DNA of 64,000 nt from Streptomyces dengpaensis. GTDB taxonomy: Bacteria; Actinomycetota; Actinomycetes; Streptomycetales; Streptomycetaceae. The stretch lies in assembly GCF_002946835.1 (NCBI RefSeq), contig NZ_CP026652.1, positions 4,092,001 to 4,156,000 of the forward strand, given 5' to 3'. Position numbers and translations under genes: made by a program. The notes beneath the pieces were generated by a model that saw nothing but the letters and a program-made list of their open reading frames with translations, was not told where the DNA came from and made no database searches. Below are positions 1 through 64,000 of the stretch, in pieces; position 1 is the first letter of the stretch, and each line of letters opens with the position of its first letter.

Positions 1-2
1 CG

Positions 3-2048
3 ACCCTGGTGCAGGCGTTCGGTCAGCTCTTCAAGGCCGACTGGGTGCTGCCGGTCATCGGCGGCTTCCTGCCGTTCGAGATGTACACCGAGTTCATCGC
101 TGTGATGACCGTCCTCGGCATCCTCGTGCTGATGGCGATCCGGCTGCTGAGCCTGCCGTCCCGGGCGGGCCGCAAGTCCCGCTTCGCGGGCTCCAAGGCG
201 GGTCAGGCGTACTTCGTCGAGTACGTCATCCTGACCATCGGCCTGGCGATCTACGTGCTGCGCGGCCTGGAAGGCGCGATCCACCACGTCGAGCACTACG
301 AGGCCGCGTACTTCGCCTCGTACCCCCTCGTCCTCGCCTTCAAGGGCCTGAGCGTCGGCGCGCTCCAGAACCTCGTCTACTTCACCGCGATGATCAAGAT
401 CGGGACGTCGTTCGTCTGGATGATCGTCGTCTCGCTGAACACCAACATGGGCGTGGCCTGGCACCGCTTCCTGGCCTTCCCCAACATCTGGTTCAAGCGC
501 AACGCGACCGGTGAGACGGCCCTTGGCGCGCTGCAGCCGATGACGTCGGGCGGCAAGCCGATCGACTTCACCGACCCGGGCGAGGACGACGTCTTCGGTG
601 TCTCGCAGGTCGAGCAGTTCTCCTGGAAGGGCCTGCTGGACTTCTCCACGTGTACGGAGTGCGGGCGTTGCCAGTCGCAGTGCCCGGCCTGGAACACCGG
701 CAAGCCGCTGTCGCCGAAGCTGCTGATCATGTCGCTGCGCGACCACGCGCATGCCAAGGCGCCGTACATGCTCGCGGGCGGCGGTAAGGACATGGAGGGC
801 GAGGAGAAGGCGTCTGCCGAGGCTTTGAAGGACGTTCCCGCCGCGGCTCTGGCGGAGGCCGAGCGTCCGCTGATCGGCACCGTCGAGGAGAACGGCGTCA
901 TCGACCCGGACGTGCTGTGGTCCTGCACCACCTGCGGCGCCTGTGTCGAGCAGTGCCCGGTCGACATCGAGCACATCGACCACATCGTCGACATGCGCCG
1001 CTACCAGGTGATGATCGAGTCCGCGTTCCCGTCCGAGGCGGGCACGATGCTCAAGAACCTGGAGAAGAAGGGCAACCCCTGGGGCCTGGCCAAGAAGCAG
1101 CGCCTGGAGTGGACCAAGGAAGTCGACTTCGAGGTGCCGGTCGTCGGCAAGGACATCGAGGACCTCTCCGAGGTCGACTACCTGTACTGGGTCGGCTGCG
1201 CCGGCGCCCTCGAGGACCGCGCCAAGAAGACCACCAAGGCCTTCGCGGAGCTGCTGCACATCGCGGGCGTCAAGTTCGCGATCATGGGCGGCGACGAGAA
1301 GTGCACCGGCGACTCCGCCCGCCGCCTGGGCAACGAGCCGCTGTTCCAGGAACTCGGCATGGAGAACGTCGCCGCGCTGAACATGGCCTTCGGCGAGGAC
1401 GACGAGGACGAGTCGACCAAGAAGCCGAAGTCCGCGAAGAAGATCGTCTCCACCTGCCCGCACTGCTTCAACACCATCGCCAACGAGTACCCGCAGCTCG
1501 GTGGCGACTACGAGGTCATCCACCACACCCAGCTGCTCCAGCACCTCATCGACGAGGGCAAGCTGATCCCGGTCACCCCGGTCGACGGCCTGGTCACCTA
1601 CCACGACCCCTGCTACCTGGGCCGCCACAACAAGATCTACACGCCCCCGCGCGAGATCATGTCCGCCGTCCCGGGCCTGCGCCAGCAGGAGATGCACCGC
1701 CACAAGGAACGCGGCTTCTGCTGCGGTGCCGGCGGCGCGCGGATGTGGATGGAGGAGCGGATCGGCAAGCGCATCAACAACGAGCGTGTCGACGAGGCTC
1801 TGTCGCTGAACCCGGACATCGTCTCCACCGCCTGCCCGTTCTGCCTCGTCATGCTGACCGACTCGGTCAACGGCAAGAAGGCTGCATCTGACAGCGGCTC
1901 CGCCGCGGGCGGCAAGGCCAAGGAATCCATCCAGGTCGTCGACGTCGCCCAACTGCTGCTGGACTCCGTCAAGACTCCGGCCGACGACGAGCCCCCGGCG
2001 GGCGAGGCGGCAACCGAGAGCGCACCGGAGCCCCAGCCGGTGAAGTAG
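3..2048 (+). CDS. EtfD-like membrane (Fe-S)-binding oxidoreductase, 5' partial
   Basis: The reading frame is open to the window edge, so the true start lies upstream. Counting from the GTG at 9, residues 1-150 hold several hydrophobic spans typical of a NarI/heterodisulfide-reductase-type membrane anchor. Two ferredoxin motifs follow: CTECGRCQSQC near residue 215 and CTTCGACVEQC near 305. CCG-type cysteine motifs are then seen (CPHC, DPCYLG, FCCGAGG and ACPFC). This order matches the EtfD/heterodisulfide reductase D family, which passes electrons from ETF or similar donors to menaquinone in the inner membrane. The extreme C-terminus is low-complexity (Ala/Glu/Pro). A strong hairpin follows directly, so this is the last gene of its unit. 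The family is secure; the exact electron donor is inference. Confidence 0.85.
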   Translation, partial: TLVQAFGQLFKADWVLPVIGGFLPFEMYTEFIAVMTVLGILVLMAIRLLSLPSRAGRKSRFAGSKAGQAYFVEYVILTIGLAIYVLRGLEGAIHHVEHYEAAYFASYPLVLAFKGLSVGALQNLVYFTAMIKIGTSFVWMIVVSLNTNMGVAWHRFLAFPNIWFKRNATGETALGALQPMTSGGKPIDFTDPGEDDVFGVSQVEQFSWKGLLDFSTCTECGRCQSQCPAWNTGKPLSPKLLIMSLRDHAHAKAPYMLAGGGKDMEGEEKASAEALKDVPAAALAEAERPLIGTVEENGVIDPDVLWSCTTCGACVEQCPVDIEHIDHIVDMRRYQVMIESAFPSEAGTMLKNLEKKGNPWGLAKKQRLEWTKEVDFEVPVVGKDIEDLSEVDYLYWVGCAGALEDRAKKTTKAFAELLHIAGVKFAIMGGDEKCTGDSARRLGNEPLFQELGMENVAALNMAFGEDDEDESTKKPKSAKKIVSTCPHCFNTIANEYPQLGGDYEVIHHTQLLQHLIDEGKLIPVTPVDGLVTYHDPCYLGRHNKIYTPPREIMSAVPGLRQQEMHRHKERGFCCGAGGARMWMEERIGKRINNERVDEALSLNPDIVSTACPFCLVMLTDSVNGKKAASDSGSAAGGKAKESIQVVDVAQLLLDSVKTPADDEPPAGEAATESAPEPQPVK

Positions 2049-2074
2049 CGGCCGAGTACAGCCTCATAACGAAG

Positions 2075-2111
2075 CACCCCATTCCCCTGGCCGGACCAGG
2101 GGGATGGGGTG
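2075..2111 (+). terminator. Hairpin terminator after the Fe-S protein gene
   Basis: A 16-bp stem (CACCCCATTCCCCTGG against CCAGGGGGATGGGGTG, one G-T pair) with a short loop lies 26 bases after the stop codon. A weak T-rich tail follows. Confidence 0.7.
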
Positions 2112-2295
2112 TTCTCGTTCCGTGCCCTCGCAGTGGTGGATCGTCGAGGACGGCAAGGACGTACGGGGATTGACGGACACAGGGTTCATCGGAGAAGCCG
2201 TCCCCTGGTCCGGCGCGGCGTATGTGACATGACGTGTCGTCATGTCACGCCTCCACTCGGGCACTTCCAGCCCGGACCCACGGATGCGCAATCCG

Positions 2296-2631
2296 CTAGG
2301 CGCTCTTCGGCCCGGCCTGCTGCACCACCTCGAAGGACCACAGGGTGGAGCCGGAGGCTGCCGGCTTGGGCCGCTCCCCGCCCTCCCCGCCCTCTGCGGT
2401 GCCCTGGTGCGCGGCCTTCATCGGCCCCTCCATCCAGGCCTGGAACGACTCCTCGTCACGCCAGCGGGTGTAGACGAGGTACGTGTCGGTGCCCTCGACC
2501 GGACGCAGCAGCTCGAACCACTCGAAGCCGTCCGAGTTCTCCACGGCGTGGGCCCGCGACGCGAACCGCTTCTCCAGGGTCTCCCGCTGCTCGGCGGGCA
2601 CGGTCAGTACGTTGATCTTGACTACGCTCAT
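2296..2631 (-). CDS. Antibiotic biosynthesis monooxygenase (ABM) domain protein
   Basis: This 111-residue protein begins MSVVKINVLTVP and carries the small dimeric alpha/beta-barrel pattern of the ABM family (residues 3-75, with FEWFELLRP and YLVYTRWRDEESFQAWM). The C-terminal third is Gly/Glu-rich and ends with a short WSFEVVQQ segment. ABM proteins are cofactor-independent monooxygenases or heme-degrading enzymes; the substrate cannot be read here. The ATG at 2631 was chosen because the family starts just before the first beta strand. A much longer frame upstream is an antisense shadow of the FG-GAP gene. It is transcribed divergently from the FG-GAP gene at 2869. Confidence 0.8.
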   Translation of the reverse strand: MSVVKINVLTVPAEQRETLEKRFASRAHAVENSDGFEWFELLRPVEGTDTYLVYTRWRDEESFQAWMEGPMKAAHQGTAEGGEGGERPKPAASGSTLWSFEVVQQAGPKSA

Positions 2632-2868
2632 GGTCCCATCCTGCCCGGTGCCTCCGCCGGATGAGGTCCGGTACGGGGCTGGAGGGCGCGAGTTCACTCC
2701 GCGCCGGCGGTCATCGCGCCTCCCATACAACCCTTTCCTCGCATCCGGTGTCGAACATGGCGCCGGACCAGGAACGGGACCTCTCCGGACACCCCCGCCC
2801 CCCGCGCTTCCCGAGCCGACCCGGCCGCATCCGGCTGCCGGGCTTGTCCTTGAGCCAAGGAGCCGCTC

Positions 2869-4431
2869 ATGCGCACCATCCGCAAGCGCTCGGCCGCCGT
2901 CGCGGCCGCGGCGTTCCTCCTCGTCAGCGGCGCGGCCATCACCGCCGCCCCCGGCGCGTACGCCGGTACACCCGGTGGCACGCACGCGAACGACCGCAAC
3001 ACGGACTTCAACGGTGACGGCTACGACGACGTGCTCGTCGGCGCACCGGGCGCCACCGTTTCCGGCCGCACCGGCGCCGGCCTGGTGACCGTCCAGTACG
3101 GCGGGCCCAAAGGCATGGGCACCAGCAACGCCAGAGTGTTCAGCCAGAACTCCACCGGCGTCCCCGGCGGCGCCGAGTCCGGCGACGGCTTCGGCCGCGC
3201 GCTGTCCACCGGCGACCTCGACGGCGACGGCTACGACGACGCGATCGTCGGCGTCCCCGGCGAGGACCTGGGCGCCGCGTCGAACGCGGGCGGCGCGGTG
3301 GTGCTGTGGGGCACGCCCAAGGGCCTGAGCGGGTCCGGAAGCGTGTGGCTGCAGAGCGACGAACCCGCCTCCGGCGGGAGGTTCGGCAGCGCGCTCGCGG
3401 CCGCGCGGTTCACCGACACCACACCGGGCGACCTGCTCGCCGTACTGGACCGGGTCGGGCTGTCGATCTATCAGTTCGAGGCCGCGCCCACGCGGTCCGA
3501 CACCGCCACCGCCCAGGACGCAGGACGGCAGGCCGAGCTGGCGACTCGTCAGACCTTCTCGGCGCCGCCCGCCGCGAAGTCGCTCACCGCGGCCTCGCCG
3601 GACGACGCCCCGGGCATCGACCCCAAGGCGCTGACCACGGGCGACTACGACGACAACGGCTTCGCCGACCTGGTCGTCTCCGGTACGAGCGTGGGCGCGG
3701 AGCCCGGGCACGGCTGGTCGTACGTCCTCCCCGGCTCCGCCTCCGACGCGGACCCGCTGCCCATCCTCGCGGTGCGCGGCGGTCCGGTCGTCGCCTCCGG
3801 TGACGTCAACGGCGACGGCTTCGACGACCTGGTCACCGGCGAACCGCACAGCCCGAACGACGGGGGAGAGTCGATGACCGGCGGCATGGTCGGCGTCTAC
3901 TACGGCAGCGCTTCCGGCCCGGCCGGCCAGGAGGGCCCCGGCACCCCGCCCGTGTGGTGGACGCAGGACAGCGCGGGCGTCCCCGGCTCCAACGAGCGCG
4001 GCGACGGCTTCGGCGCCGACCTCTCCGTCGGCGACAGCAACCGCGACGGCTTCGCGGACGTGGCGATCGGCGTCCCGCAGGAGGACGTCGGCAGCGTGGC
4101 GGACGCGGGCCTGTTCACCGTGCTGCGCGGCTCGGCGAAGGGCATGACGGCCACCGGCGCCTGGTCGGTGACCCAGAACACCGCGAACGTGCCGGGAGCA
4201 GCGGAGAAGGGCGACCGGTTCGGTGGCCAGGTCGCCTTCACCGACCCCAACGACGACGGCCGCTTCGGCCTCCTCGCGGCCGCGCCCGGCGAGAACACCT
4301 CCGACGGCTGGGTCTGGGTCTTCTCCGCCGGCTCCACGGGCCTGACGACGTCCGGCTCGTGGAACTACGGGCTGGGCTCGTTCGGCACCTCGGGCGCGGA
4401 CGCGCAGTACGGGGGCGCGATCGACGACTAG
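2869..4431 (+). CDS. Exported FG-GAP repeat (integrin-alpha-like) protein, copy 1
   Basis: This 520-residue protein starts with a Sec signal peptide (RKR, hydrophobic core, cleavage near AYA at about residue 33). At least six FG-GAP/VCBS repeats follow, each with a calcium-binding DxNxDGxxD loop such as DFNGDGYDDVLVGAPG and the downstream GVPGxxExGDxFG motif. Such repeats fold into beta-propellers and usually mediate extracellular binding. AAGGAG sits six bases before the ATG. It is the first of five paralogues in the next 10 kb. The ligand is unknown. Confidence 0.88.
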   Translation: MRTIRKRSAAVAAAAFLLVSGAAITAAPGAYAGTPGGTHANDRNTDFNGDGYDDVLVGAPGATVSGRTGAGLVTVQYGGPKGMGTSNARVFSQNSTGVPGGAESGDGFGRALSTGDLDGDGYDDAIVGVPGEDLGAASNAGGAVVLWGTPKGLSGSGSVWLQSDEPASGGRFGSALAAARFTDTTPGDLLAVLDRVGLSIYQFEAAPTRSDTATAQDAGRQAELATRQTFSAPPAAKSLTAASPDDAPGIDPKALTTGDYDDNGFADLVVSGTSVGAEPGHGWSYVLPGSASDADPLPILAVRGGPVVASGDVNGDGFDDLVTGEPHSPNDGGESMTGGMVGVYYGSASGPAGQEGPGTPPVWWTQDSAGVPGSNERGDGFGADLSVGDSNRDGFADVAIGVPQEDVGSVADAGLFTVLRGSAKGMTATGAWSVTQNTANVPGAAEKGDRFGGQVAFTDPNDDGRFGLLAAAPGENTSDGWVWVFSAGSTGLTTSGSWNYGLGSFGTSGADAQYGGAIDD

Positions 4432-4470
4432 GCGGCGTGCGCTTGAAGGGACGTGGGGTCCTGGTCAGGG

Positions 4471-4504
4471 ATGGTGTTGAGCCGGGTATGCGGCTCAACA
4501 CCAT
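4471..4504. terminator. Bidirectional hairpin between convergent genes
   Basis: A perfect 14-bp stem (ATGGTGTTGAGCCG and its complement, six-base loop) lies between the stops of the FG-GAP gene and the minus-strand NTF2-like gene, with a T-run on the plus side. It can serve both transcripts. Confidence 0.75.
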
Positions 4505-4516
4505 TTGCCGCGAAAC

Positions 4517-5242
4517 CTACCGCGTGCCCTCGACGACAATATCCATGTCCGCGCTGAAGATGATGACCGTCTCGATCAGATCCCCATTGAGCTGGAGGAT
4601 TTCCGATCCCACTGCCGTCTTGTTGCCCGGGAAACCGAAATGCCAGGTCCAGTGGATGAATTCCTTGTTCTGCAAGTGACTCGCGACCAGGCCGCTCAGG
4701 GGCGGAGCCTTGCGCTGTACGACGTCGATGTAGTCGTTGAGAGCGTCTCGACCCACGAAGACGTCATCAGGCTCCATGAACCTGATGTTCTCCGCGTAGA
4801 TCCCCTCCATCGCCTTGGCGCGCTCGGCCCGGTCCGGGATCATCCAGACCTCCAGGTGCTTGGCGATGAGCACCCGGGCGCGGTCCGACCCACCGGTCAG
4901 AGTCAGGTGGAGCCGGGAGATCCGCCCGTCCGAGTCCAGGGACACGGCGACATCGCCGCTTCCGGAGCACCCGTTGCCCTGCAGGTCCAGCCCGGCCTGG
5001 CTCCACTTGCCGGTGACAGAGCCGTCGGCCTCCACGGAAGCCGTCCAATGGTGCTTGGACTCCTTCCACTTGGCCGCCTGTCCTCGGTGGAAGTCGACGG
5101 CCAGCTCCCGGCCCTGGACCATTTCTCCGCTGTGCAGCAGCAGCACATTCTCGGCGAAGACGTCGCGAAGGTCGCCCATGTCAGAGTCGCCGCTTTCGAC
5201 CGAGTCCACGATCTCGAAATAGCGGTCAAGTACTGTCGTCAT
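4517..5242 (-). CDS. NTF2/SnoaL-like domain protein, two-domain
   Basis: The protein has 241 residues. Residues 1-115 (VLDRYFEIVDSVESGD...DLRDVFAENVLLL) and 120-240 (AMEGIYAENIRFMEPDDVFVGRDALNDYIDVV) each look like a SnoaL/NTF2 cone fold, so the gene appears to encode a tandem of two such domains. The fold is used by polyketide cyclases, dehydratases and binding proteins, and no catalytic set can be assigned. The start at MTTVLDRY was preferred because CCCTCCT (AGGAGGG on the coding strand) lies nine bases upstream; an alternative in-frame start eight codons earlier has no such site. It converges on the FG-GAP gene. Confidence 0.7.
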   Translation of the reverse strand: MTTVLDRYFEIVDSVESGDSDMGDLRDVFAENVLLLHSGEMVQGRELAVDFHRGQAAKWKESKHHWTASVEADGSVTGKWSQAGLDLQGNGCSGSGDVAVSLDSDGRISRLHLTLTGGSDRARVLIAKHLEVWMIPDRAERAKAMEGIYAENIRFMEPDDVFVGRDALNDYIDVVQRKAPPLSGLVASHLQNKEFIHWTWHFGFPGNKTAVGSEILQLNGDLIETVIIFSADMDIVVEGTR

Positions 5243-5328
5243 GCTTGAATTCCCTCCTGGATGCACATATCCAAATTGGCGCTGATCATTATTGGAGCAA
5301 GTGGGTTCCGCATCTACTTAAGCGGAGG

Positions 5329-6045
5329 TCACGAGTCGGCCCCACGCAGGATCCGCAGATCGTCCGCCGCCCGAAGGCGCATGGCGGGGAGCAACGAATG
5401 CACCGGCTCCGGCAGGCCCGCGAGCACCAGTTCCACCTCCGCGGGCGTCCCCACCTCGTCGAGGAAGCCGACCATCAGGTGTCCGGCCACCGGCGGCGCG
5501 GTCGCGATCACCCGCTTCGAGAATTCCTCCCACTCCGCGGGGCTGATGTGGTCGCGGAGCGCGGGGAAAAGGACCGGCTCTTCACGGGCCAGGTGGTCGT
5601 GCACCGTGTCGCGCACCGCGACGGCCGCGTCCCGCAGCGCGACCCGGACTCCGTCCACCACGCCGCCGTCACCGAGGCCGGTACCGCCCCGACCTGTACC
5701 GGTGGCCTCACCGGCCCCGCCCTCATCCTCGTCGCCGCTCACGGCCACCGCAGCCAGCAGATCGAGCGTCGTGTCCAGGCGGTTGTGCTCCTCGCTCAGC
5801 ATGTCGAGCTCGTGTTCCGTGGCCGGCGCCGCCGCGACGATCCGCGGCCACAGGTCTTCGTCCTCGGTCTCGTGGTGATGGCGCAGGTTCACGACGAGGA
5901 AGTCGCGCAGCTGCGCCAGTGCGCCAAGTGGCACCGAGGGGCGAACGGCCGCCTCGGCCAGCAGGGTGGTGGCAGCGCGGTGGACCTCATGAGCAAGCCG
6001 GGTCTCAATGACCGCAGCGGGGTGCTCGGGGGCATCTTTCGTCAC
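5329..6045 (-). CDS. Hemerythrin-type (HHE) cation-binding protein
   Basis: The 238-residue sequence shows the HHE pattern: H20 region (RLAHEVHRA), NLRHHHETEDEDLWP near residue 54, SEEHNRLD near 86, and HDHLAREEPVLFPAL near 167. This set of His/Glu/Asp residues normally binds a di-iron centre for oxygen or nitric oxide sensing or repair. A glycine-rich insert lies around residues 110-130. It is transcribed divergently from a TetR regulator across a 72-bp gap holding a perfect palindrome, so it is the likely target of that regulator. Confidence 0.85.
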   Translation of the reverse strand: MTKDAPEHPAAVIETRLAHEVHRAATTLLAEAAVRPSVPLGALAQLRDFLVVNLRHHHETEDEDLWPRIVAAAPATEHELDMLSEEHNRLDTTLDLLAAVAVSGDEDEGGAGEATGTGRGGTGLGDGGVVDGVRVALRDAAVAVRDTVHDHLAREEPVLFPALRDHISPAEWEEFSKRVIATAPPVAGHLMVGFLDEVGTPAEVELVLAGLPEPVHSLLPAMRLRAADDLRILRGADS

Positions 6046-6076
6046 AGACGAAACCTATTCATTAGGCGCCCATCTC

Positions 6077-6090
6077 GTCAATATATTGAC
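6077..6090. promoter_or_regulatory. Palindrome, candidate TetR operator
   Basis: GTCAATATATTGAC is a perfect 14-bp palindrome in an AT-rich stretch of the 72-bp gap between the divergent hemerythrin and TetR genes. Position and symmetry suit a TetR dimer controlling both promoters (inference). Confidence 0.65.
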
Positions 6091-6117
6091 TCATTGTGAA
6101 GGAGGTATGCTGCATCG

Positions 6118-6744
6118 GTGACCACTCGGAAGTACAGCTCCCCCAGCCGCACCAACGCGGCTGCCGCCACGCGTGAGGCCATCCTGAGCAACGCGCACAC
6201 GCTCTTCCTGGCCCGCGGGTACGCCGGGGTCACCATCGGGGAGATCGCAGAGGCAGCGACAGTCGCCGTACCGACCGTGTACAGCAGCGTGGGGAACAAG
6301 CCGAGCATCCTGACGGCCCTGCTGAAGCCGGCCCTCACCGACCCGGCCATCGCCGACAGCCTCGCCGCCGCCGAGGCCAGCGACAATCCGCGCACCGTGA
6401 TAGAGCTGATCGCCGAGGGCACCCGGCTCATCCACGAACGCCACTGGGAGCTCCTGTACGGGCTCTTCTACCGAAACCCGCCGGGGGAACCCGCCGTCCA
6501 AGCGGTCCTGGACAGGGGTGCCGACGACTACGTCCAAGCCCTGACCCGCGTGGCCGACCGCCTCCTGGCGCTCGACGCACTCCGTGCCGACGTCCCCCGC
6601 GCGGAGGCCATCGACATGCTCTGGTTCTACCTCGGCCCACGCGCCTGGATGACGCTCGTCGGCGAACGCTCCTGGCCGTTCGACCGCGCCCAGACCTGGA
6701 CCGCCCACTCCGCCTGCCAGGCACTGCTGGAGGACTACCAGTAG
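6118..6744 (+). CDS. TetR/AcrR family transcriptional regulator
   Basis: The protein has 208 residues. Residues 15-62 form the TetR helix-turn-helix (REAILSNAHTLFLARGYAGVTIGEIAEAA...PTVYSSVGNK), and the rest is the variable ligand domain with WFYLGPRAWMTL near the end. The start is GTG at 6118. AAGGAGGT lies 11 bases upstream, and the nearby ATG at 6107 runs into a stop after four codons. It probably represses itself and the divergent hemerythrin gene through the palindrome at 6077. The ligand is unknown. Confidence 0.88.
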   Translation: MTTRKYSSPSRTNAAAATREAILSNAHTLFLARGYAGVTIGEIAEAATVAVPTVYSSVGNKPSILTALLKPALTDPAIADSLAAAEASDNPRTVIELIAEGTRLIHERHWELLYGLFYRNPPGEPAVQAVLDRGADDYVQALTRVADRLLALDALRADVPRAEAIDMLWFYLGPRAWMTLVGERSWPFDRAQTWTAHSACQALLEDYQ

Positions 6745-6998
6745 GGCTGGGTCAGGTTGGTGTCGGCGTGTTGTGGTGACAGATGGGACAGGCGCCGGTC
6801 CAGACCGCGAGGAGTAACTGCGCACCAGCGCGCCAGCCACAACCGCTGCCCTGCGGGCCACCTCCAGCGCCCACTCGGGCCAACTAAAGCGCTATGTCGC
6901 CCACTGGGTTCTGTCCGACCCGGGGGTGTCGCCCTATATCGAACGCGTGCTTGACTACAGGGTCGTTGTCCATGGGGCTGACAAGGTGGACGGTGCGC

Positions 6999-8303
6999 AT
7001 GCGAACGTTCGGGACGCTCGGGTCGCTCGGGACGGGTATGACGGCGGTGGGCTGCCTTCTGCTGCTCACCGCCTGCGGACCCGTCCGGGACGGCGCGCAG
7101 GCTCCGCCGGAGGCCACCCCCGTGAAGGCCGCGCAGGCCCCGGCCCTCCTCCCCGTCCCGCACGGCAAAGGCAGCAAGACTCCCGACGACTTCAACGGCG
7201 ACGGCCGCCGCGACCTGATCCTCAACGACCTGGTGAAGGCACAGGCGCATGCCGACGACGCCGGGATCGGCATCGTCTACGGCGGCTCGCACGGACTCAC
7301 GCCCGGCGCGCGCCAGTTGCTGAGCCCGGCGAAGCAGGCGGCGCCCACCAAGGGGCAGCTCCCCGCCGTCTTCGACGCGGAGGCGAGCTGCGATCTGAAC
7401 GAGGACGGCTTCACGGACCTCGTCGTGTCGACGGACCCGCCGTACGACGGCCAGGGGCAGCCCCCGGTCCCGCTCCAGATCCTCTTCGGCTCCCCGTCCG
7501 GCCTGGCGGGCAAGGCGGTCAAGCTGGCCATCCCCGCGCAGGCACGTTTCGGCAACGACTGGCCGGACCAGCCGGTCTGCGGCGACTTCGACGGCGACGA
7601 CGCGAACGACCTCGTCGTGCACGCCTCGAACGGCCAACTCAGCTATCTGCGCGGCCCCTTCAGCCGCAAGGGCGCCCCGCGCAAGGCAGGCGCCCCGACC
7701 TCCGCCCCGGGCGAGGTCCCCACGGGCCCGGCCGCCGACGTCAACCGCGACGGATACGACGACCTCCTCGTCCGTACGGCGAAGAGCGCCGCCAAGTCGG
7801 CCGTCGTCCTCGGCGGACCCACGGGTCCCACACGCACCGGAGTCGTCCTGCCGGCCGGCATCGACGTGGCGCTGGCCCGCTTCGGCAAGGGGCGAAACCT
7901 CGACGCCGCGGTCGGCGGCACGGGCGCGACCTCCCTGCGCTACGACCTCCCCACCGCCGTACGCGGCACCCTCGCCTCCCCCGGCTCGGTGCTCGACACC
8001 GGGGACTTCGACGGCGACGGGCTGAGCGAACTCGTCTCCAGCGGCTCGCGGTTGCGGGTGTTCCACGCCCGTACGACGGGACTCTCGCTGACGGGCACGG
8101 TCACCGTCGAACCACCGGCCCAGGGCACCACGCGGGTGCTGACGGTGGGCGACTTCGACGGCGACGGCCGGGACGACCTGGCGGTACGGACGTACGCGGG
8201 CGAGACGAAGGACACCGTCGCGGTCTACCCGGGGATGAAGAAGGGCCTGGTGGCAAGCAAGCCGGCGGTCACGTTCTCCAGCTCGGAGTTCCTGGACCGC
8301 TGA
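6999..8303 (+). CDS. FG-GAP repeat lipoprotein, copy 2
   Basis: This 434-residue protein begins with a lipoprotein signal: a hydrophobic run ending LLLLTAC, a good lipobox with the cysteine near residue 26. FG-GAP/VCBS repeats follow (DDFNGDGRRDLILND, DLNEDGFTDLVVS, DFDGDDANDLVVH, DVNRDGYDDLLV, DFDGDGLSELVSS, DFDGDGRDDLAV). The ATG at 6999 has AGGTGGA eight bases upstream; other in-frame starts at 6894 and 6972 are possible. It is the only one of the five paralogues with a lipobox, so it is probably membrane-anchored while the others are released. Confidence 0.83.
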   Translation: MRTFGTLGSLGTGMTAVGCLLLLTACGPVRDGAQAPPEATPVKAAQAPALLPVPHGKGSKTPDDFNGDGRRDLILNDLVKAQAHADDAGIGIVYGGSHGLTPGARQLLSPAKQAAPTKGQLPAVFDAEASCDLNEDGFTDLVVSTDPPYDGQGQPPVPLQILFGSPSGLAGKAVKLAIPAQARFGNDWPDQPVCGDFDGDDANDLVVHASNGQLSYLRGPFSRKGAPRKAGAPTSAPGEVPTGPAADVNRDGYDDLLVRTAKSAAKSAVVLGGPTGPTRTGVVLPAGIDVALARFGKGRNLDAAVGGTGATSLRYDLPTAVRGTLASPGSVLDTGDFDGDGLSELVSSGSRLRVFHARTTGLSLTGTVTVEPPAQGTTRVLTVGDFDGDGRDDLAVRTYAGETKDTVAVYPGMKKGLVASKPAVTFSSSEFLDR

Positions 8304-8529
8304 CGCCACGGTGCGTGGGTTGTGCGCGTAGGCGGGGTGCCACCCACGCCGCCACACCCGCCCCGAAGATTTACCGAACTCACGTACAACCCTTACCCCC
8401 CGCCATCGGTCTCCTGTTCGCCGACCGCCCCGCAAACCCTCGGAGAACTCCAGGGAAACAAGGGCGGTCCGCACCCCATCGACTGTGGATGTCCGCCAGG
8501 CATCCCCGCATGCCGCAGGAGAACCCCGC

Positions 8530-10023
8530 ATGCACAAGCACCGCCAGCACCACCTGCGTCTTGCCCTCGCGACGGCCACCGCGGCCGCGCTGACGGGCGG
8601 GCTGCTCAGTTTCTCGGCCGCGACGGCGACGGCCGCCGACTCCACGACGGTTCCGCACGCCGACTTCAACGGCGACGGCATCGGCGACATCGTCACCTCG
8701 GCCCACGGCGCGTACGTGAACGGCCGCGCGGGCGCGGGCCAGATCGTCGCGCTGTACGGCACCGCCACCGGCGTGTCGTCCGCCAAGCGGTCGACCGTCA
8801 GCCAGAACACCACCGGCGTCCCGGGCACCGCCGAGGCCGGGGACGGCTTCGGCGCCGAGTCGGCGTACGCCGACTTCAACGGCGACGGGTACGACGACCT
8901 CGCCGTGGCCTCTCCCTGGGAGAAGGTCGGCACCGACACCAACGGCGGTGGCCTCGCCATCCTCTGGGGCTCGGCGAGCGGCCTCACCGGCAAGGGCATC
9001 GACGTACCGGACCCGGCCGTGTCCTCCCACGACTACTGGGGCAAGGACCTGGCCGCGGGCGACTTCGACGGCGACGGCAAGGCCGACCTTGCCGTCGGCA
9101 GCTCGTCCAGCACGCTCTACGTCTACAAGGGCGGCTTCTCCACCAGCGGCACGCCGGGCGGTCGTACGACCATCAAGCCCCCGATCCAGTCGGGCACCAA
9201 TGACTTCCCGCACGGCCCGCTGAGCCTCACCGCCGGTGACGTGAACGGCGACGGCATGACGGACCTGGTGGTCGACGGCTTCGAGACGCAGACCGACTAC
9301 GGCTGGAACACCAACTACTGGGTGCCCGGCACGGCGAGCGGCCTGAGCGTCGCGTCTGCCCAGGCCCTCAAGCCCGGTCTCATCACCGCCATCGGCGACA
9401 TCAACGGCGACGGCTTCGGCGACATCGTCAGCGGTGCCGGCTGGGACAGCACCACCGGCGACGGCACCCCCGTGCCCGACTCCGCCAACGGCGGCAAGGT
9501 GAACATCACCTACGGCTCCGCGTCCGGGCCCGCCTCGACCGCCGGCATCACCCAGAACACCGGCAGCGTGCCCGGCACTTCCGAGAAGGGCGACGGCTTC
9601 GGCTGGGAGCTCGACCTGGGCGACGTCAACGGCGACGGCTACCAGGACCTGGTCGTCTCCAGCCCCGACGAGGACATCGCCGGCGTCACCAACACCGGCA
9701 TGGTCACCGTCCTCTACGGCACCGCGAGCGGCGTCAAGGTCTCCTCCGGCGTGCAAGCCTTCGCCCAGAGCACGGCGGGCGTCCCGGGCAACGACGAGAA
9801 GTCCGACCTCTTCGGCGCGGACGTGAAGCTCGACGACGTCACCGGCGACGGCAAGGCCGACCTCGTGGTCGGCTCGTACGAGAACGACGGCAACGGCGGG
9901 GTCACCTACCTGCCCTCCAACGGCACGGTCATCACCACGAGCGGCTCCCGCAGCGTCGCCCCGAGCACGTCGGGCGTCTCCACGTCGGGTGCGCCGCAGT
10001 TCGGCGCCGTGTTCGCCGACTGA
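8530..10023 (+). CDS. Exported FG-GAP repeat protein, copy 3
   Basis: The 497-residue protein has a signal peptide (MHKHRQHHLRLALATAT..., cleavage near TAAA at about residue 36). Roughly seven FG-GAP repeats follow (DFNGDGIGDIVTSAHG, DFNGDGYDDLAVASP, DFDGDGKADLAVGS, DVNGDGMTDLVVDG, DINGDGFGDIVSG, DVNGDGYQDLVVSSP). Repeat spacing and the GVPGTAEAGDGFG signature match copies 1, 4 and 5. AGGAG lies just before the ATG at 8530. A hairpin terminator at 10061 separates it from copy 4. Confidence 0.87.
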   Translation: MHKHRQHHLRLALATATAAALTGGLLSFSAATATAADSTTVPHADFNGDGIGDIVTSAHGAYVNGRAGAGQIVALYGTATGVSSAKRSTVSQNTTGVPGTAEAGDGFGAESAYADFNGDGYDDLAVASPWEKVGTDTNGGGLAILWGSASGLTGKGIDVPDPAVSSHDYWGKDLAAGDFDGDGKADLAVGSSSSTLYVYKGGFSTSGTPGGRTTIKPPIQSGTNDFPHGPLSLTAGDVNGDGMTDLVVDGFETQTDYGWNTNYWVPGTASGLSVASAQALKPGLITAIGDINGDGFGDIVSGAGWDSTTGDGTPVPDSANGGKVNITYGSASGPASTAGITQNTGSVPGTSEKGDGFGWELDLGDVNGDGYQDLVVSSPDEDIAGVTNTGMVTVLYGTASGVKVSSGVQAFAQSTAGVPGNDEKSDLFGADVKLDDVTGDGKADLVVGSYENDGNGGVTYLPSNGTVITTSGSRSVAPSTSGVSTSGAPQFGAVFAD

Positions 10024-10060
10024 GCCCTCTCCCGCACAGCCGACTGGCACTTCTCCCGCA

Positions 10061-10102
10061 CAGACCGCCGGGCCCGATCAGCGCCACGGGCCCGGCGGTC
10101 TG
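10061..10102 (+). terminator. Terminator hairpin between FG-GAP copies 3 and 4
   Basis: A perfect 15-bp stem (CAGACCGCCGGGCCC and its complement) with a 12-base loop sits 37 bases after the stop of copy 3. Confidence 0.75.
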
Positions 10103-10153
10103 CGGGCTCTACGGCACGGCTCTGAACGGCTGATCCTCCAAAGGAGCACCCCC

Positions 10154-11494
10154 ATGCGCAGACCCACCACGGCGGCGCTCGCCGCCACCCTCCTGGCCAG
10201 CGGCCTCACCCCTCTGCTGGCCATCCCCACCCCCGCCTCCGCCGCCGTCGCCAAGCACTACGACGACTTCAACGGCGACGGCTACCGCGATATCGCGTAC
10301 GGCGGTTACAACGAGGACGGCCGGGTGGGCGGCACCGTCAACGTCGTCTACGGCACGGCGGGCGGCCTCGACAGCTCGCGTATCCAGCGGATCCACCAGG
10401 ACAGCCCGGGCGTCCCCGGATCCGACGAGGAGGACGACCTGTTCGGCGAGTCCCTCGCGAGCGCCGACCTCAACAAGGACGGCTACGCGGATCTCGTCGT
10501 CGGCAACTCCACCGAGCACGTGGGCAGTGCGCGGTACCGCGGCACGGTCACCATCGTCTGGGGCTCCCGTTCCGGTCTCTCGGGCGGCACCAACGTCACC
10601 CCGAAGACCGGATCGTCCGGCCACTTCGGCCGCGACCTCGCCACCGGCGACTTCAACGGCGACGGCTCGCCCGACCTCGCGGTGATCGGCGGCGAGGAGG
10701 CGTGGCTGTACCGCGGCCCCTTCACCACGTCCGGCTCCACCGGGACCGTCAGCAAGATCGACAAGACGGGCGCGGGCTGGTACTCGCACGGTCTCGCGGC
10801 CGGCAAGGTCGACGGCGACGGCAAGACGGACCTGGTGGTCCTCGGCACGCAGTTCTCCGGCGACGACCCGACCCCCCGCGCCTGGTTCCTCAAGGGCGCG
10901 TCCGGCGGCCTGACTTCGGGCACCTCCCTGACGCTCGGCAGCGACGCCACGAGTGCCGCGATCGGCGACTTCGACAAGAACGGTTACGGCGACATCGCCC
11001 TCGGCACGCCCGACCGCGGCACCGGCAGCGGCGCCGTCACCCTCTGGCGCGGCACCGCCTCCGGGCCGAGCGCCTCGACCACGTTCACGCAGGCCACCTC
11101 CGGCGTCTCCGGCACCCCCGAGAACGACGACAACTTCGGGTACGCCGTCTCGGCCGCCGACACCAACGGCGACGGTTACGCGGACCTCGCGGCCGGCGTC
11201 CCGCACGAGGACGTCGACGGCACCGAGGACCAGGGCGGCGTCCACCTCTTCCGCGGCGGCTCCGGCGGCCTGAGCGGCGCCCGCTCCTCCTGGATCCCGC
11301 AGACGGTGACGGGCACGGACGGCTCGTACGACGGCTTCGGCTACACGCTGCACCTGCGCGACCTGAACGCCGACGGCAAGGCCGACCTGGGGGTGGGCTC
11401 ACGCGTCGGCCTGGTGCTGCGCGGCACCACCGGCACGCCGACCGCCACCGGGGCGACCCAACTGCCGGAGTTCGGCGGGGTGTTCGCCGACTGA
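10154..11494 (+). CDS. Exported FG-GAP repeat protein, copy 4
   Basis: The protein has 446 residues, a signal peptide (MRRPTTAALAATLLASGL..., cleavage near ASAA at residue 33) and repeated DxNxDGxxD loops (DFNGDGYRDIAYGG, DLNKDGYADLVVGN, DFNGDGSPDLAV, DKNGYGDIALG, DTNGDGYADLAAG, DLNADGKADLGVG). It ends FGGVFAD, like copy 3 (FGAVFAD), which supports a tandem duplication. AAAGGAGC precedes the ATG by seven bases. Frames extending upstream to 9989 cross the terminator and are not used. Confidence 0.87.
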   Translation: MRRPTTAALAATLLASGLTPLLAIPTPASAAVAKHYDDFNGDGYRDIAYGGYNEDGRVGGTVNVVYGTAGGLDSSRIQRIHQDSPGVPGSDEEDDLFGESLASADLNKDGYADLVVGNSTEHVGSARYRGTVTIVWGSRSGLSGGTNVTPKTGSSGHFGRDLATGDFNGDGSPDLAVIGGEEAWLYRGPFTTSGSTGTVSKIDKTGAGWYSHGLAAGKVDGDGKTDLVVLGTQFSGDDPTPRAWFLKGASGGLTSGTSLTLGSDATSAAIGDFDKNGYGDIALGTPDRGTGSGAVTLWRGTASGPSASTTFTQATSGVSGTPENDDNFGYAVSAADTNGDGYADLAAGVPHEDVDGTEDQGGVHLFRGGSGGLSGARSSWIPQTVTGTDGSYDGFGYTLHLRDLNADGKADLGVGSRVGLVLRGTTGTPTATGATQLPEFGGVFAD

Positions 11495-11555
11495 CGGCCT
11501 GTCCACTCGTCAACTCGCCCCGTCACCTCACGTATTCGTGAACGGAAAACACCCC

Positions 11556-12623
11556 ATGCGCAAGCGCACCCTCCTCCTGGCCGCCACCCTCACCACCGGC
11601 CTGCTCACCGCCCTGCCCCTCACCCCCGCCTCCGCCGCGCCCTCGGGCCTGTCCGACGACTTCAACGGCGACGGCTACCGCGACCTGGCGACCGCCGCGC
11701 CCTACGCCACCGTCGGCGGGGCGGCCCTGGCGGGCGCCGTGGTCGTCAACTACGGCTCGGTGTCCGGGATCAAGGCGTCCCGGCGGACGGTCATCACGCA
11801 GAACACCAGCGGGATTCCGGGCACGGCCGAGAAGGGCGACGAGTTCGGCACGGAGCTCGCCTCCGGCGACCTCAACAACGACGGGTACGCCGATCTCGTG
11901 ATCGGCGCCGCGCGGGAGGACGTCGGCAGCGACGTCGACGGCGGTACGGCCGTGATCGTCTGGGGCGGCGCGAACGGCCTCTCCGGCGGACGGGCCGTCT
12001 CCGACCCCGTCGCCTCCTCCCACGACCGCTACGGAAGGACCCTCGCCGTCGGCGACTTCAGCGGCGACGGCAGGGCCGACCTCGCCGTCGGCGGCGACGG
12101 CAAGGACATCTCGATCCACCGGGGCGGCTTCACCAAGGCCTCCGGGCCCGCGTCCCGCCACCAGCTCACCACGGGCATGCACACCGGGCCGACCGGGGGC
12201 GCCCAGTCCCTCTCCATCGACGACATCGACGGCGACGGCCGCGACGACGTGGCCGTCTCGGCGCTGTACGAGGACATCGGCTCCGCGGAGCTCGCCGGCA
12301 GCGTCACGGTGTTCCGCGGCGCGACGACCGGCCTGTCCACCTCGGGCGTGAAGTCCTTCACGCAGGACACCGCCGGCGTCCCCGGCACCGCCGAGAAGAC
12401 CGACCAGTTCGGCAAGGCCGTCCGCCTCGCCGACCTCAACGGCGACGGCCACGCGGACCTCTCCATCGGTGCCGACGGCGAGAACGACGCCGACGGCTCG
12501 CTGTGGACCCTGCGCGGCACGTCATCGGGCGTGACGACAACGGGCGCGATCAGCTTCGGGCCGTCCTCGGCGGGCATCTCGGCCTCCGGCCATCCGCGGT
12601 TCGGTTTCGCGATGCTGCGCTAG
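11556..12623 (+). CDS. Exported FG-GAP repeat protein, copy 5 (shortest)
   Basis: The protein has 355 residues, with signal peptide MRKRTLLLAATLTTG and cleavage near ASAA. About five FG-GAP repeats follow (DFNGDGYRDLATAAP, DLNNDGYADLVIGAA, DFSGDGRADLAVGG, DIDGDGRDDVAVSA, DLNGDGHADLSIG). It lies 61 bases after copy 4 with no clear terminator between, so both may share a transcript. A GTG at 11538 is an alternative start; the ATG at 11556 gives the more typical signal peptide. Confidence 0.85.
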   Translation: MRKRTLLLAATLTTGLLTALPLTPASAAPSGLSDDFNGDGYRDLATAAPYATVGGAALAGAVVVNYGSVSGIKASRRTVITQNTSGIPGTAEKGDEFGTELASGDLNNDGYADLVIGAAREDVGSDVDGGTAVIVWGGANGLSGGRAVSDPVASSHDRYGRTLAVGDFSGDGRADLAVGGDGKDISIHRGGFTKASGPASRHQLTTGMHTGPTGGAQSLSIDDIDGDGRDDVAVSALYEDIGSAELAGSVTVFRGATTGLSTSGVKSFTQDTAGVPGTAEKTDQFGKAVRLADLNGDGHADLSIGADGENDADGSLWTLRGTSSGVTTTGAISFGPSSAGISASGHPRFGFAMLR

Positions 12624-12662
12624 CCGTGGGACGCGGACGCCCTCGAGGAAACCTCCTCAAAG

Positions 12663-12685
12663 CCCTTAAGGAATCCCCTTAAGGG
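12663..12685. repeat. CCTTAAGG inverted repeat
   Basis: CCCTTAAGG and CCTTAAGGG flank a five-base loop between the FG-GAP array and the Yip1 gene. It could be a weak terminator for the array or an operator for the Yip1 gene. Confidence 0.45.
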
Positions 12686-12766
12686 ATGTCACAGCTCGGC
12701 CCCAATGCCGGGCCCGTTGCCCCGGGCCCGGCACAGCATTCTCCGGGACCAGGTACGTTCGATGAC

Positions 12767-13681
12767 GTGGCTGGATTCAGGATCGGACGCGGCGGCCGGA
12801 ACGACCGCGCACCGCAAGCGCGACCGCAACAACACCAACCGTCGTACGGGCGGCAGGCCCCCCAGGGAGGCCAGCAGCAGCCGTACGGCTATCCGCCTGC
12901 GCCGCAGCAGCAGCAGCAGTACGGAGGCCCCTCGTACGGCGGCGGGCAGCAGGGCGGCGGCTGGCCCCAAGCCGGTGGTGGCGGCGAGCCGGAGTACTTC
13001 GGTGACGGGCACCCGCAGCAGGGCCCGGACCCGTACGCGGCGAACAGCCCCGGTCACACCCAGGCGTTCTCGATCGGCGAGGACTCGTACAGCCGGGGCG
13101 AGACCTACCACGCCGGCCAGGCCGCGGCCCCGCCGGCCGGACCGCGCCTGCACTGGAAGGACCTGCTGAGGGGCATCGTCATGTCCCCCAACCAGACCTT
13201 CCTCCGGATGCGCGACTACACGATGTGGGCCCCGGCCCTGACCGTGACGTTCCTCTACGGCCTGCTGGCGGTCTTCGGCTTCGACACCGCCCGCGAGGAC
13301 GCGATCAACGCGACCCTGTCCAACGCGATCCCGATCGTCCTCACCACGGCCGTCGCGATCGTCATCAGCGCGTTCATCCTCGGCGTGGTCACCCACACCC
13401 TGGCCCGCCAGCTCGGCGGCGACGGCGCCTGGCAGCCGACGGTCGGCCTCTCCATGCTGATCATGTCCATCACGGACGCCCCCCGCCTGGTCGTCGCCAT
13501 GTTCTTCGGCGGCGACGCGCCGTTCGTCCAGCTCCTCGGCTGGGCGACCTGGGTCGCGGCGGGCGCCCTGCTGACCCTGATGGTCAGCAAGTCCCACGAC
13601 CTCGCGTGGCCCAAGGCCCTCGGCGCTTCAGCCATCCAGCTGATCGCGATTCTGTCCATCATCAAGCTGGGTACGTTCTGA
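12767..13681 (+). CDS. Yip1-family integral membrane protein
   Basis: This protein of about 304 residues has a long disordered N-terminus rich in Gln, Gly, Pro and Tyr (residues 1-125). A Yip1-type membrane domain follows, with about five hydrophobic spans (YTMWAPALTVTFLYGLLAVF, IPIVLTTAVAIVISAFILGV, a span ending WATWVAAGALLTLMV, and a C-terminal AIQLIAILSIIKLG). The N-terminal sequence VAGFRIGRGGRND suits a GTG start at 12767, 15 bases after AGGT; an ATG at 12686 is possible. The function of bacterial Yip1 proteins is not established. A strong terminator follows. Confidence 0.75.
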   Translation: MAGFRIGRGGRNDRAPQARPQQHQPSYGRQAPQGGQQQPYGYPPAPQQQQQYGGPSYGGGQQGGGWPQAGGGGEPEYFGDGHPQQGPDPYAANSPGHTQAFSIGEDSYSRGETYHAGQAAAPPAGPRLHWKDLLRGIVMSPNQTFLRMRDYTMWAPALTVTFLYGLLAVFGFDTAREDAINATLSNAIPIVLTTAVAIVISAFILGVVTHTLARQLGGDGAWQPTVGLSMLIMSITDAPRLVVAMFFGGDAPFVQLLGWATWVAAGALLTLMVSKSHDLAWPKALGASAIQLIAILSIIKLGTF

Positions 13682-13697
13682 GGCCGCGCACGCTCTG

Positions 13698-13742
13698 CAG
13701 CGGGGCGCGTTCCAGGGGGTTCCCCCGGAACGCGCCCCGCTG
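13698..13742 (+). terminator. Terminator hairpin after Yip1 gene
   Basis: CAGCGGGGCGCGTTCC pairs perfectly (16 bp) with its complement, and the loop itself contains GGGGGTTCCCCC. It starts 17 bases after the stop. Confidence 0.8.
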
Positions 13743-13942
13743 CCGTCCGGCACCGCTTTCCCTCCCGCGCCGGGGCGTCACCCCCGTGTACGCCCCGGCC
13801 ACCGCCCCTGTACATCACCTGACTGCGGCACACCACACGGCTGCCCGAAAGCCCTTTCCCCCCTCCGCTCGCACACCACGCGTACCTGCTCGACATCCCC
13901 ACGCCTTCCCCCAACTGCTGCACTGGGCCCCGCATTTGATGC

Positions 13943-15655
13943 CCTAGAAGATCACTGAAAATGTTGCGGGTTCTGGCCCCGGCCCGGCCGGGCCGGGGCC
14001 AGTCTTGTAGGCATGCAGGGGGAATGGGCCGGGGAGATGGCCGGGCCGGATGTGTGGGAGACCTGCCGGGAGTTGATCCCGGCCGGGAGCGTGTTTGCGT
14101 TCCTGGCCGAGCACCGGGAGGCACTGTTCCCGCCGTCGATGTTCGCCGACATGTATCCCTCGTCCAACGGCCGTCCGAGTCTGCCGCCGCAGGTCCTGGC
14201 CGCGACCGTGGTGCTGCAGAGCCTGCAGGGGTTGTCGGACTTCGAGACGGTCCAGGAACTGCGGTGTGATCTGCGGTGGAAAGCGGCCTGCGGGCTGGGC
14301 TTGTACGACATGGCATTCGATCCGTCGCTGCTGACGTACTTTAGGCGCCGTCTGCGCCACTCGGCCGATCCGATGCGGATCTTCACCAAGGTCAAGGAAG
14401 TCGTGGCCGCGACCGGCGTACTCAAGGGCAGGCAGCGGCGGGCGCTGGACTCCACCGTCCTCGATGACGCGGTGGCCACCCAGGACACCGTTACCCAGAT
14501 CATCTCCGCCATCCGCCGGGTGATCCGCGAGGTCCCCGGAGCCCAGGAGGTGGCCGCAGAGCACTGCCACGCGCACGACTACACCGACCCGGGCAAACCG
14601 AAGATCGCCTGGAACGACGAGCAGGCGCGCGCCGCGCTGGTCGATGCGCTGGTCACCGACGCCCTCAACCTGCTCGGGCACCTGCCCGAGCGGGAGCTGG
14701 GCGAGAAGGCCGCGAACGCGGTGGGCCTGCTGGCCCTGGTCGCCGGGCAGGACGTCGAGCCGGCCCCCGACTCCGACGGACGCGACGGGCGCTGGCGCAT
14801 CGCCCAGCGCACCGTGCCCGACCGGACGGTGTCCACCGTCGATCCCGACGCCCGGCACATCCACAAAAACCGCACCCGCCACCAGGACGGCTTCAAAGGA
14901 CACGTCTCCTTCGAGCCGGAGAGCGGGCTGTTCACCGCCGTCGCCCTCACCGGCGGCTATGGTCCCGGCAGCCACGAAGCGGCCGTTGCCGGTGAACTGC
15001 TGGACGGGGAGGACGGCGCATTAACCGTGCTCGGCGACTCCGCCTACGGGACCGGCGACCTGCGCGAACAGTTGCAGGCCGCAGGCCACACCCTGGTCAT
15101 CAAGCCACCGCCGCTGCGACAGGTGATCCCCGGCGGCTTCACCATCGACGACTTCCGCATCGACCCAGCCGCCGGCACCGCGACCTGCCCGGCCGGACGC
15201 ACCGCCAACCTCGGCCAGGTCAAAGCGGACGGCGCCCGCACCGCCCAGTTCAAACACCTCTGCGCCGACTGCCCCCTGCGCGGGCGCTGCACCACCTCCA
15301 AGACCGGACGCACCCTCAACGTCCATCCCCAGCACCAACTGCTGACCGCCGCCCGGCGAGAGGCGGCCGACCCAGCCTGGCAGGCCGAATACCGCAGATG
15401 GCGGCCCCCGGTCGAACGCGCCATCGCCTGGCTGGTCGCCAAGGGCAACCGCCGCGTCCCGCACCGCGGCATCATCGCCAACAACATCTGGCTCCACCAC
15501 CGCGCCGCCGCCCTCAACCTCCGCCGACTGATCAACCTCGGACTCACCCGAACCGGCACCACCTGGCACCTCACCCCGGCCACCGCATAGCGACAAGGGC
15601 CGCCCGGCCCACGGCCGGACAGCCCCAACAACAAGATTTTCAGCAGCCTTCTAGG
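13943..15655 (+). mobile_element. IS1182-type insertion sequence, apparently complete
   Basis: The ends are imperfect inverted repeats. CCTAGAAG, five variable bases and CTGAAAAT at 13943 are mirrored by ATTTTCAG, five bases and CTTCTAGG ending at 15655, with TTG three bases further in on both sides. One transposase gene fills the interior. CTAG lies at both tips, either as part of the inverted repeat or as a 4-bp target duplication. The left end falls after the Yip1 terminator, and the right end is 42 bases before a broken gene. Confidence 0.8.
14013..15590 (+). CDS. IS1182 family transposase
   Basis: The 525-residue protein has the N-terminal domain of this family (FLAEHREALFPPSMFADMYP, then PSLPPQVLAATVVLQSLQGLSDFETV). 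The DDE catalytic core includes ALDSTVLDDAV (first Asp) and LGDSAYGTGDLREQL (second Asp). A cysteine cluster CADCPLRGRC near residue 425 precedes the C-terminal helix with the final Glu (PVERAIAWLV). The length is normal, so the enzyme may be active. It has one TTA leucine codon (LTVLGDS region), which could make it bldA-dependent. Confidence 0.9.
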   Translation: MQGEWAGEMAGPDVWETCRELIPAGSVFAFLAEHREALFPPSMFADMYPSSNGRPSLPPQVLAATVVLQSLQGLSDFETVQELRCDLRWKAACGLGLYDMAFDPSLLTYFRRRLRHSADPMRIFTKVKEVVAATGVLKGRQRRALDSTVLDDAVATQDTVTQIISAIRRVIREVPGAQEVAAEHCHAHDYTDPGKPKIAWNDEQARAALVDALVTDALNLLGHLPERELGEKAANAVGLLALVAGQDVEPAPDSDGRDGRWRIAQRTVPDRTVSTVDPDARHIHKNRTRHQDGFKGHVSFEPESGLFTAVALTGGYGPGSHEAAVAGELLDGEDGALTVLGDSAYGTGDLREQLQAAGHTLVIKPPPLRQVIPGGFTIDDFRIDPAAGTATCPAGRTANLGQVKADGARTAQFKHLCADCPLRGRCTTSKTGRTLNVHPQHQLLTAARREAADPAWQAEYRRWRPPVERAIAWLVAKGNRRVPHRGIIANNIWLHHRAAALNLRRLINLGLTRTGTTWHLTPATA

Positions 15656-15697
15656 ATGGCGCCTCCTGCCGACGACAGAACCCGCGAAGGAGTGGCA

Positions 15698-15862
15698 GTG
15701 GACGCCGAGATGATGGCCCTCGCCTCGTCTGCGGGAAGCGCGCTGGTGGCCGCTCTCGCCACCGACCTGTGGGAGCGGGCCCAGAGCTCGGTCGGCGCCC
15801 TTGGCGGCGCGCATATCCGGAGCGCGCAGCCACCGTGGGGCGGACGCGGCACCGGCGGCTGA
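15698..15862 (+). pseudogene. 5' remnant of a hypothetical gene, frameshifted
   Basis: GTG at 15698 with AAGGAG nine bases upstream begins VDAEMMALASSAGSALVAAL and continues to ALATDLWERAQSSVGAL. The expected continuation (WRRAYPERAATVG) is present, but in another frame from about 15795, and a third frame continues DAAPAADGKAPN. Two small indels near 15793 and 15830 would explain this. The gene runs into the next one. The family resembles actinobacterial hypothetical proteins (recollection only), and no function can be given. Confidence 0.5.
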
Positions 15863-16421
15863 CGGGAAGGCCCCGAACGTGTCGCCCTCCTCCACGCCCA
15901 GCCCCACCGCGAAGCCGTCCAGGACGCCCTCCCCGACCCAGACAGCATCGCGGGAACAGCAGGCACCCCCGGTGACGGCGGCCACTGCGTCCACGTCCGC
16001 GTCCCCGTCCGGACCCCCGCCCAATCCGGCGACCCACTGCACCTCATGGCGCGACTCGGGTGTCAGCCGCTTAAAGGTCAAGTCCTGCGCCCGGATCACC
16101 GACGGCCGCCTGTACATGAACGCCGAGTGGCGCACGACGTCGGGCTCGGCTCTGGTGGACGTCTACATCTGGCTGGAGGACGCGAACAAGGAAGTCGTCT
16201 ACCCGGGCACGTCCCTGCCCAACGGGATGCCGTCCTGCAACATGGCGGCCTGGCCGACGCCCCGGACCAACGCGCAGTGGAAGGAGTACGAGGTCGGCAA
16301 GCCCCTCGTCCACGGCGAGAAGTACGAGGTATGCGTATCGGTGCAGGAACAGGGCGGCCCGAAGCCCAACATCGCCGGGGCGGCCACACAGGGCCGCCAG
16401 CTCGGGATCGTCTACCCGTAG
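15801..16421 (+). CDS. Hypothetical protein with Ser/Thr/Pro linker and C-terminal beta domain
   Basis: The frame is 206 codons long, but its first part overlaps the frameshifted remnant. Residues 25-75 are a Pro/Ser/Thr-rich linker. Residues 80-206 look like a compact beta-rich domain with three cysteines (CTSW, VKSCARITDG, MPSCNMAAW) and a fourth in YEVCVSVQEQ, suggesting two disulphides. It may be the secreted C-terminal half of what was one longer protein whose N-terminus is at 15698. The real start is uncertain. It converges on the phosphoribosyltransferase gene. Confidence 0.5.
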   Translation: MAARISGARSHRGADAAPAADGKAPNVSPSSTPSPTAKPSRTPSPTQTASREQQAPPVTAATASTSASPSGPPPNPATHCTSWRDSGVSRLKVKSCARITDGRLYMNAEWRTTSGSALVDVYIWLEDANKEVVYPGTSLPNGMPSCNMAAWPTPRTNAQWKEYEVGKPLVHGEKYEVCVSVQEQGGPKPNIAGAATQGRQLGIVYP

Positions 16422-16451
16422 CCGGCGCCTGCCCCTGCCCCTGACCCGCGT

Positions 16452-16949
16452 CTACGCGTCGAGGACCTGCCCCGCCCGCTTGATCACGGGCTCGTCGACG
16501 CTCCACGGGAAGTTGATCCAGTCGTCGGTCCGCTTCCACACGTACTCGCACTTCACGAGGGAGTGCGACTTCTCGTAGATCACGGCGCTGCGGACCTCGG
16601 CGACATGGTCGACGCAGAAGTCGTGCACGAGCTTGAGCGTCTTGCCGGTGTCGGCGACGTCGTCGGCGATCAGGACCTTCTTGTCGGAGAAGTCGATGGC
16701 ATTGGGGACGGGGGCGAGCATGACGGGCATCTCGAGGGTCGTCCCCACGCCCGTGTAGAACTCCACGTTCACCAGGTGGATGTTCTTGCAGTCGAGGGCG
16801 TAGGCGAGCCCACCGGCGACGAAGACGCCCCCGCGGGCGATGCTGAGCACTATGTCGGGCTCGTACCCGTCGTCGGCGATGGTCTGGGCGAGCTCGCGGA
16901 CCGCGGCCCCGAACCCTTCGTAGGTGAGGTTCTCGCGCACCTGGGACAT
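16452..16949 (-). CDS. Phosphoribosyltransferase family protein
   Basis: This protein of about 165 residues carries the PRTase signature VLIADDVADTGKTLKLV (residues 91-107), the PRPP-binding loop with two acidic residues. An N-terminal PDIVLSIARGGVFVAGGLA strand-loop matches the hypoxanthine/xanthine-type fold. It probably salvages purines or a related base, but the base-binding hood (WINFPW) does not decide the substrate. The ATG at 16949 lies five bases after the TGA-overlapping stop of dcd, and a GTG at 16955 overlaps it directly. The two genes are almost certainly co-transcribed and translationally coupled. Confidence 0.82.
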   Translation of the reverse strand: MSQVRENLTYEGFGAAVRELAQTIADDGYEPDIVLSIARGGVFVAGGLAYALDCKNIHLVNVEFYTGVGTTLEMPVMLAPVPNAIDFSDKKVLIADDVADTGKTLKLVHDFCVDHVAEVRSAVIYEKSHSLVKCEYVWKRTDDWINFPWSVDEPVIKRAGQVLDA

Positions 16950-16951
16950 GC

Positions 16952-17527
16952 TCACACCTGGGTCCGATGGAAGTTGAGGAAGGAGCGGGAGGCGGTGGGC
17001 CCACGCTGCCCCTGGTAACGGGACCCGTACCGGTCACTGCCGTACGGGAACTCGGCCGGCGAGCTGAGCCGGAACATGCACAGCTGCCCGATCTTCATGC
17101 CCGGCCAGAGCTTGATGGGCAGGGTGGCGAGATTGGACAGCTCAAGGGTGACGTGGCCGGAGAACCCGGGGTCGATGAACCCGGCGGTGGAGTGCGTCAC
17201 GAGCCCGAGCCGCCCGAGGGAGCTCTTGCCTTCGAGCCTCGACGCGAGATCGTCGGGAAGCGAGATCACTTCATACGTACTGGCGAGGACGAACTCACCG
17301 GGATGAAGGATGAACGGCTCGTCGCCGTCGGGCTCGACGAGCCGCGTCAGGTCAGCCTGCTCGATCGAAGGATCGATGTGCGGGTACCGGTGATTCTCGA
17401 ACACCCGGAAGTAGCGGTCCAGCCGCACATCGATGCTCGACGGCTGCACCATGGATTCGTCGTAAGGATCGATGCGCACCCGGCCCGCGTCGATCTCGGC
17501 CCGGATGTCCTTGTCTGAGAGAAGCAC
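16952..17527 (-). CDS. dcd: dCTP deaminase
   Basis: The 191-residue sequence is a full-length Dcd: it starts [17 protein letters not shown], and has [16 protein letters not shown], the catalytic [12 protein letters not shown] with [14 protein letters not shown], and a C-terminal [10 protein letters not shown] nucleotide-binding tail. The enzyme deaminates dCTP to dUTP, the feed for dTMP synthesis. It is the first gene of a two-gene unit with the phosphoribosyltransferase, which fits nucleotide metabolism. The sequence is strongly conserved and shows no damage. Confidence 0.95.
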
Positions 17528-17611
17528 GTCCTGAGGATACGCACGGCGCGCGGAGCCACCACAATCGTGACGACTCCACGCGCCTGTCCTGCTCCCTGCC
17601 CGCCTACTCCC

Positions 17612-17770
17612 TTACCGCTTCTCCAGAGCCACGGGCACCGCACTGCGGAGCCGGGCACAGCGTGGACACCGGACCAGCCGGCCGGGGCCGAGGCGCTCGG
17701 CCTGCTGCATCGGGAACGAAGCGGTGCTGAACACGTGCCCCTCGGCACAACGGACGACGGTGCGCTCCAT
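17612..17770 (-). CDS. Small zinc-ribbon-like protein
   Basis: The 52-residue protein begins MERTVVRCAEGHVFSTASFP and has CAEGH near residue 8 and CPRC near residue 38, a Cys-x3-His...Cys-x2-Cys arrangement likely to hold zinc. AAGGGA lies 12 bases before the ATG; a TTG eight codons upstream is possible. Similar small proteins recur in streptomycetes (recollection). The role is unknown. Confidence 0.65.
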   Translation of the reverse strand: MERTVVRCAEGHVFSTASFPMQQAERLGPGRLVRCPRCARLRSAVPVALEKR

Positions 17771-18038
17771 CAAGTCCCAGAGTCCCTTCCCCAAGAGCCG
17801 CGTCGGGCAGATACCCCGACAACGAAAGCCACATTACGGGATCAAAGGGACGGCCCTCCAGGCGGCACTCCGCTCCCACCCAGACCCTCTCCAACGCCCC
17901 CACCGTACGCCCCAACTCCCGCCCCCCGCAGCCGCATCCACCCTCCCCAACGCAACCGGGCCCCACGGTTTCAGCACCGGGGGCCACGCATGAGGTACAG
18001 TGAGCGAGCATTCGACACCGGCTCAACCGGTGTCTTAC

Positions 18039-18112
18039 GCGGGTGTAGTTTAATGGTAGAACATCAGCTTCCCAAGCTGAGAGCGCGAGTTCGATTCTCG
18101 TCACCCGCTCCA
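18039..18112 (+). tRNA. tRNA-Gly (CCC anticodon), CCA encoded
   Basis: GCGGGTG pairs with CACCCGC in the acceptor stem. The anticodon stem TCAGC/GCTGA encloses TTCCCAA (anticodon CCC), and the T-arm GCGAG-TTCGATT-CTCGT is present, with an encoded CCA end. Its 3' 46-52 bases recur at 37.5, 55.6 and 63.7 kb, so it is the integration site for island DNA. It remains a complete gene. Confidence 0.93.
18061..18112 (+). repeat. att site 1: 3' half of tRNA-Gly (chromosomal end of the island)
   Basis: Bases 18067-18112 recur exactly at 37478-37523. Bases 18061-18112 recur with one change at 63712-63763, and 45 bases recur with two changes at 55566-55610. Tyrosine recombinases often use tRNA 3' ends as attB. 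Confidence 0.88.
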
Positions 18113-18117
18113 GAATG

Positions 18118-18144
18118 AAACCCCAGGTCAGCGACCTGGGGTTT
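18118..18144 (+). terminator. tRNA-Gly terminator
   Basis: AAACCCCAGGTC-AGC-GACCTGGGGTTT is a perfect 12-bp stem followed by a T-rich tail, six bases after CCA. The same hairpin follows att site 4, and degenerate versions follow sites 2 and 3. Confidence 0.9.
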
Positions 18145-18391
18145 GTTTGTTGTCTAGTCCAATTTGGCGGTTGCGTGCCCTCCGCGTGCCCTAAGTCCGG
18201 GTGAAGGGCCCCATGGGCGGGTCTCCGGGGGTGAATCCGAGCCCCGCAGCGCTAGCGCGTCTCAAATGGCGAGACTCATTTTCGGTGACCTGGGTCACAT
18301 GCTGAGCAAATAGGGTCCAAGCCGCATACGCAAAGGGCGACTTGCTGGGCGGCGTGTAATCGCTCGGCTTAAGGCAGCCGGCTGCGTCTCC

Positions 18392-18886
18392 TTACCTGGC
18401 TGCGGCCCCGGGTGATGCCATGTCAATCTCGCCGAGATCGGCGTGCCGCTTCCACGGGTAGCTGTCCCAGCCTGCGTCCAGGATCGGGTTACGCCCGAGG
18501 TTCTTGCCCGTGAGAGCAGTGCTGAGGGCATACGTGGACTGGAGATCGTCTGCCTGCCGCTCAAGGAGAAGCCGGCTTGCCGACGTGTCCTGCAGGGTGA
18601 CGAGGTGTTCGAGTTCCGAGGCGCTACAGACGGTGACACACGTGTCTGAATCCTGCTGGCCCTCACGCTGGAAGGGGGCGTTGGCGGTGTGGAAGGGCTC
18701 CATGGTCACGACGAGGCCGTGCACGGGCCGGTCCGCGGGTATGTGGGTGAAGCTCGGGTGCCTGCTGGCGATCAGGGCTGCGGTGGTTTCGACCTGTTGG
18801 TGGGCGTGCTTGAGCTGGCGCAGGGCGGCGTTGGTTCTGTCCGGTACGCCGAGGCGTAGCTGTTGGGTGGGGCGGGTTGACTTCAC
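18392..18886 (-). pseudogene. C-terminal fragment of a large hypothetical (possibly nuclease-related) protein
   Basis: The frame begins abruptly at MKSTRPTQQLRLG and runs 164 residues (LRQLKHAHQQVETTAALIASRHPSF..., NPILDAGWDSYPWKR). It has no ribosome site and reads like the C-terminus of a longer protein. The opening KSTRP could be the tail of a D/ExK nuclease motif (inference). Its 5' edge lies ten bases from the 5' edge of an opposite-strand phosphatase fragment, so a deletion or recombination junction cut both genes. Confidence 0.55.
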
Positions 18887-18895
18887 TCAGCGGTG

Positions 18896-19015
18896 GTGCG
18901 CTCGCTCTCCCACTCCCTGAAGCAGCAACGGGGCGGCCGCACCACCGACGACGCGACCCTCTTCCTGATCGAATGGCGAGGGAGCGCCGCCGACCACCTC
19001 GTGCTCCTGGAGTGA
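18896..19015 (+). pseudogene. C-terminal fragment of a SpoIIE/PP2C phosphatase
   Basis: Forty codons read VRSLSHSLKQQRGG then TTDDATLFLIEWRG and stop. The TxDDATLxLIEW block is the typical last motif of SpoIIE-type PP2C phosphatases, where the Asp pair binds metal. The rest of the gene is absent upstream. The phosphatase at 24502 lacks exactly this part, although nothing proves they were one gene. Confidence 0.7.
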
Positions 19016-19430
19016 GCCGACAACCGCACCACCGAACAGGGGTCGACGCCACAGAGACCGCTGCCTGGCCAACCTCGGTGCGCACTCGCCCCTGGCTGTC
19101 CGCCGGTGCGCCCCTGACCACGGCCCCACACGGAATCACGAGCCCCCACGTCAGAAACGCGAACGGATCGAATAGGCATTACCGAATTGCGTGACGCCAG
19201 CCCTGGGGAATCACGCGACCGGATTCTGCGGAGTCGAGCTGTTCAACTCCGTCTTGCAAGCCACCTCCTGGATCGGTGCACGGGGGAGGGTCGTACTCGG
19301 GCGGCCGTCATGAGTGCTTTCTGTCCGACTGCCGTTGCGATGCCTCGGACATGCGCGAGCCACCGCTCTTTGCACCGTCCATATCCTGGGATACAGCTGC
19401 TTCGGACCGTCCTTCACACGACGCGAGGAC
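19016..19430. other. Gap without a recognisable gene
   Basis: No frame here has a plausible start, ribosome site and recognisable product. The sequence lies between the phosphatase fragment and the STAS promoter region. Confidence 0.5.
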
Positions 19431-19689
19431 TACGCTGCTGTGTAGACGTCCCAGACCCTGGCGGCATGCTGTTGCTGAACACAGATGGCTGCGGGGTGCG
19501 GACTCTTCGTCTGTCACCCGGCGCATCCCTGGAGGGAACCGGGTGGTCCTCTGTCCTGTTGAGCAGGCTGACGGACCGGCCGCTGCTCTGCCTCCGCCGA
19601 AAATTCGCCCCTGCCGGGAGCGCGCCCAGGGGGCCGGGACTCCGGCACCACCGCGCCCGCTGCCGGATGGTCTTCCGAACCGAGGCGTC
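19431..19689 (+). promoter_or_regulatory. Promoter-like element and long leader of the STAS gene
   Basis: TACGCT at 19431 resembles a streptomycete -10. It is followed by AGACGTCCCAGACCCTGGCG. The same arrangement (TATGCT, then AGACGTCCCGGACCCCGGCG) precedes the GNAT gene at 23819. Both leaders end in GAACCGAGGCG just before the start codon. The STAS version is about 155 bases longer. Confidence 0.55.
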
Positions 19690-20115
19690 ATGCCCCTTCC
19701 CCAGCTCACCGTGTACCGCCATGACCGAGAGAATCGGGCGCTGATCACCCTGTCCGGTGAGATCGACCTCGAATCCGCGCCGTTGGTGCGCGCGTCCCTG
19801 GAGCGGTGCCGGCGGGACGGTATCCGCACCATCGACGTCGACCTAACTCCCGTCACCTTCTGCGACTGCAGCGGACTCAACGCATTCCTCCGGGCTGCGC
19901 AGCAGACCACCGTGGTCGGCGGGACCCTGCGACTGCACCATCCACCGACGACGCTGGCTCAGATTATCGACCTCGCCGGCTGCGGGTTCCTGCTCCTCGG
20001 CCCTCCGTTCGACCACATGCCGCCTTCTCTCCGGGGCACCCCGGCCACCCCCCCTCAAGCGCCGCCGCACCGGTCTGTCCCGCCTGTACCTGTTCTCTCG
20101 GGCAATGTGCGATGA
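19690..20115 (+). CDS. STAS-domain anti-sigma factor antagonist
   Basis: The 141-residue protein has a STAS domain at residues 5-105: ITLSGEIDLESAPLVRASLERC, then VTFCDCSGLNAFLRA, where the Ser of DCSG is the usual phosphorylation site. The C-terminal 35 residues are Pro-rich and probably disordered. Such proteins bind an anti-sigma kinase in its partner switch. A SigB-type sigma factor and a PP2C phosphatase lie within 5 kb, which fits a local stress module. The stop overlaps the next start (ATGA). Confidence 0.85.
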   Translation: MPLPQLTVYRHDRENRALITLSGEIDLESAPLVRASLERCRRDGIRTIDVDLTPVTFCDCSGLNAFLRAAQQTTVVGGTLRLHHPPTTLAQIIDLAGCGFLLLGPPFDHMPPSLRGTPATPPQAPPHRSVPPVPVLSGNVR

Positions 20116-20783
20116 CGGTCGAACCCGGGCGCGGACAGTCACGGAAGCCGGGAGACGGCGAACCCTCCGCCATGGCTCCGGTGCGGTTGCGTCGGCTGAA
20201 CCGCTGGCAGGTGGACAGCCTGCGTGAGGACCTGGCGGATCTGTATGTGGAGTCCCGCGCAACAGCGCCGGGTGATCCATACCGCCGTCCCAGCCGCCAG
20301 GACTTCTTGAACCGTCTCACCACGGACATGCGCCGACCGGGATTCGCCATGGTGATCGCCGAGATGGACAGACTGATGGGATGCGCCTTCGGATTCCCGG
20401 TACGCGACGACGGCTCCTGGTGGCTCGGCTTCGAAGGACCATTACCGCGCAGCATCGAGCAACTCACAGTGTCCTGCAGCGTCTTCGCGTTCGCCGACAT
20501 CATGATCCGGCCGCACCCGCAGGACCGTGGCCTCGCCCGTCGTGTGCAGGCGCGGCTACTGACCGACCACCAGGCATCACTCGGCACCACGTTGGTGGAC
20601 CGGGCCGATCGCCCAACCCTCGCTGCGCTCCACTCGTGGGGGTGGATGGACGTCGGAGAGCTTCGCAGGCCGGCCGGCCCCACCACGTTCCGCGCACTGG
20701 TATTTCCCGTCGGGGAACGGACCACGGCGAGGATGGACGGCCTTGTCACGATGCCTGGAGGCGGTGGCTCGGGTGGGGCCTGA
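20112..20783 (+). CDS. GNAT-family acetyltransferase, copy 1
   Basis: The 223-residue protein shares its whole length with the product of 23819. RLRRLNRWQVDSLREDLADLYVES opens the domain, MGCAFGFPVRDDGSWW forms the central strands, and HPQDRGLARRVQARLL is the acetyl-CoA loop region. The substrate is unknown. It starts inside the stop of the STAS gene (ATGA overlap), so the two are translationally coupled. A TTA codon at 20442 (GFEGPLPRS) may place it under bldA control. Confidence 0.75.
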   Translation: MTVEPGRGQSRKPGDGEPSAMAPVRLRRLNRWQVDSLREDLADLYVESRATAPGDPYRRPSRQDFLNRLTTDMRRPGFAMVIAEMDRLMGCAFGFPVRDDGSWWLGFEGPLPRSIEQLTVSCSVFAFADIMIRPHPQDRGLARRVQARLLTDHQASLGTTLVDRADRPTLAALHSWGWMDVGELRRPAGPTTFRALVFPVGERTTARMDGLVTMPGGGGSGGA

Positions 20784-21534
20784 CGGGCGGTCGGCCCGTA
20801 TTCAGGTGCTGGTGGCCGAGCAGGCGGTCCGACGAGGTGCCCGGGTCGGTGTGGTGGACGTATGCACCGCGGCCGTGGCCGCGCTCCCGGTCGGCGGGGC
20901 CGGGCTGTCGGCGATGTCCAGGGCCGCGGGGAGCCATCCGGTGTGCAGCACCGACGACATCAGCGAGCAGCTGGAAGAGCTCCAGCTCACGCTGGGCGAG
21001 GGGCCCTGCGTGGACGCCTTCATCCATGGCTCGGCCGTCCTGACGCCCGATCTGCTGACCGGTGCACTGCAGGACCGCTGGGTCGTGTTCGCGGATGCGG
21101 CCCTGGACGCAGGGGCACGCGCCGTCTTCGCGCTCCCCCTGCAGATCGGGGCGATCAGCCCGGGAGTCCTGGACCTGTACGCCGACGTGCCGACCGTGCT
21201 GGACGCCGAGGAACTGGCCGACGCGCTGGCCTTCGCCGATCTCGCGACGCTGCTCCTGCTCGATGCGCGGATCGACGAGACGGGCGCGCCGGTCGGCGGG
21301 CCGTCGCCGGACCGCGGCTTCGAGGACCTGGGCGCTTACCGGGCTGAGATCGACCAGGCAACCGGCATCCTCACCGTCCAGCTCGGCGTCGGCATCGACG
21401 AGGCCTTCGTCCGGCTGCGCGCCTACGCCTTCATGCAGGGACGTCGGCTCGCCGACGTGGCCGCCGACGTGGTGGCCCGTCGGCTCCGCTTCTCCCCGGA
21501 CACGGAACCCAGACGGACCGACGAGGAGACCTGA
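20773..21534 (+). CDS. GAF and ANTAR domain RNA-binding regulator
   Basis: The protein has about 253 residues. Residues 1-150 form a GAF-like sensor (SEQLEELQLTLGEGPCVDAF, then ARAVFALPLQIGAISPGVLDLY). The last 80 residues are an ANTAR domain (AEIDQATGILTVQLGVGIDEAFVRLRAYAF...LADVAADVVARRLRF), which binds hairpins in transcripts to cause antitermination. The start is uncertain: GTG at 20773 has GGAGG 11 bases upstream and overlaps the GNAT gene by 11 bases; GTG 20764 and TTG 20743 are alternatives. A paralogue is at 50082. Confidence 0.83.
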   Translation: MGPDGRSARIQVLVAEQAVRRGARVGVVDVCTAAVAALPVGGAGLSAMSRAAGSHPVCSTDDISEQLEELQLTLGEGPCVDAFIHGSAVLTPDLLTGALQDRWVVFADAALDAGARAVFALPLQIGAISPGVLDLYADVPTVLDAEELADALAFADLATLLLLDARIDETGAPVGGPSPDRGFEDLGAYRAEIDQATGILTVQLGVGIDEAFVRLRAYAFMQGRRLADVAADVVARRLRFSPDTEPRRTDEET

Positions 21535-21612
21535 TGTACCGGTGCCGTCCGATGAACGTGCCGCGCTTCCCGCCCCTTCCCGGCGGTACTAGTCTCAATC
21601 GAGGGTGTCACG

Positions 21613-22329
21613 ATGAATCAGCAGCTCCTGGCCAAGACCTTCGTCGAGCTGGCGGACAACCTGGTCGCCGACTTCGATCTGATCGATTTCCTGCGCCTGC
21701 TCACAGACCGTTGCGTAGGGCTGCTCGGCGCGAGTGCCGCCGGTGTGCTGCTCGCGGACCGCGACGGCGAGCTACGCGTGATGGCCGCCTCCGACGAACA
21801 GGTACGGCTGCTGGAACTCTTCCAGCTCCAGAACGACGAAGGCCCCTGCCTGGAGTGCTTCCGCACCGGCTCTCCCGTGATCGTCCCCGACCTCACCCGG
21901 AAGGTCGACCGCTGGCCGCGCTTCGTCACGGCGGCCCACCGCAGCGGCTTCGGGGCGGTCCAGGCGCTGCCCATGCGCCTGCGGGACGAGACCGTGGGCG
22001 CCCTGAACCTCTTCCACACCGCGCCCGGCCCCTTCGACCCACTCGCCACGCACATCGCCCAGGCCTTGGCCGACGTCGCCACCATCAGCCTGCTGCAACA
22101 ACGCACCGCTCACCGCAGCACGGTGCTCAACGAGCAGCTGCAGACGGCGCTGAACAGCCGGGTGCTGATCGAACAGGCCAAGGGGAAGCTCGCCGAACGC
22201 CAGGGCATCGACATGGAACAGGCTTTCAGCGCGCTGCGCGGATACGCCCGCGCCCACAACCGGCGCCTGGCCGACGTGGCCCGCGCCTTCATCGACGACT
22301 CCGAACCCCTTCCCAGTCTGGGGTCCTGA
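21613..22329 (+). CDS. GAF and ANTAR domain RNA-binding regulator
   Basis: The 238-residue protein has a GAF domain (residues 12-165: CVGLLGASAAGVLLADRDGELRVMAAS, then NDEGPCLECFRTGSPV, LPMRLRDETVGALNLF). An ANTAR domain follows (LNSRVLIEQAKGKLAERQGIDMEQAFSAL...LADVARAFI). The standard length and intact motifs suggest a working antiterminator. It lies 78 bases after the preceding ANTAR gene, probably in the same unit. The paralogue at 50825 is frameshifted. Confidence 0.88.
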   Translation: MNQQLLAKTFVELADNLVADFDLIDFLRLLTDRCVGLLGASAAGVLLADRDGELRVMAASDEQVRLLELFQLQNDEGPCLECFRTGSPVIVPDLTRKVDRWPRFVTAAHRSGFGAVQALPMRLRDETVGALNLFHTAPGPFDPLATHIAQALADVATISLLQQRTAHRSTVLNEQLQTALNSRVLIEQAKGKLAERQGIDMEQAFSALRGYARAHNRRLADVARAFIDDSEPLPSLGS

Positions 22330-22390
22330 CCCACTCCGCGCCGCAGTCGGCCCGCTACCGACCGCGACCCCTGCGCCGGGGTTCGCGTTC

Positions 22391-22422
22391 CGGACGGCCG
22401 CCGCCCCTGCGGCGGCCGTCCG
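22391..22422. terminator. Hairpin between convergent ANTAR and sigma-factor genes
   Basis: CGGACGGCCGCC pairs perfectly over 12 bp across an eight-base loop, in the 266-bp gap between the two converging genes. Confidence 0.65.
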
Positions 22423-22595
22423 TGGCGCGAGGATGGGAGGCCCCCTCCACCGTGTCCTCCCACGCTGTCCTCCGCGGCGGCGGGACTGGTGGGAACATCC
22501 CGTCTGGAAAATGCCGGGAGGACGGAGGCCGGAGCAGATACAGGCGAAGCGGAACAGGGCCGTTCGCGGGCGCCGCCCGTGTACCCGGGACATCG

Positions 22596-23417
22596 TCACG
22601 CGGTCCTCCTCGGAACGCGTGGGTCGGCCATCACCTGGTCGTGCAGGCGTGCACAGGTGCGGGTGATCAGACGGGAGACGTACATCTGAGAGACACCGAG
22701 CTGCAGACCGATGCGGGCCTGCGTCATGTCGCAGAAGAACCTCATGTACAGGATCTGGCGTTCGCGTTCGGGCAGGGCCCGCAGCAGAGGTCGTAGGGTC
22801 TCACGGTTGACGACCCGGTCGAAGCCGGGCTCCATGCCACCGAGGGTGTCGGCCAGCGGGTGACTGTCCGCGGAGCCGCCGGGCACGGCGTCCAGGGACA
22901 GGGCGGTGAAGCTCTCCAGCGCCCCCTGGCCCAGCAATACGTCCGCCTCGGTCAGTCCGGTGTGTGCGGCGATCTCGTGGACGGCGGGTATCGATCCGCC
23001 CAGCGAAGTGCTCAGCTCATGGTCGGCGGAGCGGACCTGGCCACGCAGCTCCTGTACGCGCCGCGGCACGTGCACGACCCAGAGTTCGTCACGGAAGTGC
23101 CGCTTCACCTCGCCGAGGATCGTCGGTATGGCAAAGCTCGGGAAGGCGGTGCCGAGACTCGGGTCGAAGCGGGACACCGCCTTGACCAGGCCCAGTTGGG
23201 CGACCTGCTTGAGGTCTTCGAAGGTCTCACCGCGATGGCGGAAGCGCCGGGCCAGCCGTACCGCCATCGGCATCCAGGCGCACACCACCTCCTGGCGCAG
23301 CGCGGACCTCTCCGGACCGTCCGGCAGAGCGGCGATACGGCGGAACGCGGCATTGGTGTCCGGCGCGTCGTCGTAGCGGTGCGCGCTTCGTGGGCCTTTC
23401 GTGCGTTCGGCCGGCAT
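22596..23417 (-). CDS. SigB/SigF/SigG-type RNA polymerase sigma factor
   Basis: The 273-residue protein has region 2 (CAWMPMAVRLARRFRHRGE, then FEDLKQVAQLGLVKAVSRFDP and FPSFAIPTILGEVKRHFRD). Region 3 contains WVVHVPRRVQEL, and region 4 ends LPERERQILYMRFFCDMTQ with the helix-turn-helix LGVSQMYVSRLI. This is the stress/sporulation sigma group normally held by anti-sigma kinases and freed by STAS antagonists, both kinds of partner being plausible here. The ATG at 23417 has AGGGAG ten bases upstream, better than the GTG at 23423. It is transcribed towards the ANTAR genes. Confidence 0.9.
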   Translation of the reverse strand: MPAERTKGPRSAHRYDDAPDTNAAFRRIAALPDGPERSALRQEVVCAWMPMAVRLARRFRHRGETFEDLKQVAQLGLVKAVSRFDPSLGTAFPSFAIPTILGEVKRHFRDELWVVHVPRRVQELRGQVRSADHELSTSLGGSIPAVHEIAAHTGLTEADVLLGQGALESFTALSLDAVPGGSADSHPLADTLGGMEPGFDRVVNRETLRPLLRALPERERQILYMRFFCDMTQARIGLQLGVSQMYVSRLITRTCARLHDQVMADPRVPRRTA

Positions 23418-23719
23418 GGGCACGTGTCTCCCTGATCGGTGGCGTCAACTCACCGTGGGAGCCGGCAGACCGCAGCACACACAGGGGGAGCAGCGACGGC
23501 TGCTCGCACGGGCGTGCCTCCGGTCTGAAGCACACCAGACGGCTTCCCGGGCAGCCCGCTTCCAAACAGGCTCGGCCACACAGTCGCAGCTGCCCACGGA
23601 GGGCGTACGGGGCAGGCGACGCGAGCGGCGACACCCGGCTGGCACACTCACCGTCCTGCTGCCTGGGCCACAGTGGCCCCATACCCCCAACGGGCCCCGG
23701 CGGGGCGCCGATCCGGGGC

Positions 23720-23818
23720 TATGCTGGTGAACAGACGTCCCGGACCCCGGCGCAGCACCGCTCATCGGCCATGATGGCACTCCCGCACATCTGCCGGTCT
23801 CCTGAACCGAGGCGCCCC
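23720..23818 (+). promoter_or_regulatory. Promoter-like element and leader of GNAT copy 2
   Basis: TATGCT at 23720 followed by AGACGTCCCGGACCCCGGCG matches the element at 19431. The leader ends GAACCGAGGCG before the ATG. The rest of the 23418-23719 gap shows no gene. Confidence 0.55.
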
Positions 23819-24469
23819 ATGCGCACTCCGCGGCAACCACACCAACCCGAAGGCTCGGCGCCGTCCGCCATGGACACGGTGCGGCTGCGCCGGCTGAACC
23901 GCTGGCAGGCGGAGGGCCTGCGGGAGGACCTGGCGGATCTGTATGTGGAGTCCTCCACCACCGAGCCCGGCGAGGAGTTCAGCGGCCGGCAGGAGTTCCT
24001 GAGTCGCCTGGAACGTGATGTACAGCTGCCGGGATTCGACATGCTGGTCGCCGAGGCACAGTCCCTGACCGGCTGTGTCTTCGGATTCCCCGTGCCGCGC
24101 GACGGCTCCTGGTGGGAGGGGTTCGACGGTCCGATGCCGCAGAACCTGGAGCAACTGACCGCGTCCGGGCATGTCTTCGCGATTCTCGAAACCGTAGTCC
24201 ATCCGCACCAGCACGCCCACGGGCTCGCCCGCCGGCTCCAGGAGCGTCTGCTCGCCGACCATCAGTCCTCGCTCGGCGTCACCTTGGTGGATCAGTCCGC
24301 CCGTTCGGCCTGTGCCGCCTTCAAGGACTGGGGCTGGCAGGAGGCGGGGCAGATCCACCGCCTGCCCGGTCCAACGGCCCTGCGGGTACTGGTTCTTCCT
24401 CTTGGCGAGCGCACGGAGGATCATCCGGACGGCCTCGCCCACAACGACCGGACCCAACGGCCCGAATAG
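23819..24469 (+). CDS. GNAT-family acetyltransferase, copy 2
   Basis: The 216-residue protein is clearly paralogous to 20112: RLRRLNRWQAEGLREDLADLYVES, SLTGCVFGFPVPRDGSWWEGF, HPHQHAHGLARRLQERLLADHQSSLGVTLVDQ, and a shared C-terminal LRVLVLPLGERTED. The acetyl-CoA loop is H-x-x-A-x-G-L-A-R-R-L rather than the textbook Q/RxxGxG/A. Substrate unknown. It shares its leader with the STAS-GNAT unit, so both copies are probably under the same control. The next gene starts 32 bases after its stop. Confidence 0.75.
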   Translation: MRTPRQPHQPEGSAPSAMDTVRLRRLNRWQAEGLREDLADLYVESSTTEPGEEFSGRQEFLSRLERDVQLPGFDMLVAEAQSLTGCVFGFPVPRDGSWWEGFDGPMPQNLEQLTASGHVFAILETVVHPHQHAHGLARRLQERLLADHQSSLGVTLVDQSARSACAAFKDWGWQEAGQIHRLPGPTALRVLVLPLGERTEDHPDGLAHNDRTQRPE

Positions 24470-24501
24470 CCCGCACCGACCGGACATGGCGCGACCGAGG
24501 C

Positions 24502-25872
24502 GTGGAGGAGCGGGTGGATCTGTCTCCGGATCAGGAGGCGCGGCGGATCGCCGCGGTGCGTCGTTACGACATCCTGGACACTCCGCCCGACGGTGCCTTC
24601 GACCGGATCGCCGCGCTGGCCGCCCGCCTGTTCGACGCGCCAGCCGCGACGGTGACGATCGTGGATACCGACCGGGTCTGGTTCAAGGCCGCGTACGGTC
24701 TGGCGGGGGTCACGCAGATCGGCCGGGACCCGGGGCTGTGCACCTCGACGATTCTCACCGGCGGCCCTCTGGTCGTCCCCGACACTCTCGACGACCCGGT
24801 CGCCCGCGCCCACTCCCTGGTGACCGGTCCGGCTCGGGTGCGCTTCTACGCCGCCGCCCCGATCACCACCAGCGACGGTCACCGCCTGGGCACCGTGGAC
24901 GTCCTGGACACCAGGCCGCGCCGTATCACGACGGACCAGGCCACCGCCCTGACCGACCTGGCCGCGCTCGTGATGGACGAACTCGAACTGCGGCTGTCCG
25001 CGCTGCGCATGCTCCGTGTCGAACGGGAACTGGTGGAGGTCGAGCACGCGGCACGGGAGCGCGCCGAGCGGGACCGGTCGGAGATCGCCGCGTACGCCTC
25101 CACCCTGCAGCGCACCCTGCTGCCTCCGGCACTGCCGGAAGTGCCCGGCCTGGAGGCCGCCTGCCACTACACCACCGCCTCGGTCCACGACGTCGGCGGC
25201 GACTTCTACGACGTCTTCCCGCTCGGCGCCGGGCGCTGGGCGTTCTTCCTCGGTGACGTCAGCGGCCGGGGCGCACCCGCCGCCGCGCTCACCTCGCTGA
25301 TCCGCTACACCCTGCGTACCAGCGCCCTGTTGGAACCGGACCCGTGTGCGGTACTGCGGAAGCTCAACACCGCTCTGCTGTCGGCATCGTCCGACGGCAG
25401 CGGCTTCTACGACGTCTTCCCGCTCGGCGCCGGGCGCTGGGCGTTCTTCCTCGGTGACGTCAGCGGCCGGGGCGCACCCGCCGACGCGCTCACCTCGCTG
25501 ATCCGCTACACCCTGCGTACCAGCGCCCTGTTGGAACCGGACCCGTGTGCGGTACTGCGGAAGCTCAACACCGCTCTGCTGTCGGCATCGTCCGACGGCA
25601 GCGGCTTCTGCACCCTGGTCTTCGGCAGATGCGGGGGGCCATGGTCGAAGCCCGAAGCCTCTTCGAGGCACTGGTCACCGAAGAGCCGACCGACCCGGAC
25701 CGGCGTCGGCGACGAAATCGCCACCCACCTCACGAACACCCCGACGGAACAGCGGTGCGTTCCCCGCGAGAGTTGGCAGGCCCCGGACACCGCAGCGCAG
25801 ACCGAGAGGCGCTGTCGCGGGTTGCGCCCAGCGCCTGGGGAGCTGGGGTGTGTCGAGCCGCACGGGCACTGA
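24502..25872 (+). pseudogene. GAF-PP2C (SpoIIE-type) phosphatase with internal duplication and lost C-terminus
   Basis: The frame of 456 codons starts with a GAF domain (residues 20-165: RYDILDTPPDGAFDRIAALAARLFDAP, a common start for this class). A helical linker and the PP2C motif HDVGGDFYDVFPLGAGRW (about residue 230) follow. A 67-residue block (FYDVFPLG to SSDGSG) is then repeated once in frame. After FCTLVFGR the frame leaves the family and continues with unrelated Arg/Pro-rich sequence, so the final metal-binding DDATL motif is missing. The protein is probably catalytically dead. Confidence 0.75.
25204..25605 (+). repeat. 201-bp tandem duplication inside the phosphatase gene
   Basis: Bases 25204-25404 and 25405-25605 are the same 201-bp unit with a single difference (GCC against GAC, Ala to Asp). 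The unit is a multiple of three, so the reading frame is kept. Near identity means it is recent. Confidence 0.93.
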
Positions 25873-26207
25873 CACGGCGTGCGCCCAAACGGGATTCGGC
25901 CATGGTGCGATGGACGGGCGCGGAATTCGTACGCCTTGCTTCCGAGGTCCCTCCGCGTGCGCCGGGCGGGATCGTCCCTGTCGCCCGGCGTGAGTGGGAG
26001 GAGGGGTGGGTGGGGTGGCGGAATCTGGTTCCGCGTCCGCCATGGGCCGTGTCGTTGTGGTTCTCTGGCGGGACGCTGGCTGCGGCCCGCCACCTGGGGG
26101 CCGACGCACGTGACCGAGGCGATCCCGAGTACATGATGCGGGGATGCGCCCGACGAGCCCGACGCGCCCTGCCCCCGCGTGCCCAGTGGTGAGAGAAGGG
26201 TTCCCCC
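25873..26207. other. Gap without a recognisable gene
   Basis: Open frames cross this stretch, but none shows a family motif or good ribosome site. It follows the broken phosphatase and may be scrambled debris. Confidence 0.5.
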
Positions 26208-27359
26208 ATGCCGGTTCTGCGCGCGTCGATCGGTCTCGCCGCGAGGCTCGCCGAGTGGGGCGGCGGCCGGGTGCCGATGGTGGCGGGCCGGATCACCAGT
26301 GCTCTCGCGAGCCCGCTTGCGAGTCCCCTCGCTCCGGACGACTACCTGGGCCTGATCGACCCGCTGCTGTCCGCCCGCCATCCCGCGGGCCGGGTGGTCG
26401 CCGTGCGGCCGGAGTGCGCCGGGGCGGCCACGCTGGAGATCCGTCCCGGGCGCGGCTGGGCGGGGCATCGGGCCGGGCAGTACCTGCCGGTGGGGGTGGA
26501 GATCGACGGCGTACGGCACTGGCGTACGTACTCGATCACCTCACCCCCCGAGGCGCCGGGCCGGACACTGACGATCACGGTCAAGGAGGATCCCGGTGGC
26601 CGGGTCTCCCCGCACCTCGTGCACCGGACGCGTCCCGGCACGGTGCTCCGACTCAGCCCCGCGCAGGGCGAGTTCACGCTGCCGGAGGATCCGCTGCCGC
26701 CGCGGATGCTGATGGTGACGGCGGGCAGCGGCATCACCCCGGTGGCGGGGATGCTGCGCACCCTCGCGGGCCGCCGCCTCTCCGGGCCCGCCCCCGACGT
26801 CGTACTTCTGCACAGCGCACCCGGCCCGGACGAGTTCCTCTTCCGTGCCGAACTGGCCGGGCTGGCAGCCCGGTTGCCCTGGCTGAGCGTCCACGCGCGG
26901 TACACCCGTACCGCAGGCCGGCTGGTCCCGGAGCACATGGGCGTGCTCTGTCCCGACTGGTACGACCGGGAGACCTGGGCCTGCGGTCCGGACGGACTGC
27001 TCGACGCACTGGAGCGGCACTGGGCGGCGGCAGGTGCCGGTGAGCGGCTGCGCGTGGAGCGTTTCCGGCTGACGCCCGTGCCGGCGCAGGGCTCAAACAT
27101 GCCGGGCGGCCGGGTCCGGTTCGAGCGCAGTGGCGTCGAGGCCGACTCGTCCGCGTCGGTGCCTCTGCTGGAGACCGGGGAGACGGCGGGTGTGGCGATG
27201 CCGTACGGCTGCCGCCGGGGGATCTGCTTCGGCTGCCTCGCACCGCTGGTCCACGGCCGGGTCCGCGATCTGCGGACCGGTGAACTGCACGGTGAACCGG
27301 GCGAATTGATCCAGACCTGCGTCAATGGAGCGGCAGGTCCCCTCGCCCTCGCTCTCTAG
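26208..27359 (+). CDS. Ferredoxin reductase with C-terminal 2Fe-2S domain
   Basis: The 383-residue protein has an FAD-binding domain (GQYLPVGVEIDGVRHWRTYSI, the RxYS flavin motif near residue 108). An NAD(P)-binding domain follows (MLMVTAGSGITPVAGMLRTL near residue 170, ACGPDGLLDAL near 265). The C-terminal plant-type ferredoxin has cysteines in CRRGICFGC and QTCVN. This is the build of electron-transfer partners of fatty-acid desaturases. The desaturase gene begins 19 bases downstream, so the two should form one redox system. The N-terminal 60 residues are a helical extension typical of this subgroup. Confidence 0.88.
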   Translation: MPVLRASIGLAARLAEWGGGRVPMVAGRITSALASPLASPLAPDDYLGLIDPLLSARHPAGRVVAVRPECAGAATLEIRPGRGWAGHRAGQYLPVGVEIDGVRHWRTYSITSPPEAPGRTLTITVKEDPGGRVSPHLVHRTRPGTVLRLSPAQGEFTLPEDPLPPRMLMVTAGSGITPVAGMLRTLAGRRLSGPAPDVVLLHSAPGPDEFLFRAELAGLAARLPWLSVHARYTRTAGRLVPEHMGVLCPDWYDRETWACGPDGLLDALERHWAAAGAGERLRVERFRLTPVPAQGSNMPGGRVRFERSGVEADSSASVPLLETGETAGVAMPYGCRRGICFGCLAPLVHGRVRDLRTGELHGEPGELIQTCVNGAAGPLALAL

Positions 27360-27378
27360 GCCCCTCAAGGAGCCTGCG

Positions 27379-28455
27379 ATGTCCACAACTGCCGTACTCA
27401 GCAACGCAACCGGGAAACCGACAGAGGAACTGGGCGAGGAGCTCGACCGGATCCGCGCCGAGGTCGTCGCCGCGCGCGGCACGGACGACGCCCGCTACAT
27501 CCGTACGGTGATCGCCGTCCAGCGCGGCCTGGACACCGGCGGCCGCGCCGCCCTCGCCCTATCCCTGTTCCCGCCCGCCTGGATCGCGGGCACGGCGATG
27601 CTCACCACCGCCAAGATCCTGGAGAACATGGAACTGGGCCACAACATCCTGCACGGCCAGTGGGACTGGATGGGCGACCCGGCGATCCACTCCACCACCT
27701 GGGAATGGGACTTCCTCACCCCCGCCGACGCCTGGAAGCACACCCACAACCACCTGCACCACACCTACACCAACGTCGTCGGCCTCGACCGGGATCTCGG
27801 CTACACGATCCTGCGCATGAGCCCGGAGCAGCGCTGGCATCCGGTCCACCTCCTCCAGCCGCTGTACAACGCGCTGCTCGCCCCCGTCTTCGAATGGGGT
27901 ATCGCCCTTTACGACCTGGAGGCGGACGCCGTGCCGTGCGGCCGCAAGAGCGTGCGGGCCCTCCTCGGCGACCTGGCCGGCCTGGCCCGCAAGGCCGTGC
28001 GCCAGGCGGCCAAGGACTACGTCCTCTTCCCCCTGCTCGCGGGCCCGTCCGCGCTGCCCTGTCTGCTGGGCAACGTCACCGCGAACGGGCTCCGCAACAT
28101 CTGGGCGCACACCGTGATCTTCTGCGGCCACTTCCCGGGCGCCGTCCAGACCTTCTCGTACGAGGAGGCGCAGCTAGACGGTGAGACCCGAGGCCAGTGG
28201 TACCTGCGCCAGATCCAGGGCTCGGCGAACATCGAAGGCGGTCCCCTCCTCCACGTCCTCACCGGCAACCTGAGCCACCAGATCGAACACCACGTCTTCC
28301 CCGACCTGCCCAGCAACCGCTACGCCGAACTCGCGCCACGGGTGCGCGAGATCTGCGCCCGGCACGGGATCACGTACGTGAGCGGGCCGCTGTGGCGCCA
28401 GTACGCGTCCATGTGGGGCCGCGTCCTGCGTCACTCGGTGCCGCACCGGTACTAG
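27379..28455 (+). CDS. Membrane fatty acid desaturase
   Basis: The 358-residue protein has the three histidine boxes of di-iron desaturases: GHNILHGQW (residue ~88), HTHNHLHHTY (~122) and HQIEHHVFPDLP (~305). Hydrophobic spans lie between them. It introduces a double bond into acyl chains at the cytoplasmic face of the membrane using electrons from the upstream ferredoxin reductase. AAGGAG lies six bases before the ATG at 27379. A DUF5994-type fragment begins directly after its stop. Confidence 0.88.
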   Translation: MSTTAVLSNATGKPTEELGEELDRIRAEVVAARGTDDARYIRTVIAVQRGLDTGGRAALALSLFPPAWIAGTAMLTTAKILENMELGHNILHGQWDWMGDPAIHSTTWEWDFLTPADAWKHTHNHLHHTYTNVVGLDRDLGYTILRMSPEQRWHPVHLLQPLYNALLAPVFEWGIALYDLEADAVPCGRKSVRALLGDLAGLARKAVRQAAKDYVLFPLLAGPSALPCLLGNVTANGLRNIWAHTVIFCGHFPGAVQTFSYEEAQLDGETRGQWYLRQIQGSANIEGGPLLHVLTGNLSHQIEHHVFPDLPSNRYAELAPRVREICARHGITYVSGPLWRQYASMWGRVLRHSVPHRY

Positions 28456-28482
28456 CGCCGTCCGGAACCGGCTGTTCTCACC

Positions 28483-28830
28483 GTGGGACTGCTCGGGCGT
28501 GCGCTGTTCAGGGCCGAGCAGAACCCGCACAAACTGCTCCTGCTCTCCTACACCGTCGGCCGCTGGGACCTGCTGGTGATCCCGCCCGAGACCAGTGCCG
28601 CCACAGCCGCCCGCCTGATGACCACAGCCACGGATCCCTCGTGGAGTCTCACCGCGAGCGGCCTGATCCAGGAGGCGGAGTCCTTCCGGACCGCGGCCGA
28701 GGCCGACTGGGACTCGGCCCGGGAGGGCGTCTGGGACTCCGAAGGCGGGCACGACGCCCGTCCTGCGGCCTCTCGCAGCCCCGCGTCGGTCGGCCTCGAC
28801 CGCGTGCTGATTCCGGCGGAAGGAAGGTGA
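28483..28830 (+). pseudogene. DUF5994-type protein, C-terminal fragment
   Basis: From about 28510 the frame matches the second half of the intact protein at 43061 almost residue for residue (AEQNPHKLLLLSYTVGRWDLLVIPPETSAATAARLM..., GLIQEAESFRTAAEADWDS). The N-terminal half with DGAWWP is missing. The fragment abuts the desaturase stop, so an insertion or deletion removed the 5' half. The family name is from memory. Confidence 0.75.
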
Positions 28831-28835
28831 CAGGC

Positions 28836-29051
28836 ATGGAGACCTTCGCGACCGTCATCACGCTCCTGGCGATGATCGCTCTGGGCGCACTCGCGATTCA
28901 GCTGTTCACCACGAGCCACAGCGACCGCATCGCGACGCCGCCCTCCGGCCGGTCCAGCCCGCCGGGCCGGGGTTCGGGGCGGACCCCAGCACGCACGGTG
29001 AGGAGCGGACTGCGACGGTTCCGGCCGTGGCGTCGCACCGGAGATGAGTGA
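28836..29051 (+). CDS. Small single-pass membrane protein (DUF5994 cassette partner), copy 1
   Basis: The 71-residue protein starts METFATVITLLAMIALGALAIQLF (one membrane span) and continues TTSHSDRIATPPSGRS with a basic Arg/Pro-rich tail. It nearly matches the protein at 43666. All four copies in the window share an H-x-[DE]RIA motif just after the span. AAGGTGAC overlaps the stop of the upstream fragment. The gene order DUF5994 then small membrane protein is preserved even though the DUF5994 part is broken here. Confidence 0.75.
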   Translation: METFATVITLLAMIALGALAIQLFTTSHSDRIATPPSGRSSPPGRGSGRTPARTVRSGLRRFRPWRRTGDE

Positions 29052-29458
29052 CGGCTCGGGCCGGCGCCGGGCATCGTCGGTGCGCCCGGAATACACGGGC
29101 ACGCGCGCTTCTCGGCCGACTTCGGGTATCTCCTTGCGGGCGGGGTTTCCGACTCCTCCCGATCAGCGCAACTGCATCAACCGCATCTCGCTGAGACTGA
29201 CGCCCGACGAAAGCTGAGGCGGACCGTACTCTGATCACCGTCTGAGTCCCGCTCGGATTCGCTCCCCCCGGCTAGGACCACCCGATGGGAACGCGTGTGC
29301 CCTGGGAGCACACGACGGGCGGGGTGCGAGTGTTCGGCTCGGCCGAAAAGGGCGCCCGCTCTCAGCGGGCCAGGAAATCTGACCTAGTGTCAAGAATGTC
29401 CGCGTCGATGCCTGTTGTCCGGTCGGAGCGGCCGCGCAAGAGCGCCGAGGAGGACACG
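29052..29458. other. Gap without a recognisable gene
   Basis: Open frames exist, but no family motif is visible. The 3' end contains the ribosome site GAGGAGG for the small gene at 29459. Confidence 0.5.
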
Positions 29459-29680
29459 GTGCCTTGGACCGATCCGCACGTGAGGAACGACGGTACACAA
29501 GTCCGGGGGGCCGGACGCTGTGCCCCGGGTGCGTGGCACGAGCTGACGATTCTGCCGTCGGCGGGCCTGGTGATCCGAGGCTTCAGCAGCGGACGGGTCA
29601 CTCTTGACATGGATGGCGGGCGTACGACTCCGGTTCCGGGCGTCTGCGGCCGTGTCGCTGTCGACGGGGGGCAGTGGTGA
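29459..29680 (+). CDS. Small protein coupled to the Mrr-type nuclease
   Basis: The 73-residue protein (VPWTDPHVRNDGTQV..., then WHELTILPSAGLVIRGF and SGRVTLDMDGGRTTPVPGV) has a GTG start with GAGGAGG five bases upstream. Its stop overlaps the start of the nuclease gene (GTGGTGA), so translation is coupled. It appears to be a small beta-rich domain; no family is recognised with certainty. The tight coupling suggests a partner or modulator of the nuclease (inference). Confidence 0.6.
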   Translation: MPWTDPHVRNDGTQVRGAGRCAPGAWHELTILPSAGLVIRGFSSGRVTLDMDGGRTTPVPGVCGRVAVDGGQW

Positions 29681-30384
29681 GCCGCCGGCCGCCGGTGAGG
29701 CGGACTCGTAACTCTCCGAAGCGTGCCTCGACCCCGACGAAGCCCAGAGGCCCCCAGCCGTTGGTGCTGACCATAGCTGCAGCCGCGGGTGTCGGGTTCT
29801 GCGGCGCCGTGGGGCAGTGGCTGCTGGGCAGCTGGTGGCTGCTTGCCGTGCTCGCCGTCGTCGTGGGTGCGGCCGGCGGTTTCTGGCTCACGCAGTGGGC
29901 GGTGGGTGCTCGCTGGGAGCGGGTGCATGTGCGGAGGCTGCGCTACAGGCTCCCCCAGCTCGACGGGCTCCACCACGAGGACTTCGAGTTCGCGGTACGG
30001 GACCTGATGCGCCGTGACGGCTGTGCGGATGCCGTACAGGTGGGCGGGGCCGGGGACAACGGCGCGGATGTGACAGCGACCGATCCGCTCGGCAGGCGCT
30101 GGGTGATCCAGTGCAAGCACCGGCAGGACGGGGCCTCGGGATCGCCGGTGGGTACCCCGGATCTGCATGTGCTCAACGGCACCGGCCGGCAGCTGCACGG
30201 CGGGGACGTGGTGGTTCTGGTGACGAACGGACGCTTCACCTCGGGGTGTGCGCCGCTCGCGAAGTCTCAGAAACTGCATCTGGTCGACCGGGGAACGCTC
30301 GCCGAGTGGGCGGGAGGTTCACGGCCGCTCTGGGAGCTGCTTCAGAGGCTGCCCCTGCCGGGGAAGCGGTCGGCGTTGTCCTGA
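29677..30384 (+). CDS. Mrr-type restriction endonuclease with two N-terminal membrane spans
   Basis: The 235-residue protein has a basic N-terminus and two hydrophobic helices (residues ~30-85: LVLTIAAAAGVGFCGAVGQW and LLAVLAVVVGAAGGFW). The Mrr catalytic domain follows: LDGLHHEDFEFAVRDLM, then GGAGDNGADVTATD and RRWVIQCKHRQ, the D...QxK nuclease core. Mrr enzymes usually cut modified DNA. Membrane-tethered versions are widespread in actinobacteria, where their role is unclear. GTG at 29677 overlaps the upstream stop; GTG at 29674 is possible. Confidence 0.85.
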   Translation: MSRRPPVRRTRNSPKRASTPTKPRGPQPLVLTIAAAAGVGFCGAVGQWLLGSWWLLAVLAVVVGAAGGFWLTQWAVGARWERVHVRRLRYRLPQLDGLHHEDFEFAVRDLMRRDGCADAVQVGGAGDNGADVTATDPLGRRWVIQCKHRQDGASGSPVGTPDLHVLNGTGRQLHGGDVVVLVTNGRFTSGCAPLAKSQKLHLVDRGTLAEWAGGSRPLWELLQRLPLPGKRSALS

Positions 30385-30532
30385 GAACCCGTTGTCGTAC
30401 TGATCACGGGTGCGGCGTCCGCCTCGGTGGAACGGGTGTGGGGTCGGCGGAGCAGTCGGCCTGGACCGGGCACGGGGCGAGCATCGATCGAGCGGGCCCG
30501 TGTGCCCGGTGGGCCTTGAACGGGCGCGGTGT

Positions 30533-30853
30533 CTATGCCGAGCGGGTCAGGGCGATTCGAAGCCTTCGCAGAGCCGTGGTGACGGAGTGGCCTCGTGTCC
30601 CGTCGGACTCCTCGCGCAGGGGAGCCGTGGGATCGGGGCGTCGGACGAGTTGCCGTAGCTTGGTGCGGCTGTTGTGCTCGACGAGGATCGGCACGTAGTT
30701 GGCGATTCGAGCGTTACTGAGCGGCTGGTAGCAGTCCTGCACCACCTCCCGCACGACCGCGGCCGTCAGCAGGTTGGCGTAGGAGGCCGTCAGGTGGTCT
30801 GTGAGCTTCTGAAGGGTGTCGGGCAACGCAGCCTCGACCGTGTTCGCGCCCAT
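30533..30853 (-). CDS. Small helical protein with three-helix-bundle-type domain
   Basis: The 106-residue protein from ATG 30853 has a compact helical domain at residues 5-70 (LPDTLQKLTDHLTASYANLLTAAVVREVV, then CYQPLSNARIANYVPILVEHNSRTKLRQLV). This resembles the small dimerisation domain found in many actinobacterial proteins. The C-terminus is basic. No catalytic motif is present. It stands alone, convergent with the Mrr gene. Confidence 0.6.
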   Translation of the reverse strand: MGANTVEAALPDTLQKLTDHLTASYANLLTAAVVREVVQDCYQPLSNARIANYVPILVEHNSRTKLRQLVRRPDPTAPLREESDGTRGHSVTTALRRLRIALTRSA

Positions 30854-31117
30854 GGCGCGCTCCTCACTGTCACAGACGGCCGACCACGGCAGCCGATCAG
30901 TATCCGGGTGCTCGGCGTCGGCCCGTCCACTTCTCACACTTGCACGGATCGCGTCCGTGGAACGGCTCGCCAGATCTGTTCATCAGCTCGCCATCTCGGA
31001 TCGGTCGACCTGCGGGCGGGGCGAGACGTTCGCGCCTTCAGCAGTCCTGGTCGCCTCGGTAACGCGTCCCGGGTCACCGCGACTGCTGGGCACAGTCCGT
31101 ACGGCAGGCCGGCGGAG

Positions 31118-31227
31118 TAGGCTGGTGTTACCGAGGGTATTTCGCGCACCGGCCTCCAAGCTTGTGTCGTTTTCGGCGATTGAATACGCCGGGCCGGTTC
31201 CGACCGGTCCGGAGCAGGGTTCGCATC
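31118..31227 (+). promoter_or_regulatory. Shared DUF5994 promoter and leader, copy A
   Basis: TAGGCT at 31118 (inside GGAGTAGGCTGG) fits a -10 box. CCGG lies 29 bases after GGAGTA, followed by GCTTGTGTCGTTTTCGGCG. The same layout precedes the genes at 43061 and 45321, with a similar distance of about 105-110 bases to the start codon. The rest of the 374-bp gap shows no gene. Confidence 0.65.
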
Positions 31228-31650
31228 ATGACTGCGACCGTTTCTTACGCGCCGGCACTCGAAGACCGGCCCTCCTCTCCATCTCTCCGCATGTCGCCCG
31301 TTCTCACCGGTTCGGCACCGGCTCCGGTGGATGGCGCCTGGTGGCCCCGCTCCCGTGATCCGGGGGCGGAACTTCTCTCATTGACTGCGATTCCCGTCTC
31401 GGCCGCCTGGCTGATGTCGACCGCGAGCGACCCACTGCGAACGTCGACCACGGGCCAGTTGATGGAGGAGGCCGCGCGTCTGCGCACCGTGGCGGCGACC
31501 GACCGGGCCGTGGAGGCCGTCTGGGACGCCGAAAGCGGCCATGAAGCCAGCGGTCCGACCTCACGTCCACGGATCCCGGCAGTCACTGCTCCGGTATTCG
31601 GTATCCCGACAGTCGCTCTGCCGACGCCGAATCCGGCAAAGGGGGTGTGA
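31228..31650 (+). pseudogene. DUF5994-type protein with internal in-frame deletion
   Basis: The 140-codon frame keeps the start (MTATVSYAPALED), DGAWWPRSRDPGAELLSLTA and the C-terminal AAWLMSTASDPLRT...VWDAESGHEAS region. It lacks the roughly 60 central residues (LWGRITR to VIPPETS) seen in the copies at 43061 and 45321. The reading frame survives. The loss of the conserved core makes function unlikely. Confidence 0.7.
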
Positions 31651-31655
31651 GGGTC

Positions 31656-31925
31656 ATGGACATCTTCGTGACTGTGCTGGTGCTCTTGGCGATCGTCGCT
31701 GCGGGCGTGCTCCTGATCCACCTGCTCAACAACCAGCACGACGAGCGCATCGCCGCTTTCCACTACGGCCGCTCCCGATCGGTTGTTCGGGGGCTGGCGC
31801 CTTCGGCCCCGCAGATGCTTCGCGGTCGTGCCGTTACGAGTGGCGCAGGCGATCGCCGCGACCATCGCGACGGGGGACGCGGACGGCTCCGGCCACGGCG
31901 CCGGACCCGGACGGCGGGGAAGTGA
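31656..31925 (+). CDS. Small single-pass membrane protein (DUF5994 cassette partner), copy 2
   Basis: The 89-residue protein MDIFVTVLVLLAIVAAGVLLIHLL has one membrane span. It is followed by NNQHDERIAAFHYGRSRS and a long basic tail ending RRRTRTAGK. It shares the H-x-ERIA motif with the other three copies. It begins just after the stop of the deleted DUF5994 gene and ends six bases before another DUF5994 gene, so all three are one transcript. Confidence 0.7.
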   Translation: MDIFVTVLVLLAIVAAGVLLIHLLNNQHDERIAAFHYGRSRSVVRGLAPSAPQMLRGRAVTSGAGDRRDHRDGGRGRLRPRRRTRTAGK

Positions 31926-31931
31926 GCCGCC

Positions 31932-32432
31932 ATGCTCCCCGCCACGCACCCCGTCAGGCTTCTGGCAGACACCAGCAGTGAGCCGGTGCTTCCCGGCACC
32001 GCGGTCCTGCGGCTGGAGACGACAGCCAAGCGCACGGGGACGTTCGACGGAGCGTGGTGGCCGCGGACGCGCGACCTCAAGAGCCAGCTGTCGGGTCTAC
32101 TCACCGCGCTGACGGCTCGCCTGGGCCCCATCGCCCGCGTGGGCCTCGACGCGAGCGACTGGGACGAGACCCCGGGCCATCTGTTCGTCGACGGGCACCT
32201 GGTCCGCATCGACTGGTCCGCCGTGGGCGACAACACCATGATCGTCACCCGTGGCGACCAGGACCACTTCCTGTTCCTCGTGATCCCGCCGGAGACCGGT
32301 ATCGGCCCCGCGCACGCCGCGATGGTCAGGGCCGTACAGGACGACAACGCCGACTCGGCCGAGCGGATTCTGGCCTCCACCGGCATCCCCCGGGCCAACC
32401 GGAGCGACGTACCGCAGAGTTCGCCCGGCTGA
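31932..32432 (+). CDS. DUF5994-type protein, subgroup 2
   Basis: The 166-residue protein has TFDGAWWPRTRDLKSQLSGL, VGLDASDWDETPGHLFVDGH, then VRIDWSAVGDNTMIVTRGDQDHFLFLVIPPET. It is closest to the minus-strand protein at 43938 (same RGDQDxFxxLVxPP block), which defines a second subgroup. No catalytic residues can be named. It follows the small membrane-protein gene by six bases. Confidence 0.75.
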   Translation: MLPATHPVRLLADTSSEPVLPGTAVLRLETTAKRTGTFDGAWWPRTRDLKSQLSGLLTALTARLGPIARVGLDASDWDETPGHLFVDGHLVRIDWSAVGDNTMIVTRGDQDHFLFLVIPPETGIGPAHAAMVRAVQDDNADSAERILASTGIPRANRSDVPQSSPG

Positions 32433-32892
32433 GCCGGGCCGATCAGAGCCTCAACAGCAGCCCGGGGACCCCGGCCGCACCACGGGCGACAGGTCGAGGG
32501 CCACCTGCCCTCCGGGACTGTGACATGCGCCCAGAAGACGCTGGCGCAGTCCCGAAGAGTGGCGCGAGTGAGACCACCACTGACGACGACCGTCTCGCAG
32601 TCCTCCGGCATATCAGCGACCACAGGCCGTCGGCACGGAGCTGGGAGAGCTTCCGCGGGGATGAGGGGAGTTGCGGTACCTGTAGACACCATGGGCTTCC
32701 TCGGGGTGGACTGTCACGCTGCCGGGGCTGGGGCTGGATACCGTGTCTGTGCCTGGCAGTTCAGTTCCGTCCGCGCCTCGTGGACAGTCGACGTCACCTT
32801 CAGGCTCCGGCACGTGGGCATCGGGGGTGACGAGCTATGCGCGGCCTGATCCACCCGGATGTTCCACGCGCCGCTGCGCCTCGGCGGAGGGG
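32433..32892. other. Gap without a supportable gene
   Basis: Both strands have open frames, but none has a family motif or good start. It probably contains the leader of genes lost by rearrangement. Confidence 0.45.
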
Positions 32893-33185
32893 CTAGGTTC
32901 GGATGACCCAGCTGGCCACCGCGTGACCGATCAGCAGGTAGACGACAGCGGGCAGGCCGTAGTTGACCACGGTGCGCCGGTCGTCCGAGTGGATGGTGAA
33001 CAGATTGTGCGACCAGCCCGAGAGCCAGTTCGCCGCGTCGTGGACCAGGAGACCGTCCTGCCGGCGGTGTTGGCGTCGAACAGGTAGAGGACGATCCAAA
33101 GGATCAGGATCAGTGCCGCGATGTCCACGATGATGGAGATGACGGTCCCCGCGGGCCTCCGCCGTAGCGTCTGGGCATGTCCAAC
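32893..33185 (-). pseudogene. Frameshifted small membrane protein
   Basis: One frame reads AGTVISIIVDIAALILILWIVLYLFDANTAG (a membrane span). About 33070 the sense moves to the next frame, which continues LLVHDAANWLSGWSHNLFTI and VVNYGLPAVVYLLIGHAVASW to the stop at 32893. Joined, they make a normal two-span protein. The start is also out of frame with the nearest ATG (33180), so at least one indel has broken the gene. Confidence 0.6.
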
Positions 33186-33377
33186 GACTAGCCTTGAAAG
33201 CAGAGTTGAAACCGCGTCGACTCCATCGTCCGTGGCCTGGCGAGTGGCGGAGCCAGGCCGGCGTTTGAGTTCCACTAGGTGGGCTACTCAGCAGGGGCGT
33301 CCGACGGCCGTCCTGGACGAAGGCACCGGAGAGTTGAGCTCACAGCTCCCGGTGCCGTCCGCTGGGCACGTACGCCG

Positions 33378-33737
33378 TCATCTCCCGTTCGCCAGACGGA
33401 GGCGCCGCAGTGCTCGGCACAGCTCCCGCTGTATCGGTTGCGGGAGCGTCTGGTCCTTCGTCGTGGCGACCAGGGCCGCAGCCACGTCACGGAGCTTGAT
33501 GTTGCAGTGCTGCGACACGTCCACCAGCAGGTCCCAGGCCCGGTCGCTGGAACACGGTGCCAGGACCATCACCATGCCGCGCGCCTGGTCGATCACCGCA
33601 CGGCTCGCCAGCGCCCGCCCCAACTGCTCGTTCGTGGCGCGTAGTTCGACGACCTCGGCCAGCAACGCCGCATCCCTCGCCGGAGGAACGTTCCTCAACA
33701 GTCGCCGTTCCTCACGGGGCGTGGTCACCTGGTGCAT
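33378..33737 (-). CDS. ANTAR-domain protein without GAF
   Basis: The 119-residue protein has a short coiled region (AALLAEVVELRATNEQLGRAL) and then an ANTAR domain (SRAVIDQARGMVMVLAPCSSDRAWDLLVDVSQHCNIKLRDVAAALVA). This is the usual pattern for RNA-hairpin antiterminators, with the sensor domain absent. The C-terminal 25 residues are basic. It is the first of two minus-strand ANTAR genes; the other is broken. Confidence 0.75.
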   Translation of the reverse strand: MHQVTTPREERRLLRNVPPARDAALLAEVVELRATNEQLGRALASRAVIDQARGMVMVLAPCSSDRAWDLLVDVSQHCNIKLRDVAAALVATTKDQTLPQPIQRELCRALRRLRLANGR

Positions 33738-33777
33738 GGTCCGTACCTCACAGGGCAGTCATCCTGTCCATAGGTGG

Positions 33778-34055
33778 TCAGCGGCGCGCCAGTTGCCGTT
33801 CGCCGGCCGCACCTGGCTTGTAGGCCAGTCCGTAGTGCTTGAAGATCGCAGGTTCCTGGCCGGCCCACGGCGGCAGGGGGCCAGGACCATCACCATGCCG
33901 CAGGCTTGATCGATGACCGCACGGCCGGCCAGCGCCCGCCGCAGCTGATCGTTCTCGGCGCGCAGTGCCACGACATCCTGACCCGCCGGGTCCTCTACCG
34001 AGGTCTCGGCCGTCAGATCCCACCAATCCCCCGGGAGCATGGTTGTGCGATGCAT
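33778..34055 (-). pseudogene. Chimera: ANTAR 5' part joined out of frame to a PRC-barrel 3' end
   Basis: From 34055 the sequence reads like an ANTAR gene (ENDQLRRALAGRAVIDQACGMVMVLAPC). Near 33870 it changes. In another frame, EPAIFKHYGLAYKPGAAGERQLARR matches the last 25 residues of the PRC-barrel proteins at 36050 and 42303. The two parts come from different genes, and the junction is out of frame. It was probably made by a deletion between an ANTAR and a PRC-barrel gene. Confidence 0.75.
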
Positions 34056-34137
34056 GGCACGTACCTCTCCACGATTTCGGCGCGTCCGGTGTGGCTGCAG
34101 CCGTCCCGGAATCTCTGATGCCAGGCCAGTTCATCGG

Positions 34138-34416
34138 TCACCCGCGGCGTTCGCGGTCCCGACGGTCCTCGCGCCTCCAGCGCGCCCGGTGCTGACGGCT
34201 GTAGCGCCGGTCCCAGCGGTCCTGACGCTCCCGGCGGTTCTCGTAGTCCCGGTACTCCCTGCGATCGGAGCCGTCACCACGGATCCAGCCTCCACCGCGA
34301 TCGCGGCCGTGGCGGGTGACGCCGAAGACCAGCACGGCTGCGGCCACCCACCAGAGGGGGCTGAGGAAACCGAGGCCGAACAAGACCAAGATCAGGACGA
34401 GAAGGAGAACGAACAC
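34138..34416 (-). CDS. Small hydrophobic membrane protein with basic tail
   Basis: The 92-residue protein starts at GTG 34416 (GGAGG six bases upstream). VFVLLLVLILVLFGLGFLSP and LWWVAAAVLVFGV are two close membrane spans. A very basic Arg/Asp-rich tail (GRDRGGGW..., RRERQDRWDRR) follows, mainly RD/RE dipeptides. Similar small hydrophobic proteins are common in stress regions of streptomycetes (recollection). The role is unknown. Confidence 0.65.
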   Translation of the reverse strand: MFVLLLVLILVLFGLGFLSPLWWVAAAVLVFGVTRHGRDRGGGWIRGDGSDRREYRDYENRRERQDRWDRRYSRQHRARWRREDRRDRERRG

Positions 34417-34796
34417 GATGGGCCTCCCCGGAGCGGAACAAGGCATCACTGCCGGGGGCCGGGGCCTGTTCGAACAGACTAGCCCTGCGCAGGGATTACG
34501 GACAGCGCCGCGTGCAACGGTCTTGCACCTGGAGCAGATGGCCACTTGACATCTGTCCAGGGAGTGCGGCAAGGCCTAGCGTGCTAGGTACGCCCGAGCC
34601 CCCGGCAGCGTCGATCACCTCTCGCGCTCCTTCGAGGGCGCACCTCGCGCATCAGTGCCGGACCCGCCCCGCCCCCAACGGGCCGCTCCCGCACTCGCCC
34701 TCGCTACGCGATCCTGCGCAGCCTCGATGCGCCCCATGCGGGCACCGTTCATCTGCTGCCCGCCGCGTCGCACGCATTTCACCACAGGCGGTACGC
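34417..34796. other. Gap with possible promoter
   Basis: TTGACA at 34546 resembles a -35, and CCTAGCGTGCTAGG at 34574-34587 is a near-palindrome with perfect six-base arms. No gene is supported. Confidence 0.4.
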
Positions 34797-35009
34797 ATGT
34801 ACGTACTGATCGTTCCGGCTTCGGTCCCCTTCGTCCTGCTCGCCACCGTGATGGGGCTGTCCTGGTGGGAGGACCACATCCTGCCGACGCCGCCGGCCGA
34901 GCCGGCCGAAGCACCCGCTGAGGCTCCGTTTATCCCAGCGTCCCCTGCCCAGCTCCCGGAACTCCCCTATGTCGACGCTGCGTTGACACAGGCAGTCGCC
35001 AGGCGTTGA
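34797..35009 (+). CDS. Small membrane protein with Pro/Ala-rich tail
   Basis: The 70-residue protein starts MYVLIVPASVPFVLLATVMG, one membrane span, then LSWWEDHILP and a Pro/Ala/Glu-rich tail. No ribosome site is obvious, so confidence is moderate. No family recognised. Confidence 0.5.
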   Translation: MYVLIVPASVPFVLLATVMGLSWWEDHILPTPPAEPAEAPAEAPFIPASPAQLPELPYVDAALTQAVARR

Positions 35010-35125
35010 CTGGCAGCACGGCGTAGGGCTATGCCGCTCCGGATCACTCGGGCGACGCATTCCACCTTCCCGCTTCGCCCGGACCCCGCGGAACCAGGAA
35101 CTTCCCGCGATCTGGAGGCCCGGCG

Positions 35126-35227
35126 ATGTTATGGATTCTTCTCCTTCTGCTGATCCTGGTGGTGGTCGGGTTCGGCTTGCGCGGCCGCCGTGGTGGCGGC
35201 CGCAGGTACAGCCGCGGTCACAGGTAG
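35126..35227 (+). CDS. 33-residue hydrophobic peptide with a TTA second codon
   Basis: ATG at 35126 with GGAGG eight bases upstream opens MLWILLLLLILVVVGFGLRG, a single membrane span, then RRGGGRRYSRGHR and a stop. Codon 2 is TTA, the rare leucine codon read by bldA tRNA, which could tie its synthesis to development. It lies just before the CsbD gene. Function unknown. Confidence 0.65.
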   Translation: MLWILLLLLILVVVGFGLRGRRGGGRRYSRGHR

Positions 35228-35313
35228 TCCACACCAGGCGCCCCCGCCCGCGGAAATGCGGCCTGTACGGCAATCGCGCGGGAACCCATCCAGCGAACGA
35301 GCAGAGGACAACC

Positions 35314-35487
35314 ATGAGCGTCGGACAGACGATCAAGCACAAGACACAGGAACTCAAGGGCCGGATCACCGAACGCATCGGCCGCACCACCCGCAACAGG
35401 CGCCTGCAGCGCGAAGGCAGGACCGACCGGGTCTCCGGAAACCTGAAGCAGGCCGGCGACAAGGCCAAGGACGCCTTCAGGCGCTGA
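35314..35487 (+). CDS. CsbD-family stress protein
   Basis: The 57-residue protein (MSVGQTIKHKTQELKGRITE..., TDRVSGNLKQAGDKAKDAF) matches the small, charged, helical CsbD family. Members are often induced by general stress sigma factors such as SigB. Its place in a region with a SigB-type sigma factor and PRC-barrel genes fits. The biochemical role is not known. Confidence 0.8.
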   Translation: MSVGQTIKHKTQELKGRITERIGRTTRNRRLQREGRTDRVSGNLKQAGDKAKDAFRR

Positions 35488-35621
35488 CGACAAGCGCCCC
35501 GGGTGATGCCCACCTCCCGTGGACACCACCCGGCAGGCCAACGCGGAGTCAGCCCGCAGGAAGTGACGGGCACGGCAATGAAGCAGTGCAACCCACGAAC
35601 CGAGAGCCAGAGAAGGAAGCC

Positions 35622-35948
35622 ATGCTCACCATCGTGATCATCGCCGTGATCGTCATCGCGGCGGTCGCCGTCCTCATCGTCGGACGTGGACGAATCCGGG
35701 ACGGCGGTGGGCGCGGCCTGAAGCACCGCTTCGGACCCGAGTACGACCGTGCCGTCGCCGACCACGACGGCGACACCAAGGCGGCAGAACGGGAACTCAG
35801 TGAGCGCGTCAAGCAGCACGGCTCCCTCACGGAACAACGACTGCCAACCGACGGTCCGCGGCACCGGGAGGCTTCATCGGCATGCCTGTCGACTACTACG
35901 CTCGGTACCGTCACCGCGCGAGGGCGCGACGCAGAGGTTCCTCGATAA
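35622..35948 (+). CDS. Small membrane protein, C-terminus apparently truncated
   Basis: The 108-codon frame begins MLTIVIIAVIVIAAVAVLIV (membrane span), then LKHRFGPEYDRAVADHDGDT and AERELSERVKQHGSL. Related proteins usually continue with a longer helical domain (recollection), whereas here the last 30 residues (ACLSTTTLGTVTARG) look like random sequence. A frameshift near 35850 is likely. AAGGAAG lies four bases before the ATG. Confidence 0.55.
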   Translation: MLTIVIIAVIVIAAVAVLIVGRGRIRDGGGRGLKHRFGPEYDRAVADHDGDTKAAERELSERVKQHGSLTEQRLPTDGPRHREASSACLSTTTLGTVTARGRDAEVPR

Positions 35949-36049
35949 CCTGGAAGGGCAAGGGCCTACCGGCCCCGCAGCGGGCGGCGACTTCCCGCAG
36001 GGGCGCCGGCGGCCGCACCGGCCCGGATCAACGGCTCAGGAGGCAGGCC

Positions 36050-36406
36050 ATGATCCATTCAGCCGACATCCGCGAGTGGCGCAACCGCAGCGTCCTCGAC
36101 CCGAAGGGCCACAAGATCGGCGTGCTCGAAGCGATCTACGTGGACACCACCACCGACGAACCGGCAGTGGCCACGGTCCGCACCGGACTCCCCACCCGCC
36201 ACCACCTGGCCTTCGTACCCCTCGACGAGGCGACCCTCGGACCCGACTACGTCAAGGTCTCCTACGCCAAGGCGCTGGTGAAGAAGGCGCCCTCGGTCGG
36301 CATGGACGACATCCTGCCTGCCGAGTCAGAGGAAGCGATCTTCCAGCACTACGACATGGCCTACCAGACGGGCGCAGGCGGCGAGCGGCAACTCGCGCGC
36401 CGCTGA
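36050..36406 (+). CDS. PRC-barrel domain protein, copy 1
   Basis: The 118-residue protein starts MIHSADIREWRNRSVLDPKG, a PRC-barrel (small beta-barrel) fold, and has ATVRTGLPTRHHLAFVPLDEA and a C-terminal EEAIFQHYDMAYQTGAGGER. PRC-barrels bind RNA or proteins and often act in stress responses. CAGGAGG precedes the ATG by six bases. It is followed 39 bases later by a 56-residue membrane-protein gene, and the same pair recurs at 42303-42864. Confidence 0.82.
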   Translation: MIHSADIREWRNRSVLDPKGHKIGVLEAIYVDTTTDEPAVATVRTGLPTRHHLAFVPLDEATLGPDYVKVSYAKALVKKAPSVGMDDILPAESEEAIFQHYDMAYQTGAGGERQLARR

Positions 36407-36445
36407 CCGTCCGGTGCTCAGCTACCCAAGGGAGGTGCTCGCATC

Positions 36446-36616
36446 ATGGCTCTCTTGCTGTTTCTCGTTCTGGTCGCCGTTGTGCTGGGAATCATCGGAG
36501 TCGCAGCGGATGGGCTGAGCTACCTGCTGATTATCGGCATCGTGGTCCTCGTGGCCGCGCTGGGCCTCACCGCCGTGCGCCGGTCCCAGCACTCCCGTCA
36601 CCGCCCCATCCGATAA
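36446..36616 (+). CDS. 56-residue membrane protein paired with PRC-barrel gene, copy 1
   Basis: MALLLFLVLVAVVLGIIGVA, a loop ADGLSYLL and a second span IIGIVVLVAALGLTAV form two membrane helices, ending in a basic HSRHRPIR tail. GGGAGGTG lies upstream. The copy at 42694 has the same length and near-identical core, so the gene pair is a conserved unit. Confidence 0.75.
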   Translation: MALLLFLVLVAVVLGIIGVAADGLSYLLIIGIVVLVAALGLTAVRRSQHSRHRPIR

Positions 36617-36862
36617 CACCGGCAGTTCGTCCATCATCGCCGGCACCACGGAAGACCTGGCCGCCCCCGACGTACAGCGCTCCGCTCACAGCGGTCCCGC
36701 ACGCTCACCACAACTGGCTACTGACCCACCCGTGCCCGCTCCGCCGCAGGTAAGAACGCCCGCGTGAGCGATGCGTGAGCGGATGGCGGAGCAGCACCCG
36801 TCATAAGTAGGAACAAGAACCATGCCGGACGGCGCTGGCCTGCGAGGACAGCACCGCCCAGC

Positions 36863-37294
36863 ATGAACCAGCACCCGCGATCAAGGATTCGATCCCACTC
36901 TCAATCCATTGGTTGTGGGTTCGAGTCCCACAGCGAAGCCGACGGCGAGCCGGGAATCACCTTCTGGCTCAGGAATCATGCGGCGCACTCGATGGCCTAT
37001 GACATCAGATACGACTTCCTCGACAAGAGCGGCAAGGTCGTCGGCTCCGCCGGTTGCGTCTTCTCGGTGACCGCCCACCAACTGCTCGGTGACGAGGCGC
37101 TCTACAGCGCAAGTGGCAAGTGCAGACCAAAGTTCCGACTCGTCTACATCAACGCGTACGACAACACCAGCGCGGGCGCTTCGGGCGCCGTGAGACCTGG
37201 ACGTACCTTCTTCTGTGACGGTGCCTCCGCGATGCCCCAGCCGGGCCGCTCGTATGCAGCTGCAACGTCACTTCAACAGCTCGTCTCCGTATGA
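36863..37294 (+). CDS. Hypothetical ORF, probably a remnant
   Basis: The frame of 143 codons crosses a tRNA-like sequence in its first third, so its N-terminus is unlikely to be real. From residue 28 onward it reads PGITFWLRNHAAHSMAYDIRYDF..., with three cysteines, like a small secreted-domain remnant. No start with a ribosome site is seen. It may be the 3' part of a gene cut by integration. Confidence 0.35.
   Translation: MNQHPRSRIRSHSQSIGCGFESHSEADGEPGITFWLRNHAAHSMAYDIRYDFLDKSGKVVGSAGCVFSVTAHQLLGDEALYSASGKCRPKFRLVYINAYDNTSAGASGAVRPGRTFFCDGASAMPQPGRSYAAATSLQQLVSV
36894..36934 (+). repeat. tRNA-Lys-like 3' half remnant
   Basis: CACTCTCAATCCATTGGTT is followed by a T-arm, GTGGG-TTCGAGT-CCCAC. 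This looks like the anticodon arm plus T-arm of a tRNA-Lys (CTT class) with one anticodon-region change. No 5' half is present. It is probably an old att site of an element that used tRNA-Lys. Confidence 0.5.
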
Positions 37295-37477
37295 GGCAAC
37301 CATGCGCAGTTGTACCGTCAGAAGCGCCAGCCTCTCCCCTTCCGAGGTTCCGTGCCCTCCGCGTGCCCGTAAGGACGGAAAGCCACGGTCAACAGCGGTG
37401 CAATCCGACCCACACGACCGCCCCAAGAACCAGGTATCTGCGCTGGTCAGAGCCATCCAGCCCGTCCAAGCGCCGTC

Positions 37478-37523
37478 GCTTCCCAAGCTGAGAGCGCGAG
37501 TTCGATTCTCGTCACCCGCTCCA
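37478..37523 (+). repeat. att site 2: copy of tRNA-Gly 3' end
   Basis: 46 bases are identical to 18067-18112, including the CCA. A degenerate terminator hairpin and TTGTTGTCTAG follow, as after the real tRNA. Just 91 bases downstream lies the truncated integrase. Confidence 0.9.
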
Positions 37524-37613
37524 CGCGAAACCTCCAGGTCATTGACCCGGGGGTTCTTTGTTGTCTAGACCGGTGGGCGACCCGCGCACGACAACCGCAC
37601 CATTAGCTCTCGG

Positions 37614-38387
37614 CTAGCTTCCGGTGGACTCCTCGTTGTGGTGCGCGGGGTTGTCCTTGTGGTGCTTCGCACGCTCGGCGCGCACCATCTCGTCGAGCCC
37701 GGCCGCCACATCACGCTGCCGCTCCTCGTCGGAGTGCTGATAGATCAGCGCAGCCTTCTCGGAGGACTGGCCGGCGCGGACCATGGTGTCCTTGAGGGTG
37801 GCACCGGAGCGGGTCGAGAGCGTGTGCCCGGTGTGACGAAGGTCGTAGAAGCGGAAGCCGTCCGGCAGGCCTGCAACGGCACGGGCGCGACGCCACTTCC
37901 GACCGAAGGAGGTCCGGCGGAAGGCCGCGCCCTTCTCGCCGACGAAGAGGAGACCGTCAGGCCCCTTCTCCGCGTACCAGGCGAGATGGCGTTTCACCTC
38001 CTTCTCCAGGAAGACGGGAAGGACGACCAAACGAGCGCCCGCCTCGGATTTGGTGGCACCCGGAGCGCGCTTGCCGTTGGTGCGCTCAGGCTCGGCGACA
38101 CGGACACGGACACGGACACGGACACGGATCACGAGATCGTCGAGGTCGACATCTCGGCGCCGGAGGCCGGCCAGTTCCTCGGGCCGCATCGGACCGTACG
38201 CCCCGAGGTAGACCATGAGACGCCAGCGGATGCCGACGGCTTCGGCGAGGGCGTCGACTTGGGCGACGGTGGCGATACGGCGTTCAGCGGCCGACTCCTT
38301 CCCCGCCCCCTTGATCCGGCACGGATTGCGGCTGATCAGGTCGTCGTCAACAAAAGCATGGTTGTCACATCCCGCCAGTGTCGCCGG
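37614..38387 (-). pseudogene. Tyrosine recombinase (integrase), N-terminally truncated
   Basis: The open frame runs from a stop at 38390 to 37614. It carries the catalytic half only: NPCRIKGAGKE, ERRIATVAQVDALAEA, YLGAYGPMRPEELAGLRRRDVDL (first catalytic Arg), FYDLRHTGHTLS (second Arg; Tyr replaces the usual His) and AALIYQHSDEERQRD (the catalytic Tyr). The core-binding N-terminal part is missing, cut near the start of the hydrolase gene. A CGGACA repeat has added an RVRVRVRV run. Its position next to att site 2 identifies it as the element's own integrase. Confidence 0.82.
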
Positions 38388-38459
38388 TCAGTCCTAAAAC
38401 AGCGATTGCCGCAGCACATGCTGGCGATGACCTGTGAATCATGCTCACAAGGACAAAAC

Positions 38460-39554
38460 ATGACTGATGAGTCCGCAGAGACGAGCGGAACCAACCGCCG
38501 CACGTTCCTAAAGCGCGCGTCGATCGCCGCCGCAGTTCCCACCGCCGCGGCCGTGCTCGGCGCTACGCTGCCTGGCACCGCCTTTGCGGCCGGGCCGGCC
38601 GCCGGCCTGCCCGACTACGCACCAGTCCCCTCGGGCTCCTTCGGTCCCGCGCTCAACGAGGACGGCTACTTCGTCGGCCAGATCAAGGGCAACCTCTACT
38701 GGGTCACGGACGGCAGCTACCAGGCCATGTTCCTGACCACGCGGGACGGCGTCGTGCTCGTCGACGCGCCGCCCACCATCGGGCACAACCTGAAGCGCGC
38801 GATCGACAAGGTCACCGAGGCCAACGGCCGCCCCAGCACGGTGACCCACCTGGTCTACTCCCACTCCCACGCCGACCACATCGGTGCCGCCTCCATCTTC
38901 GGCAAGGACGTGACGATCGTCGGCCACGGGGAGACCCGCCGCCTGCTGCGCCTCGACGGCGACGTCAACCGCCCGGCCCCGTCTGTGACGTTCACCGACC
39001 GCTACACCCTGCGCGTCGGCGGAGAGACCCTCGAGCTGGCGCACCACGGCGCGAACCACTCGCCCGACAACATCTTCATCTACGCCCCGGCCTACGCCAC
39101 CCTGATGGTGGTGGACGTGATCTACCCGGGCTGGGTGCCGTTCAGGAACCTCGCCGTCTCAGTGGACATCCCCGCCTGGATCAAGGCCCACGACATCGCC
39201 ATGAAGTACCCCTGGACGACCCTCGTCGGCGGCCACCTCGGCCGCCTCGGCGTCCGGGCCGACGGCGACCTGCAGAAGCAGTACGTCAACGACCTCATGG
39301 CCAGCACCCGCGCCGCCTCGGCGTCGGTCGACCCGACGCCGTACTTCGAGAAGTACGGTCCGACCGGCAACGGCTGGGCCATCACCAAGACCTACTTCGA
39401 CGCCGTCACCGAGGAAGCGGCCCGCCCCATCATCGAGAAATACATCGGCTTGCTCGGCGGTGCGGACGTCTTCACGTACGACAACGCCTTCACGATGTAC
39501 GAGTCGCTGCGCATCGACGCCGGCGAGCTCGGCCCCTTCGGCATCAAGCCGTAA
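38460..39554 (+). CDS. TAT-exported metallo-beta-lactamase-fold hydrolase
   Basis: The 364-residue protein has a twin-arginine signal (NRRTFLKRASIAAA, cleavage near AFA). The MBL motif is HSHADHIGAA (residue ~138), further metal ligands are around AHHGANHSPDN (H~198) and GGHLG (H~262). This is the zinc-dependent fold used by lactonases, lactamases and other hydrolases; the substrate is unknown. AAGGAC lies five bases before the ATG. The gene lies head to head with the truncated integrase. Two hairpins follow it. Confidence 0.85.
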   Translation: MTDESAETSGTNRRTFLKRASIAAAVPTAAAVLGATLPGTAFAAGPAAGLPDYAPVPSGSFGPALNEDGYFVGQIKGNLYWVTDGSYQAMFLTTRDGVVLVDAPPTIGHNLKRAIDKVTEANGRPSTVTHLVYSHSHADHIGAASIFGKDVTIVGHGETRRLLRLDGDVNRPAPSVTFTDRYTLRVGGETLELAHHGANHSPDNIFIYAPAYATLMVVDVIYPGWVPFRNLAVSVDIPAWIKAHDIAMKYPWTTLVGGHLGRLGVRADGDLQKQYVNDLMASTRAASASVDPTPYFEKYGPTGNGWAITKTYFDAVTEEAARPIIEKYIGLLGGADVFTYDNAFTMYESLRIDAGELGPFGIKP

Positions 39555-40151
39555 AGCCCAGTTCGTTGGTGGTTGACGGTTCTGCAGAACCGTATCGAGC
39601 TCGGCTGCGCAGACCCAAGGTTCGCGCAGCCGGGGCCCGGGACCGGAGCCGGAACGCGGGGCCGGGCCTGCGTCCCGGCCCCAGACCCCGGAACCGATCA
39701 GGGAAAAGCCCCGAGCTTCGACGAGAGCGAGATCGCCGGCTGATCCCCGGCCCGCTCCTGCGGCCATCGGTCCACACCATCCGGCACTGCCTGACCGCCA
39801 CCCGCCTCAACTCCCGCCACCCCGTGGAGACCGTCCTGGCCTGCGAGTTATGGCGTCGGCTCCACCAGACCCGTGCCCTGGTCAGTCACTACCGACGCCG
39901 CGGAGACCCGCTTCCGGACCGCCTACGACCCTGGGCCCACCACCAGCCGATCCCACCCATCACCGATCCTCAAGATCTCCGGCTGTAGTACGTGGCATTG
40001 GGTCTCGACCGACGGGAAACCCGCCGAATAGGCCATCGCGGGAGCGGCAGCAGGAAATTGTCCTCGATTTTCCGCATCGCGTGTCACAAGCAGAACGACT
40101 GCCCGGTCTCTTCTGGTACTGGATCAGGATAACTCCGAGAGGAATTCCGTC
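39555..40151. other. Two palindromes and an unassigned remnant
   Basis: ACGGTTCTGCAGAACCGT (39576-39593) is a perfect 18-bp palindrome, and GGCTGCGC/GCGCAGCC (39603-39631) makes a second hairpin; together they can end the hydrolase transcript. From about 39740 to 39988 one frame (LACELWRRLHQTRALVSHYR...) looks like the tail of a lost gene, family not recognised. Confidence 0.5.
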
Positions 40152-40898
40152 ATGAAGGTCGTAGTAATCGGTGGAACCGGGCTCATCGGCTCGAAGGTGG
40201 TCGCCAGGCTGGGCGAGCACGGGCACGAGGCGGTCGCGGCCGCACCCAACACTGGCGTCAACACGCTGACGGGCGAGGGGCTGGCCGACGTCCTGCAGGG
40301 CGCGCAGGTCGTGGTCGACGTGTCCAACTCCCCCTCGTTCGAGGACGACGCGGTCATGGAGTTCTTCCGTACCTCCACGACCAACCTCCTCAAGGCGGAG
40401 GCCGACGCCGGCGTGACGCACCACGTGGCGCTGTCCGTCGTCGGCACCGATCGCCTCCAGGGGAGCGGCTACTTCCGGGCCAAGCAGGCCCAGGAGGACC
40501 TGATCAAGACGTCCGGCAACCCCTACTCCATCGTCCACGCGACCCAGTTCTTCGAGTTCGCGAAGGGGCTCGCCGACGGGATGACCGACGGCGACACCGT
40601 GCGCCTGCCCGCGGCGAAGATCCAGCCCATGGTGTCCGACGACGTGGCCGCGGCCGTCGGCCGCACCTCGGTCGGCGCCCCGGTGGGCGGCGTGGTGGAG
40701 GTCGCGGGCCCCGAGACGTTCGAGCTCGAGGAGTTCATCCGCATGGGACTCGCCGCTAAGAACGACCCCCGCAAGGTCCTCACCGACCCGCAGGCGACGT
40801 ACTGGGGCGCCGCTCTCCAGGAGGACACGCTCCTCCCGGGGCCGGACGCGCACATCGCCGAGACCAAGTTCGCCGACTGGCTCGCGCAGCAGAAGTAA
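40152..40898 (+). CDS. NAD(P)-binding atypical short-chain dehydrogenase
   Basis: The 248-residue protein begins MKVVVIGGTGLIGSKVVARL, a GxxGxxG Rossmann motif. It continues ALSVVGTDRLQGSGYFRAKQAQEDLI, where a Tyr-x-x-x-Lys-like YFRAK suits the atypical NmrA-like SDR group. The C-terminal FIRMGLAAKNDPRKV region is typical of that group. It may act as an oxidoreductase or a redox sensor. GAGAGGAA precedes the ATG. It seems to stand alone. Confidence 0.82.
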   Translation: MKVVVIGGTGLIGSKVVARLGEHGHEAVAAAPNTGVNTLTGEGLADVLQGAQVVVDVSNSPSFEDDAVMEFFRTSTTNLLKAEADAGVTHHVALSVVGTDRLQGSGYFRAKQAQEDLIKTSGNPYSIVHATQFFEFAKGLADGMTDGDTVRLPAAKIQPMVSDDVAAAVGRTSVGAPVGGVVEVAGPETFELEEFIRMGLAAKNDPRKVLTDPQATYWGAALQEDTLLPGPDAHIAETKFADWLAQQK

Positions 40899-40937
40899 TT
40901 CCTCGGGGTGGCCCTCGCCGAAAGGAGAAGGCCACCC

Positions 40938-41543
40938 ATGCCCTTTGACCGACAGGTCTTTTTCATTTACTGCTCGCGGTACTCAACCGGCGAACGCGAG
41001 GAGCTGTGCGACTACATCGATGAGGCCCTGCCCGAGCACGGTGTCGACGTCGTGGCACTGACTGCCCGGCACGGACTCGGCCGCTACCCACCAACAGACT
41101 TGGAAAGCGTGCGCCGTCTCAGTGGGGGGGCTGCGGGGCGGTTGCAGTACAGCAGCGCCATACCGCAACCCCAGACGCTCACGACGGGTGCGCGGTGCGG
41201 CGGCCAGCATCCGCCTGTCCAGCGGCGACTTCGTGCCCGCGCTTTTGTTGACAGGGCTGCCCCGGATTGGACGGCCTGGTGGATCGCGTCCGGCAGCAGC
41301 TTCATCACAGGTGGCGGATCGGGGTCGGGCATCGTCATCGCCTGCCTGCGGGATTCGGCAGTTCGCCGATCGCCCGAGGCGACGTCGGTGTCGCTGCCGG
41401 GAAACCAGAGGCGCGTCCTCAGTCCACGGCACTCCGCGGCGCCCACGACCAGGCTCGCCCAGGCGCTGCGGCCCAAGGCCCTGGTCCCCGAGGAAGCCGC
41501 TGGTCATGGGCAGGTTCTCAGGAACCGGCCCGGAGTACAGTGA
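40938..41543 (+). CDS. Possible truncated ORF
   Basis: AAGGAGAAGG upstream of ATG 40938 is a good ribosome site, and the first 55 residues (MPFDRQVFFIYCSRYSTGER..., HGVDVVALTARHGLGRYPP) look natural. Beyond about 41130 the frame overlaps an antisense DUF5994 remnant and promoter debris, so only the 5' part is probably derived from a gene. Family not recognised. Confidence 0.3.
   Translation: MPFDRQVFFIYCSRYSTGEREELCDYIDEALPEHGVDVVALTARHGLGRYPPTDLESVRRLSGGAAGRLQYSSAIPQPQTLTTGARCGGQHPPVQRRLRARAFVDRAAPDWTAWWIASGSSFITGGGSGSGIVIACLRDSAVRRSPEATSVSLPGNQRRVLSPRHSAAPTTRLAQALRPKALVPEEAAGHGQVLRNRPGVQ
41240..41338 (-). pseudogene. DUF5994-type remnant, 5' end only
   Basis: The coding strand reads MPDPDPPPVMKLLPDAIHQAVQSGAAL, matching the start of the protein at 43938 (SEPPRVSKLLPDAVHEAVKPGTAL), and then loses similarity before DGAWWP. 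Upstream sequence also matches that of the 43938 gene, so the promoter region was copied too. Confidence 0.6.
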
Positions 41544-41810
41544 AGCACCGGGAGTTCCTCACACACCGGCTCCCATGCTGTGCCGACGGGGTCTGCCGGA
41601 TCGCCCGGCCCCTCCGCGGACGCCGTGACGCGGCCACGGGTGACGCACGACCTTCTCCTGACCGTGGGTAGTGGGTGTGCATCATTCCCACGTCCCCCGA
41701 CGCCGCCCGGCAGGCCGCAGAGCAGCGACGGCCGTCGGCAGGAGCGGCAAGGTGCCGTCGCTCAGGTCCCATGGACTCTTCGTCGGTGCCCGGCACGAGT
41801 GGCGGCGATC

Positions 41811-42083
41811 ATGGCAACACTGCACGAGCGTAAGAATTACCGCGAAGCGATCATGAAAGCCCTGTACGAGGCCACGGAAGGCAATCGCCTCCTCGGCATC
41901 ACCGGGGCGAAGCTGCGTGATGACCTCCGGATCCCTGAGCAGGATCTGGCCGCGGCTTGCGGGTATCTGGAGGGCGAAGGGTTCATGACCGTCGACTGGG
42001 CCCAGGGAAATACACCCGCGATGGTCATGTTGACGCATCAGGGGATACGGCGCATGGAGGCCGAGGAGGAGGAACGCGGCTGA
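41811..42083 (+). CDS. Small winged-helix-like protein
   Basis: The 90-residue protein (MATLHERKNYREAIMKALYE..., LLGITGAKLRDDLRIPEQDLAAACGYLEGEGFMTV) has the helix spacing of a winged helix-turn-helix, followed by NTPAMVMLTHQGIRRMEAE. It may be a small DNA-binding regulator or replication-type domain. A GC palindrome follows the stop. Confidence 0.6.
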   Translation: MATLHERKNYREAIMKALYEATEGNRLLGITGAKLRDDLRIPEQDLAAACGYLEGEGFMTVDWAQGNTPAMVMLTHQGIRRMEAEEEERG

Positions 42084-42100
42084 GGCGACGAGGCCGCACC

Positions 42101-42142
42101 GGGGTCCCAGGGGCCCCTGGGGCCCCTGGGGTCCCAGGGGCC
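42101..42142. repeat. Compound GGGGTCCC/GGGGCCCC palindrome
   Basis: GTCCCAGGGGCC occurs at 42104 and 42131 with GGCCCCTGGGG units between, giving overlapping hairpins. It may terminate the small winged-helix gene. Confidence 0.6.
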
Positions 42143-42237
42143 ATATTGCCCGAAAAATTCCCAATGCCGGAAGAGTGCTTCGGTTCTACGATGACAAGTG
42201 GGCCAGTGCACTCTCACGTGCAATGACCCGGAAGGGC

Positions 42238-42263
42238 GGCCCCGGTGTGTATACGCCGGGGCC
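42238..42263 (+). promoter_or_regulatory. Hairpin in the PRC-barrel copy 2 leader
   Basis: GGCCCCGG and CCGGGGCC flank a ten-base loop 40 bases before the ATG. ANTAR-type antiterminators act on such leader hairpins, although no link is shown here. Confidence 0.4.
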
Positions 42264-42302
42264 GTTGTGCCACCGGCGGCGCGCGCAGACAAGGAGCAGG
42301 GC

Positions 42303-42659
42303 ATGATCCGTTCGGCCGACATCCGCGAGTGGCGCAACCATGACGTGGTTGACCTGAAGCAGCGCAAGATCGGCATGCTCGAAGCGATCTACGTGGACAC
42401 CGCCACCGACCAACCCGCCATGGCCACCGTCAGGACCGGCCTGCTCAGCCGCCAGCGACTGGTCTTCGTCCCCCTCGACGAGGCAGTCCTCGGGCCGGGC
42501 TACGTCAAGGTCTCGTACACCAAGGGGCAGGTACGCAAGGCCCCTTCGATCGGGACGGACGACGTACTGCCCGCCGAACAGGAGGAAGCGATCTTCCGGC
42601 ACTACAGCATGACGTACCAACCAGGTGTCAACGGCGAACGCCAACTCGCGCGCCGCTGA
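42303..42659 (+). CDS. PRC-barrel domain protein, copy 2
   Basis: The 118-residue protein (MIRSADIREWRNHDVVDLKQ..., ATVRTGLLSRQRLVFVPLDE, EEAIFRHYSMTYQPGVNGER) has the same length as copy 1 and matches most of it. AAGGAGC lies five bases before the ATG. The paired membrane-protein gene starts 34 bases after its stop, as in copy 1. Confidence 0.82.
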   Translation: MIRSADIREWRNHDVVDLKQRKIGMLEAIYVDTATDQPAMATVRTGLLSRQRLVFVPLDEAVLGPGYVKVSYTKGQVRKAPSIGTDDVLPAEQEEAIFRHYSMTYQPGVNGERQLARR

Positions 42660-42693
42660 CCGCCCACACGCAGCACAAGGAGGTGCTCGGGTG

Positions 42694-42864
42694 ATGGTGC
42701 TCTTCCTGCTGCTCGTCCTCGTGGCCGTCGTACTGGGAATCATCGGCGCGGCAGCGGACGGCCTGGGCTATCTGCTGGCCATCGGCATCGTGCTCGTCGT
42801 GGCCGATGTGGCCTTCATCGCGGTGCGAGGATCCCGGCGTACCGGGCGGCGTCCCGTCCGCTGA
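42694..42864 (+). CDS. 56-residue membrane protein paired with PRC-barrel gene, copy 2
   Basis: MVLFLLLVLVAVVLGIIGAA, then ADGLGYLLAIG and IVLVVADVAFIAVRG are two membrane spans with a basic TGRRPVR tail. It has the same length and layout as 36446. AAGGAGG lies upstream, and a GTG one codon before the ATG is possible. Confidence 0.75.
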   Translation: MVLFLLLVLVAVVLGIIGAAADGLGYLLAIGIVLVVADVAFIAVRGSRRTGRRPVR

Positions 42865-42949
42865 CGACGGCAGCGGTGCCCGAGTTCTTCAACCCGTGCC
42901 GTTCTTCAACCCGTGCCCTCGCACCGGTCCGCCGGGCACTGGCCAGGAG

Positions 42950-43060
42950 TAACCTCGGACCTACCGAGGGCACTTCGTACACCGGCTTTGATGCTTGTGT
43001 CGTTTTCGGCGATTCACAACACCGGGCCGGTTCACACTGGTCCGGGGCAGGGTCCGCGTC
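42950..43060 (+). promoter_or_regulatory. Shared DUF5994 promoter and leader, copy B
   Basis: TAACCT at 42950 within GGAGTAACCT is the -10-like box. CCGG comes 30 bases after GGAGTA, then GCTTGTGTCGTTTTCGGCG, identical to copy A over that stretch. Confidence 0.65.
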
Positions 43061-43660
43061 ATGATCGCAACCATGTTGGACAAACCGGCGGTCGACGACC
43101 GGGCCTCTTCTTCGTTGCCGCTCCGCCTGATGCTGGCGCCGGCCGGCACCGCCTCGTCCTTGATCGACGGTGCGTGGTGGCCCTACTCCCGCGATCTGAC
43201 GGCGGAACTGCCGGCGCTCACCGCAGTACTCGACCCGCTGTGGGGGCGGATCACCCGAGTCACGGTGAACCCCACGTTCTGGCCGGTCGTCCCGCGGAAG
43301 GTGCCCGTCCACGGGCGTGTCGTGCGGGTCGGCTGGTTCAAGGCCGAGCAGGACCCGCACAAGCTGTTGCTGCTCTCCTACACCGTAGGCCGCTGGGACC
43401 TGCTGGTGATACCGCCGGAGACGAGTGCCGCCACAGCTGCCCGGCTGATGACCACTGCCACTGATCCGTCGCGGCTTCTCACTGCGAGCGGCCTGATCCA
43501 GGAGGCCGATTTCTTCCGGATCGCGGCCGAGGCCGACTGGGACTCGGACCGGGAGAGGGTCTGGGACTCCGAAGGCGGGCACGAGGCCCGTCGCCCGCCC
43601 TCTCGCAGCCCCGCGGGGGCCGTCACCGGCCAGGTGCCGAATCCGGCGGAAGGAATGTGA
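43061..43660 (+). CDS. DUF5994-type protein, subgroup 1, intact
   Basis: The 199-residue protein has IDGAWWPYSRDLTAELPALTA, VLDPLWGRITRVTVNPTFWP, VPVHGRVVRVGWF, then HKLLLLSYTVGRWDLLVIPP and AARLMTTATDPS. This is the full-length reference copy for the broken ones at 28483 and 31228. The sequence appears cytoplasmic and has no known catalytic motif. Its stop overlaps the start region of the small membrane-protein gene (GTGA). The family function is unknown. Confidence 0.8.
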   Translation: MIATMLDKPAVDDRASSSLPLRLMLAPAGTASSLIDGAWWPYSRDLTAELPALTAVLDPLWGRITRVTVNPTFWPVVPRKVPVHGRVVRVGWFKAEQDPHKLLLLSYTVGRWDLLVIPPETSAATAARLMTTATDPSRLLTASGLIQEADFFRIAAEADWDSDRERVWDSEGGHEARRPPSRSPAGAVTGQVPNPAEGM

Positions 43661-43665
43661 CAGGC

Positions 43666-43881
43666 ATGGAGACCTTCGCGACCGTCCTCACGCTCCTGGC
43701 GATGATCGCCCTGGGCGTACTCGCGATTCAGCTGTTCACCACGAGTCACCACGATCGCATCGCGACCCTGTCCTCCGGCCGGTCCCGGCCGCCGGTCGAA
43801 GGTTCGGGCCGAACCGCCGCGGCACGCCCCGCGAGGAACGGACTGTGGCGGCTCCGGCTGTGGCATCGCACCGAGAAGTGA
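43666..43881 (+). CDS. Small single-pass membrane protein (DUF5994 cassette partner), copy 3
   Basis: The 71-residue protein METFATVLTLLAMIALGVLA is nearly identical to copy 1 at 28836, with TTSHHDRIATLSSGRSRPP and a basic tail. AAGGA lies 11 bases upstream; a GTG at 43657 overlapping the stop of the DUF5994 gene is possible. The close match to copy 1 shows a recent duplication of the whole pair. Confidence 0.75.
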   Translation: METFATVLTLLAMIALGVLAIQLFTTSHHDRIATLSSGRSRPPVEGSGRTAAARPARNGLWRLRLWHRTEK

Positions 43882-43937
43882 GCTCTGCCGACGTACCGTC
43901 CCGCCGCCGTGCGCGGTGACGAGGGGTGTGCCCCGCC

Positions 43938-44465
43938 TCAGGGAGGCTCTTCCGTGGCAATCGGACGCGCTCGATCGGTGCCGGTGCGGGTGTCGACGCG
44001 ACCGGTGCCGGTGTCGATAAGGATCTGTCCGGCCTGCGTGAGGTTGTCGGCGCGGACGGCTTTGGCCATCGCGGCGCGTGCCGCGTCGGGCGTCGCGTGC
44101 GGCGGGACCACCAACAGGGAGAAGTAGTCCTGATCGCCCCGGGTGATGAGGACGGTGTCGTCCCCGACCGGAGAGAAGTCGAGGTGCACGACGCGGCCGT
44201 CGATGATCAATCGCGTCGGCATCTCTTCCCAGGCACTGGAGTCCAGACCGACCCGCGTAACCGGCCCGAGGTGTTCGGTCAGCGCGGCGATCAGGCCGGG
44301 GAGCTCGGCACGGATGTCGCGGGAACGCGGCCACCAGGCACCGTCGAGAATTCCCTGACGGTCGTGTGTCGTCTCCAGACGCAGCAAGGCTGTCCCGGGT
44401 TTGACGGCCTCGTGGACGGCGTCCGGCAGAAGCTTCGACACGCGCGGAGGTTCGGAGTCGGACAT
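43938..44465 (-). CDS. DUF5994-type protein, subgroup 2
   Basis: The 175-residue protein has KLLPDAVHEAVKPGTALLRL, ILDGAWWPRSRDIRAELPGL, VGLDSSAWEEMPTRLIIDGR and VLITRGDQDYFSLLVVPPHA. It pairs with 31932 as subgroup 2. The last 25 residues (TGTGRVDTRTGTDRARP) are low-complexity. It is transcribed away from the next cassette, with its own copy of the shared promoter. Confidence 0.78.
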   Translation of the reverse strand: MSDSEPPRVSKLLPDAVHEAVKPGTALLRLETTHDRQGILDGAWWPRSRDIRAELPGLIAALTEHLGPVTRVGLDSSAWEEMPTRLIIDGRVVHLDFSPVGDDTVLITRGDQDYFSLLVVPPHATPDAARAAMAKAVRADNLTQAGQILIDTGTGRVDTRTGTDRARPIATEEPP

Positions 44466-44559
44466 GGCGTTCGCCTGTCTGCGGGAATTCGGTGGACACC
44501 CCTCGCGTACGGCGATGGTGGTGCGGCTGCCGGGAAAACCACAGGGGCTTCCTCATTTC

Positions 44560-44565
44560 ACGGTA
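44560..44565 (-). promoter_or_regulatory. Shared promoter box for the 43938 gene
   Basis: On the minus strand GGAGTACCGTGAAATG contains TACCGT, matching the GAGTA-type -10 boxes of the other DUF5994 units. The remaining 44466-44842 gap shows no gene. Confidence 0.5.
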
Positions 44566-44842
44566 CTCCTCACTCCTCCTGCGGCCGGGGCACGCCGCAG
44601 TAGAGTGAAAAGGCCGGAACGTTCAAGACGCTCCGTCCGCCTCAAAACCGGTCGGACTCCCTGAGCCCCGCCCACGGGATGTGAGGACGTGGAGACCGTC
44701 GAACCGTGACCGCGGTCATCGCCAAGATCTCCGATCCCCGTACGGCCTTCGCCTTGCCGGGGGACGGTCGGTCCGGAGCGACGGGCTCACGCCCACCACC
44801 ACATCGGCCTGACGAACGAGGCCCCTGACGAACGAGGTCACC

Positions 44843-45103
44843 ATGGAGCCACTGGAAACTCCCTCTGCCGGGCACGCCGAGGTACGCATCGTTGCCGCGT
44901 CCCCCGAGTCCGCCCGTCGGGTCGCAGAGGCTCTCCGTCGTTGCTTCGCCGCCACCGAGCAGCGCAGCTACCCCGCGGGCCGCGGTGGCGGGACCCGCCT
45001 GCACCTCACCGTGGACACCACCCGCACGGCAGAGCCGGCACGGTCCTGGCTGGAGACCAGTCAGTCCTCGCAGAATGACGGTCGGCAGACGGACGAAGTC
45101 TGA
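44843..45103 (+). CDS. Small conserved protein, family X, copy 1
   Basis: The 86-residue protein has HAEVRIVAASPESARRVAEAL, then EQRSYPAGRGGGTRLHLTVDT. It matches the minus-strand protein at 47497 over this block (AEVRIVSAYPEVARQVADAL, GRSYPAGPEGRDTHLHLTLD). The predicted fold is a small alpha/beta unit with no catalytic motif. GAACGAGG lies upstream. It sits just before a DUF5994 cassette. Confidence 0.65.
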   Translation: MEPLETPSAGHAEVRIVAASPESARRVAEALRRCFAATEQRSYPAGRGGGTRLHLTVDTTRTAEPARSWLETSQSSQNDGRQTDEV

Positions 45104-45204
45104 GGCGCCCCGGGCGCAGAGGGTGGCGCGGCACTCGTCGCAGGCATGCTGGGCAGCGTTGGGAACCGGTGCCTCGCCGGGGCCCGTTGGACGTGCCGGG
45201 GGAG

Positions 45205-45320
45205 TAGCGTGAAGGCATCGAGAGTATGTCGCACACCGGCCTCCATGCCGGTGCCGTTCTCGGCGAGTGACGACACCGGGCCGCCGCCTACGAGCAGCGG
45301 CCGGGAGACAGGTTCGCGCG
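45205..45320 (+). promoter_or_regulatory. Shared DUF5994 promoter and leader, copy C
   Basis: TAGCGT at 45205 within GGAGTAGCGTGAAGG, then CCGG 29 bases after GGAGTA and GGTGCCGTTCTCGGCG, follows the pattern of copies A and B. Confidence 0.65.
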
Positions 45321-45896
45321 ATGTCCGCGACCACCGACCAACCCCCGCTGCGGATCGTGCCCTTCAGGGTTCCGACCGCTCGCCTCGCGCTGAAGCCCGT
45401 GAGTACTTCCCAGGGGCTTCTGGACGGCGCCTGGTGGCCCCGCTCCCGGGACCTGACACACGAACTCTCCGCTCTGGCCGATGTGCTGGATCCCCTGTGG
45501 GGACGGATCACCCGGATCGCCGTCAACCCTCGGTACTGGCCGGCCGTCCCGCGCCGGCTCCCCGTCAACGGCCATGTGGTGAGGATCGGTTGGTTCACGC
45601 GGGAGCTGGACCCCCACAAGATCCTGCTGCTGTCCCACACCGCCGGACTCTGGGACCTGCTGGTGATACCACCGGAGACCAGCGCCCCGGCAGCCGCCCG
45701 ACTGATGGCTGCCGCGAGCGAGAGCGCCGGCCCTCTGACGACCGCGAGCGCGCTCATGGCAGCGGAACAAGCCCTCCACGGAAGCTCCGTGGCCGACCGG
45801 GACCAGGATTCCGAGGAGACCCGGGAGGACGAGGGCGGCGCCTTGTCCTACCCGGTCGCTGTGGCCCGGTCGAGCCGCCTGATCACAGGGATGTGA
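45321..45896 (+). CDS. DUF5994-type protein, subgroup 1, intact
   Basis: The 191-residue protein has LLDGAWWPRSRDLTHELSAL, VLDPLWGRITRIAVNPRYWP, VNGHVVRIGWF and HKILLLSHTAGLWDLLVIPP. The C-terminal tail is Glu/Asp-rich. Its stop overlaps the GTG start of the next membrane-protein gene (GTGA), so they are translationally coupled. Confidence 0.8.
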   Translation: MSATTDQPPLRIVPFRVPTARLALKPVSTSQGLLDGAWWPRSRDLTHELSALADVLDPLWGRITRIAVNPRYWPAVPRRLPVNGHVVRIGWFTRELDPHKILLLSHTAGLWDLLVIPPETSAPAAARLMAAASESAGPLTTASALMAAEQALHGSSVADRDQDSEETREDEGGALSYPVAVARSSRLITGM

Positions 45897-46192
45897 CCCC
45901 CATCGTCACCGGCGTGGCCTTCAGTGCCCTGCTGATCCTGACCGTTGCGGCAACGCGTGTGATCCACCGGCTCAACGCACAGCACGCGGAGCGCATCGCT
46001 CTCCACTCGTACGGCGGCCCGTCGACCGAGTCGTACAGCAGCCCGTCGACCGAGCAGAAGCATCCCGGGCAAGCCGTCGGACGGCCACGTCCCGGACTGG
46101 TCACCCAACCCACCACGGTCCGTCCCCGGCGCGACGACCGGGACGGCGGCCGGGGCCGACTGCGCCCCCGGCGCCGGAACGCTCGCCGCTAG
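45893..46192 (+). CDS. Small single-pass membrane protein (DUF5994 cassette partner), copy 4
   Basis: The 99-residue protein starts at GTG 45893, inside the upstream stop. VTGVAFSALLILTVAATRVI is the membrane span, followed by HRLNAQHAERIALHSYGGP, which carries the H-x-ERIA motif of the other copies. The tail contains a PSTE repeat and ends in a basic RPRRRNARR. The tail diverges, but the order and motif are kept. Confidence 0.7.
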   Translation: MTPIVTGVAFSALLILTVAATRVIHRLNAQHAERIALHSYGGPSTESYSSPSTEQKHPGQAVGRPRPGLVTQPTTVRPRRDDRDGGRGRLRPRRRNARR

Positions 46193-46287
46193 GGCCTGTC
46201 TTTCGGATCACTCCTGGGACGCGGGGCAGGCGCCGGTCCTCTGGCGCTCCCGCCCACGGTCCGTACTCTCCGCGCACCGCCGCCCGG

Positions 46288-46686
46288 TCAGGTGTCACCG
46301 CCCGCCGCGGCGGCCATAAGCGGCTCGGCGGTGTCCTGCGCGGTGTCGGGCGGTACGACCAGCAGGTCCCACCTGCCCCGGTTGGGGGCGAGCAGACAGA
46401 CCGTGTGCGGGGCGGACGCGGCGGTGGACCTGCGCAGGCGCACGACCTGGTTGAAGACGAGCATCCGGCCGGGGGTCGCGGACCACGTCGCCCCGTTGAC
46501 CGTGACGCTGCTGATGTGACCCCAGGTCCTCGGCAGCCCGGCGAGCAGCCGCGGGAGTTCGGCGAGCAGGTCGTACGAGTGGGGCCACCACGCGCCGTCG
46601 ATATGGTGCGGCAGGCCGCCGCGGGGCGCGAGACGCAGACGGAGGAGGGGATGCGAGGGGAGCGGGGGCTGCAGGGCGGCGGTCAT
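46288..46686 (-). CDS. DUF5994-type protein, subgroup 3
   Basis: The 132-residue protein has HHIDGAWWPHSYDLLAELPR, SVTVNGATWSATPGRMLVFN and GRWDLLVVPPDTAQDTAEPL. It is shorter than subgroup 1 and closest to 48485. It starts 48 bases from the end of a desaturase pseudogene on the same strand, so the two may once have been co-transcribed. Confidence 0.78.
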   Translation of the reverse strand: MTAALQPPLPSHPLLRLRLAPRGGLPHHIDGAWWPHSYDLLAELPRLLAGLPRTWGHISSVTVNGATWSATPGRMLVFNQVVRLRRSTAASAPHTVCLLAPNRGRWDLLVVPPDTAQDTAEPLMAAAAGGDT

Positions 46687-46734
46687 GAGGGCTCCTGTCT
46701 ACTGCCGTGCGGAAGACGAAGGGGTGGGCCGGGT

Positions 46735-47391
46735 TCACACGCGGCGGGCGGCGACGCGGTCCGGGGCCGGCCACCGCACGTCGTACACCCAGCCAAGGCG
46801 TTCGAGGAGGCGGATGACGGCGGCGGCGTCGGGTCGTTGCGGAACAGGCAGCCGACGTGCGCGTGCAGCAGCCCGCGCAACTGGCGCAGGTGCGTGCCGT
46901 AGCGGTGCGGGGAGTGCGGGTCGCCAGGCCGGTCGGTGAAGGCGTGGTGGCGGCGGTGGGTGGCGACCCAGCCGATGACGTCGCCCTGGAAGCTCATCGA
47001 TCCGGCCACCGCCAGCGCGATGCGTACGGGACAGACGGCACGGTATCCGCCGTGTGTGAGCCCGCGATGGAAGCCGACCTCCCCCAAGTTCTCGGCTTCG
47101 CTCGAACAGGGAGGGACCCCCATCGCCGAGGCCGGTGACCGTGTAGAGGACGAGGGCGAGCAGGATGTCGGCGGGATGGATGAGACTCCCCCACAGCAAC
47201 CAGCCGGTCAAACCGAGCGCCAGGAAGGGGGCGACGACGATCACTGCCGTCACGGTCACGTACAGCCGCTCGCCGGCGCCGCGCGGGGCGGCCGGTTCCT
47301 CGGCGGGGAACGGCCCCGCTCCGTCGTATCCCTCGGACCGATGGGCAGCACTCGACGGCACGACCCCTGAAGGGGGTTCGGCCGTGGACAT
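46735..47391 (-). pseudogene. Acyl-CoA desaturase pseudogene
   Basis: The start is intact (MSTAEPPSGVVPSS..., then a membrane span LYVTVTAVIVVAPFLALGLT). The desaturase motifs appear in shifted frames: GFHRGLTHGGYRA and GWVATHRRHHAFTDRPGDPH (histidine boxes), HVGCLFRND, and ERLGWVYDVRWPAPDRVA. A palindromic element at 47078 has broken the first histidine-box region, and another indel lies near 46850. The C-terminal half is heavily shortened. Confidence 0.8.
47078..47121. repeat. Streptomyces-type palindromic element inserted in the desaturase
   Basis: CCTCCCCCAAGTTCTCGGCT with CGCTCGAACAGGGAGGGACC forms an imperfect hairpin of the CTCGGCTTCGCTCGAG-containing type widely dispersed in streptomycete genomes (recollection). 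It splits the sequence between the first membrane spans and GFHRGLTHGG. Confidence 0.7.
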
Positions 47392-47496
47392 GGTGGAACT
47401 GCGCAACATGTGGGGCTCCTTGACCTCGGTGCCGGTGGCGCGGCCGGGGTAACGGGCTGCCCCTGCACGGACGGGTGGCGTGCTGCGGAGGGACGG

Positions 47497-47841
47497 TCAG
47501 ACGGCCTCGTGCGGATGCGTACGGTCGGTCGGCCGTCTGCTGGTTTCGCTCCAAGGCCGGAACGGGCGCACGGAGTGCGACGGATCCAGGGTCAGATGCA
47601 GGTGCGTGTCCCTGCCTTCGGGGCCCGCCGGGTAGCTGCGGCCTTCGTCGTAGGCGAAGAACCAGCTGAGCGCATCGGCGACTTGTCGCGCCACTTCCGG
47701 ATACGCGGAGACGATCCGGACCTCTGCGCACCCGGACAGCGGCGGTCCGATCCGGATTTCGGCAGGAGCGGATGCTGACGATCCGTCGGCCTCTTGCCTG
47801 TCCGACGGGCAGTCGGACATCGGAGGGGCTTCGGCGGTCAT
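47497..47841 (-). CDS. Small conserved protein, family X, copy 2
   Basis: The 114-residue protein has an unstructured first 35 residues and then GCAEVRIVSAYPEVARQVAD, a short AYDEGRSYPAGPEG loop, and THLHLTLD. It is homologous to 44843. The ATG at 47841 lies about 105 bases downstream of a shared promoter box, as with the DUF5994 genes, so family X probably belongs to the same regulon. Confidence 0.65.
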   Translation of the reverse strand: MTAEAPPMSDCPSDRQEADGSSASAPAEIRIGPPLSGCAEVRIVSAYPEVARQVADALSWFFAYDEGRSYPAGPEGRDTHLHLTLDPSHSVRPFRPWSETSRRPTDRTHPHEAV

Positions 47842-47946
47842 ATGGCGGAACCTGCCTCGAGCGCGAAGCACCCGGTGTCGTGGAACCGCGAGGCCGAGAC
47901 CGGCTTGAACACCGGCATACGAAAGGTCCTCGCCGCCTCCACCGTA
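47842..47946 (-). promoter_or_regulatory. Shared promoter and leader of family X copy 2
   Basis: On the minus strand GGAGTACGGTGGAGG gives TACGGT (47941-47946). CCGG follows 29 bases after GGAGTA, the same geometry as the DUF5994 leaders. The plus side up to 48484 shows no gene, except a possible DUF5994 scrap (RLTASALMAA) near 48400. Confidence 0.6.
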
Positions 47947-48484
47947 CTCCTGCGCGGCCGCAAGGAGCCGGTCCCGGCTCGCGCGGCCGATCACCGGGCG
48001 TCTCGCACCGCATCACCGGGCATTTCGCACCGCAATCACCCGGTGTGACGCATGGCTACGCCCATCCCCGCACAGCTGGTGGGCCGACCGGGCCCGAGAA
48101 CCGGAGGAGACACGGGAGTTCGCACGCGGCACGCAGTTTCCTCCACGACGCGGGTGGGAAGCCGGTCGGCGCAGCCGACGTTCGTGGAGTGGCGGGCACA
48201 CTGGGCTCCCGAAGGAGCCTCACTCGGCCGAGCGTATGCCCCGCGGGCGGGGTGTGCACAGCCCCGCGAAGCATCGATGTACACACGCTCTTGGGGGCGT
48301 TGCCGCGAGCGCCCCGCCAGACACACGCGTACGGGCGGCACCATCAGCTGTCGGCGGACAGGCAGCACACCTCCGCCTCGGTATACGAGCGGCACCGGTC
48401 CGACGGCTCACCGCGAGCGCCCTCATGGCAGCCGGGCGGGGACGAGCCGCTCCTGCGGTGCGGGCGGCCGTGACCCGGTTCCCG

Positions 48485-48880
48485 TCAGCGGGTGATGGTC
48501 GCCGTGGCTGCCATCAGGTGTTCGGCGTCCGCCGCGGCCAACTCCGGGGGCACGACCAGCAGGTGCCAGCGGCTGTGGCCCAGGCTGAACAGGCTGATGG
48601 TGTGCCGGTCCCGCGTTCCGGACTCCCTGCGCAGTCGTACGACGTGGTGGGCGACGAGTATCCGTCCCGGCGACGGCGACCACATCGCCGCGTTCACCGT
48701 GACGCCGGTGATCTGTCCCCAGACAGGGGGCAACGCGCCGATCAGCAGCGGGAGTTCGACCAGCAGGTTGCGCGAGCGGGGCCACCACGCCCCGTCGATG
48801 CGCCGCGGCAGGGCGCGGTGTGGCGCCAGCCGCAGGCGTGCCACGGGCGGGGAAGGAAGGTGCTGAAGGACGGCGGCCAT
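48485..48880 (-). CDS. DUF5994-type protein, subgroup 3
   Basis: The 131-residue protein MAAVLQHLPSPPVARLRLAP has RRIDGAWWPRSRNLLVELPL, VTVNAAMWSPSPGRILVAHH and SRWHLLVVPPELAAADAEHL. It is closest to 46288. The frame upstream stays open to 50098, but this is a compositional shadow. Its promoter may be the distant box at 49307, with decayed sequence between. Confidence 0.78.
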   Translation of the reverse strand: MAAVLQHLPSPPVARLRLAPHRALPRRIDGAWWPRSRNLLVELPLLIGALPPVWGQITGVTVNAAMWSPSPGRILVAHHVVRLRRESGTRDRHTISLFSLGHSRWHLLVVPPELAAADAEHLMAATATITR

Positions 48881-49633
48881 GAAGGCGCTCCTGTCTGGGG
48901 ACACGGCCCCGGGGCGTGCCGGGACTCTGTTGCGGCGGACCGCAGGACGGAACGGACTCCCTTCGGGAGGCTCACCGGCAGGGTGCATCGCGGCCGTCCG
49001 TCGGACAGCCGCGATGCCGTCCCGTCGTACCCCGCGACCGGAGGGACAGCCCCGGGCGGGAAAAGCGGTTCGGTCGAACCAGGCGGCAAACGGGGTTCCC
49101 CGGCCTCGATGCGGGCGGTGCTGCCGGGGTCTCGGGCCGTCCGTACGTGGGCACAGCAGCGTCGGGTGACGGCCCCGCGGAAGGACGAGAACGGCTTCGG
49201 CCGTCAGAGGGCGGAACCCGCCCAAGCGGTGCGCTGCGCGGAGTCGTCGTGAGCCGAGGACGAGACCGGTCCGATCACCGGCGTACGACGTGCCCTCGGT
49301 ATCCCCACCGTACTCGGTCCGGCGGGAAAAGGGACTTCCGTACCCGGCCCGGTGGGAAAGGGACTTCGGAGGGTCCGAGGCTCCCGGCGCCTTCACTCGC
49401 ACCGCCTCTCCCCGATCGGATCCCACCCCCACGACCGCCAGGACCGGTCGGATACCGCCTCGCCGGTCAACACCTCCGTGCATACCCGAAGCGGCACCGC
49501 CGGCCGCCTCGCACGGCGGTACGCTGGCCGTGCGGCCGCCCGTGACCCCGGTCCTCTCCGTGCAGTCCCGCTCCGCGCAACAGAGGCTCTGCGCAAGGCG
49601 AAAGCCACCCGGCAGACCTAGGAGATGGGCCGT
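48881..49633. other. Decayed leader region with hairpin
   Basis: A long hairpin lies at 48986-49016 (CATCGCGGC/GCCGCGATG plus GTCC/GGAC). A minus-strand TACGGT box with the 29-base CCGG spacing is at 49307-49312, and a GGGAAAGGGACTTC-type direct repeat is around 49318-49370. Minus-strand LTAEA near 49210 resembles the start of family X, so a lost copy is likely. A TACGCT box near 49521 may serve the STAS gene. Confidence 0.5.
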
Positions 49634-50017
49634 ATGGGCTCGTATCCCGACCTGTTCGACGAGTGCCGCGTGGTGCGGGCCGGCGGTGAGCTGGACCTGA
49701 CGACCGCCCCGGCCTTCGCCCACGACCTGGAGAGCGTCCGTCACGGCACCTGCCGCGTCTTCCTCATCGTCGATCTGAGCGGTGTGACGTTCGTGGACGG
49801 GAGCATCCTGGAGCCGCTGTGCGCGGCATGGGAGGACTGCCACGAGCGGCTCGGGTGGATGCGCGTCGTCTACACGCGGCCGGGTACGGGTCTCGTGTTC
49901 CTGGCCGGCGGCCTCCTGGAGCGGTTCCCCCGGTACGCGAGCGCCCAGGACGCCTGGCAGGGCGTACCCGCCGACCGTGGAGAGCAGCGTCCCCCGCCGG
50001 CGGACCGATCCGCGTAG
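49634..50017 (+). CDS. STAS-domain protein, copy 2
   Basis: The 127-residue protein has CRVVRAGGELDLTTAPAFAH and VFLIVDLSGVTFVDGSILEPL, the STAS fold with Ser in VDGS as the probable phosphosite. AGGAG nine bases before ATG 49634 decided the start over ATG 49625. It leads a STAS-ANTAR-ANTAR row like the one starting at 19690, without the GNAT gene. Confidence 0.8.
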   Translation: MGSYPDLFDECRVVRAGGELDLTTAPAFAHDLESVRHGTCRVFLIVDLSGVTFVDGSILEPLCAAWEDCHERLGWMRVVYTRPGTGLVFLAGGLLERFPRYASAQDAWQGVPADRGEQRPPPADRSA

Positions 50018-50081
50018 TGTGCGGCGGGAACTGGACAGCACCTCGCCCCGAGTTGTGCCGGCCGCTGCGGAATGGATACCG

Positions 50082-50828
50082 GTGATCAGCGACGGCATGG
50101 CCGATGTCCTGCGGTCGCTGCGCCTCGACGGGGGCGGGGACCCGGCGCGGGCGTGCGCGCGTGCGCTGGGCGCCGACGGTGTCGCGCTGTCGCTGCTCGT
50201 GGGCAGCGGACGGACGGCGGAGCCGCTGTGGCACTACCCCGACGTGAGCGCGCGGTTCGAGGAACTCCAGTTCACGGTGGGCGAGGGCCCGGGGCCGGAC
50301 GCGGTCAGCGCCGGAGCGCCCGTCCTGGAGCCCGACCTCGACCGGGTGCGCTCCGACCGGTGGCCCGCGCTGCTGGGGCCCGCGCAGGAGATGGGCGTGC
50401 ACGGCGTGTGCTGCTTCCCGCTGGGCATCGGGGCGATCCGAGTGGGCGTACTGACCGTGCTGTGCGCCGCGGACCGCAGGATGAGCGAGCAACCGTCGGC
50501 GGACGCGCAGGCCCTGGCCGCCGCACTGACCGGCGCGATCCTGAACGGGGACCGGCGAGGAAGCCGGAGTGGGAGCGGAGACGGTCCCGGGCTCGACGCG
50601 TTCCTGGAGCGGCCGTCCGGGCTGAACCGCGCGGCAGTGCACCAGGCCACGGGAATAATCAGCGTCCAGCTCGGGGCGCCCATGGAGGAGGCCCTCCTGC
50701 GCCTGCGGGCCCACGCCTACAGCAGCGAGCGCCCCCTCGGGGAAGTGGCGGAGGACGTGGTCGCCCGCAGGCTCCGTTTCGACGACGATGTGAGCGGGCC
50801 GTATTCGCCCGACGGTGGAAAGGGATGA
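50082..50828 (+). CDS. GAF and ANTAR domain regulator, paralogue of 20773
   Basis: The 248-residue protein has EELQFTVGEGPGPDAV and GVCCFPLGIGAIRVGVLTVL (GAF-like), then a Gly/Ser-rich linker and AVHQATGIISVQLGAPMEEALLRL...EVAEDVVARRLRF (ANTAR). The GTG at 50082 was chosen; ATG 50097 is an alternative. Its stop overlaps the next start (ATGA), so the two ANTAR genes are coupled. Confidence 0.83.
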   Translation: MISDGMADVLRSLRLDGGGDPARACARALGADGVALSLLVGSGRTAEPLWHYPDVSARFEELQFTVGEGPGPDAVSAGAPVLEPDLDRVRSDRWPALLGPAQEMGVHGVCCFPLGIGAIRVGVLTVLCAADRRMSEQPSADAQALAAALTGAILNGDRRGSRSGSGDGPGLDAFLERPSGLNRAAVHQATGIISVQLGAPMEEALLRLRAHAYSSERPLGEVAEDVVARRLRFDDDVSGPYSPDGGKG

Positions 50829-51587
50829 TCGGCATGGCCCGCGAAAGACGTCTGGCCGAGATCTTCGTGGAGGTCGCGGACTCCCTGGTCGAGGATTTCG
50901 ACGTCATCGACCTGCTGCAACGGCTGTCCACGCGCTGTGTCGAGCTGCTGGACGTCTCGGCGGCCGGGATCCTGCTCGTCGACGCGCACGACGAGTTGCA
51001 GGTCATCGCCGCCTCGGACGAGCACACCAGGCTCCTGGAGCTGTTCGCGCTCCAGCACGACCAGGGCCCGAGCGTGGAGTGCTACCGCACCGGTACGGCC
51101 CGGACGAACATCGGCCTGAGCTGTCCGGGGACAACGGCGGGCTGGTCCCGCGTCGCTGTACGGGCCCGCGAGACGGGCTACGCGGTCACGCACGCGCTGC
51201 CGCTGCGTCTGCGCAACCGGGTCGTCGGTGCGCTCAACCTCTTCCAGCGCACACCGCAGCCGCTCGGCGAGGACGACATCGCGCTCGCCCAGGCGCTGGC
51301 CGACATGGCGACCATCGCAATCCTGCAGCAGCGCACGCTGGAACAGTCGCACGTCGAGAACAGCCAGCTGGGAGACCGCCCTGACCAGCCGCATCCTGGT
51401 CGAGCAGGTCAAGGGCGTGCTGGCCGAGCGCTGGAACGCCTCCGTCGACGACGCCTTCGCCGCCTTCCGCTCGTACGCACGCGCCCATCACCTGCGTCTG
51501 TCGGAGCTGGCCGCCCGGATCGTTGCGGGCGACTTCGACACCGCGGCCATTCCGGCGCCGGCACGACCCGGTGGTCATCAGGACTGA
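50825..51587 (+). pseudogene. GAF-ANTAR gene broken by a +1 frameshift
   Basis: The first frame reads a GAF protein like 21613 (LAEIFVEVADSLVEDFDVID..., TGYAVTHALPLRLRNRVVGALNLF, LEQSHVENSQL). At about 51370 the sense moves to another frame that holds the ANTAR domain (ETALTSRILVEQVKGVLAER..., LSELAARIVAG). One extra G in GCTGGGAGACC would restore it. A sequencing error is possible. It is coupled to the preceding gene by ATGA. Confidence 0.8.
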
Positions 51588-51599
51588 TCACCCCGGCAC

Positions 51600-51798
51600 C
51601 GCGTGGCGCGCAGCCCACCGGCCGGGCCTGCAGCCAGCGGGCCTCGCAGTGATAGCCCGGCATCACCTGGGCCACGGCCAGGGTGACCAGTTCCGCGTCG
51701 GTCAGCCGGGGCGGTCGCCCCCGCCACCGCGGGGTCTTCAGATGGTCATCGACGTGCACGTACAGTGCGGTCAAGAGGGTGTCTAACTCGGGCGTCAC
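51600..51798 (-). pseudogene. IS982-type transposase, N-terminal fragment
   Basis: From GTG 51798 the strand reads VTPELDTLLTALYVHVDDHL, then RGRPPRLTDAELVTLAVAQV and HCEARWLQ, the N-terminus of IS982-like transposases. The DDE domain is missing, replaced by the 3' end of the ANTAR gene. It marks a past insertion and deletion. The rest of the gap up to 52076 shows only short TGTGGCA-type repeats around 51970. Confidence 0.65.
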
Positions 51799-52076
51799 AA
51801 CCCGATGTTGGACACCCTCCCCGCGTCCGTGAACCCTGCAAACGGAACCACTCGTCCAGCCCTGCTCACGACGCATCGGTCCGTGCTGGAGGTCAGTGCC
51901 GCCCCCGGCCGCGAGGTGTGGTGGCGCCGGTCACCTCAACCCCGCCGCGGCCGATGCCCGGAATGTGACATATGTGGCATGTGTGACAATATGGCCTGTG
52001 TGGCACTTGGTGCTTGTGGGAATTTCTTTGTTGAACCCTCGGCTGAGAGGGCTCAAACAGGCGAGAGGAGTGGATC

Positions 52077-52175
52077 ATGATCGCCAAGCTGCTCGGCAAG
52101 CTGTCCTTCACCCGCCAGTACGGTGCGTACGGGGCCCACGAATGGGATGCGTACGCCGGCGACGACCGGGTCTGA
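52077..52175 (+). CDS. 32-residue peptide, candidate P450-modified RiPP precursor
   Basis: ATG 52077 with GAGAGGAG six bases upstream (the best ribosome site nearby) encodes MIAKLLGKLSFTRQYGAYGA followed by HEWDAYAGDDRV. The N-terminal half is a basic amphipathic leader (K, L, R). The C-terminal half is rich in Tyr and Trp (Y15, Y18, W23, Y26), the residues cross-linked in P450-made RiPPs. A hairpin lies just after it, then the P450 gene 105 bases downstream on the same strand. Known P450 RiPPs (biarylitides, cittilins, atropopeptides) have this layout. The assignment is inference; the sequence shows only the gene, the site and the arrangement. Confidence 0.6.
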   Translation: MIAKLLGKLSFTRQYGAYGAHEWDAYAGDDRV

Positions 52176-52182
52176 CCGCACT

Positions 52183-52212
52183 GCCGGCGGGCGCCCCCGG
52201 GCGCCCACCGGC
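52183..52212 (+). terminator. Hairpin between peptide gene and P450 gene
   Basis: GCCGG and GGGCGCC arms pair perfectly with GGCGCCC and CCGGC. There is no T-run, so partial read-through is likely. Such attenuators let a precursor be made in excess over its enzyme. Confidence 0.55.
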
Positions 52213-52279
52213 TCCCAGCCACGCTGCCGACGATATCGGCCTGGACAGTCGGCAAAGTACGAGAGTCAGTGACGATCTC

Positions 52280-53581
52280 ATGGGCCGAATGAATGAGCCG
52301 CCGCGGTTGCCCGAAGGCAGCTTCGCGGCCTGGAGCCACGACCGGCTAGCACTAGCGCGCCGTGGCGCTGACGAGTGCGGGGACGTCTGGCAGCTGGAGT
52401 CGGGTGTCTACGTAGCCGCTACGGCCGGGCCGTGTGAAGAAGTCCTGCGCCGCGCGCAGGACTTCCCCAAGGCATCCTCGCCTCTCTTCCCGCCGTTGAA
52501 GCGGTCGAGCGGAGCACCGACGTCTGAGGAGCGTGCGCACGCTCACGCCGCCCGCATGCGCGGACTACGCCCGCAGGCGGTTGCAGCCCGGATCGGTGAG
52601 ATTGCGCCCAGGGCCGCTCTATTTGCTGACCAGTGGCCCACGGGCCAGGACGTCGAGATTCTGCCCCCGGTCCGGCACGCCCTGGCAGAGATCGGCGTGC
52701 GCTACCTCTTCTCCGAAGACGCTCCCACCCTGCTGCCCTTTGCCTCACAGCTCTTCCTGGCCCGGGAGGTGCTCGTACGCCCCTCGCGCTGGGTATGGCC
52801 GCGCTGGATCCCCACACCGGCACGGCGGTTCCGCACACGGCAGCAAGTCGCCTTCACCAACGCTTTGCGGCCCATCGTCCGCCGGCGCCGTTCATCGGGC
52901 CGGCTCGGTGACGACATGCTGGGACAGATGCTCCGGTCCTCCTCCCGCTACGGCCTACTGCCAGAAGAGGCCATCCTCGACACTCTCCCCGGAATCACCG
53001 TCGCGACCTTCGAGACACCTTCCCGGGCAGCCGGATGGATCCTGCTCCACCTGGCCCGGCACCCCCAGGCAGCGGACCGCGTCGCGGCCGAAGCCGCCTC
53101 GCTGCCCGCGGACCCGGCCGCGACGACCAGCACCCACCTCGACAGCCTGCAATACACCCAGGCACTGGTACGCGAGGTGCTCCGACTGCACCCCCCGAGC
53201 TGGCTACTGACCCGGCGCGCCACGCGACAGACCCAGCTCGCCGACTACACCATCGACGCCGGGTCCACCGTTCTCGTGTGCCCCTACACCGCCCACCGCG
53301 ACGCACGGGAACACCCCGAGCCGGACCGGTTCCAGCCCGAGCGCTGGCTCGATGATTCGGGCTCGCCGGCGAAACCCGGGGCCTTCCTCTCCTTCGGTAC
53401 CGGGCCGCATGGCTGCGAGGGAGCCGCTCTGGCCATGGCGATGCTGACGCTCCTGACTGCGCAGACCGCCCGCCGCTACCGCTTGAGCGAGCCGCCCGGA
53501 CCGGAACCCAGCTACCAGGTCACCACCTTCGAAGGTCTCGCAACTGTCGGCTTGCGCCTGCGTGCCACCTTGCTCAGCTGA
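52280..53581 (+). CDS. Cytochrome P450
   Basis: The 433-residue protein has the K-helix EVLR (near residue 298, LVREVLRLHPPSWLL), the PERF-like EPDRFQPERWL, and the heme loop FGTGPHGCEG with the cysteine near residue 378. The I-helix reads PGITVATFETPSRAAG, with ETPS in place of the common acid-Thr pair. Length and motifs are complete. No ferredoxin or reductase gene is adjacent. The ATG at 52280 has only a weak ribosome site; ATG 52289 is possible. With the peptide gene upstream, it may cross-link aromatic residues of that peptide; otherwise the substrate is unknown. Confidence 0.88.
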   Translation: MGRMNEPPRLPEGSFAAWSHDRLALARRGADECGDVWQLESGVYVAATAGPCEEVLRRAQDFPKASSPLFPPLKRSSGAPTSEERAHAHAARMRGLRPQAVAARIGEIAPRAALFADQWPTGQDVEILPPVRHALAEIGVRYLFSEDAPTLLPFASQLFLAREVLVRPSRWVWPRWIPTPARRFRTRQQVAFTNALRPIVRRRRSSGRLGDDMLGQMLRSSSRYGLLPEEAILDTLPGITVATFETPSRAAGWILLHLARHPQAADRVAAEAASLPADPAATTSTHLDSLQYTQALVREVLRLHPPSWLLTRRATRQTQLADYTIDAGSTVLVCPYTAHRDAREHPEPDRFQPERWLDDSGSPAKPGAFLSFGTGPHGCEGAALAMAMLTLLTAQTARRYRLSEPPGPEPSYQVTTFEGLATVGLRLRATLLS

Positions 53582-53677
53582 GGGCAGTCCTGCTTTCAGT
53601 GACAGGCCGCCTCCACCCGCGAACAGCGAACGTTGATCAAGTTCGAGTGCCGTTCCGCACACGCTGGGATGACCAGC

Positions 53678-54235
53678 TCATGGTTCTCTCATCGTGTGTC
53701 GCTGGTCGAACTCGTTGGCGAGCATGCCCATCATGACGAGGTCGTGGTGCCGGCCGGCGAAGAAAACGTGTTCCCGCAAGCGCCCCTCCTCGGTGAAGCC
53801 GAGCCGACGGGTAAGTGCCAGCGATGCCTCGTTGTGGGCGAAGATCGCTGCCAGGCATTTGTGATAGCGCCGCTCGGCAAACATGAAGCGCAGCAGCAGC
53901 ATTACGGCTTCTGCCGCGTAGCCCTTGCGCCGGTGGTCAGAGCCGATCGCGATATCGAACTCGAACCAGCCTGAACGAGGGCCGGTGCGATGTGAGCCGA
54001 CTGTGCCAACCAGCGCTCCCGTGGCCGTCGATTCGACTGCCAACCGGAAGCGGTCGTCATCGTACTTGGCAACGGCTTGTTCCTTCGCCCAGGCACGGTA
54101 GCTCTCGGCGGACCGCGGTAGATCCAGCCGGTTCCCTCGCTGCCCGTCATCGTCGGCGAAGCGCATGAACGCTGTCCAGTCGTCGGGCTCGATAGCGCGT
54201 AGGCGTACCCGTTTACCAGTCCAGGACGATGCCAT
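53678..54235 (-). CDS. GNAT acetyltransferase (RimJ/RimL type)
   Basis: The 185-residue protein starts MASSWTGKRVRLRAIEPDDW and has FDIAIGSDHRRKGYAAEAVM (the acetyl-CoA loop RRKGYA), then HNEASLALTRRLGFTEEGRLREHVFF. This is the ribosomal-protein or small-molecule acetylating branch. A GTG at 54250 is an alternative start. It converges on the P450 gene across 96 bases. An acetyl transfer step in a peptide pathway is possible but unproven. Confidence 0.83.
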   Translation of the reverse strand: MASSWTGKRVRLRAIEPDDWTAFMRFADDDGQRGNRLDLPRSAESYRAWAKEQAVAKYDDDRFRLAVESTATGALVGTVGSHRTGPRSGWFEFDIAIGSDHRRKGYAAEAVMLLLRFMFAERRYHKCLAAIFAHNEASLALTRRLGFTEEGRLREHVFFAGRHHDLVMMGMLANEFDQRHTMREP

Positions 54236-54680
54236 GCCCCATTTGATCACGCTGCAGTGCGCGCGAGGCTACGCGACGTGCTGGATGCCGAGGAGGCCGC
54301 CACGGGCCCGGTGACCGCACACCAGGTGTACGGGTGACAGCGCGGCAGGCCGGATCAAGCGGCCGCGAAAACGCGGACCGTAGCAGCGCCGCGGGACCCA
54401 TTCAAGGGCACCGGCCCGCAAACTCGCAGGTCAGACTGCGTGAATGGGAGCGCCGAGCGGTACATGCTGACAGCGCATCACCGGCCGCTGCCGAAAATTC
54501 GCGAGATCTCGCAACGGTATGACCAGCGGTGCACCCTCCTCCGTGTCCGGGAGGCGCCCCCGGGCGGAACAGGGGACTTGCGGTGCCGCGCCGCACGCTC
54601 CACTGAGTACGCCTACTCATGCCGACCCGCACCGGGCCGGGGACGATGGGCTGTGTCGGCGTACAGACGGGAGCGGGGGC
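54236..54680. other. Gap without a recognisable gene
   Basis: No convincing frame is seen. The 3' end carries GGGAGCGGGG before the ATG at 54681. Confidence 0.5.
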
Positions 54681-55448
54681 ATGGGCAGATTTCTGGGGGC
54701 GGTCGTAGCTGTCGTGGCGGCGGCCGCAGCATTGGTCTTCGCATACGTGGCGGGGGCGCCGCCCGCGGTGGTATTCGCCGTCGGGGCGGGCGTGCTGAGC
54801 CTTCTGTGGCTGCTGCTCCTGCTCACGCTGCCCTGGAACCTGTACTTCCGCGCGCATGCGGTGCTCGCCGAGATCGCGGTCAGCCGTGAGAAGGGCATGA
54901 AGGTCTCCCCGGCCCGGGATGCCGAGGCCGCGCGCATCGCCCGCACGATGCTCCGGGCGGCGGTCGCGGGTCACGTCCTGACGGCGGCGGTTGTCTTCGC
55001 GGTCACCTGGGCGACGGGCGAGTTCACGGGTTACTGGTTCGCCGCGTTCTTCCTGCTGAGCACCTTCTTCCGTCCGGCCGGCGCTTACTTCGGCCAGCTC
55101 CGGCGGCGCCTGGGCACCCTCCTGAAGGACGTCACGTATCCGCGGGACGACGTCGTTGAGCTACAGGCCCGGCTGAACCGCGCCGAGGCCGGGACGCGGG
55201 TCCTGGAGGAGAAGGCGGAGGAACAGTACCGAGCCCTCGCCGAACTGCGCCGCACCGTGGACGCGCTGGCCATGAGCACGTACGAGCGGACCGAGGAGGC
55301 GGACCGCAGGATCGCCGCGCTGGGCAGGGAGTTCGAGTCCACGGTGAACCGCCTCACCGACAACCAGGAAATCATCGCGGGCGTGAAGGCGTTCCTGCGC
55401 CTGCTGCGCTCCACCGACGCGGCCGACGGCACCCCGGCCTCCGGCTGA
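54681..55448 (+). CDS. Membrane protein with coiled-coil C-terminus
   Basis: The 255-residue protein has spans at residues 3-26, 30-52, 95-118 and 122-138 (FLGAVVAVVAAAAALVFAYV, LSLLWLLLLLTLPWNLYF, VLTAAVVFAVTWATGEF). A long charged helical region (residues 150-240: VVELQARLNRAEAGTRVLEE..., RRIAALGREFESTVNRLTDN) that suits a coiled coil follows. Function unknown. It is the last gene before att site 3. Confidence 0.65.
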   Translation: MGRFLGAVVAVVAAAAALVFAYVAGAPPAVVFAVGAGVLSLLWLLLLLTLPWNLYFRAHAVLAEIAVSREKGMKVSPARDAEAARIARTMLRAAVAGHVLTAAVVFAVTWATGEFTGYWFAAFFLLSTFFRPAGAYFGQLRRRLGTLLKDVTYPRDDVVELQARLNRAEAGTRVLEEKAEEQYRALAELRRTVDALAMSTYERTEEADRRIAALGREFESTVNRLTDNQEIIAGVKAFLRLLRSTDAADGTPASG

Positions 55449-55565
55449 CCGGGCCTCACAGCTCGACGCGCGGCCACGCCGCGCAATCCGCCTTCGTCGG
55501 CACGCCCTGCGTTCACGCGCATCCGATCGCCGGTCAGGACCGCGGAGCCGGCCCAAGCGCAGTAC

Positions 55566-55610
55566 CTTCCCAAGCTGAGAGAGCGAGCTCGATTCTCGTC
55601 ACCCGCTCCA
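55566..55610 (+). repeat. att site 3: diverged copy of tRNA-Gly 3' end
   Basis: 45 bases match 18068-18112 with two substitutions, ending GTCACCCGCTCCA. It is followed by a degenerate GGCCCAGGTC hairpin half. An SDR gene fragment begins within 30 bases, so the site interrupts or joins it. Confidence 0.85.
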
Positions 55611-55637
55611 TGACTAAGGCCCAGGTCAGAGACCCGG

Positions 55638-55727
55638 CCCGGCCGCCGGATGCGCGGATCCCTTCGACGACCTGTGCACCCCGTTCCCGATTGCGCCCGG
55701 ACACGATGACGTGGGCCCCTCGGCGCG
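55638..55727 (-). pseudogene. Short-chain dehydrogenase fragment
   Basis: The minus strand reads RARRGAHVIVSGRNRERGAQ then VVEGIRASGG, the second beta strand and helix of an SDR cofactor domain. The glycine motif before it and everything after are missing. The downstream end meets att site 3, so recombination at the site removed the rest. About 30 codons survive. Confidence 0.5.
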
Positions 55728-55824
55728 CTCGACACCGGCATCGAACACCTCCGCGCGACGGCAGGCGAGCCGGTACGGACCTGACGGCCTCGGGCCGTCG
55801 CCATGACCGGCGGCGCGGGCAGGG

Positions 55825-56385
55825 TCAGTGGGCCGCCGCGGGCGCGGTCTTCTTGCGGGCGCGGTACGCGGCTGCCTTGATCTTGTTGCCGCAGGACTCC
55901 ATCCCGCACCACTGCCGGCGCTTGCCCCGAGAGCGGTCGATGTAGGTGCGGGTGCACTCCGGGTTGTCGCACTCCTTGAGCAGGGGCACGTCCGGCCCGC
56001 TCAGGAGCTCGACGGCGTGGCGCGCCACCATGGAAAGGGCTTCTTCCGGCGTTGCCTGCGTCCATCGCCCCGACGGAGTGAGCTGCGGCACCGCGGGCGG
56101 CTTGCGTGCCGCGTTGTTCAGCACGGTCAGCGCCGCCCCGTCGTAGTCCTCCGCGAGCCGACGGGCGGTAACCAGCTCGTAAATGGCTTCCCGTACGGTC
56201 GTCGCCTGCTCGACGTCGGCCTCCTGACTGGGGGAGACCGCATCGACGATGCCGGACTCCACGTACCACGCGTTCAGCCTGTCCGGCGTCGTGAACATCT
56301 CGAAGCGCACCGAACGGCGCGCTCGGAGCGTTGCGGCGAAGTCGAGTGCCGGGTTTCCGCACACGAAAGCATGGTCGAGGTTCAC
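55825..56385 (-). CDS. CGNR zinc-finger (ABATE-type) transcriptional regulator
   Basis: The 186-residue protein begins VNLDHAFVCGNPALDFAATL, typical of the stress-sensing N-domain. The C-terminal zinc finger is CDNPECTRTYIDRSRGKRRQ then WCGMESCGNKIKA, where C-x4-C...C-x4-C and the CGN of CGNR are visible. Such proteins regulate nearby hydrolase or oxidoreductase genes. The start is GTG 56385, directly bordered by an inverted repeat (56386-56406) that recurs upstream of the hydrolase gene, so it probably regulates itself and that gene. Confidence 0.87.
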   Translation of the reverse strand: MNLDHAFVCGNPALDFAATLRARRSVRFEMFTTPDRLNAWYVESGIVDAVSPSQEADVEQATTVREAIYELVTARRLAEDYDGAALTVLNNAARKPPAVPQLTPSGRWTQATPEEALSMVARHAVELLSGPDVPLLKECDNPECTRTYIDRSRGKRRQWCGMESCGNKIKAAAYRARKKTAPAAAH

Positions 56386-56406
56386 ATCACCATTCTGACA
56401 GGTGAC
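56386..56406. promoter_or_regulatory. Operator-like repeat 1 (CGNR gene)
   Basis: ATCACC-N9-GGTGAC, an inverted repeat that touches the GTG start codon of the CGNR gene. It matches the three copies at 57972, 58082 and 58124 in arms and spacer length. Confidence 0.7.
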
Positions 56407-56464
56407 TGCTGCGCCGGGCAAGGTCCGTCATCTGCCGAAGCGACGACCCATCGGCCACTCCGAC

Positions 56465-56659
56465 TCAAAGGCCCAGGTCGGCGACGAGGCAGGAGAGGGA
56501 CATCCACGATCTCTCGGCTTCGTAGGCGTACCGCGTCGGGTCGTTCGGCGTAGCCGTCTTCGGCTCGGCCATGTCCTCATGGCGGATACGCTCGGGCAAC
56601 TTGCCGAACCACGCTCGGCGTGCCGCCGCGGCGCTGTCCGTGCTGTTCTGGCTTTCCAT
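56465..56659 (-). CDS. Small hypothetical protein
   Basis: The 64-residue protein MESQNSTDSAAAARRAWFGK, then LPERIRHEDMAEP and YEAERSWMSLSCLVADL, has ACGGAG seven bases upstream of the ATG. It lies between the CGNR gene and the hydrolase gene on the same strand. No domain recognised. Confidence 0.6.
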   Translation of the reverse strand: MESQNSTDSAAAARRAWFGKLPERIRHEDMAEPKTATPNDPTRYAYEAERSWMSLSCLVADLGL

Positions 56660-56842
56660 GGTCGAACTCCGTTCGGTCTCTGGCGGATCAGGGTCCTGTG
56701 ACGGATCGGCGCCCTCGGGCAGATTGGATCCTCCGGTTCCGGGGCCGGATTCATCCCATGTCAGTCACCCGCCAAGAAGGGGACGAAGGGTCGGGCGGTG
56801 CCGTCGCTCGGAGTGAGGGCGTACGGGCTGATCGATGCTTCG

Positions 56843-57907
56843 TCAGAAATGGTCCACGTCGATGACGGCCTGGGCGAAGGCGGTGGGTGCCTCCTGGGGC
56901 AGGTTGTGGCCGATCCCCAGCAGGGTTCGGTGCTCGTACTTGCCCGTGAACCTGTCCCGGTACGAGGCGCCGTCACCCGGAGCGGTGAAGGGATCCCGCT
57001 CGGGGTCGAGGGTGATGGTGGGCACCTCGATGACCGGCCGCGCGGCAAGCCGCTTCTCGGGTCCGTCGTAGCGGCGCTCCCCGTCGGCGAGGCTCAGCCG
57101 CCAGCGGTAGTTGTGGATGACGATGGCCGCGTAGTCGGGGTTGCCGAAGGCCGCCGCCGTGCGCTCGAACGTGGCGTCGTCGAAGTCCCACGTCGGGGAG
57201 ACGGTGTCCCAGACGAGCCTGGCCAGGTCGTGGCGCAGGGTCTTGTCCTCCATGGCGAGCCGGCCTCGCTCGGTGGAGAAGTAGTACTGGTACCACCAGT
57301 TGTGTTCGGCCTTGGGTGCCAGCGGCTTCAGGTTGGCCTCGAGGTTGGTGATGAGATATCCGCTCACCGACACGAGGGCCTTGCAGCGTTCGGGCCAGAG
57401 TGCGGCGATGATGTCGGCGGTGCGCGATCCCCAGTCGAAGCCGGCCAGAACGGCCCTCTCGATCTTGAGGGCGTCCATCAAGGCGATGATGTCCAGGGCG
57501 ATGGCCGACTGCTGGGCATTCCGGAACGTCCGGTCGGAGAGGAAGCGCGTCGTGCCGTGGCCGCGCAGATACGGGACGATCACCCGGTAGCCCTCCTCGG
57601 CCAGCAGTGGGGCGACGTCGACGTAGCTGTGGATGTCGTACGGCCAGCCGTGCAGGCAGATGACCGCGGGACCGTGGGCGGGGCCCAGTTCCGCGTAGCC
57701 GACGCTCAGCAGACCGGCCCTGATCTGCTTCAGCCGCGGAAAGGTGCTGTGCGCGGCGGGGACGACCGTGGAAACGGTCGACGCCGGGGATGCGCCGCTC
57801 CGGGTGACGGCGGACGCGGCCTGCAGGCCCTGCAGGCCGGTCAGTGAGACGGCTGCCGCACCCGTGCCCAGTCCCAGGGCCTTGCTGAAGCTACGCCTGT
57901 TGATCAT
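56843..57907 (-). CDS. TAT-exported alpha/beta hydrolase, epoxide-hydrolase-like
   Basis: The 354-residue protein has a twin-arginine signal (MINRRSFSKALGLGTGAAAV). The oxyanion-hole motif is ICLHGWPYDIHSY (residue ~90). The nucleophile elbow AGFDWGSRTADI carries Asp, not Ser, as in epoxide hydrolases and haloalkane dehalogenases. The catalytic His is in GIGHNLPQEAP near the end. Asp suggests epoxide or haloalkane cleavage outside the cytoplasm. GGAGGG lies upstream of the ATG. Three operator-like repeats lie in its upstream region. Confidence 0.85.
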   Translation of the reverse strand: MINRRSFSKALGLGTGAAAVSLTGLQGLQAASAVTRSGASPASTVSTVVPAAHSTFPRLKQIRAGLLSVGYAELGPAHGPAVICLHGWPYDIHSYVDVAPLLAEEGYRVIVPYLRGHGTTRFLSDRTFRNAQQSAIALDIIALMDALKIERAVLAGFDWGSRTADIIAALWPERCKALVSVSGYLITNLEANLKPLAPKAEHNWWYQYYFSTERGRLAMEDKTLRHDLARLVWDTVSPTWDFDDATFERTAAAFGNPDYAAIVIHNYRWRLSLADGERRYDGPEKRLAARPVIEVPTITLDPERDPFTAPGDGASYRDRFTGKYEHRTLLGIGHNLPQEAPTAFAQAVIDVDHF

Positions 57908-57971
57908 GGGAATGCCCTCCGCGCGTTTACGTGTACCGGCTTGTGCGATGGCCGACTGTTCCACAAAGATC

Positions 57972-57992
57972 GTCACCAGTCAAACAGGTGAC
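57972..57992. promoter_or_regulatory. Operator-like repeat 2 (hydrolase promoter)
   Basis: GTCACC-AGTCAAACA-GGTGAC, perfect arms, 65 bases upstream of the hydrolase start codon. Confidence 0.72.
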
Positions 57993-58081
57993 GGTGAGCG
58001 GCCATCCACGCCTGGTTTCCGCGGCCTTTTGCTGCGGCTCCGCCAGATGGCACTCCGGTCAGGCTCAATCCCTCCGCCATC

Positions 58082-58144
58082 ATCACCGCCTCGACTGGTG
58101 AAACGCGAAGCTGCCAATCTTCAGTCACCGCCTGAACGGGTGAC
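58082..58144. promoter_or_regulatory. Operator-like repeats 3 and 4
   Basis: ATCACC-N9-GGTGAA (58082-58102) and GTCACC-N9-GGTGAC (58124-58144) are 42 bp apart, four helical turns, between the hydrolase and the divergent PA14/FN3 gene. Confidence 0.7.
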
Positions 58145-58285
58145 GTGGGCGCGGAGGGTGGCGGTGTCGACGGGGGTTCCGGTCCGGGTGTGGTGGTCGG
58201 CGCCATCGGGCGCGCCGTGCAACCTTCCTCCCAGGTCACGGGTCTCCACGCTGTACGTCCTGCCCGCACAGCGCGAAAGGTCCCC

Positions 58286-59716
58286 GTGCGCCAGAAGAGT
58301 CTCGTCGCCGCCGTGACCGGTGGCGCCATGTCCGCCGTCGTCCTCGGCAGCCTGCTGGCCGCCGCCCCGCAGGCGGCAGCCGCCGACGTCACCTGCTCGA
58401 CCAACGTCCACAAGCGGACGTTCTACAAGAACACCTCGTTCTCCGGCTCCCCGGCGAGGACCGACTGCGACAGCACCATCGACCAGAGCTGGTCCGGCAG
58501 CCCGTTCTCCGGCATGCCGTCGAACAACTTCGGTGTCCGCTGGTCGGTGACCCGCGACTTCGGCTCCGGCGGCCCCTTCACGTTCACCGTCTCCGCCACC
58601 GACGGCGTCCGCGTCTACCTGGACGGCGTCCGCAAGATCGACCTGTGGACGGGCACCGGTGACACCGCCCGCTCCAAGAGCGTCAACCTCACCGTCCCCT
58701 CCGGCAAGCACACCCTCCGCGTCGACTACGTGAACTGGAGCGGCGCCGCGAAGGTCAAGTACACGTACACGCCCCGGACTTCGGCCACGTACGACAAGAC
58801 GAAGCCACTCGCCCCCACCGGCGCGAAGACCGCCTACAACACCACCACCCGCAAGACGATCCTCTCCTGGTCCGCCAACAAGGAGATGGACCTGGCGAGT
58901 TACTCCCTCTACCGGCGGCCCGTCGGCTCCAGCACCTGGACGAAGGTCACCACGACCACCGCCCGCAGCCACACCGACCCCCTCGTGAACCCCGACGACC
59001 GCACGCCCTACTACTACGAGGTGCGCGCCATGGACAAGGCGGGCAACACCTCCTCCGGCAGCACGGACACCATCGTCCGTCCCCTGCCGATCGTCACCTC
59101 CCTGACCGGCACCTACGACAAGGCGACCGGCAAGGTCACCCTGAACTGGCCCCTCAACACCGAGCCGCACTTCGACCACTACACGGTCCTCAGCAACGAC
59201 CTGGTGGACGGCTATTACAAGTGGGTCCCGCTGGGCACGACAACCGGCAACACCTGGACCACCGGCCCCGTCACCGCCGACGGCGAGACCCGCCACTACC
59301 GCGTCCTCGTCACCAACGACGGCGGCACCACCACCTACAACCCGAACTGGCTCGACGCCTACGCCCCCCATGAGCTCTGGCTCACGATCCCCGACGGCAT
59401 CGCCCCTGCCTACGCCCCCGACCTGACCCTGGGCTCGTGCGCGAGCGGCATCCAGGCGACCGCCAGCGACAGCACGCCGGCCCCGATCCGCGACTTCAAC
59501 GGCTTCGAGATCGAGCGCCGCGAGGCGGGCACGAACACCTGGTCGGTCGTCCTGCACCAGGGCTACGACCCGCGCCTGGCCACCGCCACGGCCACCGTCT
59601 GCGACCCGCTGCCCGCCGACGGGCGCACCTATGAGTACCGGGCCCGTTCCTATGACACGGCCGGGAACTACTCGCCGTACAGCGAGATGCGTGCCGTGAC
59701 CGTGCCGGTCGGCTGA
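58286..59716 (+). CDS. Secreted PA14-like and fibronectin type III protein
   Basis: The 476-residue protein starts at GTG 58286 (AAAGG five bases upstream) with a signal peptide (VRQKSLVAAVTGGAMSAVVL, cleavage near AAAA). Residues 30-160 resemble a PA14-type carbohydrate-binding beta domain (FGVRWSVTRDFGSGGPFTFT, YLDGVRKIDLW). At least two fibronectin type III domains follow (TILSWSANKEMDLASYSLYR, then VTLNWPLNTEPHFDHYTVL) and a final beta domain. It may bind cell-surface or polysaccharide ligands. Confidence 0.82.
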   Translation: MRQKSLVAAVTGGAMSAVVLGSLLAAAPQAAAADVTCSTNVHKRTFYKNTSFSGSPARTDCDSTIDQSWSGSPFSGMPSNNFGVRWSVTRDFGSGGPFTFTVSATDGVRVYLDGVRKIDLWTGTGDTARSKSVNLTVPSGKHTLRVDYVNWSGAAKVKYTYTPRTSATYDKTKPLAPTGAKTAYNTTTRKTILSWSANKEMDLASYSLYRRPVGSSTWTKVTTTTARSHTDPLVNPDDRTPYYYEVRAMDKAGNTSSGSTDTIVRPLPIVTSLTGTYDKATGKVTLNWPLNTEPHFDHYTVLSNDLVDGYYKWVPLGTTTGNTWTTGPVTADGETRHYRVLVTNDGGTTTYNPNWLDAYAPHELWLTIPDGIAPAYAPDLTLGSCASGIQATASDSTPAPIRDFNGFEIERREAGTNTWSVVLHQGYDPRLATATATVCDPLPADGRTYEYRARSYDTAGNYSPYSEMRAVTVPVG

Positions 59717-59809
59717 CGGTCACGGGGAACCGTGACGGGGCCCGCAATCTGCTGAGCCAGGTGCCCAAGTCCCTTCTACGGCTATGACTTCGGCGCCGGG
59801 ACGCTCCCG

Positions 59810-60253
59810 TCAGAGTGGCAGGTCGTCGGGCAGCACCCGGAATGCCTTGTGGCGGCCCAGCGGGCGCACGGCGCGGAAATCGCGGCGATCGAGGGTGAGA
59901 ATCGCGTCGGTGTCGTAGTCGGCGGCCAGGGCCACGTTCACCGCGTCGGCCAGGTCGAGGTCCAGTGAGCGGTAGCGGGTGCGGACGGACTGGGCAGCGC
60001 CCAGGTGGCCCTCCGTGATCTCCGGCATGACGACACGCCCCCGGCTCATCCAGCGCCGGAGGTCGTCGACCGCGCTCACGGCCGCCTCCCGCCCCAACTC
60101 GCGCGTGGCGACGTGATCCAGTTCCGCAAGCAGGAGCGGTGACATCACCAGGAGACCGGCCGCCATGAGCGCCTCATTCGCCGCCCCGTGCTCCGGGTGA
60201 GTCGAGTCGAGAGCCGCCAGGAGGCCGGACGTGTCGGCAATGACGATGATCAC
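59810..60253 (-). CDS. PIN-domain toxin (VapC-like)
   Basis: The 147-residue protein has the PIN acidic residues: IADTSGLLAALD near residue 7, LAELDHVATRE near 45, and DLDLADAVNVALAADY near 100, with TLDRRDFRAV at the end. PIN toxins are Mg-dependent RNases. Its GTG start overlaps the stop of the upstream antitoxin gene, the usual VapBC coupling. Confidence 0.87.
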   Translation of the reverse strand: MIIVIADTSGLLAALDSTHPEHGAANEALMAAGLLVMSPLLLAELDHVATRELGREAAVSAVDDLRRWMSRGRVVMPEITEGHLGAAQSVRTRYRSLDLDLADAVNVALAADYDTDAILTLDRRDFRAVRPLGRHKAFRVLPDDLPL

Positions 60254-60510
60254 GCCGCTGTCCCGGACCCAGAGTCGGCCTCACGCCGGACGGCGTCGGC
60301 GACCGCGTCACGGACCTCGTCCTTGGCCGGCGTACGGCCCGGTCCCTCGAAGGTGCGCGAGAACAGCGGCTCATCCCAGACACGGTTTGCCATGGCCGCG
60401 AGGTGGATCCCCTGACGGATGATCTCGGCCTCGCTTATCCCCCGACGCTTGGCGGCCTCCTTGATGATCGCCAGGTCCTCGGGATCGGCGTAGACATTGG
60501 TGCGCTTCAT
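60250..60510 (-). CDS. Ribbon-helix-helix antitoxin (CopG/VapB-like)
   Basis: The 86-residue protein MKRTNVYADPEDLAIIKEAA then RRGISEAEIIRQGIHLAA is a ribbon-helix-helix DNA-binding domain. The C-terminal part (WDEPLFSRTFEGPGRTP) is the toxin-neutralising segment. ATG 60510 was chosen; ATG 60516 is possible. Two direct repeats just upstream may be its operator. Confidence 0.83.
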   Translation of the reverse strand: MKRTNVYADPEDLAIIKEAAKRRGISEAEIIRQGIHLAAMANRVWDEPLFSRTFEGPGRTPAKDEVRDAVADAVRREADSGSGTAA

Positions 60511-60513
60511 GGA

Positions 60514-60540
60514 CATGTACCAAGCGTAGCTCATGTACCA
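60514..60540 (-). promoter_or_regulatory. Direct repeats upstream of the antitoxin gene
   Basis: TGGTACATG occurs twice 18 bp apart on the coding strand (CATGTACCA at 60514 and 60532). The spacing suits repeat binding by RHH dimers on one face of the helix; the downstream copy ends at the start codons. Confidence 0.6.
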
Positions 60541-60995
60541 GATTGACGTATGCCGTGCGGCTTCTGCCCGCATGCCGTCGACCAACGGCGATCGCGCTGA
60601 CCACGCAGACCGTTCCGCTGCCAGACTGGTTACGGTCGGCCACGGCCGGATCGTGTCGCCCCGCCCCGAGCGTCGTACGCCCCCCGACGGATTGCGCACG
60701 CAACATCATTCGTGAGCGGTTGTGTCGGTCTCTGCGCGCGATACATCGCTCCGCGAATCCCGCGAAACTGCCGAACACCGCACGGCCGCTCCTCGTCGGA
60801 GTGGCCCCTTTGGCGCGAGCCTCGAAGATCATGGCCCCAACGTCATGCTTTACCGGGTCCCAGACCGGTCCACAGACTGCCCGACGCGCCGGAAGCTTAC
60901 GGGGCCGTGATCACTCGCGCCAAAGCAGCTCCAGGCCGAAGTCGTTCCGCCGACCTTGTCGTACTCTGCGGCTCTCTGCGCCGAAGGGATGAGCG
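60541..60995. other. Gap without a recognisable gene
   Basis: No frame with a good start and motif is visible between the VapBC-like pair and the next gene. Confidence 0.5.
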
Positions 60996-61295
60996 ATGCA
61001 GGACCGCGTATGGCAGCTACGCCGGGGGGACGAAGTGATCGGCAGGATGACTCTCGAAGCGATCGACATGTTCTGGCACGACTGCCGCTTCGAGGCTTCG
61101 ACCGGCTGGCCGACCCTTAAGCCCTTCGTCGAGGCGTCTCGGGCTGCTTGGAAACAAGGAGACACAGAAGCGGCCTTGGAGGCCGACGAGGCCATCTACG
61201 CGTTGGGCCTCGAGCTGGTGCCGGAAGACGGAGGCGAGCCGATCACGGAGTTCCTGCTGCGCATCGATGGGAACTTCGCACGCTTCCGGTACTGA
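60996..61295 (+). CDS. Hypothetical protein, possibly alpha-helical
   Basis: The 99-residue protein (MQDRVWQLRRGDEVIGRMTL..., DMFWHDCRFEASTGWPTLKP) starts at an ATG with GAAGGG seven bases upstream. No known motif. The fold looks alpha/beta with a long acidic helix near residues 55-72. It appears intact. Confidence 0.6.
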   Translation: MQDRVWQLRRGDEVIGRMTLEAIDMFWHDCRFEASTGWPTLKPFVEASRAAWKQGDTEAALEADEAIYALGLELVPEDGGEPITEFLLRIDGNFARFRY

Positions 61296-61342
61296 CGGTC
61301 TGGCCGCCCCTGTCGTCAGTGAGACTCCGCCGACCTCGTGTG

Positions 61343-61792
61343 TCAGCGCCCGTAGACGTGGCCGCGTACCAGCGGGTCGTTCTCCAAGATGAAGTCGGAA
61401 ACCTCCCAGAACTCCGAAAGCTTCGGGTGCTGGAGAGCAGTTTCACGATCGAGCTTGGTGCCGAACAGTGGCCCGTCGGGATGCGCGAGCCCGGCCGTTA
61501 CCAGGGTCGAAGCCGGGGTGTCCTGCCCAGCCACTGGTCCGACGCGGCAGGCGAACGAGACGTGATCGGTCCACTGCTCAGAGCCAGCGCCCCAGGTCCC
61601 GAAGATCACGTCTATCCACGCATCGTGATCCCTGTCCTTGTGGTGGTAGCAGTTCGCGAAGTAGACGGCATACGCGGCACCGTCGGCGTAGATGAAGTTC
61701 CACGCCCGTTCGATCGGAGCTTGGCAGCAGTCACACTGAAATTCGCGGGTCTGCCGGTCCGGGCCAAAGGTCAGTGACATGACGGACATCAT
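61343..61792 (-). CDS. Hypothetical protein with N-terminal CDCC motif
   Basis: The 149-residue protein has FQCDCCQAPIERAWNFIY near residue 18 and FANCYHHKDRDHDAWIDVIF near 45. These cysteines and histidines may bind a metal. The rest has no known domain. Starts at 61792 and 61777 (MSLTFGP) are both possible. Confidence 0.6.
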   Translation of the reverse strand: MMSVMSLTFGPDRQTREFQCDCCQAPIERAWNFIYADGAAYAVYFANCYHHKDRDHDAWIDVIFGTWGAGSEQWTDHVSFACRVGPVAGQDTPASTLVTAGLAHPDGPLFGTKLDRETALQHPKLSEFWEVSDFILENDPLVRGHVYGR

Positions 61793-62089
61793 GCGGCACG
61801 ATCGGTGGCCCGCGGTGAGCGCCCTCGGCGGCCCCCTGCCAGAGGCACACGGGCCGTGTGAGAGGCGACCAGCGCCTAGGACAGAATTCGGGGACGCCGG
61901 AGGCCGAGAACGCGGCAGAGGGTTACACGAACCCGCGACCGACCGAGTTTCGACTTTCTCTGCTTGTTCAAGGCGGCTCGCTCCGCTCGCCGCGCGCTAC
62001 AGCAATCGGCCGCTTAATAACCGCATGGCGTGGGCGTCTAGTTTCTGGTTCCCGTTACGGTGCGGCGATGTGGCAAGTACCTTCGCGAC
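61793..62089. other. Gap without a recognisable gene
   Basis: No convincing frame. Base composition becomes AT-richer from here to about 63.5 kb. Confidence 0.5.
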
Positions 62090-62305
62090 ATGCCACACAG
62101 ATCACTCACCTCGCGCTTCGCCGAGGCGCGAAGCAACGTCAAGGCACGCCGTCATCGCCAGTTGAGCTTTGAGGTCCGCGAGGACTTGAACATAATCAAA
62201 TCTCTAGTTGACATAGACGAACAAAGGCGCTTGTTCTATTGCCACGGCGTTCTTCGCCATAGTCTCAACGGTGGCGATCATCAACCGATTCATGGAATCG
62301 ATTGA
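62090..62305 (+). CDS. Hypothetical short ORF in AT-richer DNA
   Basis: The 71-codon frame (MPHRSLTSRFAEARSNVKAR..., REDLNIIKSLVDIDEQRRLF) has no clear ribosome site and overlaps the next frame by 35 bases. It may be the 5' part of that gene before a frameshift. Confidence 0.35.
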   Translation: MPHRSLTSRFAEARSNVKARRHRQLSFEVREDLNIIKSLVDIDEQRRLFYCHGVLRHSLNGGDHQPIHGID

Positions 62306-62774
62306 TCGGCGAAATCATCACGGAAAGCCGTACGATCGGGTAGTGCTCGATCTGATCTCGATCGCCGGGAAGCTTCACCAGGCGTGTGACAAGTGGCGGA
62401 GTGACAAGGATGCGCAGAATATTTGCCGAGAGATAGAGAGCGTTGCGCGGGCTGCACAATATCTGGTCTCATCTTCAAGGCGTCTAGATGATGGCGATAT
62501 CAATGTACGTATCGGCTTTCGTAATGAGGCGGATAGAATAGCTGAGGGGATTCGTGAACATAAGCACCTTGTGGCGCGCTCTTACTCGCCTGAGGCCTGC
62601 AGTGAGGCTGCTAGATCTCTGGCTTCTGCAGCTGCAATGTTAGCCGAGGGCGACATGATCTCCATGCTTGCCCACTGCCCCGAGCCCAATGCCGCTCCGC
62701 CGACCTCAGTCGCTCTTCGCCCCCAGATCAAGCCACTTATCCTGCTCTGCCAGCTTCGCGAAGACGATGACTGA
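62271..62774 (+). CDS. Hypothetical protein in AT-richer DNA
   Basis: The 167-residue frame from GTG 62271 (MAIINRFMESIDRRNHHGKP..., KWRSDKDAQNICREIESVAR, SCSEAARSLASAAAML-type helix) looks helical, with no known motif. Codons are less GC-biased than in the neighbours. Its 3' end overlaps the convergent gene at 62706 by 69 bases, which is large and lowers confidence. Confidence 0.45.
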   Translation: MAIINRFMESIDRRNHHGKPYDRVVLDLISIAGKLHQACDKWRSDKDAQNICREIESVARAAQYLVSSSRRLDDGDINVRIGFRNEADRIAEGIREHKHLVARSYSPEACSEAARSLASAAAMLAEGDMISMLAHCPEPNAAPPTSVALRPQIKPLILLCQLREDDD

Positions 62775-63497
62775 CATCAATGATGATGCGGAGCCTAGAG
62801 TGATCTTCAAGATCTGCTCATCAGCCTTGCAGGGCTCGTCGCCCTCGTATCGCTCAACAGCCATGATGTGCTGAAGTGGGATGACGTGGATATCACCAGA
62901 ATCGAGCTCAAACACGAGGGGACTCGTCGGTTCGAACCATGCTGACCCGGGGCCCGCCATGTGCTTGCGAGTGAGCATGGCGACGAGCGCTTCACCACGT
63001 GCAGTGATCCGAGCTGGAGAGGGACGACCAGACAAGTCGAAGGCCTCCACGGGTCCGCTGGGGCTGATCATCCGATACACCGTCGGCCCTAGATGCATGC
63101 CACTGACGTCAGCAGCGATAGCCCTCAATACAACACGTCGAGCAATCGCGCGGATGGCGGCACAGGCAACGATGACCACAGGCGCAAGCCAGAGAACGGT
63201 CTCGCCCTCGAACCCGACGCCGTCGCAGACCAGACCACTGGCATCACCGCCGTAACAGATGGTCCCTTCAAAATCGTGCGAGGCTGCTACGAGCCAAGCA
63301 ATCACGGCTCCCACTGTGAAGAACCACGTGGCCTGAACCACGCGTCTACCGACGCCCACGCGCCATCCCCCCATCCCCAACCAATGCCCAGACTGCTGCC
63401 ATATCCGCTCAAGCCCGAACAGCAGCACAACCGTAGCGCCCTGCTGTACAGCAGCGAAGTACAGCAACCACAGCAACCGACCATGACCGACACCCAC
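62706..63497 (-). CDS. Membrane protein, about three spans
   Basis: The 263-residue protein from GTG 63497 has LLWLLYFAAVQQGATVVLLF, VVQATWFFTVGAVIAWLVAA and TVLWLAPVVIVACAAIRAIA as membrane spans. A soluble C-terminal half follows (DVSGMHLGPTVYRM..., SPLVFELDSGDIHVIPLQHI). No family recognised. Codon use is less GC-rich than flanking genes, in keeping with horizontal origin. Confidence 0.6.
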   Translation of the reverse strand: MGVGHGRLLWLLYFAAVQQGATVVLLFGLERIWQQSGHWLGMGGWRVGVGRRVVQATWFFTVGAVIAWLVAASHDFEGTICYGGDASGLVCDGVGFEGETVLWLAPVVIVACAAIRAIARRVVLRAIAADVSGMHLGPTVYRMISPSGPVEAFDLSGRPSPARITARGEALVAMLTRKHMAGPGSAWFEPTSPLVFELDSGDIHVIPLQHIMAVERYEGDEPCKADEQILKITLGSASSLMSVIVFAKLAEQDKWLDLGAKSD

Positions 63498-63711
63498 TCT
63501 GGCGGACCGTGCGGCGGCCTCTATGACCTTCGTTGACCGATCTCTGTAGAGCTACGGATCAGAAGGTGCGGCTGTGGGCGCGCACCACGGCCGCACCACA
63601 AGCGCACCAGATCTAGCGGGGAACAGCGGGGAATCACGGGGAACCCCCGGGCACCCACGTAAGCCGCCCACCACCATTCGCCGAGGCCAGCCCTGCAACC
63701 GGCCCTAGATC

Positions 63712-63763
63712 ACATCAGCTTCCCGAGCTGAGAGCGCGAGTTCGATTCTCGTCACCCGCTCCA
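63712..63763 (+). repeat. att site 4: distal copy of tRNA-Gly 3' end
   Basis: 52 bases match 18061-18112 with one change (A to G in the anticodon loop), including CCA. It closes the island at the far side. Confidence 0.9.
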
Positions 63764-63764
63764 G

Positions 63765-63791
63765 AAACCCCAGGTCAGCGGCCTGGGGTTT
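63765..63791 (+). terminator. Terminator-like hairpin after att site 4
   Basis: AAACCCCAGGTCAGCGGCCT then GGGGTTT copies the tRNA-Gly terminator with one change in the stem, followed by a T-rich tail. Confidence 0.8.
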
Positions 63792-64000
63792 ATTTTGGGC
63801 ACGGAGTCCCTGAGGCAATCGACACCTCTGTCGCCGACGCCCCCGGTTCCTCCCACCAACCAGTATTGGGCTCTCGCATTCTCATGGGACCTCGACCGTG
63901 CTGTCCTCCTCGCCCCGGAGCGGCGCAACCTGAACGCCGCCCATGCTCCCCTGCCTGCCGGCTTTGTTGTGGTTGGTGGTGTAGCCAGAGTCCGGGACGC
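63792..64000. other. Unassigned sequence at the window end
   Basis: No gene can be supported in this stretch; it may belong to the chromosome beyond the island. Confidence 0.4.

Follow-up and report, generated by a model that had tools for sequence, protein, structure and literature searches.

A short open reading frame lies directly ahead of a cytochrome P450 gene, on the same strand, in the 64,000-nucleotide stretch of DNA analysed here (the window; C1:4092001-4156000 of an 8.7 Mb genome). The question it raises is whether the frame encodes the substrate of the P450, a peptide of some other use, or nothing at all. A first-pass annotation had proposed a minimal P450-modified RiPP locus, with a lone P450 and no other biosynthetic gene, and had left room for a chance ORF. 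The best explanation reached here is a compact P450-cross-linked RiPP cassette, probably with a small ring-shaped peptide as its product (probability roughly 0.8).

Two sets of genomes carry the argument. A genus survey searched 392 genomes with the 32-residue peptide; 49 named loci came from scanning GTDB genomes for two patterns derived from the P450 alignment, and 48 of them make up, together with the window, the 49 peptide rows referred to below. Some strains are in both sets, and the counts of the sets are kept apart.

Recurrence of the peptide-P450 pair

Peptide and P450 recur together. The genus survey found 21 peptide copies across 20 genomes, and a same-strand P450 of the window type adjoins 20 of the 21 copies, with 60-92% identity outside the window. 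In the 49-locus set, whose named members belong to Streptomyces, Kitasatospora and Actinacidiphila, the precursor lies 5' of a homologous P450 in 48 loci; the gap spans 80-310 nt and is usually 90-110 nt (40 of 49 rows). The first-pass annotation had named the want of a conserved peptide beside homologous P450s as grounds for dropping its reading; the peptide proved to be conserved there.

Two loci depart from this pattern. In L037 (Streptomyces sulfonofaciens), which has a sister-clade P450, no recognisable peptide lies within 10 kb on either side. A GNAT-like gene is found upstream of that P450 (L037:9233-11308), and the precursor may have been lost, moved or strongly diverged. L031 is a second precursor copy in genome G327; its 1.5 kb of fetched sequence shows no P450. 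Two blocks of ~90-93% identical DNA, one upstream of the gene and one following its stop, are shared with the first G327 copy. A copy that has the upstream and stem-loop regions and stands without a P450 fits a substrate gene.

Among 72,556 records filed as plasmids, two carry a P450 at >80% identity, both with the peptide (L094:2809 and L098:2806). These records are linear, 2.8 and 1.5 Mb in size, and one is typed as mobilizable.

The putative precursor peptide

The predicted precursor gene (52077..52175, + strand) runs from ATG 52077 to TGA 52173-52175 and encodes 32 residues, MIAKLLGKLSFTRQYGAYGAHEWDAYAGDDRV; conservation, dN/dS and pairing with the P450 speak for it. Its Shine-Dalgarno region, GCGAGAGGAG (52060..52076, + strand), holds a block, GaCAgGCGAGAGGAGtGCAt, that is conserved among relatives, and a GGAG or AGGA core lies at most 15 nt 5' of the peptide start in all 49 homologous rows, so that the strong ribosome site claimed at first pass is confirmed together with the 32-residue frame. 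Repeated CATATG/TGTGNCA-like elements at window positions 51965-52007, ~70-110 nt 5' of the precursor start, are partly conserved in relatives and might act as an operator or promoter.

The translation divides into a leader-like part, MIAKLLGKLSFTR, a core, YGAYGAHEW(DAY), and a tail, AGDDRV. The predicted core covers codons 14-27 (52116..52157, + strand), with Y15-G16-A17-Y18 invariant, W23 nearly so, and a second motif W23-Y26. The three Tyr and one Trp already noticed in the C-terminal half are thus Y15, Y18, W23 and Y26; all four fall within the tryptic fragment 14-31 of the window precursor, QYGAYGAHEWDAYAGDDR. The 49 rows give 44 distinct strings, or 43 when GTG starts are read as Met, and in these 43 peptides L5, L9, R13 and Y15-G16-A17-Y18 are invariant. 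Of the 43, 39 have Trp at residue 23 and three at residue 22, and L036 has Tyr instead.

Precursor lengths range from 23 to 32 residues (49 rows). The tail is variable, and it is missing in eight of the 49 rows (23-24 aa), six of these ending in HDWT or HDWS. The Asp/Arg end of the window peptide had seemed odd for a core expected at the very C-terminus; that doubt is resolved, the conserved part being YGAY...W, and from the alignment the end is read as a variable follower or as part of a second core half. W-x-x-Y occurs in 31 of 49 rows, the window included (W23-D-A-Y26), and W-x-x-H in six of 49, so that two aromatic i,i+3 motifs are common in the family. Spacing and tail change without loss of the aromatic pattern, as in YGAYGAHEWDAY, YGAYGVAWDAY, YGAYRLYW and YGAYLPYY.

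Across codons 2-19 of 47 main-clade precursor genes dN/dS is ~0.29, with zero nonsynonymous changes at codons 15-18; across tail codons 24-28 (39 genes) it is 0.78. Synonymous changes at the YGAY codons 15-18 are also few among the main-clade genes, and some RNA-level constraint is therefore possible. The peptide matches no family in Pfam (E<=0.001) or NCBIfam (E<=10). A chance ORF, the fallback of the first-pass annotation, is rejected because the peptide and its position are conserved and the gene is under purifying selection.

The cytochrome P450

The P450 (52280..53581, + strand; 433 aa) is the predicted cross-linking enzyme. Its assignment draws on PF00067 (E=1.7e-48), the motifs and the structural model, and its best start is ATG 52280. 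The catalytic motifs are intact: EVLR, PERW and the cysteine motif FGTGPHGCEG; the I-helix region has ATFET. AlphaFold gives a confident model (pLDDT 89), and the closest solved structures found by Foldseek are CYP184A1, CYP204A3 and CYP51-type structures, at 18-24% identity; no RiPP P450 title occurs among the best 50 Foldseek matches. All 11 NCBIfam matches are below their own cut-offs, the top P450 models being albaflavenone synthase (131 of 700 bits) and ApyO (128 of 525 bits). Membership of a named small-molecule P450 family is rejected on these grounds, every NCBIfam cut-off being missed and the solved structures being at most 24% identical; the first-pass reading, which would have yielded to such an assignment, gains from this.

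A protein search with the window P450 returned 140 relatives at E<=1e-30, and one with a 60%-identical sister P450 returned 192 at E<=1e-20; among the 120 matches listed for each search, the named relatives belong to Streptomyces, Kitasatospora and Actinacidiphila. A class-wide search at E<=1e-40, with four candidates scored per genome, found the P450 in three of 394 genomes, all of the same genus. By sequence comparison, the window P450 family is a lineage of its own.

Of the alignments with known RiPP P450s proposed at first pass, those with tryptorubin-type (atropopeptide) and biarylitide-type P450s were run, with controls obtained through core patterns. The tryptorubin-type pattern matched in eight of 246 genomes, and five of these eight matches were compared (L087 and two without a locus were left out); these five control P450s are mutually 62-83% identical. 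The biarylitide-type pattern gave three matches in two of 246 genomes, which does not exceed the reversed pattern with its matches in six. The biarylitide-type control is a tandem pair in G247 (L095, L097), taken as real because a P450 follows the pair; L096 was dropped, having no P450. Both control labels are putative, being assigned from the motif and from known core sequences. Five family P450s are 21-27% identical to the five tryptorubin-type P450s and 21-24% identical to the one biarylitide-type P450; at this distance P450 function is not transferable by homology.

The intergenic stem-loop

A conserved stem-loop (~52183..52212, + strand) follows the precursor stop, so that the order of hairpin and complete same-strand P450 given at first pass is upheld. 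In 46 of 47 main-clade rows (L082 was left out of the count), standard pairs make up 90.6% of 595 cells, vs at most 48.1% with the partner strand slid. Covariation is modest, with five pairs changed on both sides, a number reached by 25 of 500 shuffles; the window strand folds no better than shuffles (z -0.98), and a U-run is absent. Ahead of the P450, 40 of 49 rows have an SD-like core. The stem-loop is likely a processing, stabilising or expression-ratio element; of these roles, the one proposed here is that it would set the precursor:enzyme ratio.

Neighbouring genes

Contrary to the first-pass view, the P450 is usually not alone: a convergent GNAT gene is present in 33 of 49 loci and a reductase-P450 fusion in 13 of 49. 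In the window the GNAT (Acetyltransf_3) N-acetyltransferase lies at 53678..54235 on the − strand, and its recurrence beside the peptide is the reason for including it in the cassette. The fusion protein (874 aa) joins a ferredoxin-reductase-like half (Pyr_redox_2, Reductase_C) to a P450; GNAT is present in all 13 fusion loci, and nine of these lie within the clade with N14. L045, L050 and L054 were provisionally counted as lacking the fusion, on <4.2 kb of sequence 3' of the P450 start, and in the window it was not found within 10 kb on either side. The fusion occurs in L083:10075-12696 and the 12 other loci; the one member scanned showed no ferredoxin domain between its halves, and the protein is possibly an unusual self-sufficient oxidase.

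Apart from the peptide-P450 pair, GNAT and the fusion, no gene family recurred in more than four of 50 regions with a simple ORF caller, which misses genes (it found GNAT in only 27 regions, the window included). Upstream of the cassette, a GAF-ANTAR regulator at 50825-51587 (+ strand) is split over two frames, with GAF in one and ANTAR in the other, through a frameshift in the gene or an error of sequencing; a further GAF-ANTAR gene immediately precedes it (49977-50828). An ORF at 51409-51876 (− strand), just upstream of the cassette, has no Pfam match; its first part presumably resembles the start of an insertion-sequence transposase.

GNAT homologues in the 33 loci are 78-93% identical. Of the 392 genomes, with eight candidates scored in each, 74 contain a GNAT match reaching E<=1e-30; the members with at least 79% identity adjoin the peptide in 15 of 15 cases, 1.4-1.7 kb away on the opposite strand, and the next-best GNAT is 73% identical. 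One GNAT subfamily is thus a close neighbour of the peptide. Since the subfamily lies beside the peptide in every case and no further neighbour family but the fusion recurs in more than four of the 50 regions, the cassette appears to move as a unit. By analogy, the GNAT is predicted to acetylate the peptide N-terminus, or else to serve self-protection.

Weighing the alternatives

Instead of tailoring the peptide, the GNAT may be a passenger or serve self-protection, a minority possibility that is to be taken seriously and is compatible with the RiPP cassette. The gene is on the opposite strand, it is missing from 16 of 49 loci (and its subfamily from five of the 20 peptide-bearing genomes of the survey), and GNAT relatives at 39-73% identity are encoded elsewhere, whether or not the genome has the peptide. 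Against this stand the 15 of 15 members of the subfamily beside the peptide and the three sister-clade loci, which carry upstream, on the same strand, a GNAT-like gene of another kind (confirmed by Pfam for L035). As to peptide type, all 34 GNAT-bearing rows have tailed YGAYGx[HN] peptides, and the 15 rows without GNAT comprise eight tailless and seven tailed ones. Freed of ancestry, the apparent association of tail and GNAT comes down to at most four independent pairs, one of them on well-supported branches; the P450 tree requires eight changes of GNAT presence, vs a shuffled mean of 13.8.

The peptide itself may be read in two other ways, both less likely than a RiPP cassette. It could be a leader peptide acting in cis: together with the stem-loop, its translation would attenuate or couple P450 expression, and the P450 would act on a small molecule. 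The fixed gene order with its usual spacing of 90-110 nt (40 of 49 rows), the conserved stem-loop with weak covariation and the scarcity of synonymous variation at codons 15-18 would suit such an element, but amino-acid constraint spans leader and core, the spacing extends to 281 nt (L036) and 310 nt (L082), and in the orphan copy, whose 1.5 kb of fetched sequence holds no P450, peptide and upstream region are still intact. Nor would an attenuator predict that GNAT is confined to rows with tailed YGAYGx[HN] peptides, and a cis-acting role is accordingly improbable. Slightly less probable again is an unmodified small protein, that is, a P450-binding partner, redox helper or secreted signal, for which the conserved N-terminal half, the adjacent P450 and the existence of an orphan copy can be cited; it is opposed by the dispensable tail and by the invariant Tyr-Gly-Ala-Tyr with the near-invariant Trp after it, which is the make-up expected of a P450 cross-link site.

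The preferred reading, a P450-cross-linked RiPP cassette, draws on the peptide-P450 pairing in both sets, evolution at the protein level, the aromatic pattern kept throughout, the intact P450 motifs and confident fold, the GNAT subfamily and the orphan L031 copy. L037 without a peptide, the low identity to the control RiPP P450s, the scarce synonymous variation at the YGAY codons and the loci and genomes that lack GNAT count against it. Of the first-pass interpretation, the P450-modified RiPP stands, supported by pairing and conservation; the solitary P450 does not, and the cross-linking chemistry would be as set out below.

A proposed pathway

From the role of the leader to the function of the product, what follows is what we infer; docking, joining of Y15 and Y18, trimming and acetylation are proposed by analogy with known P450 RiPPs as described in excerpts of PMC11450843, PMC12352619 and PMC8708641. 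The short precursor would be translated from its own strong ribosome site, and its helix-prone N-terminal half (L-x3-L-x3-R) would act as a recognition leader that docks on the P450. The enzyme would then oxidatively join Y15 and Y18 of Y15-G-A-Y18 (i,i+3). A second link may form at W23 in many members, either to Y26 in the W-x-x-Y forms or to Y18. Leader and tail would next be trimmed by host proteases, a step also proposed for tryptorubin, and acetylation of the freed N-terminus would fall to the convergent GNAT.

More tentatively, and short of what we would expect to hold, the family could form a P450-cross-linked RiPP class apart, with a separate P450 lineage and two stacked i,i+3 motifs (Y-G-A-Y; W-x-x-Y/W-x-x-H). 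It would have grown stepwise from peptide and P450, through the gain of a dedicated N-acetyltransferase, to the gain of a ferredoxin-reductase/P450 fusion. This fusion would supply its own electrons and oxidise the second site, chiefly in forms without the second tyrosine.

There is demand for P450-cross-linked peptides as drug scaffolds and as biocatalysts, and the precursor genes of P450 RiPPs are short enough to go unnoticed. With dozens of sequence variants and three tailoring levels, the present family is a compact Tyr-x-x-Tyr series of natural origin; it opens to direct test the substrate rules, an acetyltransferase acting in P450 RiPPs and the part played by the fused reductase-P450. 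If the reading is right, peptide cross-linking is carried out by P450 lineages that are only distantly related.

Comparison with known P450 RiPPs

The published systems are taken here as they appear in excerpts of the cited reports. Known P450 RiPPs have a peptide-then-P450 layout and use generic proteases (PMC8708641, PMC11450843). For atropopeptides, including tryptorubin, the excerpted text describes a dedicated protease as absent from the characterised clusters and reports acetyltransferases and extra P450s among the neighbours (PMC11450843). Atropopeptides resemble the cassette, in so far as these excerpts describe them, in a short precursor straight before a same-strand P450, a basic N-terminal leader and an aromatic core with i,i+3 spacing. 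They differ in their leader motif, KSLK (or RSLK, ESLK, KSRK, KPLK, PSLK), which is found in none of the 49 cassette peptides; KSLK leaders are present in the six tryptorubin-type control peptides read. They also have Trp at core position two (xWxxxx), whereas the cassette has the invariant YGAY and Trp at residue 22 or 23, and a class-defining P450, to five examples of which the cassette enzymes are 21-27% identical. Membership is rejected on all three points.

Biarylitides, too, combine a minimal peptide with a P450, and characterised members are N-acetylated by an acetyltransferase for which the excerpt of PMC8708641 names no enzyme. Their precursor is a pentapeptide with aromatics at positions 3 and 5, in contrast to 23-32 residues in the cassette; the link is between residues one and three of a tripeptide, and the P450 of the one biarylitide-type control is 21-24% identical. 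Precursor length and P450 identity lead to rejection of this class as well.

In aminopyruvatides a P450 makes a Tyr-Tyr C-C link (excerpts of PMC13192836, PMC11002830), there in Y-x-Y and in the cassette in a predicted Y-x-x-Y. Their P450 family, ApyO, is the second-best NCBIfam match (E=3.2e-37), with 128.2 bits vs a cut-off of 525; the one match to the MNIO (ApyH) family PF05114 in this genome is at C1:2027165, separated from the cassette by >2 Mb. With the ApyO cut-off missed and no MNIO gene in the cassette, aminopyruvatide membership is rejected. Cyptides (roseovertin, rubrin, lapparbin) and cittilins, compared by their descriptions in excerpts of PMC12299652, PMC11002830, PMC12352619 and PMC13383641, share P450-made aryl cross-links in ribosomal peptides; the Trp-His join of roseovertin at i,i+3 (PMC11002830) resembles W-x-x-H of six cassette rows.

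The open literature searched gave no relevant report of the peptide sequences or of YGAYG, YGAY or YxxY with a P450; large P450-RiPP surveys may list the family, and its novelty is provisional. What the family has in common with P450 RiPPs in the broad sense is a conserved short precursor paired with a P450 (48 of 49 loci; 20 of 21 copies) and conserved core aromatics, Y15 and Y18 being present in all 43 distinct peptides.
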